IMG/VR virus record: IMGVR_UViG_3300034045_000028
Coordinates: 1 to 27,107 of that record
Source of the DNA: a virus
Direction: 5' to 3' (one strand)
Length of the DNA stretch: 27,107 nucleotides
The position numbers and the translations under genes are program-made. Shown here piece after piece: positions 1-27,107 of the stretch. Each line of letters starts with the position of its first letter. Position 1 is the first letter of the stretch. Under the pieces are notes generated by a model. That model was not told the origin of the DNA. It saw nothing but the letters and a program-made list of their open reading frames with translations, and searched no databases.

Positions 1-897
1 ATTGTCACTTTAGACTCAATCATTGACATAGCTATGAACCCACCTCAGATGGGGCTTAGCTTCCCTTGGCAAACTGCTACTGAACTTACGTTAGGTATTA
101 GACGAGGTGAGATTCACATTGTAGGTGCCGCGCCTAAGATAGGTAAGACTGAGCACCAACACCAGTTAATTAAGCACATGACGGACGTACACCAAGTACG
201 TGTAGGCGTAATGTCGCTTGAAGAATCACCGGTTAAGACTGCGCGTAAAGTAGCAGGTAAGTACATGAATAAGCAGTTCACCAAGCCGCCTGAAGTTGGC
301 GGTTATACGATGGACGAGCTAAGGGAGGGTTTAGAGCGGCTACGAGGTAAAGTAGAGTTCTACGCAAGTAATGGCGTTAGAGATTATCGGGAGATACTAA
401 ATACAATCAGGTATTGGGCGGCTACTGGTATGTGGTTCTTCATTATAGACCCACTGACAGCTTTAGTTGCTGAGGCTGATACTTCAACAGCTAACGATAT
501 TCTCAATGACTTTATGGCTAAATCTGCTTCATTGTGTAACGAGTTACAAGTCACGATGTTTATGTACTCACACGTCAACCCTCCACAATCAGGCTTACCG
601 CATGACAGAGGGGGCGAGGTGTTGTCTAGTCAGTTCACAGGCTCACGCGCTATGGAAAAGTGGGCGCACTATGGGTGGGGCATTGTACGTAATCGGTACG
701 AGGAGAACCCAATTAAGCGCAATACTGCTGAGCAAGTGTTGTTGTTTGACCGCGAGTTCGGTGAGTACGGGCGGTTTAAGTGCTACTATGACGCAGTTAA
801 GAATGATTGGTCAGAGATAACACAAGAGCAATACGACTCAATGGTTGCGCTTAGTGAGTATAAAGAGGTAGCTGATGAATTTGATGAGGTATTTTGA
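1..897 (+). CDS. T7 gp4-like DNA helicase, C-terminal part (5' end outside window)
   Basis: This is the RecA-fold motor of a hexameric replicative helicase of the DnaB/T7 gp4 family, which unwinds the fork using NTP hydrolysis. The frame is open from base 1, so the true start and any primase domain lie upstream; the ATG at 34 is internal. A P-loop ending in GKT is encoded at 124-150, a Walker B segment FFIIDP at 436-453 (Asp at 448-450), and further down a SHVNPP segment and a QFTGSRAMEKWAH segment. These match the T7 gp4 order (ILDH, CHLKNP, LRGSGALRQL). The end overlaps the polymerase start by 23 bases, as expected for a coupled replication operon. Whether the full protein is a primase-helicase or a helicase only cannot be seen. 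Confidence 0.93.
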   Translation: MVTLDSIIDIAMNPPQMGLSFPWQTATELTLGIRRGEIHIVGAAPKIGKTEHQHQLIKHMTDVHQVRVGVMSLEESPVKTARKVAGKYMNKQFTKPPEVGGYTMDELREGLERLRGKVEFYASNGVRDYREILNTIRYWAATGMWFFIIDPLTALVAEADTSTANDILNDFMAKSASLCNELQVTMFMYSHVNPPQSGLPHDRGGEVLSSQFTGSRAMEKWAHYGWGIVRNRYEENPIKRNTAEQVLLFDREFGEYGRFKCYYDAVKNDWSEITQEQYDSMVALSEYKEVADEFDEVF

Positions 898-2848
898 TGA
901 ATCAAGTAGTCACAAGCGACTTGTATTCGATATAGAGACTAACGGCTTCTATTACGAAGTGACGAAGGTGCATTGTATCGTTGTGCAGGACTTCGATACA
1001 CGGGAGATATACAGGTTCTACGGTCGCTCATTACGTGAAGGTGTTGAGTTCCTTAGTACAGCTGATGTGCTTATAGCGCATAACGGTGTTAAGTATGACT
1101 TACCTGTGCTTAATAAGCTGTTCCCTGACATTAAACTCACTGCTCCTGTATTCGATACAATGGTCGCGGCTAGTGTCTTATTCTACAACATTAGGACGAC
1201 AGATTTAGGACGCATTACAACTTATAACAACAGTAGAGGCAAGAAGGGTCTACCTGCGGTTTTGCGCGGCTCACATAGCTTGAAGGCTTGGGGCTACCGC
1301 TTAGGTGAACTTAAAGGCACTTACGCTGAGTCTACTGACTGGCAAGAGTTCTCACAAGATATGTTAGCTTATTGCCAACAGGACGTAGTAGTCACCACTA
1401 GGTTACTCGAAGCCATCTTAAAGCGCTATCAGTCGTTCTCACCTGACGCTGTAATTCAGTTAGAACACGACATTGCGCGTGTTATAGGTCAGCAAGAGCG
1501 CAACGGGTTTCGCTTTAACTTGGCGAAAGCTGAAGACTTGCTGTCTGAGCTTCAGGTGCGTGAAGTCGAGCTAAGGCACGCATTAGTGGACTATTACGGA
1601 TCTTGGTATGTGCCGCGCGGTGTTGTCACTCCTAAATCGACAGCGTCTTATAAGAAAGACCCAATGCGCAACCGTACTAAAGACGCTCCTTACACTAAGG
1701 TCGCTTTAGTTGAGTTTAATCCGTCATCGCGTAGACATATAGCCAAGGTGTTACTCGAAGCAGGCTTTAAGCCGACCGAGTTCACACCAACAGGCGAACC
1801 TGTCATTAACGAAGAAACGCTTGAGGGTCTTAATCTACCTAACACTGAGCTTATTACTGAGTATCTCACAGTAACTAAGCGGTTAGGTCAGTTAGCAACA
1901 GGCAACCAAGCGTGGCTCAAAGCAGTTAAAGATGACGGGTACATCTACGGAAGTGTAATGACCAACGGAGCTGTAACAGGTCGAGCGACACACGCGTATC
2001 CTAACGTGGCACAAGTACCTGCTTGCGGTAAGTTGTACGGTACTCAGTGTCGAGAGTTGTTCTATGTTCCTGACGATTGGTACTTACTAGGTACTGATGC
2101 GGCAGGCTTAGAGCTTAGGGCATTGGCTCATTTCTTATATCCCTTCGATGATGGGGCTTACATTAATGTTGTTCTCGATGGTGACGTACATACAACTAAC
2201 CAACATGCGGCAGGACTGTCTGAGAGGGCGCAAGCTAAGCGATTCATTTATGCCTTCTTATACGGAGCAGGTGATGAATTAATAGGTGGGCTTGTTGGCT
2301 ACACAGAAGAAGAATACTTGCGTTGGAAACAGACAGGAGCACATGAGCCAGTTATTGAGCGATTGAAGGCTCAAGGTATCCCTGTGACACGCGATAGGGT
2401 CTGTAAGATTCTCAAAGGTAAAGAAGTTAAAGCTCGATTCCTACGCAAAATGCCGAGTGTTAAGAAGCTCATACAAGCATGTCAAGCAGAAGCTAAAGAG
2501 TTCGGTTACTTAACAGCGCTTGATGGGCGTAGAGTTCCTGTGGCTAAGCTATCAGCCGCACTAAACATGCAGTTGCAATCAGCAGGGGCAATCATTTGTA
2601 AGCGGTGGGTTGTTCGTACATGCGATATAGCTGTCGAAAGTGGATTAACACACGGGCGTGGTGGCGACTTTATGTTGTGCGCTTGGGTTCACGACGAGAT
2701 GCAGATTGCTTGTCGCACGCATGAGATAGCTGAGCGTATTGCAGGTATAGCTCAACAGGCTATGCGTGAGACTCAAGAGCATTTCGATTTCAGATGTCGC
2801 TTAGATACTGATTATAAGATTGGTAGGAACTGGGCGGAGACACACTAA
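875..2848 (+). CDS. T7-type family A DNA polymerase with 3'-5' exonuclease
   Basis: Replicative DNA polymerase, 657 residues, resembling T7 gp5 (about 704). The exonuclease domain has D19-x-E21 (DIETNG), D75 (AHNGVKYD) and Y166/D170 (AYCQQD), all metal or catalytic positions, so proofreading looks intact. The polymerase domain has motif A with D408 (TDAAGLELRAL), motif B with K455 and Y459 (AKRFIYAFLYGAG) and motif C with H606-D607-E608 (WVHDE). Tyr at 459 matches T7 Tyr526, the residue known to allow dideoxynucleotide use. The thumb insertion, which binds host thioredoxin in T7, is short: only about 27 residues separate Trp244 (SWYVPRG) from APYT (about 60 in T7, from memory). Start 875 is chosen because GAGG at 865-868 is 6 bases upstream; ATG 884 is a less well spaced alternative. 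Confidence 0.96.
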   Translation: MNLMRYFDESSSHKRLVFDIETNGFYYEVTKVHCIVVQDFDTREIYRFYGRSLREGVEFLSTADVLIAHNGVKYDLPVLNKLFPDIKLTAPVFDTMVAASVLFYNIRTTDLGRITTYNNSRGKKGLPAVLRGSHSLKAWGYRLGELKGTYAESTDWQEFSQDMLAYCQQDVVVTTRLLEAILKRYQSFSPDAVIQLEHDIARVIGQQERNGFRFNLAKAEDLLSELQVREVELRHALVDYYGSWYVPRGVVTPKSTASYKKDPMRNRTKDAPYTKVALVEFNPSSRRHIAKVLLEAGFKPTEFTPTGEPVINEETLEGLNLPNTELITEYLTVTKRLGQLATGNQAWLKAVKDDGYIYGSVMTNGAVTGRATHAYPNVAQVPACGKLYGTQCRELFYVPDDWYLLGTDAAGLELRALAHFLYPFDDGAYINVVLDGDVHTTNQHAAGLSERAQAKRFIYAFLYGAGDELIGGLVGYTEEEYLRWKQTGAHEPVIERLKAQGIPVTRDRVCKILKGKEVKARFLRKMPSVKKLIQACQAEAKEFGYLTALDGRRVPVAKLSAALNMQLQSAGAIICKRWVVRTCDIAVESGLTHGRGGDFMLCAWVHDEMQIACRTHEIAERIAGIAQQAMRETQEHFDFRCRLDTDYKIGRNWAETH

Positions 2849-2861
2849 CTAGAGGTATTGT

Positions 2862-3692
2862 ATGCAGAATTTATTATTGATTGACGCTGACGAAATAGCG
2901 TTTAAGGCGGCACTTTATGCTGAGACTGAGACGCGGTTCAGTGATGATTTTCATGTGTTGTGGTGTGATGAAGCAGTAGCTATGCGTAACGCTAAAGAGC
3001 GCATAACACTACTACAAGATACGCTACAAGCAGATGACGTTATTCTGTGTTTCTCAGCGTCAAAAAATTGGCGCTATGCCGTAGACCCAACATATAAATC
3101 AAATCGTAAAGGCGTGCGTAAACCTATGCGCCTGTCGGAACTTAAAGCTCGCCTTGAGCAGGAATACACCAGTAAGCGTATTGACACACTAGAAGCTGAC
3201 GATGTGATGGGCATATTGGCAACTGACCCTAATTACATGCCATCACACCGCAAGATTGTTGTGTCTTCAGATAAGGACATGAAGACCTTACCTGCATGGC
3301 TCTTTAATCCAGATAAGAGCACAGAGCCTGAATGGAATGATGAAGCCAGTGCTGACTTTTGGCACATGATGCAGACCTTAACAGGCGATGATGCTGACGG
3401 ATACAAAGGCTGTGAAGGTGTAGGCGCTGTGACTGCTGAGCGTGCGCTTTCTTCTCTTATGGGCGTTGAGCCTTATGAGCACGAGTTTAAATCAGGACAG
3501 CGTAAAGGGCAATCTGAGACACGGTGGCGTCAGGTTGTAATGCCTGATATGTGGAGTGTCGTTGTGTCTTATTACAACAAGGCAGGCTTTAGTGAAGAAG
3601 ACGCATTAACCCAAGCAAGGTTAGCGCGTATTCTACGTCACAGCGATTATGATTTTGAAAAACAACAAGTTATTTTATGGCAAGCGAGGTGA
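2862..3692 (+). CDS. T7 gp6-like 5'-3' exonuclease (FEN family)
   Basis: 276-residue 5'-3' exonuclease of the flap endonuclease superfamily; in T7 the gp6 enzyme degrades host DNA and removes RNA primers. Acidic metal ligands are in the expected order: D8 and D10 (LLLIDADE), E111, D113 and D114 (TLEADDVMG), D137 and D139 (SSDKDMKT), then D176, D177 and D179 (TGDDADGYKG), followed by a helix-hairpin-helix-like GCEGVGAVTAE segment. The RBS is AGAGG 13 bases after the polymerase stop. Place, size and motifs agree with T7 gene 6. Its products feed nucleotides to the salvage and reduction genes immediately downstream, which is inferred from position. Confidence 0.93.
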   Translation: MQNLLLIDADEIAFKAALYAETETRFSDDFHVLWCDEAVAMRNAKERITLLQDTLQADDVILCFSASKNWRYAVDPTYKSNRKGVRKPMRLSELKARLEQEYTSKRIDTLEADDVMGILATDPNYMPSHRKIVVSSDKDMKTLPAWLFNPDKSTEPEWNDEASADFWHMMQTLTGDDADGYKGCEGVGAVTAERALSSLMGVEPYEHEFKSGQRKGQSETRWRQVVMPDMWSVVVSYYNKAGFSEEDALTQARLARILRHSDYDFEKQQVILWQAR

Positions 3693-3694
3693 TT

Positions 3695-3910
3695 ATGTTT
3701 AAGAAGATTATTGATTGGGGCACAATCGAGCGTTTAGCGGACAAGTTAATGGAATTGTTAGATGTTTTCATTGAGCAACGTGCTAAGCGTATTGATGAGA
3801 TTGTAGAGGAGCGCTCGCGTTTGTTGGCTGAGTATACAGCACTTGAAGCTGAGCTAATCGAAGCTGAACGAATGAAGGCAAAGATTGATAAGGTGGTATA
3901 TGATGAATAG
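3695..3910 (+). CDS. Small coiled-coil protein of unknown function
   Basis: 71-residue, highly charged and probably almost fully helical protein (KLMELLDVFIEQRAKRIDEI, then a Glu-rich stretch). No family is recognised. ATG 3695 is preferred over the in-frame ATG at 3677 because GAGG at 3686-3689 sits 5 bases upstream, and this start lies 2 bases after the exonuclease stop instead of inside that gene. Its stop overlaps the start of the next gene. The heptad-like charge pattern suggests a coiled coil that could mediate oligomerisation or partner binding, which is inference only. Confidence 0.7.
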   Translation: MFKKIIDWGTIERLADKLMELLDVFIEQRAKRIDEIVEERSRLLAEYTALEAELIEAERMKAKIDKVVYDE

Positions 3911-4178
3911 TGGTTTACATGGTTCTTATTACGACTTAACACTTCAAACGACAGATGGAGGCACTGTGACAATCTGTGCCAACGACATTATCGAGGCGTT
4001 AGATATGAATTACGCTGAGGGTAATGTATTCAAAGCTGTATGGCGTATGTGTGCCGCTAAACAAGGACGCGGTAAAGACAGCGCATCTTTACTTTATGAC
4101 GCTGAAAAGATTGTGTATTTTGGTAACAGATTAAGAATGAGGTATCTAGATGAAGCTAACCGTGTACAGCAAGCCTAA
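3903..4178 (+). CDS. DUF3310-like phage protein
   Basis: 91-residue protein. The central segment (DIIEALDMNYAEGNVFKAVW, then GRGKDS and YDAEKIVYF) fits the DUF3310 pattern known from many phages: isoleucine-glutamate helix, a GN-x-K-x-xWR element, a GKD element and a tyrosine-rich last helix. The molecular function of that family is not established; such genes are often found in nucleotide-metabolism neighbourhoods, as here. ATG 3903 is chosen over ATG 3900 and an upstream TTG at 3885 because AAGGTGG at 3890-3896 is then 6 bases away. It overlaps the preceding gene by 8 bases and the following glutaredoxin by 29. Confidence 0.7.
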   Translation: MNSGLHGSYYDLTLQTTDGGTVTICANDIIEALDMNYAEGNVFKAVWRMCAAKQGRGKDSASLLYDAEKIVYFGNRLRMRYLDEANRVQQA

Positions 4179-4383
4179 TTGCCCTGAGTGCGTCCAAGTG
4201 AAGTCACTTCTGACTTCTAATCACATTGAATTTGATGATGTGGATATATCAAAAGATAGCGCTAAGCGTGATGAATTGGTAGCGGCAGGGTATCGCAGAG
4301 TGCCTTTAGTGTTTATGGGTGATGTATTTATGGGAGGTGTTAATGAAGTCAGAGACTACATCAAGCAATCGCGTGACGCTTAA
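4150..4383 (+). CDS. Glutaredoxin / NrdH-type redoxin
   Basis: 77-residue thioredoxin-fold disulfide reductant. It has the N-terminal strand KLTVYSKP, an active site C11-P-E-C14, the cis-proline motif R50-V51-P52 and the C-terminal G62-G63 used in glutathione or partner recognition in glutaredoxins. Its likely job is to recycle the C-terminal cysteine pair of the ribonucleotide reductase encoded downstream. The active site CPEC differs from both classical glutaredoxin CPYC and NrdH CxQC, so glutaredoxin versus NrdH is not settled. GAGGT at 4139-4143 is 6 bases before the ATG. It overlaps the gene before by 29 bases and the MazG-like gene after by 41. Confidence 0.85.
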   Translation: MKLTVYSKPNCPECVQVKSLLTSNHIEFDDVDISKDSAKRDELVAAGYRRVPLVFMGDVFMGGVNEVRDYIKQSRDA

Positions 4384-4702
4384 TGAGTTCCAAGTACGGG
4401 CTTTAAACACAGCAATTTATACCTACCCTGATTACCCGTTCGTTGCACTAGCAGAGGAGGCAGGAGAAGCGCTTGGTAAGTTAGCCAAGTGCGCCCGTAA
4501 GCAGGGTGTGCCTGTGCATGAAGCCTTGCACTTAGTTGATAAGCAAGAAGCGGCTAAAGAGCTATTCGATGTGTTGTGGAATGTTGCGTGTTGTGCTGTT
4601 GAGCTTGGCTACTCACTAGAAGATTTAGCCGAATTGGGTCTAGCAAAACTAGAAGACAGGGCTAAGCGTGGTGTACTTAACGGTGAAGGAGATAACAGAT
4701 AA
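4343..4702 (+). CDS. MazG-like nucleotide pyrophosphohydrolase
   Basis: 119-residue all-helical protein with the metal-binding signature of the MazG/dUTPase superfamily: E38-E39-x-x-E42 (ALAEEAGEALGKL) and E73-x-x-D76 (AAKELFDVLWNVA). Members hydrolyse NTPs or dNTPs to the monophosphate plus pyrophosphate; in phages they have been proposed to adjust nucleotide pools or lower ppGpp, but the substrate cannot be read from the sequence. ATG 4343 is used because GGAGG at 4333-4337 lies 5 bases upstream; the frame extends back to GTG 4319 without a ribosome site. It overlaps the glutaredoxin by 41 bases and shares a TAATG junction with thyX. Confidence 0.85.
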   Translation: MKSETTSSNRVTLNEFQVRALNTAIYTYPDYPFVALAEEAGEALGKLAKCARKQGVPVHEALHLVDKQEAAKELFDVLWNVACCAVELGYSLEDLAELGLAKLEDRAKRGVLNGEGDNR

Positions 4703-5367
4703 TGTTCATTCGTAAGTGTAATGTTGAGTTAATTGATTACATGGGTAGTGATAAGTCTGTCGTCAATGCGGCTAGGGTGTCATTCGCTAAGGATAAGATG
4801 TCTGAAGTGCTTGATGACAGAGACGAGTCACTTATCCGTTATTTAGCAAGACACAACCACTGGACGCCATTCGCCCACAACAGCATAACACTACGCATCA
4901 CAGCGCCTATTCCAATCCGCACGCAGTGCTTCAAGCATAAATTCGGGTTCGTAGAGAATGAGCAATCGAGACGTTACATATCTATTAAGCCTGACATTTT
5001 CGCGCCTGAATTTCGCGAAGCTGTTGCTAGTAAGAAACAAGGTAGCGGTGAGGTGTTCGATGACCCTACACAAGGGCGTTTAGCTTATATCTACAGAGAG
5101 TACGCCAAGATTGCTTTAAGCGCCTATCAGACGCTATTAGAGCAAGGCGTATGCGAGGAGCAAGCTAGATTCATCTTACCGCAAGGCATGATGACTACTT
5201 GGTATTGGACTGGAAGTTTAGCGGCATACGCTAGATTTTACCGTCAACGTACAGATCCCCATGCTCAAGTTGAGATACAAGATCTTGCAACGAGAGTAGG
5301 TGAAGTTATCGAACCATTATTTCCTATTTCTTGGAAAGCACTAACAGAGGTAAGCACATGGGAATAA
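4702..5367 (+). CDS. thyX: Flavin-dependent thymidylate synthase ThyX
   Basis: 221-residue FAD-dependent enzyme that makes dTMP from dUMP with methylenetetrahydrofolate and NADPH. Family marks are the N-terminal ARVSF segment, RHNHWTPFAHNSITLRI, the signature around residues 78-92 (KHK, then NEQSRRY, with S89 at the conserved Ser position), and the C-terminal RTDPHAQVEIQDLA segment that binds dUMP and flavin. The signature departs from the consensus RHRx7S: both arginines are lysine and, by my count, one extra residue lies before the serine. GAAGGAGAT precedes the ATG and the start overlaps the mazG-like stop. It supplies thymidylate alongside the reductase genes that follow. Confidence 0.93.
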   Translation: MFIRKCNVELIDYMGSDKSVVNAARVSFAKDKMSEVLDDRDESLIRYLARHNHWTPFAHNSITLRITAPIPIRTQCFKHKFGFVENEQSRRYISIKPDIFAPEFREAVASKKQGSGEVFDDPTQGRLAYIYREYAKIALSAYQTLLEQGVCEEQARFILPQGMMTTWYWTGSLAAYARFYRQRTDPHAQVEIQDLATRVGEVIEPLFPISWKALTEVSTWE

Positions 5368-7496
5368 CAGTAATTAAGAACTCAGGTGAGCGCGAGCCGT
5401 TTGACCGTGAGAAAATTTTACAGCTATTGCGCTATATGAATGAAGGGTCGTATGCGCCTGAGTTCTTGCTTAATAAGTTATTAGAGCGCATTAGTGATGA
5501 AGTAACTACAACAGAGATTCACACAACACTTATTAATATTTGTCTTGAACAAGAGTCGTATCAGTGGAGTAGACGGGCGGCTCGTCTGTTCCATGCTATC
5601 ACACGTAAGAACATGAAGCGTAAGCTCGGTGTTGATGACAAGGCTTCATTCCGTGAGATTGCTTACGCTCTAGGTAATGCAGGCTTGTGGGATATTGACA
5701 CAGTAGCGTGTGTAACTGACGAGGTGGAGTTGTTATATAAGGAGTTGTACGTACATCGATTCCAATACTGGCAATTGAAGCAATGGGCTGATAAGTACAG
5801 CTTACGGATTGACGGTGTGCCTGTTGAGACTCCACACATAGGTGCTATTGGTATCGCATTGGCTATTCATGGTTGCACTAAGGAAGCATTCGATTTAGCG
5901 CGTGCGATTGTATATGGCAAAATCAACCTACCTACACCTGTACTTAACGGGTGTCGTAACGGTGATTTCGATACGATAAGTTGTTGTGTTATCAGCGCTG
6001 ACGACAACGTACCGTCTATTGGCACAGGCTTGACGATAGCTTATCGTATGACCGCGAAGAAGGCAGGTATTGGTATTGAGTTCCGTACACGTTCAGCAGG
6101 TGAGCCTGTGCGTAATGGGGCTACTAAACACCTAGGTAAGCACTCGATATACGCCACTCTTGATAAGTCTGTCAAGATGTTCACACAAGTAACACGAGGC
6201 GGTTCAGCGACCGTAACGTACAAGGTGATTGACCCTGAGATTCTCAATCTCTTGTATTACAAATCGCAACGTGTGCCTGAGAATGTGCGTTTAGACAAGA
6301 TGGACTACAGCATGGCGTATAACGATGCGTTTGTTAATGCTGTTATTTCTGATGGGTACTGGTATCTATTCGATTACGCTAAGTACAAGTACATACACGA
6401 TGCTTTCCCGTTTATGACTTACGGAGAGCTCAAGGCGCAAGGTGAGGCTTTGGGTGTAACTAAAGTCAAAGCTAGGGATATTCTCAAAGCATTTCTGACA
6501 GTGCGTGTTGAGACAGGACGTTTGTATTGCATCAACCTATCACGAGCTAACATACACACACCATTTACCGACCTCATTCATCTATCGAACTTATGTCAAG
6601 AGATATGTTTACCAACACGTCCATACATGAGCGATAACATAGATGAATCAGGCGAGACAGCGTTCTGTACGCTTGCGGCTATCAATGTGTCAGCTCTTGG
6701 TTCGCTCGATGAATACAAGCACTTAGCGCCTCTTATTGTACTAACTCTTAACCGCTTGATTGACTACGCGCCTTCGCTGACTGACACAATGAAAGAACAG
6801 TTGATGGAGAGACGTTCACTTGGTATTGGCATCACAGGGTTAGCAGGCTACTTATATAACAAAGGGCTTGACTATGACGGCTCTAATGAGACGACAGAAG
6901 CAGTCGCTGAGTTAGCTGAGTGTCACTACTATCATCTACTTAAAGCGTCACAGGATTTAGTTGAGAAGGGTGTTTATGAGCCTGTAATGCGGATAGATAC
7001 CAACTGGTTGCCTATTGATACAGCTAAGCTAAACGGTCACACACCTAAGATGGATTGGGAGGCGCTACGTGGTAGACCGCGCTGTAATTCAGTACTCGTG
7101 GCTCACATGCCTACCGAGAGTTCAGCGGTGTTTTCTGATGCAACGAATGGTTTGTATCCAGTAAGACAGCGTGTTGTGAACAAGTTATCACGTAACGGCA
7201 ATGTGCAGTACATAGCGCCTGAAGGTAACTATAAGCTCGCTTGGGAAGTCGATAACGAAGACTTAGTGCAGGTATATAGCATCATTCAGGATTACACCGA
7301 CCAAGCTATTAGCGCTGATTACTACTTAGACTTACAGCGTTTAGGGGGCAAGGTGCGTATGAGCGACCTTATGAAACATTGGGTTAGCCATTCGCGTGCA
7401 GGTGTTAAGACGATGTATTACCTCAATACCAATGACTACACAGGCGAGTTGTTTGACGGTACAAAAGAGGAGGCGTGCGAAAGTTGCAAACTGTAG
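5358..7496 (+). CDS. nrdA: Class Ia ribonucleoside-diphosphate reductase, alpha subunit
   Basis: 712-residue large subunit of aerobic ribonucleotide reductase, which reduces NDPs to dNDPs. An ATP-cone-like allosteric domain starts the protein (residues 1-85, VIKNSGEREPFDREKI). Catalytic residues are in place: cysteines at 209/210 (SCCV), N411-C413-E415 (NLCQE), C437 (FCTLAA), the radical-transfer pair Y687-Y688, and a C-terminal C-E-S-C-K-L pair for reduction by a redoxin, probably the nearby glutaredoxin. The DATNGLYP loop also matches the family. ATG 5358 is preferred over an upstream TTG (5331) because of AGAGG at 5346-5350. It overlaps thyX by 10 bases and nrdB by 22. I see no intron or intein. 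Confidence 0.96.
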   Translation: MGITVIKNSGEREPFDREKILQLLRYMNEGSYAPEFLLNKLLERISDEVTTTEIHTTLINICLEQESYQWSRRAARLFHAITRKNMKRKLGVDDKASFREIAYALGNAGLWDIDTVACVTDEVELLYKELYVHRFQYWQLKQWADKYSLRIDGVPVETPHIGAIGIALAIHGCTKEAFDLARAIVYGKINLPTPVLNGCRNGDFDTISCCVISADDNVPSIGTGLTIAYRMTAKKAGIGIEFRTRSAGEPVRNGATKHLGKHSIYATLDKSVKMFTQVTRGGSATVTYKVIDPEILNLLYYKSQRVPENVRLDKMDYSMAYNDAFVNAVISDGYWYLFDYAKYKYIHDAFPFMTYGELKAQGEALGVTKVKARDILKAFLTVRVETGRLYCINLSRANIHTPFTDLIHLSNLCQEICLPTRPYMSDNIDESGETAFCTLAAINVSALGSLDEYKHLAPLIVLTLNRLIDYAPSLTDTMKEQLMERRSLGIGITGLAGYLYNKGLDYDGSNETTEAVAELAECHYYHLLKASQDLVEKGVYEPVMRIDTNWLPIDTAKLNGHTPKMDWEALRGRPRCNSVLVAHMPTESSAVFSDATNGLYPVRQRVVNKLSRNGNVQYIAPEGNYKLAWEVDNEDLVQVYSIIQDYTDQAISADYYLDLQRLGGKVRMSDLMKHWVSHSRAGVKTMYYLNTNDYTGELFDGTKEEACESCKL

Positions 7497-8554
7497 TATT
7501 CAACAAGGATAACGTAGGACACAAGACAGGTTCATACCCTTTATTCTTGGGTGAGCCGCTTGGTCTTATGGACACAATCAATATCAACTACCCAGATATT
7601 GAGCAATTATATCAACAACAAGTGGCTCAGATATGGAATGAGCTTGAAGTTGACTTGACACGCGATAGAAACGAAATGCTGTCGTTGCCTCGTAAGACAG
7701 TAGACTTAATGGTCAAAACGATTATGTGGCAACACACGGCTGATTCAATCGCTTCGCGCTCTATTATCGAGACATTAGGGCGTTATGCGACTAACAGTGA
7801 GTTAGTCAACTTGATGCAGGTGTGGTCGTTCTTTGAAGTTATTCATGGGCGAACCTACAGCCACATCATCAAGCAGACATTCGTTGAGCCTAATGAGGCT
7901 TTAGAGGGCATATATCAAGACTACCGTGTCTTACAGCGAAGTCAGATAATTATTGATACATTCAACGACTTAGCCGTATATCAAGGTAATGATGACGCGG
8001 AATTGAAACGCTTGATTATCAAGGTTTTATTCGCTCTATATTGCTTTGAAGCAGTGGCTTTTATGTCTTCATTTGCAGTGACATTTGGTATTGCTGAGAC
8101 AGGCAAGTTCACAGGTATTGGACAGTTAGTGAAGTTAATTTGTCGTGATGAAGTATTACACGTCAGAGCAGGCTTAACGGTGATGAAGCACCTCAAAGCT
8201 AACCATGACTGGCTCAGCATGTTTTACCAATTACAAGATGAGTTGTCAGACATTTTACATGAAGTGGTCAAAAGTGAATTAGAGTGGGCTGACTACTTAT
8301 TCGCAGACGGTCGCGGTGTTCATGGTCTTAATGCTCAGTTATTGCGGTCTTACACCTTATATATGGCAGGTCAAGCCGCTAGTGCTATTGGTCTGACACT
8401 TGATTACAAGACACCAGAGGCTAACCCTTTGCCTTATATGGATAAGTATATCGACTCAAGGAAGGTGCAAGCCGCGGCACAAGAGATTCAATTAACCAGT
8501 TATAACATCGGTGTGATTATTGACGACACAGCCGATTTAATCTTGACAGACTAA
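7475..8554 (+). CDS. nrdB: Class Ia ribonucleoside-diphosphate reductase, beta subunit
   Basis: 359-residue radical-generating subunit that forms the diiron-tyrosyl cofactor for NrdA. All six iron ligands and the radical tyrosine can be placed: D90, E121, H124, E192, E226, H229 and Y128 (FFEVIHGRTYSHI; ICRDEVLH). It is therefore an ordinary tyrosyl-radical enzyme, not one of the Tyr-less or metal-free variants. The best start is GTG 7475 with GAGGAGG at 7467-7473 just before it; TTG 7484 would give a longer spacer and cannot be excluded. The start lies inside the end of nrdA, implying translational coupling that would keep the two subunits in ratio. Confidence 0.95.
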   Translation: MRKLQTVVFNKDNVGHKTGSYPLFLGEPLGLMDTININYPDIEQLYQQQVAQIWNELEVDLTRDRNEMLSLPRKTVDLMVKTIMWQHTADSIASRSIIETLGRYATNSELVNLMQVWSFFEVIHGRTYSHIIKQTFVEPNEALEGIYQDYRVLQRSQIIIDTFNDLAVYQGNDDAELKRLIIKVLFALYCFEAVAFMSSFAVTFGIAETGKFTGIGQLVKLICRDEVLHVRAGLTVMKHLKANHDWLSMFYQLQDELSDILHEVVKSELEWADYLFADGRGVHGLNAQLLRSYTLYMAGQAASAIGLTLDYKTPEANPLPYMDKYIDSRKVQAAAQEIQLTSYNIGVIIDDTADLILTD

Positions 8555-8563
8555 GAGGTATGT

Positions 8564-8944
8564 ATGTTCGAGGTTGTTGTTAGAGGCACGCTTACGCCTG
8601 AGCAAGTGGCTCACTTCAAGGATGTAGAGCGGTGTATCCCAATATGTCATTTCACTTACAACGTAGAGGCTTCAGGCGACTTGTATATCTACGTCCGTAA
8701 CTCGTGGAACTTCTTACTCAAGAGTGCAGTTACACGCGATGAGCGGCTAAAGGTGAATGACCAATTACGCAAAGAGTTCAAACAGATTTTGAGTGGAAAC
8801 GAGATTGAACTCGACAAGTGGTTTGACAAGGTTAGTGAGTCAGGCGCTAAGTGCTTGTTGTTCACTCAGCGCGACTTCGAGCCTGAATTAGTCAAGCAGA
8901 ACGCTGAATTAATTAAATATTCTTTAACACATAAGGAGGCTTAA
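8564..8944 (+). CDS. Hypothetical protein, end of the nucleotide cassette
   Basis: 126-residue protein of no family I recognise. It has a hydrophobic first strand (MFEVVVRGTLT), a cysteine pair at residues 24 and 28 (RCIPICHF), a Tyr-rich segment (GDLYIYVRNSWNF) and an amphipathic charged second half. There is no signal peptide or membrane segment. It follows nrdB by 9 bases with GAGG upstream and joins the next small gene through a TAATG overlap, so it is probably made with the reductase genes. An accessory role in nucleotide metabolism is only suggested by position. Confidence 0.7.
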   Translation: MFEVVVRGTLTPEQVAHFKDVERCIPICHFTYNVEASGDLYIYVRNSWNFLLKSAVTRDERLKVNDQLRKEFKQILSGNEIELDKWFDKVSESGAKCLLFTQRDFEPELVKQNAELIKYSLTHKEA

Positions 8945-9120
8945 TGGTTGTATATGGCTTTGTATTTAATGGCGAATTAGTCAACGAGAAATCAAGTGCA
9001 GTCAGCTTGTTTGAGAGCGAAGCTAAGGCGCGTAAAGCTCAAGAGACAAGTAAGAAAAAAGAGGTGAAAGAAGCCGCTATTGTACCTTTCCGACTCACCA
9101 AGACAGTGGTTGTGGGCTAG
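8944..9120 (+). CDS. Small hypothetical protein (58 aa)
   Basis: A short gene coding 58 residues (MVVYGFVFNGELVNE..., ending TVVVG). Support comes from a strong ribosome site, AAGGAGG at 8933-8939, 4 bases before the ATG, and a TAATG junction with the preceding gene. The middle is lysine- and glutamate-rich (KARKAQETSKKKEVKEA), the ends are hydrophobic strands. No family recognised. It is the last gene before the noncoding repeat region, so it closes the metabolic block. Confidence 0.65.
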   Translation: MVVYGFVFNGELVNEKSSAVSLFESEAKARKAQETSKKKEVKEAAIVPFRLTKTVVVG

Positions 9121-9127
9121 GTCACAC

Positions 9128-9137
9128 ACCCTAGGGT
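9128..9137. repeat. Perfect 10-bp palindrome ACCCTAGGGT
   Basis: A self-complementary decamer begins 8 bases after the last metabolic gene. It is followed by no T-run, so it is not a convincing terminator; a dimeric protein-binding site is possible. It directly precedes the ACTAATA repeat cluster. Confidence 0.5.
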
Positions 9138-9147
9138 AGAGCTATAA

Positions 9148-9248
9148 GTTAGCTATTAGTAGCTATTAGTTTCTTCAAGTTTAACTAATAACGCTAATAG
9201 CTCTTGTTGCTCTAATAATAACTAATAACAAAACTAATAATAGCTAAC
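9148..9248. repeat. Cluster of direct and inverted ACTAATA / AGCTATTAGT repeats
   Basis: AT-rich noncoding sequence. AGCTATTAGT occurs twice in tandem (9151-9170). Its inverse CTAATAGCT lies at 9194-9202. Exact ACTAATA copies lie at 9184-9190, 9221-9227 and 9233-9239, and one-mismatch copies at 9193-9199 and 9211-9217. The outer arms GTTAGCTATTAGT (9148-9160) and ACTAATAATAGCTAAC (9233-9248) are inverted repeats apart from a 3-base insertion. Possible roles are operator array, replication origin, promoter region or structured transcript. The stretch 9121-9300 holds no gene that I can support. Confidence 0.75.
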
Positions 9249-9300
9249 TACAAGCTAGTTTAATTTATTAAATTTTGTGTCTTTCAATCAAGGGGCGACT

Positions 9301-9459
9301 ATGGACTTGAACTTATTAATACAGAAGCTAGAGGAGGCGTTTGATACCAGTTACGACAGAAACACAACGCTTGAAGAATTACGTGTCAAAGCAGGTTACG
9401 CTGAAGTAATCGAGTACATCAAGTCGCTTAAAGAGGAGGTCTTAGATGTGCATGTTTGA
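9301..9459 (+). CDS. Small hypothetical protein (52 aa)
   Basis: Short acidic helical protein (MDLNLLIQKLEEAF...EEVLDVHV). AAGGGG at 9290-9295 lies 5 bases before ATG 9301, which is preferred over an upstream in-frame GTG at 9277 with no ribosome site. It is the first gene after the repeat region and its 3' end carries the GAGGAGG ribosome site of the next gene, with a 14-base overlap. No family recognised. Confidence 0.6.
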   Translation: MDLNLLIQKLEEAFDTSYDRNTTLEELRVKAGYAEVIEYIKSLKEEVLDVHV

Positions 9460-9643
9460 TGTACCGAAGCCGACTACACCACCAGCCGCACCACCACCAG
9501 TAGCAGAAGCGCCTAAGCTCACTGCGAATGAGGCGCAAAAGAGCGCTAAGGTGCGCGAGAGACGGAAGAATAAATCAGGAACTCGCATCGACCTGAAACT
9601 GAATAAACCAAGTTCGTCAGGACTTAATACAGGAGGCTTGTAA
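9446..9643 (+). CDS. Pre-portal small virion protein, T7 gp7.3-like
   Basis: 65 residues: a cysteine-containing start (MCMFDVPKP), a proline/alanine-rich stretch (TTPPAAPPPVAEAP), a basic patch (KVRERRKNKSG) and a Ser/Gly tail (PSSSGLNTGGL). Layout and place next to the portal resemble T7 gp7.3, a tail-assembly protein needed for adsorption, whose C-terminus is likewise basic then Ser/Gly-rich. Such low-complexity small proteins diverge fast, so the assignment rests on composition and synteny. GAGGAGG at 9433-9439 is 6 bases upstream; the stop overlaps the portal start (TAATG). Confidence 0.6.
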   Translation: MCMFDVPKPTTPPAAPPPVAEAPKLTANEAQKSAKVRERRKNKSGTRIDLKLNKPSSSGLNTGGL

Positions 9644-11121
9644 TGGAGACAGCGCATTCCCGTTACCAGAAATTAATCGGACTGCGTGAACCGTACCTGA
9701 ACCGAGCGCGGACTTGTGCTGAGTTGACAATTCCGTCTTTATTCCCACGAGAAGGTGTCGTTGGTGATGATTTTATTGCACCGTATCAAGGTGACGGGGC
9801 GCGTGGTGTTAATAGTCTTTCAGCTAAGCTATTAACCGCTTTATTCCCACCTAACAACTCATTCTTTCAGATGACTGTCGATATTGCAGAGATCGGTCAA
9901 GAGTTACCCGGTTCGACAGAAGGTGAGATTGTAGAGGGATTACGTTACATCGAGCGCATGGTTAACTCACGCTTAGAGCAGAAGGCTATGCGTACTAACT
10001 TATTTCAGGCTTTGCGCCAGCTTGTCGTAGGCGGTAACACGCTTTTATACATCGGCAAAGAGAAGCTACGTGTACACCGATTAGATAACTATGTCGTATC
10101 ACGAGACGGTGAAGGTAAGCCTGATTTAATCATCATTAGAGAGCAGGTGAATATCAACACGTTACCAAGCCACGTCCAGTTAGCTGTAAGTGACGAGGAC
10201 AAGGTCCGTGGTTTTGACGACAGGGTTTACCTATACACAGTCGTTGAGTTGCTACCGAATGGTAACTACAGCGTGCAACAAGAGGCTGTCGGAGAGCGCT
10301 TAGGTGACGTGAAATATTACCGTCCTGATGCTTTACCTTTCTTACCATTGCGAATGGTTGTCGTTGATGGTGAGGACTACGGACGGAGCTATGTTGAGGA
10401 GCATATAAGCGACTTACAAGGGCTTGAAGCGCTAACTAAAGCTATTCGTGAGGGCACGATGGCCGCGGCTCGCGTGTTGTTCTTTATACGGAATAACAGC
10501 TCAATCAAGATTAAGAATGTACGTGATGCAGTCAATGGTGACTTCGTTAATGGTAATATTGACGATATAGGCGTACTACAGATGAATAAGTTCGCAGACT
10601 TCCGTGTAGCGCTTGAAGAAGTCAATAAGCTACGTTCAGCGATTACAGCGGCATTCTTAATGGTGCAGTCAGTACAGCGTGATGCAGAACGTGTGACTGC
10701 GGAAGAAATAAGACGAATCACAGACGAGATACAGTCAACATTAGGCGGTGTCTATTCGTTATTGGCGCAAGAGTTACAGCTACCGCTCGTTAAATTGGTC
10801 ATTACTCGCTTAGAGCAAGAGCGTAAGCTCACTAAGCTACCTAAAGGTATCGTTCCTAAGATACTAACAGGGTTGTCAGCTTTAGGACGTATGAACGACC
10901 TTAATAACTTGTCGATATTCCTACAATCGTTAGCTCCATTAGGCGCTGAAGTAGTCGCTAGTGAGTTAAATGTAGATGAGTATATCAAGCGTGTAGCGAA
11001 TGCAACCAATATAGACATCAAGGGTTTAATTAAATCGCCAGAGCAGAAGAAGCAAGAAGCACAGCAACAGGCAATGATGCAGACAATGCAACAAGCTGTC
11101 CCTGCTATGGCGCGTAAATAG
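9643..11121 (+). CDS. Portal (head-tail connector) protein, T7 gp8-like
   Basis: 492-residue portal protein, expected to form the dodecameric ring through which DNA enters and leaves the capsid. It begins with the family's usual pattern (an N-terminal helix, then ARTCAELTIPSLFP and a GDGARGVNSLSAKLLTALFP segment resembling the T7/podophage gp8 head-to-tail connector). The C-terminus is Gln- and Met-rich (QQQAMMQTMQQA). T7 gp8 is somewhat longer (about 536). AGGAGG is 6 bases before the ATG, and the start is coupled to the previous stop. Gene order (7.3-like, portal, scaffold, capsid) supports the call. Confidence 0.93.
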   Translation: METAHSRYQKLIGLREPYLNRARTCAELTIPSLFPREGVVGDDFIAPYQGDGARGVNSLSAKLLTALFPPNNSFFQMTVDIAEIGQELPGSTEGEIVEGLRYIERMVNSRLEQKAMRTNLFQALRQLVVGGNTLLYIGKEKLRVHRLDNYVVSRDGEGKPDLIIIREQVNINTLPSHVQLAVSDEDKVRGFDDRVYLYTVVELLPNGNYSVQQEAVGERLGDVKYYRPDALPFLPLRMVVVDGEDYGRSYVEEHISDLQGLEALTKAIREGTMAAARVLFFIRNNSSIKIKNVRDAVNGDFVNGNIDDIGVLQMNKFADFRVALEEVNKLRSAITAAFLMVQSVQRDAERVTAEEIRRITDEIQSTLGGVYSLLAQELQLPLVKLVITRLEQERKLTKLPKGIVPKILTGLSALGRMNDLNNLSIFLQSLAPLGAEVVASELNVDEYIKRVANATNIDIKGLIKSPEQKKQEAQQQAMMQTMQQAVPAMARK

Positions 11122-11132
11122 TGAGGTTATAA

Positions 11133-11852
11133 ATGGATACAAATAATAAACCAGAAGAAAGTTTACCTGAGATCGGTACGCCAGAGTATGACGAGTACAT
11201 GGTTAAAGTTCACAGAGAAACACACGGGGTATCAGATGAAGCCGAGAATGAGGAAAAAGCAGATAAAGCTGACTCAGAGGAGAAGACTGAACTTCCTGAA
11301 GGTTTGACACTAGAACAGCTCATTGAGTTCTACAACACACATAAGCAAGCTGACAGCGAAGAAGCCACTGAGGAGACTGAGAGCGAGCCTGAAGCCGAGC
11401 AAGAGCCTGAAGCCGAGCAAGAGCCAGAGAATGACGAGCTAAAAGCGCTCCGCGAGAAGATTAAAGAAATGGAAGACGAAGCAGTACGTCAGGCTATTTT
11501 GGCTGAAGCAGGAGGCGAAGACAGCTACAAGGCGCTCCAGGAGTTTGCCACTGAGAACTTCAATGAGGTTCAGTTAGAAATGTTCAACGCGGCTATCGTG
11601 AACGGCACTAAGGAGCAAGCGGTAGCGGCTGTGTCGTTGTTGAAGCAGTTAGCAAGTGTACATGGCGTGGCAGTGAGCGACAAAGGGTTCATGTCAGGTA
11701 AGCCTAACCAACCGTCAGGTACAATCGGGTTCAAGTCACGAGCTGAGTTCCATGCGGCTATTAGCAACCCGCTTTATAGAGATTTTACAGCTAAGGGTGA
11801 CGCTTATCGAGAAGAAGTACAGAAGCGCTTAGCTTTATCACGTTTTGAATAA
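11133..11852 (+). CDS. Capsid scaffolding protein, T7 gp9-like
   Basis: 239-residue, strongly acidic protein between portal and capsid, the position and composition typical of T7 gp9. Scaffold proteins guide procapsid assembly and then leave the shell. The N-terminal half is Glu-rich and likely disordered, including a tandem EPEAEQ repeat at residues 85-96; a helical middle (ELKALREKIKEMEDEAVRQA) follows; the C-terminus (RDFTAKGDAYREEVQKRLA) is basic-helical, as expected for the coat-binding end. GAGG at 11123-11126 is 6 bases before the ATG. The assignment rests on synteny and composition more than on a motif. Confidence 0.88.
   Translation: MDTNNKPEESLPEIGTPEYDEYMVKVHRETHGVSDEAENEEKADKADSEEKTELPEGLTLEQLIEFYNTHKQADSEEATEETESEPEAEQEPEAEQEPENDELKALREKIKEMEDEAVRQAILAEAGGEDSYKALQEFATENFNEVQLEMFNAAIVNGTKEQAVAAVSLLKQLASVHGVAVSDKGFMSGKPNQPSGTIGFKSRAEFHAAISNPLYRDFTAKGDAYREEVQKRLALSRFE
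11385..11420 (+). repeat. 18-bp tandem duplication in scaffold gene
   Basis: The 18-base unit GAGCCTGAAGCCGAGCAA occurs twice back to back, then a degenerate third copy starts (GAGCCAGAG). It encodes EPEAEQ repeats in the acidic linker and keeps the frame, so it looks like a recent replication-slippage event tolerated in disordered protein. Confidence 0.9.
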
Positions 11853-11900
11853 TATAGCCAGTTTCAATTTTAAATCACTTTAATAGGAGTTTATTAGTAT

Positions 11901-12932
11901 ATGGCATTTCCAGTAGACACTACCGTATCACGTTTAGGTCAGATTAACCAAGCAGGCGACTCACGCGAGTTGTTCCTTGAGTTGTTCTCAGGTGAAGTTT
12001 TAACTACTTTCCAAGCCGAGAACATCGCGCTTAAATTGACCCGTGTACGTCGTATTAAGAACGGTAAATCTGCATCATTCGCGTTAATGGGTGAGAACTC
12101 AGCAGAATACCACAAAGCAGGTGAATTAATCGAAGGCAACAAAATCAACCACGCGAAACGTATCGTGACCATTGATGACGTTGCTATCTCACCTGTATTT
12201 ATTGATGACTTAGACGAAGCAATGAACCACTACGATGTACGTGCTCACTACTCAGGTACTTGTGCTCGTGCATTAGCAGGCTTAATCGACCGTAACATCT
12301 TCCGCCAAATCGCTAAAGCGGCTTCAATCACTGACGCTACTATGGCTCAAGCGGCAGGTTTAACCGTATTACCTGAAGAAACTTATACAGCTAACATCAC
12401 TTTAGCCGCGGCAGGTGACGAGTTTGACGGTGCTAAGTTAGTTGACGCTATCTTTAAAGCACGTACTCAATTACGCAAAGCTAACATCAAAGAACGTGCT
12501 GTAGTTGTATTACCGCCTGAACAATACGAAGCGTTAGTGAACGTACAAGATGTAACTAAAGTTGCGTGGATTAACGCTGACACTGGCGGTGTTGGTAACG
12601 TGGCTGATGGTGTTATCCCTCGTGTTGCAGGTATGCCTGTGTTCGAGACTAACAACTTACCGCAGACCGATGAGACTTTAGGTACTTCAGATCCTGAACC
12701 AATCGCTGATTCAACTCTTGGCTCAGGTAATGCCGCTAAATACCGTGGCGATTACAGCAAAGTGGTAGGCTTGGTGTTCACCATGTCAGCAGTAGCTACT
12801 ACCCAATTATGGGATATTACTACTGTGCATGTACCTGAACCATTACGCTTAGGTCACACTATCTACGCTAAGATGGCAGTAGGTCACGACATTTTACGTC
12901 CTTGTTGTGCAATCGCTATCTACAAAGCCTAA
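11901..12932 (+). CDS. Major capsid protein, T7 gp10A-like
   Basis: 343 residues, close to T7 gp10A (345), with an HK97-type shell fold expected. Recognisable family stretches are LFSGEVLTTFQ, IKNGKSASFALMG and DLDEAMNHYDVRA, which match the T7 protein (VFGGEVLTAF, SGKSAQFPVLG, DIEDAMNHYDVR). Codon choice looks more biased than in neighbours (mostly CGT for Arg, TTA for Leu, GGT for Gly), as usual for the most abundant virion protein. The closest Shine-Dalgarno, TAGGAG at 11884-11889, is about 11 bases from the ATG, longer than elsewhere in the window. A 48-base AT-rich leader precedes it and an intrinsic terminator follows. TAATAACTAA at the end excludes a T7-type gp10B readthrough in that frame. 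Confidence 0.96.
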   Translation: MAFPVDTTVSRLGQINQAGDSRELFLELFSGEVLTTFQAENIALKLTRVRRIKNGKSASFALMGENSAEYHKAGELIEGNKINHAKRIVTIDDVAISPVFIDDLDEAMNHYDVRAHYSGTCARALAGLIDRNIFRQIAKAASITDATMAQAAGLTVLPEETYTANITLAAAGDEFDGAKLVDAIFKARTQLRKANIKERAVVVLPPEQYEALVNVQDVTKVAWINADTGGVGNVADGVIPRVAGMPVFETNNLPQTDETLGTSDPEPIADSTLGSGNAAKYRGDYSKVVGLVFTMSAVATTQLWDITTVHVPEPLRLGHTIYAKMAVGHDILRPCCAIAIYKA

Positions 12933-12942
12933 TAACTAAATG

Positions 12943-12969
12943 CCCTACCCTTAGCGGTAGGGTTTTTTT
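12943..12969 (+). terminator. Rho-independent terminator after capsid gene
   Basis: A 7-bp perfect stem CCCTACC (12943-12949) / GGTAGGG (12956-12962) with a 6-base loop is followed directly by seven T residues (12963-12969). It lies 10 bases past the capsid stop, the same place as the T7 late terminator after gene 10. It would raise capsid mRNA relative to tail genes, with partial readthrough supplying the latter. Confidence 0.93.
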
Positions 12970-12986
12970 GCTTTATAGGAGGACAG

Positions 12987-13568
12987 ATGATAACACCAAC
13001 TACAGAGCTTGAAGCAGTCAATACAATGCTTGTGTCTATAGGTGAAAGTCCTGTCAACCGCTTGAACTCAGGCTTAGATGATGCGAATACCGCACTGACT
13101 ATCTTACGGACAACCTCAAGGCAGTTACAGCTTAAAGGGTGGCATTTCAACACCGAGGAAGTAGACCTGACACCTGATAAGGACGGGTGCTTGATGCTCC
13201 CTGCGAACACACTGAAAGTTAATACGAATTACGAGCATATCGTACAGCGTGGGCGTAAGTTGTATAACAGACGAGAGAATACCTATAAATTCACAGAGTC
13301 ATACAAGGTTGAAATTGTGGTTGCCTTGGAGTTCGAGGAATTGATAGAGGCGGCTAGACACTACATCACGATTAGTGCGGCACGTAGATTCCAAGATTCA
13401 GTTATTGGTGCTTCTGATTTACATGGTTTTCAACAGGTAGACGAAATGCGAGCCTATGCGATTCTTGAGGAGGCTGAGAACGAAGCGACACGATATAACT
13501 TGTTCGATAACCCACAACTAAGAGGAATGTTAAACCGCAGTTCCTCATACATCTACAGGGGGCGCTAA
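12987..13568 (+). CDS. Tail tubular protein A (gatekeeper), T7 gp11-like
   Basis: 193 residues, matching T7 gp11 (196), which forms the dodecameric adaptor between portal and nozzle. The start (TPTTELEAVNTMLVSIGESP) and the following LQLKGWHFNTEEVDLTPDKDGC segment are characteristic of the podophage tail tubular protein A family, as is the late tyrosine/arginine-rich region ending SSYIYRGR. GGAGG at 12978-12982 lies 4 bases upstream, just after the terminator; the stop overlaps the next start (TAATG). Confidence 0.93.
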   Translation: MITPTTELEAVNTMLVSIGESPVNRLNSGLDDANTALTILRTTSRQLQLKGWHFNTEEVDLTPDKDGCLMLPANTLKVNTNYEHIVQRGRKLYNRRENTYKFTESYKVEIVVALEFEELIEAARHYITISAARRFQDSVIGASDLHGFQQVDEMRAYAILEEAENEATRYNLFDNPQLRGMLNRSSSYIYRGR

Positions 13569-16222
13569 TGGCTAACATTACGCAATCCGTACCAATGCTA
13601 ACAGGAGGTGTGTCAGAGCAAGCACCAAGTCACCGCCTACCGACACAAGTTAGCAACGAATTTAACTGCTTGAACTCACTTACTCATGGTGTCAAGAAGC
13701 GACCTAACAGCATCTTTGTGTCTGAATTACAGACCAATAGTCAACTCGATGATGCTTATATCCACTTCATTACAAGGGATAACACAGAGAAGTACATAGT
13801 GGCTATTAGTGACTCAGGTATTGAGGTGTTTAATAGAGACACAGGGTACAAGTATGATGTCGTAGATACATCGCAAGGTAGCTATTTGACGCTACAGGAG
13901 TACGTAGGTAGTAAGCGTCAGCAGTACGCGGCTTTGACCAGTGCTGATACAACCTTTGTGTTAAATAAAACAGTACCAGTCAAGAGGTTAAACAGGTTTG
14001 TCGTTCCTTCAGTCGATACAGATAGGGTTGAAGTGACAATAGCTACACTACCTAAGAGCGCTTCGCCTTACCAGAAGGGAGGTTACAGGATAGACCTTGA
14101 CGGCTCAGTCGCTGTGTCAGAATTTGAGAATGTATCAGCATCTGAAGTAGCGTCTAAGCTAATGACTGCAATTCAAGCTAAGTACGGAAGTTATACGTAC
14201 CGTCTTGTGGCTAACAAGATTTACATAGATATGCCCAAAGGCTCACCAATGTTCACTCTTACCGATAACTCGTTTACGTATAAGTTTGAGGCAGGTAATC
14301 AGTGGTACACACAAGTGAGTGCTTCTGTGCTGTCTGTCGTTACAGGTGACGCTCCGATTAACACTAAGTACGTACAACCACGCGCTGTTGTGTTCTTACG
14401 TCAGACTGATTACAGCGTTAAGTACGAGGTGAAAGTAAACGGACAGACGGTATCACAGACCACTGCTGATGCAACAGTAGAAGACGCGAGAGCAACACTT
14501 AAAACTACGTCAATACTCAGTGTATTAGCTAACGCAATTAATAATTTAAATAACGGTGTATCAGCGAGTCTTGGTAATGGGTATATCGAACTGACAGCGG
14601 TTGATGATTTTACCGTCAGCGTATCTGATGATTTGAACAACAAGGCTATCGGTGTCGTCAAGGATAAGGTACAGCTATTCAGCGACTTACCAAGTAAAGC
14701 TCCAGACGGCTTTAAGATTAACGTAGTCGGCTCAATGGAAGATGAAGGTTTCGGTTATTGGGTTGAGTTCAAACAGACAGGTGAAGATGGACAAGGACAT
14801 TGGGAAGAAAGCACAAGTCCTTACGAAGTCCACGAACTCGATAAATCCACCATGCCTCATACCTTAATCCGTAAGCAGGATAACGCGCATATCACACCTG
14901 ATAACCCTTATGGTATTTACTTTGAGTTCGGTGAAGGCAAATGGCAAGACCGTGAAATAGGTGATGATATAGCCGCACCGTTCCCTTCGTTCGTTAGTTT
15001 GACTGAAGATGAATCAGACATCGTTATTGAGCCACGAACTATACAAGGTCTAGGTTATTACAAGAACCGCTTGGTGTTCACTAGTGGTGAGAATGTCGTA
15101 CTAAGTGAGTCAGGTAATTACTGGAATTTCTTCAGAACAACTACACAGACGGTGAGAGATAGCGACCGTATAGATATTACAGCACAATCACGCTATGTGA
15201 ACCCAATTAGCGCTGTAGTATCAGCTAATGACGAGCTATTGATATTCGGCACAAGAGAGCAGTTCGCTTTACGTTCAGGTGACATATTCTCACCAAATAC
15301 CGTATATGCTGACTCAATATCAACATACAGCATAAGTGAGTACGCTGTGCCTACGTTCATAGGCTCAAGTGTGTACTTTGCGGTGCAGAAGGGAGGAGTG
15401 AACGGCATCTACGAGCGCTTGGTGCTCGATAGTGGCAGTAAGACCGAAGTAGAGTTGAACCAACATTGCCCTACGTACATCAATGGTTCAGTGTTGAAAA
15501 TAGTAGGCTCAAAGCCTGATGGTGTCATATTTATACAGACACTCGAAGCTGACGGTCAACTGTCACCTAAGTTGTATGTCTATAACTTCGTTGATACATC
15601 AGACGGGCGAGCATTGAGCGCATTCAATAAGTGGATATTCTACGACACCATCGTCAGTGTTGATGTAACGCAGTCAGTAATGACTATACTTATTAAGAGC
15701 GGTGATAAATACATTGTCGATGAAATAAGGCTTAATGCCGACCAAACGAAAGAAGAAACAGGTGTATCTATCGTGTTAGACAGCCTACGGGAGTCAGACA
15801 CACCAATTAACAACCAGACACCTGTAGTGACTTATAACGGCAAATCGTACACAGGGTATACATACACGCAATACATTGAGTTATCTGAAATATTCTACCG
15901 CGACAGGAATAACTTACCAATACTCAACGGCAGGTTGCAATTAAGACACATTGAGCTTTCTTTCAATGACACTACGCAGTTCATAGTGACTGTGGAGCAG
16001 AAAGGACGCGATGCTCGTGTCTACAGCTATGAGGGCAGACGAACAGGTGATTTATTAAGTCGCATAGGAACTATCCCTCAAAATAACGGTAAGTTCAGGA
16101 TACCAGTATTAGGTAAATCTACTGACGCTAAGGTTGTTATATCTAACCCAAGCGAGTTCAGTAGTAGTTTCATGGCGCTTGAGTGGACAGGTAATTTCAA
16201 TGCACGTTCAATGAGGACATAA
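13568..16222 (+). CDS. Tail tubular protein B (nozzle), T7 gp12-like
   Basis: 884-residue nozzle protein (T7 gp12 is 794). The N-terminus has the usual pattern for the family: a QSVPMLTGGVSEQAPSHRLP start followed by NCLNSLTHGVKKRPN. A beta-propeller-type middle contains GLGYYKNRLVFTSGENVVLS, SGNYWNFFRTT and NDELLIFGTREQFAL. These are the best-conserved parts of the family. It is expected to form the hexameric tail tip to which fibres attach. Length above T7 probably reflects loops in residues 180-480. Translation is coupled to the tail tubular A stop. Confidence 0.94.
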   Translation: MANITQSVPMLTGGVSEQAPSHRLPTQVSNEFNCLNSLTHGVKKRPNSIFVSELQTNSQLDDAYIHFITRDNTEKYIVAISDSGIEVFNRDTGYKYDVVDTSQGSYLTLQEYVGSKRQQYAALTSADTTFVLNKTVPVKRLNRFVVPSVDTDRVEVTIATLPKSASPYQKGGYRIDLDGSVAVSEFENVSASEVASKLMTAIQAKYGSYTYRLVANKIYIDMPKGSPMFTLTDNSFTYKFEAGNQWYTQVSASVLSVVTGDAPINTKYVQPRAVVFLRQTDYSVKYEVKVNGQTVSQTTADATVEDARATLKTTSILSVLANAINNLNNGVSASLGNGYIELTAVDDFTVSVSDDLNNKAIGVVKDKVQLFSDLPSKAPDGFKINVVGSMEDEGFGYWVEFKQTGEDGQGHWEESTSPYEVHELDKSTMPHTLIRKQDNAHITPDNPYGIYFEFGEGKWQDREIGDDIAAPFPSFVSLTEDESDIVIEPRTIQGLGYYKNRLVFTSGENVVLSESGNYWNFFRTTTQTVRDSDRIDITAQSRYVNPISAVVSANDELLIFGTREQFALRSGDIFSPNTVYADSISTYSISEYAVPTFIGSSVYFAVQKGGVNGIYERLVLDSGSKTEVELNQHCPTYINGSVLKIVGSKPDGVIFIQTLEADGQLSPKLYVYNFVDTSDGRALSAFNKWIFYDTIVSVDVTQSVMTILIKSGDKYIVDEIRLNADQTKEETGVSIVLDSLRESDTPINNQTPVVTYNGKSYTGYTYTQYIELSEIFYRDRNNLPILNGRLQLRHIELSFNDTTQFIVTVEQKGRDARVYSYEGRRTGDLLSRIGTIPQNNGKFRIPVLGKSTDAKVVISNPSEFSSSFMALEWTGNFNARSMRT

Positions 16223-16223
16223 C

Positions 16224-16649
16224 ATGCAGATAAGTATAGCAACAGAAGAAGCGGTGCAGTACATCGCTCAGCATTTGAAGCAGTCAGACATTGATGAGAT
16301 TAAGGCGACATGGCACGACAGCGATATTCTGTCTGCTATCTTAGTGTCAATGTCATTGAGCGAGGCTGTCTTTAACGCTTACATAGACGGAGTACCTTGC
16401 GCTGTCTTCGGGTACGGTCAGTACGGCAACCGTTGTTGTGTGTGGCTTTTAACTACTGACGCTATCAAATTACGCAAAAAGAGCTTCATGCGTGAAGCCA
16501 AGCGGTTTGTACGCGAAGTGAGTAGCGCACGAGGTATTCTATATAACTATGTATCACAAGCTAACCTTCAGTGGGTCAAGGCGTTAGGCTTTAAGACGAC
16601 AGGACGTAAGACTCAACAGGGTTTAATTGAGGTGGAGTACATACCATGA
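16224..16649 (+). CDS. Internal virion protein A, T7 gp13-like (GNAT-like fold)
   Basis: 141 residues, close to T7 gp13 (138) in size, place and pattern: a central strand pair with CCVWLLTTD, a basic helix (LRKKSFMREAKRFVREV) and a late YNYVSQANLQWVKALGFK segment, which parallels T7 WNYVWVGN...RFLKTIGA. This arrangement recalls GNAT acetyltransferases, but no acetyl-CoA loop is clear, so enzymatic activity is not claimed. In T7 gp13 is needed for infectious particles. It starts 1 base after the nozzle gene stop and overlaps the next gene by 4 (ATGA). Confidence 0.82.
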   Translation: MQISIATEEAVQYIAQHLKQSDIDEIKATWHDSDILSAILVSMSLSEAVFNAYIDGVPCAVFGYGQYGNRCCVWLLTTDAIKLRKKSFMREAKRFVREVSSARGILYNYVSQANLQWVKALGFKTTGRKTQQGLIEVEYIP

Positions 16650-17140
16650 TTGAATTTTTAGCCGCTTATGCGGTAGGTAAAGTAGTAGAAGGTATGGCGC
16701 AGGCTCAGATGGAAGGCGCTAACGCAGTCAATCAACGGAACGCTCGTGCCTTGTCTGATTCGTCAGCCAGTAAAGCGGCAGGCACTGAAGCAATCTATGA
16801 GGGTGAGGTATCTTCACAACAACAAGCTAAGACTTTGAGACAGTCTTTGCAATTACAAGGGGCGCAGATAGCGGCTAGTGATTCCGCAGGAGTTGACGGT
16901 CAGTCTATCCGTGAAGTGACTAACGACATTCAACTACAAGCTGATATGGCAATGGAGGTCGCTAGACAGAACGCCAAGAACAAGATTGGAGCAACTAACA
17001 TGGCTAATAAGTCGCGTTATGAGGCTTCGTTGTACAGCGTTAAATCCTTCGAGCCTACTACGTTAGGAGATATAGCGTTTAATGCGGCTGTAAGCACAGC
17101 AGTTACATACTTTGCCGCTAACTTTGCAGGAGGTGAGTAA
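16646..17140 (+). CDS. Internal virion (ejection) protein, T7 gp14-like
   Basis: 164 residues with a hydrophobic N-terminal helix (IEFLAAYAVGKVVEGMA), a long Ala/Gln-rich helical body (SSQQQAKTLRQSLQLQGAQI, GVDGQSIREVTNDIQ) and a C-terminal hydrophobic stretch (DIAFNAAVSTAVTYFAANFA). This matches T7 gp14, an internal-core protein that inserts in the outer membrane and forms the entry channel on infection. It is shorter than T7 gp14 (196). The start is coupled by ATGA and the stop by TAATG. Confidence 0.88.
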   Translation: MIEFLAAYAVGKVVEGMAQAQMEGANAVNQRNARALSDSSASKAAGTEAIYEGEVSSQQQAKTLRQSLQLQGAQIAASDSAGVDGQSIREVTNDIQLQADMAMEVARQNAKNKIGATNMANKSRYEASLYSVKSFEPTTLGDIAFNAAVSTAVTYFAANFAGGE

Positions 17141-19029
17141 TGGCTAGAGGTGATTTTAGGTCGCTAACAGGTGCTGTAATAGATGAACCGACAATCAAGG
17201 TGCAGTATACAGGTGATTCTGTAGCGCGGTTTGTACCTTATAACTCTAAGAAAGGACAAGCATTGTCAATGGTCGGTACAGGTCTGCAACAGTACGCTGA
17301 AGCAGGATTAAGCGCTGAGATACGCGATAAACGAGAGACTCAGCAAGAAGCCAAGTACGCAGAGCGTCAAGCTAAGGCTCAAGCACAACGAGCTGACGAG
17401 TGGCGTGCTCAAGCGGCTATTGAAAAATACACCACTGAAATGTCTGAGTTCTTAAAGAATCATGCAGGTGAGAAGTTATCTTTTAGTCAGCTTAAAGCTA
17501 AGTACAAAGATGAATTACCTGCACTTGATTTATCTGAAGTACAAGACCAGTCAATAGCTGAGCATTACACGACACGAGGCGGCACAGCGCTCTTTAAGAT
17601 GACTACGGCTTATGACGGTGCTATCGAGCGAGGCATGAAGCTAGAAGCCTACACAACGATGCTTGATAACCTGTCGTCTAAAGGTAGCCTTAAATTGTCA
17701 CAAGCCATCAAAGAGGGTGACATGGCAGGGCTTAGCGACAGCGAGAAGTGGGCTGGCATTATGTCTGTGATTGACACTAGAGCCTTACAGGGTGACTTCA
17801 GCTTACTCAATGATGCAGTCGAAACAGCCAGTAAGACACTTAAAGACCCTGAACTTCGCTCACAGGTCATGTCGCGCTTAAAGACGCACGTAGCTACAAG
17901 TGCTCGCGCAGTGAACGCTAAGAACACAGTAGCAGATTTAGCCAGAATCAATAAGGCACGCACGCCTCAAGAGGTTATTGAAGTCAACAAGACGCTCACT
18001 AAGCCGCTTGATGGTGAAGCCTTATACAATCAACTCAAACGAGCAGAGAAGACGCAATTTAAGGATAACTTGAAGGTAGAAGGTGAGAACTACGTCAATC
18101 AAGTGAAAGACTACGGGCGCTTTGCTGAGGTTATGACAACCAAGCATTCAGTTGAAGGTCAGTTCGGGAACTACGAGATTAACTATGAGTTAAGTGATGT
18201 GGAATCCATGATTGATAAACATTTTAGTGGTTTATTGCAATCAGATCCCCAACAGGCTGTCGAGGTGCTAAGTAATACAACTAAAGTACCTAACGTGGTT
18301 AAACGCTCACTTGATTCGCTATTCAAGGTAGGTCTTCAAACTGGAGAGTTAGACCCACGAAGTCAGAGCTTTAAGATGTTCTTGCTTGCTAATAACGCAA
18401 CTGATGGTGAACGTGCGGCTTTCATTAGTAAGTTCAAGCTCAACGATGATGCTAAGGGTGTCTATACCTTATATCACCACAACAAGCTACTTGGTATGAC
18501 TGACGAACAAGCGTTGAAGTCAGCTTTTGGCACTGTGAGAGCCGCAAAAGAATATGGTACTGCGTCAGATGCAACTAAGGTGTACCAGAAGGCGCTCGGT
18601 GAAGTTAGCGGTGTCTTAACGCCAAATCAACGCAGGATACTTAAAGAGTCAGCTAAAACCTATGCGTTATTTATGGACGAGGAGTCAGCGGCTGTAACGG
18701 CATACGAAGATGCTAAATCAATCGTCACTGAAGTAGGTGATTACAACATCGAGCATGGCGCTGAGTTCTCAGCAATGGTTGACGGTATATTAGCGGATTA
18801 TGTAGACGTAGACATTAACGATGTATTTGAGGCGCTAGGCGATTTACCAAGCAACTCGGTGTATGTCTATGACCCTAAAGAAGAAACGCTATATATCAGC
18901 GATACAGAGAGCGTCCAAATGATGGCTTTAACACCTGACGATATTCGGTTCATGGTCGGTCAGAAGTTCGGTGATAAGCGTCTTGAGAATGTCTTGTCTG
19001 AGTACAACAAGAGTTGGTTTGACTTTTAG
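17140..19029 (+). CDS. Internal virion (ejection) protein, T7 gp15-like
   Basis: 629-residue largely helical protein between gp14- and gp16-like genes, thus the counterpart of T7 gp15 (747), which spans the periplasm together with gp16 in the DNA ejection tube. After a short N-terminal segment with a VQYTGDSVARFVPYNSKKGQ stretch, a charged coiled region (residues about 60-95, QQEAKYAERQAKAQAQRADE) and repeated helical hairpins follow. No enzyme motif is visible. Family assignment rests on order, size and composition; primary sequence of gp15 proteins is weakly conserved. Confidence 0.86.
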   Translation: MARGDFRSLTGAVIDEPTIKVQYTGDSVARFVPYNSKKGQALSMVGTGLQQYAEAGLSAEIRDKRETQQEAKYAERQAKAQAQRADEWRAQAAIEKYTTEMSEFLKNHAGEKLSFSQLKAKYKDELPALDLSEVQDQSIAEHYTTRGGTALFKMTTAYDGAIERGMKLEAYTTMLDNLSSKGSLKLSQAIKEGDMAGLSDSEKWAGIMSVIDTRALQGDFSLLNDAVETASKTLKDPELRSQVMSRLKTHVATSARAVNAKNTVADLARINKARTPQEVIEVNKTLTKPLDGEALYNQLKRAEKTQFKDNLKVEGENYVNQVKDYGRFAEVMTTKHSVEGQFGNYEINYELSDVESMIDKHFSGLLQSDPQQAVEVLSNTTKVPNVVKRSLDSLFKVGLQTGELDPRSQSFKMFLLANNATDGERAAFISKFKLNDDAKGVYTLYHHNKLLGMTDEQALKSAFGTVRAAKEYGTASDATKVYQKALGEVSGVLTPNQRRILKESAKTYALFMDEESAAVTAYEDAKSIVTEVGDYNIEHGAEFSAMVDGILADYVDVDINDVFEALGDLPSNSVYVYDPKEETLYISDTESVQMMALTPDDIRFMVGQKFGDKRLENVLSEYNKSWFDF

Positions 19030-19037
19030 GAGGTGAA

Positions 19038-22000
19038 ATGGCTGTAAATCCATTTGTAAGTGAGCTGACACCTGCATACGACCGCGAACAACAACAGATA
19101 GCACAGCAACAAGAGCAAGAAGCCAAGCGTCAAGCCATTGAGAAGAAATATGAAGACGTGTCTTTATGGGATATGTCTAAGAAGCTAGATAATGCTTATC
19201 ATATTTTCAGTGACTTAGATTCATACGATAACTCAGACCCTAACTTTGACATCAAGACTAAAGAGGCTGAAATCCGCGAACTCAGTCCGTTTGTCAAGAA
19301 GGCTCTAATCGAAGCTCACCCTGAGAGTGAAGAAGACTACCAAAAAGTTGTATCTGAGCTTAAAGACTTAGAGCGCACAATGCAGGATTACAACGAGCTA
19401 GGCGTGACAGGTATAGCGGCTCATGCTTTATCGTTTATCAGAGATCCCGCAGGGCTGGCTCTTGGTGTAGGTACAGGTATGTTAGGGTTAGGCGCTAAGG
19501 TCGCTCGTGGCGCTCGTACAGCACAAGTCGTCACAGATGCTGTAGCGGCTGAAGCGGTAACTGCAACAGTCAGAGCTAATGCTAACTCAGTCTATGACAT
19601 GGAACAAGCGGCTTATGACATAGCCTTGTCGCCTTTTACGGCTGTCATTCCGTCAGCTATAGGCGCTACATTGTCACCTATAGCTCGTGGTGTACGTGAA
19701 GTGACAGACAGGTCAGTCGATGCAGTCCGTACAATAGCACAAATGGCTAACCGCAGAACGCAGGAAGCAGGAGAAGAAGCCGCAGTACATACGATGCGTG
19801 ACGGAACGTATGAGACAGCGTTTAAGAATTTACGTTTAGACTTATACGCACAGACAGCTAGAGGCGAATCTAAGGTGGCGGCAGATGCGGCTAGGTCTTT
19901 AATAGTTGACCCTGTAGGCACGATTGGTTCTAAAGAAGGTCAAGGTGTCACAGCAGAAGAAATAGCTACAGCTACTCGTGAGTTTATTATCAGTAAATAT
20001 CATGCTGAGCTAGATGACGCTTTACGCGCAGTCTATAAAGAACGCGGTATCGGTAGATTCACAGGTATGTTCCAGTTTGCCGCTAAGCGCCAAGCATTGA
20101 GAGAGGCACAGCGTAACATTATACGCGCTAAGGAGCTTCAGGATTTATCTATATTATCTGAAGCAGAAACAGCTTTAATGAATGCTCAGAATAATGCGAT
20201 TAAAAGAGCGCACCAAGCGGCTTATCAATCAGGCAACAGCTATGCGCGGCTATTCGAGCATTCGGTGTTCTATCACCCGATACGTTACTCATACGACAAG
20301 ATTAAGCAGTATCCTAAGAAGGTCGTTGAGTCCTTATTCAGAGAAGCGTTCAAGAGTGGCGCTGAGTTGCGCGGTGAGTTCATTGACGATGAACTAGCAA
20401 CACTTTTAGCTAAGTCGATGTATAAACGATTAACCAATCGCTCATTCACAGCAACTTCACAAGAAATACTAGATGAACCTGACCTATTCTTTCAGCTCCT
20501 TAAAGAGGACGCTATCGAAGAAGGCATAGATGAAGACCGTCTAATAGAATTACTATCACCACTAAAACAGCCTAACGAGACTCGCTTCCGTAAACGGGCG
20601 GCTTTAGATAGGACGATGGAGTATTCAGAAGACGGTTATTCATTGAGTCTTATTGACTTGATGGAAGATGACCCGATTAGCGCTGTACATGGTTACGTAA
20701 ACCGCATGGCAGGGCACGCAGGCTTGGCGCGTGTTGGTTATAAAGATGATGCAAGTCTACGTAAGCTAATGAATGCGGCACGTAATGAGGGCGTTGGAGG
20801 CGAAAAGGCATTAGAGAAGATGTTGAATATTGTCTTCGGTCGCCCAATCCACGATATAGACCCGAATGTCAACAGACGTGTATCAATATTCACTAGCCTT
20901 ACTACTGCTGTTGCTCTAGGCGGTGCAGGTGTAGCGGCTATTGCTGACTTAGCGGTCGCCACAGCACGCTCAGGACTTGTGGCAATGTTTAAATCCGCAC
21001 CTTACTTATTCAAGACATCTAAAGATATTAAGCAGTTAATGGCTATCAGTGAATTACACCAGATGGGCATTGAAGCGCCTTACCTGTCAACTAAATTCGC
21101 TTCGTTAGCTGAAGAAGGCTTACAGGGTCTTGAATCGACAGCAGGTGAAGTGACTCGTGGATTAGCCAACACGACAATCCGTCTATCAGGTCTATCTGCG
21201 TTGACTGAATGGACACAACGTACAGCTTATTACGGAGCAGTGCGTGATATGTTCAATGCGGCTATCAAAGGTAAATCGTTACCGTATTCACTTACTGAGC
21301 TTGGGTGGACTAAAGAACAGGCTTCGTACTTAATGCGGAAGCTAAGAGAGACATCACACAGGCAAGTAGATGACCACGAGACAGGCGGTAAGATTACCAT
21401 GCTTGATATTGCACAATGGAATGAAGCAGACCGTGACTTACTACTGCGAGGCGCTTACCGCTTATCTATGCGTATGGCTTCGCGTGTGTTCCGAGGTGAA
21501 GGTATTACAGCACTTGAAACCACAATGGGTCGTCTAATCGGTCAATTCAGACAGATTGTGTTTAACTCGTACTCGAAGCGTGCTCTAGCAGGCTTAGCGC
21601 ACCTTGGGACTAAACAAGGTATGCGTAATATGTTCATCGGCTTTACGGTGCAATCAGCCGCGTTACACATGATATTCACGATACGCACTGAGTCAAAGAT
21701 ACAAGGCTTGAGTGAGCGTGAGAAGAATAGATACGTTAAGCGCTTGGGCTTTAAGAACTACGCGGAATACAAACGCTTTAGAGCAGGTGATGTAGAAACG
21801 ATGCTAAAAGTATCGCCTAAAGTGCTCATGGCTATGTATGCGTATTCACCAACACACGGTAGTTTATTCACGTTGGCTGACTTAGTAGCAGGCTTAGCGC
21901 ATGTATCAATCGGAGGTGGCCGCTATAAACCAGTAGAGGAGGTGTTAGTGAGTGTGCCTTCATTGAGCTATCCAGAGAATATGTTACGTGGAATTATCGG

Positions 22001-22130
22001 CATGGCTGACGGTGAAGTTACACAGTCTGATTTAAGACGCATTAAGTCACTTATGATTATGAACTCACACCCGATTATGCAGTACGGGTTCAATAAGATG
22101 ATAACAGCAACAGACTTGAAGGAGCGTTAA
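19038..22130 (+). CDS. Internal virion (ejection) protein, T7 gp16-like, lacking visible transglycosylase domain
   Basis: 1030 residues (T7 gp16: 1318). The C-terminal half follows the T7 pattern (a GRLIGQFRQIVFNSYSKRA segment, then a segment YAYSPTHGSLFTLADLVAGL and a final NSHPIMQYGFNKMI). Two long hydrophobic Ala/Gly-rich stretches, about residues 123-155 and 616-650, could insert into membrane, in keeping with the gp16 role in the inner-membrane part of the ejection tube. T7 gp16 starts with a lytic transglycosylase domain; here the N-terminus is a Gln/Glu-rich charged helix (REQQQIAQQQEQEAKRQ) with no ESxF or GLMQ-type catalytic motif. AGGAGG precedes the start. Confidence 0.88.
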   Translation: MAVNPFVSELTPAYDREQQQIAQQQEQEAKRQAIEKKYEDVSLWDMSKKLDNAYHIFSDLDSYDNSDPNFDIKTKEAEIRELSPFVKKALIEAHPESEEDYQKVVSELKDLERTMQDYNELGVTGIAAHALSFIRDPAGLALGVGTGMLGLGAKVARGARTAQVVTDAVAAEAVTATVRANANSVYDMEQAAYDIALSPFTAVIPSAIGATLSPIARGVREVTDRSVDAVRTIAQMANRRTQEAGEEAAVHTMRDGTYETAFKNLRLDLYAQTARGESKVAADAARSLIVDPVGTIGSKEGQGVTAEEIATATREFIISKYHAELDDALRAVYKERGIGRFTGMFQFAAKRQALREAQRNIIRAKELQDLSILSEAETALMNAQNNAIKRAHQAAYQSGNSYARLFEHSVFYHPIRYSYDKIKQYPKKVVESLFREAFKSGAELRGEFIDDELATLLAKSMYKRLTNRSFTATSQEILDEPDLFFQLLKEDAIEEGIDEDRLIELLSPLKQPNETRFRKRAALDRTMEYSEDGYSLSLIDLMEDDPISAVHGYVNRMAGHAGLARVGYKDDASLRKLMNAARNEGVGGEKALEKMLNIVFGRPIHDIDPNVNRRVSIFTSLTTAVALGGAGVAAIADLAVATARSGLVAMFKSAPYLFKTSKDIKQLMAISELHQMGIEAPYLSTKFASLAEEGLQGLESTAGEVTRGLANTTIRLSGLSALTEWTQRTAYYGAVRDMFNAAIKGKSLPYSLTELGWTKEQASYLMRKLRETSHRQVDDHETGGKITMLDIAQWNEADRDLLLRGAYRLSMRMASRVFRGEGITALETTMGRLIGQFRQIVFNSYSKRALAGLAHLGTKQGMRNMFIGFTVQSAALHMIFTIRTESKIQGLSEREKNRYVKRLGFKNYAEYKRFRAGDVETMLKVSPKVLMAMYAYSPTHGSLFTLADLVAGLAHVSIGGGRYKPVEEVLVSVPSLSYPENMLRGIIGMADGEVTQSDLRRIKSLMIMNSHPIMQYGFNKMITATDLKER

Positions 22131-22450
22131 TGCTTACAGTCAACAATTACACAGCAGTTAAAGACCAAGTGGAGTTCACATTTTCATTTAATCTAAGTCC
22201 TATTTCATCTTTAGTCGTTACCGTTGATGGAGAGACGAAGACAGAAGATGTCGATTACACGGTATCAGGGGGCATTGTGCGGTTCAATGTGCCTATGCAA
22301 GGAGGCGAACAGGTGACATTGAGCCGTGATACCGATGTTAGTTCAAGGGCTGTGGACTTCAGTAATGGCTCGTATCTAACGGAAGAAGATTTAGATGCGG
22401 CTTTAACACAAGTATTTATGGCTATACAAGAACTTAAAGATAGATTGTAG
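22130..22450 (+). CDS. Free-standing T7 fibre N-terminal domain protein (putative fibre adaptor)
   Basis: 106 residues that consist of almost nothing but the virion-attachment domain of T7 gp17: an opening strand pair (VEFTFSF), VDGETKTEDVDYTV, a VTLSRDTDVSSRAVDFSNGS core and the LTEEDLDAALTQVFMAIQEL helix. The T7 counterpart reads LRRVTSTTDRLVDFTDGS followed by the YDLNVAQIQ helix. There is no shaft or receptor-binding part. It starts at the gp16-like stop (TAATG) and ends 8 bases before the long fibre gene, which begins with a second version of the same domain. It could be an adaptor or a branch point for a second receptor-binding protein, or the remnant of a truncated fibre; the intact frame and good spacing favour a functional gene. 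Confidence 0.85.
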   Translation: MLTVNNYTAVKDQVEFTFSFNLSPISSLVVTVDGETKTEDVDYTVSGGIVRFNVPMQGGEQVTLSRDTDVSSRAVDFSNGSYLTEEDLDAALTQVFMAIQELKDRL

Positions 22451-22458
22451 GAGTCTTT

Positions 22459-25400
22459 ATGGGTGAATTTAAAGCGTCCATAATTTATGACGGTACAGTA
22501 AACGACCAGATTTTCAGCGTACCGTTTCCTTATCTTGATAAGTCTCATATATATGTTTATGTTAATAACGAACCTGTGCCGTTTGAGTGGCTAGATGACG
22601 CTCGTATTAAGCTACAAGCTAAGCTATTAGATGACGCACAGGTTGAGGTGCGAAGAATTACACCAAGAGATAGACGCTTAGTTGACTTCCAGTCAGCTAA
22701 CCTATTGACTGAACAAGATTTAGACTTATCAGCTACTCAATTATTCTACATCGAACAAGAGCTTGAAGACACCATACAGCGTGTTGAAGCAGGCTCAATC
22801 AGTGAGGCTATTGAGGTCTATGCGGACTATCAAGAAACACGTTATCAATGGTCTGTAAGTATGCCTGAACCTGCTGAGCCGTTCGATGCTGACCCTGAAG
22901 GGTGGACATTAAGTGCAGGTGAGGGCGAGACAGGACAGAGCTTATGGTCAATCAACTGTACCAAGAGTGGGCGTACAGGGGTTGTCAAGAGAGCTTGGAC
23001 GTTACCTACACGCATATCAGGGCGTGATGGTTACGGGGCGAATCCTGTCAAACCTGATTCACCTTTCAATATTCAAATATCTGCGTCTGACACAGCAGTA
23101 TGGATAACCTTTGATGTTCCAAGTAGTGAGGGTTATCTTAACACCAACGTATACAGAGCTGAGTTTAACGGAGTCGATTTACCAGACTTCCAAGACGCAA
23201 GACTTATTGGTAACGGTGTAGGTAACTACGTAGATACAGATGTTACTAGTGGTCAGTGGTACGCCTACTGGCTTGCTCACACTAATGTTAAAGGCGAGGT
23301 GTCAGAGACTAGTGAGCGCGTCACGGTACAAGTCAGATTGCCTTTAGATTTACGCGAAGGGTGGATTAGCCAAGAACACCTAGAAGCTGACTTGAACTCA
23401 CGCATCAACCTTATTGATGACCCACAAGTCGGTTTAGTGACCCTATATGAAACACTAGATAACAGCTTATCAGAAGCACGTAGCTTGGTTGACAGCGCGA
23501 ATGCGACAATAGCGGACATTAATAACAATAAGATACCGCAGTTAAACCAAGAGATTACTGATAAGTACAATGCGGCTAAAGCTCTAGCTGATGCGGCTCA
23601 GAGTGATGTAGACACGATTAACAACGAGGTTATACCTCAACTTAATCAGCAAATCACAGATGCTTATAACAGTGCTGTGCAACAAGTACAACAGGTTGAT
23701 GGTAAGGTAAATACAATACAGACAAGTACGATACCGAACATCAACCAACAACTGTCAGATATAAACGACACAGTAACAGCGCTTGTGGGCGCTAGTGGTT
23801 CTTATGTCACAACTGAGCAGTTGACAGGTGAAGACTTTGCTAAGCGTTCAGAGCTTTCAGCTTACGTTAAAACAGATGATTTAAACACAACTTTAGGCTC
23901 TTACGTGACAAGCACTGACTTAGCTAATGCTGACTATGCGACACACCAAGAGCTAACAGCTTACGTTAAGACAGATGATTTAAACACAACGTTAGGGTCT
24001 TATGTAACTAGCACTGACTTAGCCAATGCTGACTATGCGACACATCAAGAGCTAACAGCTTACGTTAAGTCTACGGATTTAGGTACTACATTAGGATCTT
24101 ACGTAACCACTGAAGACTTAGCTAATGCTGATTATGCGACACACCAAGAGCTAACAGCTTACGTTAAGTCTACGGATTTAGACGAGACATTAAGCTCTTA
24201 CGTTACAAGCACACAATTAGCTAATGAAGACTTCGCCAAGAGTTCAGACTTAACATCTTACGTCAAGACTACTGACTTAAATACAACACTAAGTTCGTAT
24301 GTAACAAGCGAGCAATTAGCAGGTGAAGGATACGCTAAGAGCACTGACTTAACAGCTTACGTTAAGACTACTGACCTTAATCAGACACTAGGCTCTTATG
24401 TCACAAGCACGCAATTAGCTAATGAAGACTTTGCTAAGAACTCAACACTAACTAATTACGTTAAGACAACAGACTTAGATACAACACTAAGCTCTTACGT
24501 AACAAGTGAGCAATTAGCAGGTGAAGGATACGCTAAGAGCACTGACTTAACAGCGTATGTGAAGACTACAGACCTAAACACAACTTTAGGCTCTTATGTC
24601 ACAAGCGAGCAATTAGCTAACGAAGACTACGCTAAGAACTCAACATTAACATCTTATGTCAAGACTACAGATTTAGATACAACACTAAGTTCTTATGTCA
24701 CTAGTGAGCAATTAGCAGGTGAAGGCTTTGCTAAGAGCACTGACTTAACAGCTTATGTCAAGACTACAGATTTAGACACTACATTAAGCTCTTACGTCAC
24801 CGGTGAGCAGTTAGCAGGTGAAGACTTCGCTAAGCGTTCTGACTTAACATCTTACGTTAAGACCACAGACCTAAACACAACTTTAGGCTCTTACGTCACA
24901 AGCACGCAATTAGCTGATGCAGACTACGCTAAGAACTCGACATTGACTAATTACGTCAAGACAACTGACTTGAACACAACTCTAAGCTCTTACGTAACTA
25001 ATGAGCAATTAGCAGGTGAAGGATACGCTAAGAGTACTGACTTAACAGCTTACGTTAAGACAACAGACCTAAACACAACTTTAGGCTCTTATGTCACAAC
25101 TACAGAGTTAGCTGATGAGGACTTTGCTAAGCGTTCAGATTTAACAGCGTATGTGAAGACGACAGACCTAAACACAACTTTAGGTTCTTATGTCACAACT
25201 ACAGAGTTAGCTAATGAGGACTTTGCTAAGCGTTCAGACTTGACAGCTTACGTTAAGACCACTGACCTTAACCAGACACTAAGCTCTTATGTCACAAGCA
25301 CTGAACTAACTAACGCTAACTTCGCCAAGAGTTCAGACTTAACAGCGTATGTGAAGACTACAGACCTAAATACAACGTTAGGCTCTTATGTCACCAGTAC

Positions 25401-27107
25401 GCAATTAGCTAACGAGAAGTTCGCTAAGAGTACCGACTTAAACGCTTACGTTAAGACCACAGACTTAAACAATACACTGACTAATTACGTAACTTCATCA
25501 ACCTTTATCAATGAGAATGAAGCGCGTAAAGATTCGTTAGTCGCTTATGGTATACGTGGGGCTACAATCGCTGAGTGGGAAGGGGCGATAAGTTTTACAT
25601 ACACGCCGACATACTCAGAAGCGGCAACGCTAACGATTGAGAGTCCTATCGAAGGTATAGCCTTCATGGGAGTAGAGATTACAGACGCGGAAGGCGGTGT
25701 TGAAATCTACTTGAATGATAAGGTTGTACTCAAGAACTTTAGTGGCGCTGATAATGAGCGTAAGTGGTACTACACACAAGTTGAGTTGGTACAAGGTGTA
25801 AACACATTACACTTGTGGTCGAGTAACGGTGACGGTGCTTTGTTGCATAAAGTTGTCTTTAAAGGCAATGACTTAGATAGTGAGCTTTCAGCTATCCGTG
25901 AGACAGCACAAGCTACCGCTAATGAGGCTTACTACTCCTTGAAAGTTGACTATAACGGGCGTGTTGCAGGCTTTGGTCTGACATCGAATCCTGAGACAAG
26001 CGCTATCTTGTTCAAAGCTGACCAAATAGGTTTTGACAATGGAAGCGGGGGCGAAATCTTACCGTTCACAGTTAAAGACGATATTGTCTACATAAAGGAT
26101 GCACGTATTAGCACAGTAGAAGCTAATGCGATTATCAACGTAGACGAAGTAGGGCAGGCTGAGAAGCGTGCTCAGTTAGGTAACACGCTTATAGAGGGTG
26201 ACTTCGTACTAGCTAAGACTGGTCAGATTAAATGGAAGGATCTAGATTCGTCTTTCCGTGATTTATTGGTGACACGCGACCCGTCATCGGAACTCACGGG
26301 CGGCACTCGTGATGCTTCAGTCCATGTAGTACCTAGTGACCCTTTAAACCCTGTAGTGGCGTTACAACTAGCGCAGGCAGGTAACACTGACAACCCACCG
26401 CTTAAATCAGGTAGTAAGGTTGTTACGCTTGAAGTCACAGCCACAGGCGGTACTGGTGTAGGGGCGGCTTCGTACATACAGTCATCGAGAGTAGCACCGT
26501 CAGTAAGAGTAGATGTCTATAGACGCAAAGTAGGTGATTCTTCGTATTCTAACCTAGGCAATTATACGTTCACAGGACAGCAGATAAAAGTGTACGACAG
26601 TGGTGGTACTCCTATGTATTACACGTACATTAACGAGACGCATGTGTTTACGCTTCCTGCAACGCCAAGTACAGGTGATTACGAATACTACATTGCTTAC
26701 TCACAGGCTTCGGGCAACTGGGGCGCAAACGGTACGCTATCGTGCTTCCTGAATGAGCCTTTAAGCTCCACAGGCGGTGTATTCGTTGAATCGTTAGCGA
26801 CCGCAAACACCTTAACGTTTACAGGTAGAGACACAAGCAAAGGTGTGTCTGTGTTGAATAAAGACCTGTATATGAATGATTATCAGGTACGCATAGCTGA
26901 TTCTACAGGTAAGCTATACGACTCAGGTAATCGTGTGTATTCGCCTAATAACAATAACATCGGTACAGGTGCGACTAACTATGCCGCAGGTAACCACACG
27001 CACGCATGGTCAGCTATAACAGGTAAGCCTACTACGTTTACGCCTAGCACACATACCCACTACTCATTCGCGGCTACGGATAACAGAACCTTAAAACCAA
27101 ACCAGTT
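22459..27107 (+). CDS. Giant tail fibre, T7 gp17-type N-terminus (3' end outside window)
   Basis: Open frame of 1549 codons to the window edge; T7 gp17 has 553. TAGGAG at 22448-22453 is 5 bases before the ATG. Residues 1-105: T7 fibre attachment domain (FSVPFPYLDK; RITPRDRRLVDF; LTEQDLDLSATQ). Residues about 135-292: gpJ-like segment including a fibronectin-III-like sandwich (SPFNIQISASDTAVWITFD; TSGQWYAYWLAHTN). Residues about 314-447: coiled coil with NNKIPQLNQEI-type repeats. Residues 448-1008: 17 repeats of 33 residues. Residues about 1135-1234: a region like the lambda gpJ DUF1983 module (GRVAGFGL; LPFTVKDDIVYIKDARI). Near the edge, HTH at 1513-1515 and 1532-1534 flank ITGKPTTF, the HxH type seen in metal-binding fibre tips. 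Receptor and any C-terminal chaperone are not visible. Confidence 0.93.
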   Translation, partial: MGEFKASIIYDGTVNDQIFSVPFPYLDKSHIYVYVNNEPVPFEWLDDARIKLQAKLLDDAQVEVRRITPRDRRLVDFQSANLLTEQDLDLSATQLFYIEQELEDTIQRVEAGSISEAIEVYADYQETRYQWSVSMPEPAEPFDADPEGWTLSAGEGETGQSLWSINCTKSGRTGVVKRAWTLPTRISGRDGYGANPVKPDSPFNIQISASDTAVWITFDVPSSEGYLNTNVYRAEFNGVDLPDFQDARLIGNGVGNYVDTDVTSGQWYAYWLAHTNVKGEVSETSERVTVQVRLPLDLREGWISQEHLEADLNSRINLIDDPQVGLVTLYETLDNSLSEARSLVDSANATIADINNNKIPQLNQEITDKYNAAKALADAAQSDVDTINNEVIPQLNQQITDAYNSAVQQVQQVDGKVNTIQTSTIPNINQQLSDINDTVTALVGASGSYVTTEQLTGEDFAKRSELSAYVKTDDLNTTLGSYVTSTDLANADYATHQELTAYVKTDDLNTTLGSYVTSTDLANADYATHQELTAYVKSTDLGTTLGSYVTTEDLANADYATHQELTAYVKSTDLDETLSSYVTSTQLANEDFAKSSDLTSYVKTTDLNTTLSSYVTSEQLAGEGYAKSTDLTAYVKTTDLNQTLGSYVTSTQLANEDFAKNSTLTNYVKTTDLDTTLSSYVTSEQLAGEGYAKSTDLTAYVKTTDLNTTLGSYVTSEQLANEDYAKNSTLTSYVKTTDLDTTLSSYVTSEQLAGEGFAKSTDLTAYVKTTDLDTTLSSYVTGEQLAGEDFAKRSDLTSYVKTTDLNTTLGSYVTSTQLADADYAKNSTLTNYVKTTDLNTTLSSYVTNEQLAGEGYAKSTDLTAYVKTTDLNTTLGSYVTTTELADEDFAKRSDLTAYVKTTDLNTTLGSYVTTTELANEDFAKRSDLTAYVKTTDLNQTLSSYVTSTELTNANFAKSSDLTAYVKTTDLNTTLGSYVTSTQLANEKFAKSTDLNAYVKTTDLNNTLTNYVTSSTFINENEARKDSLVAYGIRGATIAEWEGAISFTYTPTYSEAATLTIESPIEGIAFMGVEITDAEGGVEIYLNDKVVLKNFSGADNERKWYYTQVELVQGVNTLHLWSSNGDGALLHKVVFKGNDLDSELSAIRETAQATANEAYYSLKVDYNGRVAGFGLTSNPETSAILFKADQIGFDNGSGGEILPFTVKDDIVYIKDARISTVEANAIINVDEVGQAEKRAQLGNTLIEGDFVLAKTGQIKWKDLDSSFRDLLVTRDPSSELTGGTRDASVHVVPSDPLNPVVALQLAQAGNTDNPPLKSGSKVVTLEVTATGGTGVGAASYIQSSRVAPSVRVDVYRRKVGDSSYSNLGNYTFTGQQIKVYDSGGTPMYYTYINETHVFTLPATPSTGDYEYYIAYSQASGNWGANGTLSCFLNEPLSSTGGVFVESLATANTLTFTGRDTSKGVSVLNKDLYMNDYQVRIADSTGKLYDSGNRVYSPNNNNIGTGATNYAAGNHTHAWSAITGKPTTFTPSTHTHYSFAATDNRTLKPNQ
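23800..25482 (+). repeat. 17 in-frame tandem repeats of 99 bp (33 residues) in the fibre
   Basis: Repeat units begin at 23800 and every 99 bases thereafter (23899, 23998, ... 25384) with no insertion or deletion; an 18th, degenerate start (NYVTSSTF) is at 25483. Consensus positions: SYVTS at 1-5, L at 8, A at 9, aromatic-A-K/T at 13-15, L at 19, YVKTTDL at 22-28 and L at 32. Each unit itself holds three Y/F-V/A-T/K-x-x-x-L motifs, at residues 2, 13 and 22. Codons differ between units far more than residues do, apart from the first few, which are close copies. The array would build a regular trimeric shaft. Confidence 0.97.

Follow-up and report, generated by a model that had tools for sequence, protein, structure and literature searches.

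The window, by which the whole analysed stretch of DNA is meant, is an IMG/VR contig of 27,107 bp with a T7-like gene order matching that of LUZ100 and a capsid protein with at most 40% identity to those of phages on record. Its last gene encodes a tail fibre and lies, as that of T7 gp17 does, after the internal virion proteins. The features of this gene are:

22459..27105, plus strand: tail fibre gene, 1549 codons, last gene, open at the contig end (ORF list)
22501..22776, plus strand: T7-type tail fibre N-terminal (tail-anchoring) domain, PF03906, E=4.2e-19
23020..23436, plus strand: conserved module ending GWISQ..L..RINLID, 40% identical to the fibre of a related contig (L011, see below)
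23437..23802, plus strand: predicted heptad-like coiled-coil segment running into the array, by eye from the translation
23803..25485, plus strand: shaft array, 17 x 99 bp (33 aa), with 51 predicted β-layer motifs
25486..25551, plus strand: decayed 18th unit (YVTSSTFINEN EARKDSLVA YG), with unchanged spacing but without the second aromatic
25564..25866, plus strand: predicted β-sandwich domain, CBM35/CBM6-like fold, AlphaFold2 pLDDT about 70-80
25921..26142, plus strand: Phage_Tail_Tip/DUF1983 domain, PF09327, E=2e-8

The PF03906 match scored 69 bits, the curated cut-off being 25, and PDB entries matched by the N-terminal domain are N-termini of phage fibres and tailspikes (e.g., 8es4 and 9m4d). 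Together with the DUF1983 domain, which follows the array and whose family we take to include the C-terminal region of lambda J, the anchor domain bears out the original prediction of a phage tail-fibre shaft. For the sandwich domain, the best Foldseek matches were CBM35/CBM6 modules (E 4e-5 to 8e-4), with low TM-scores, most of the model being uncertain, and the modelled domain fits a putative role in sugar binding. It is also the only pointer that bears on the capsule- or O-antigen-reaching purpose which the original prediction put forward as possible for the shaft. The module at 23020..23436 is, as judged by eye, probably FN3-like; it gave no significant match in a PDB search and no match in a search of the genome collection. 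When this module, the array and the C-terminal part were compared with 50,697 phage records by tblastn and blastn, no match was obtained, the low-complexity filter possibly hiding the array.

Within the segment 23437-23802 there are imperfect, heptad-like repeats about 35-40 residues apart (IPQLNQEITDKYN / IPQLNQQITDAYN / IPNINQQLSDIND). Elsewhere in the window, genes for a FAD-dependent thymidylate synthase and for the large and small subunits of a class I ribonucleotide reductase were recognised by eye from the translations at 4702-8554, ThyX being present in LUZ100 too, and a short 18-bp tandem repeat (EPEAEQ) lies at 11385-11425 in a scaffold-like gene.

The repeat array, its copying history and its relatives

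TRF reported a single array of period 99 (score 1118). Direct comparison of the units indicated that all 17 follow one another gap-free in one reading frame, with 13 of 33 residues invariant and a consensus of YVTSTQLANED-FAKxSDLTA-YVKTTDLNTTLGS. Each unit contains three [YF]-[VA]-[TK]-x3-L motifs, and the spacing of 11, 9, and 13 residues holds in 17 of 17 units. The description in the original prediction of 17 indel-free units of exactly 99 bp with an internal triplicate motif was thus confirmed, and only its coordinates (23800-25482) needed correction, lying one codon before the true limits of 23803-25485. With the first motif of the decayed 18th unit included, the run of consecutive motifs reaches 52; in shuffles of the same residues (n=2000) it averaged 1.1 and never exceeded 5. 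The following positions are referred to below:

23803..23835, plus strand: unit 1, motif 1 with 11-residue step (YVTTEQLTGED), recurring every 99 bp
23836..23862, plus strand: unit 1, motif 2 with 9-residue step (FAKRSELSA), recurring every 99 bp, a nonad as in 5APZ
23863..23901, plus strand: unit 1, motif 3 with 13-residue step (YVKTDDLNTTLGS), recurring every 99 bp, spacing as in 2BA2 and 2C3F
24199..25089, plus strand: units 5-13, in which two unit types alternate and to which the latest copies (units 8, 11, and 13) belong

The array is Thr-rich, contains no proline and has no invariant Gly at any position. No model for the repeat was found in Pfam or NCBIfam, and PHROGs matches to the array were to unnamed families. 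Weak Pfam matches to S1_RRP5 and an EST1-like family, below their cut-offs, were set aside as composition. A second IMG/VR contig (3300034033_000015) carries an identical array, and over 11 kb a SNP at 23643 is the only difference. Because the longest exact match between units, that of units 6 and 8, is only 47 bp, assembly collapse of the array is unlikely.

Among the units, mean pS was 0.65 and mean pN 0.18, giving a ratio of 0.27 that serves as a guide only, as the units are paralogous; synonymous sites were saturated in 31 of 136 unit pairs. These values support the earlier view that the units are old copies kept by purifying selection at the protein level. The newer copying that had been proposed for one end was upheld in part: units 2-4 form a tight group with exact matches of 36-37 bp, but unit 1 falls outside it, and the closest pairs, namely 6/8 with the longest exact match, 8/13 as the most similar (92%) and 11/13 with the lowest synonymous difference (pS 0.19), are all interior to the array, which rules out recent copying at the N-terminal end alone. 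In units 5-13 two types alternate, one comprising units 5, 7, 9, and 12 and the other units 6, 8, 10, 11, and 13. Similarity at lag 2 over all units had P=0.0035 against 20,000 permutations, as one of 12 lags tested, and P=0.06 within units 5-13 alone. This pattern suggests that some copying may have occurred in two-unit blocks of 198 bp. Growth of the array would have come about through the duplication of whole units and, probably, of two-unit blocks, and its exact 99-bp period would have been kept because an indel would disturb the register of the layers discussed below.

A homologous fibre with the same domain order is encoded on a 65-kb IMG/VR contig (3300027026_000014, here L011), its pre-array module, sandwich, and DUF1983-like region being about 30-41% identical to those of the window and its later regions likewise homologous. 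It contains YVTQTQLANADYATNSALTAYV, which is nearly a window unit; such a near-unit occurs once behind the sandwich, as YVKTTDLNTTLNS-YVTQTQLANAD-YATNSALTA. In contrast to the window, the L011 array is in pieces, with far fewer and irregular units, several 13-residue steps in a row, and the combinations 13+10+9 twice and 13+11+9 once. No T7-type anchor was found in the L011 fibre and no T7-like capsid in its contig, where an empty search is weak evidence. This homologous fibre, at positions 6785-11125 of L011, probably ends in an S74-type chaperone, for which the match was just below the Pfam cut-off. From these sequence comparisons the shaft module seems to be mobile among fibres, with changes in array size and order. 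As to the length-adjustable shaft that had been envisaged, a count of units in relatives thus gives a divided answer: size and layout differ in L011, whereas 3300034033_000015, the one near-identical contig, also has 17 units, so that the number is constant in the sequences seen.

The predicted fold of the shaft

A trimer is the expected state of a T7-type fibre anchor. In α/β coiled coils (Hartmann 2016, PMC4786415), short helices are broken by three-residue β-layers, which are likewise expected to be trimeric and have the form [hydrophobic]-A/V-T, with a core hydrophobic residue after three further positions; a layer comes after position c or g and the helix resumes at e, and four natural proteins with internal β-layers were named. 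All 51 motifs of the array have the corresponding small or aliphatic centre, T or K as third residue and a core L or I at position 7. From the published register rule we derived permitted steps of 6, 9, 10, 13, 16, and 17, so that the window's steps of 9 and 13 fit the rule and its step of 11 lies outside it. We consider it likely that the array forms the shaft of a homotrimeric tail fibre and adopts an α/β coiled-coil fold, and the trimer of the original prediction is in keeping with what is expected both of the anchor and of β-layers. Nor is this kind of repeat unprecedented, since its motifs match the β-layers of this class.

According to this reading, each [YF]-[VA]-[TK] triplet would form a β-layer in which the three chains cross and step by about 120 degrees round the axis, and the residues that follow (e.g., TTD-L) would begin a new short bundle of three helices whose core holds Leu. 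A 33-residue unit would comprise three layers, two canonical helical segments (6 residues for step 9 and 10 for step 13) and an unusual 8-residue segment; the last of these, belonging to step 11, would probably finish in a cap or turn of the helix, A-[NGD]-[EA]-[DG], ahead of the next layer. Because the 11-residue step lies outside the published rule, this third of each unit is without a solved counterpart. At 1.5 A per helical residue, 17 units would give a shaft estimated at ~60-85 nm, placed between the tail anchor and the sugar-binding-like domain, the DUF1983 domain and the missing tip.

An AlphaFold2 monomer of five units had a pLDDT of 37 and no usable fold, and window units alone gave no meaningful match in the PDB, 5APZ and 2BA2 included. 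When a profile of phage repeats that includes no window sequence was run against 177,635 PDB sequences, 5APZ was the sole match at E<=10 (E 0.12, weak). A second phage-repeat profile, which includes four window fragments, ranked 2BA2 first of three matches in the same set (E 0.92, weak). Both structures are among the four natural proteins with internal β-layers named in 2016 (PMC4786415). The profile comparison with known repeats that the original prediction had proposed thus places β-layer proteins first, but with weak E-values and not from the window units alone.

Layer spacing in other phages and the 11-residue step

IMG/VR and the genome collection were scanned for pairs of motifs whose gap length was left free, and off-frame gaps gave the level expected by chance. 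In the largest scan, whose tally includes a few loci fetched by other scans, the number of contigs was 45 for step 9, 21 for step 13, 6 for step 17, and 7 for step 11, with 4, 2, and 1 for the rarer steps of 12, 14, and 7, whereas off-frame gaps gave 5 contigs in all over about 20 gap lengths. In arrays with at least three motifs, step 9 occurred 181 times, step 13 89 times, step 11 8 times, and step 10 5 times, the counts for 9 being somewhat inflated as the scan pattern fixes one 9-residue step per match. The motif therefore recurs in many phage fibres and is mostly spaced 9 and 13, as the register rule predicts. Among MAG and viral contigs, long β-layer arrays of nearly pure nonads were seen in L018 and L022, and long arrays of 9+13 compound units in L024, L037, and L104. 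A 12-residue step, also outside the register rule, is common to L047, L073, L096, and L097 (16 matches).

The layer-centre residue varies with the length of the step that follows. At the survey loci it was V in 78 and A in 4 cases before 13-residue steps, versus 52 V and 131 A before 9-residue steps; by locus majority the V:A ratios were 25:2 and 17:39, respectively (P=6e-8, an optimistic value as some loci are related). Loci having both steps followed this grammar 14 to 2, and outside the window 7 of 8 11-residue steps had Val at the layer centre. In the window, which was left out of these counts, V, A, and V precede the steps of 11, 9, and 13 in 17 of 17 units. A literature search of partial coverage found no earlier report of this Val/Ala grammar, nor any of phage β-layers or fibre arrays after 2016.

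For the 11-residue step, a tentative proposal, possible though short of an even chance, is that it represents a third class of β-layer linker, with 8 residues between layers, which the c/g-to-e rule bars and which a helix cap or turn might accommodate. Together with the 9- and 13-residue steps it would make a compound three-layer unit in which each chain completes one circuit of the trimer axis (3 x 120 degrees). Long phage shafts would be built from such full-turn blocks, and Val or Ala at the layer centre would partly encode the length of the step. We regard as rather unlikely the variant in which only steps 9 and 13 belong to the α/β coiled coil and the 11-residue step is a flexible joint of a shaft that is hinged instead of stiff: the step does end in N/G/D-rich residues outside the register rule, and its L011 counterparts vary between 10 and 11 residues, but its constant length in 17 units and the invariance of its YVT, its Leu and the Ala that comes next point to a fixed geometry.

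A continuous right-handed α-helical coiled coil of hendecads has the attraction that 33 equals 3 x 11 and that one step is 11, and 11-residue coiled-coil repeats have been reported in a trimeric adhesin (PMC6191539). However, with steps of 11, 9, and 13 a constant 11-residue phase of core positions is absent, the Y and L positions losing it at the third motif; related phage arrays use 9 and 13 rather than 11, and every motif begins with aromatic-V/A-T/K like the solved β-layers. This fold was rejected on motif spacing and is judged highly improbable. Elongated trimeric viral shafts of the triple β-spiral or triple β-helix kind, as in adenovirus, reovirus, and other phage fibres, are common and the Thr-rich array recalls them, but such a shaft is the least probable of the folds weighed and was rejected on spacing and composition, as the motifs are 9, 11, and 13 rather than 15-17 residues apart, the turn signature is missing for want of proline and invariant Gly, and T/S-x-x-D/E-L would be typical of helix starts.

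Significance and comparison with known systems

With the α/β coiled coil as the preferred reading, the window stands out by its run of 52 motifs, its compound 11+9+13 unit, its unpredicted step of 11, and its residue grammar. The next largest array of the survey has 24 motifs, and within the survey, which covers arrays fitting the chosen patterns, the window is the longest and most regular β-layer example. β-layer coiled coils have so far been described from a handful of structures (PMC4786415). The survey suggests that phage fibres commonly build their shafts from β-layers, with a spacing that is quantised and a simple residue grammar, both of which lend themselves to searches and tests. The published rule makes no provision for the 11-residue step, which could serve to test whether that rule needs extending.

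Among solved proteins, Tcar0761 (5APZ) shares with the window a repeated [hydrophobic]-A-T-x-x-D-[LI] layer motif in its 9-residue form (MATKDDIAN). It differs in consisting of pure nonads with Met rather than Tyr or Phe in first position, in lacking 11- or 13-residue repeat steps and in not being a phage fibre. MPN010 of Mycoplasma pneumoniae (2BA2, DUF16) has the sequence YVT-HKQ-LDEKLKN-FVT-KTEF and thus, as in the window, YVT, a spacing of 13, and both core leucines, at +6 and +10 (YVT..L...L..FVT), whereas it is a cellular protein whose short coiled coil has no more than two layers. The Streptococcus prophage hyaluronidase fibre (2C3F) is itself a phage fibre with four β-layers, one pair of which is 13 apart, but has a 6-residue step and is without a tandem array. 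T7 gp17 resembles the window fibre in its N-terminal anchor domain and genome position, but is not known to have such an array. Beyond the anchor, the window fibre resembles lambda-J-type and other fibres.
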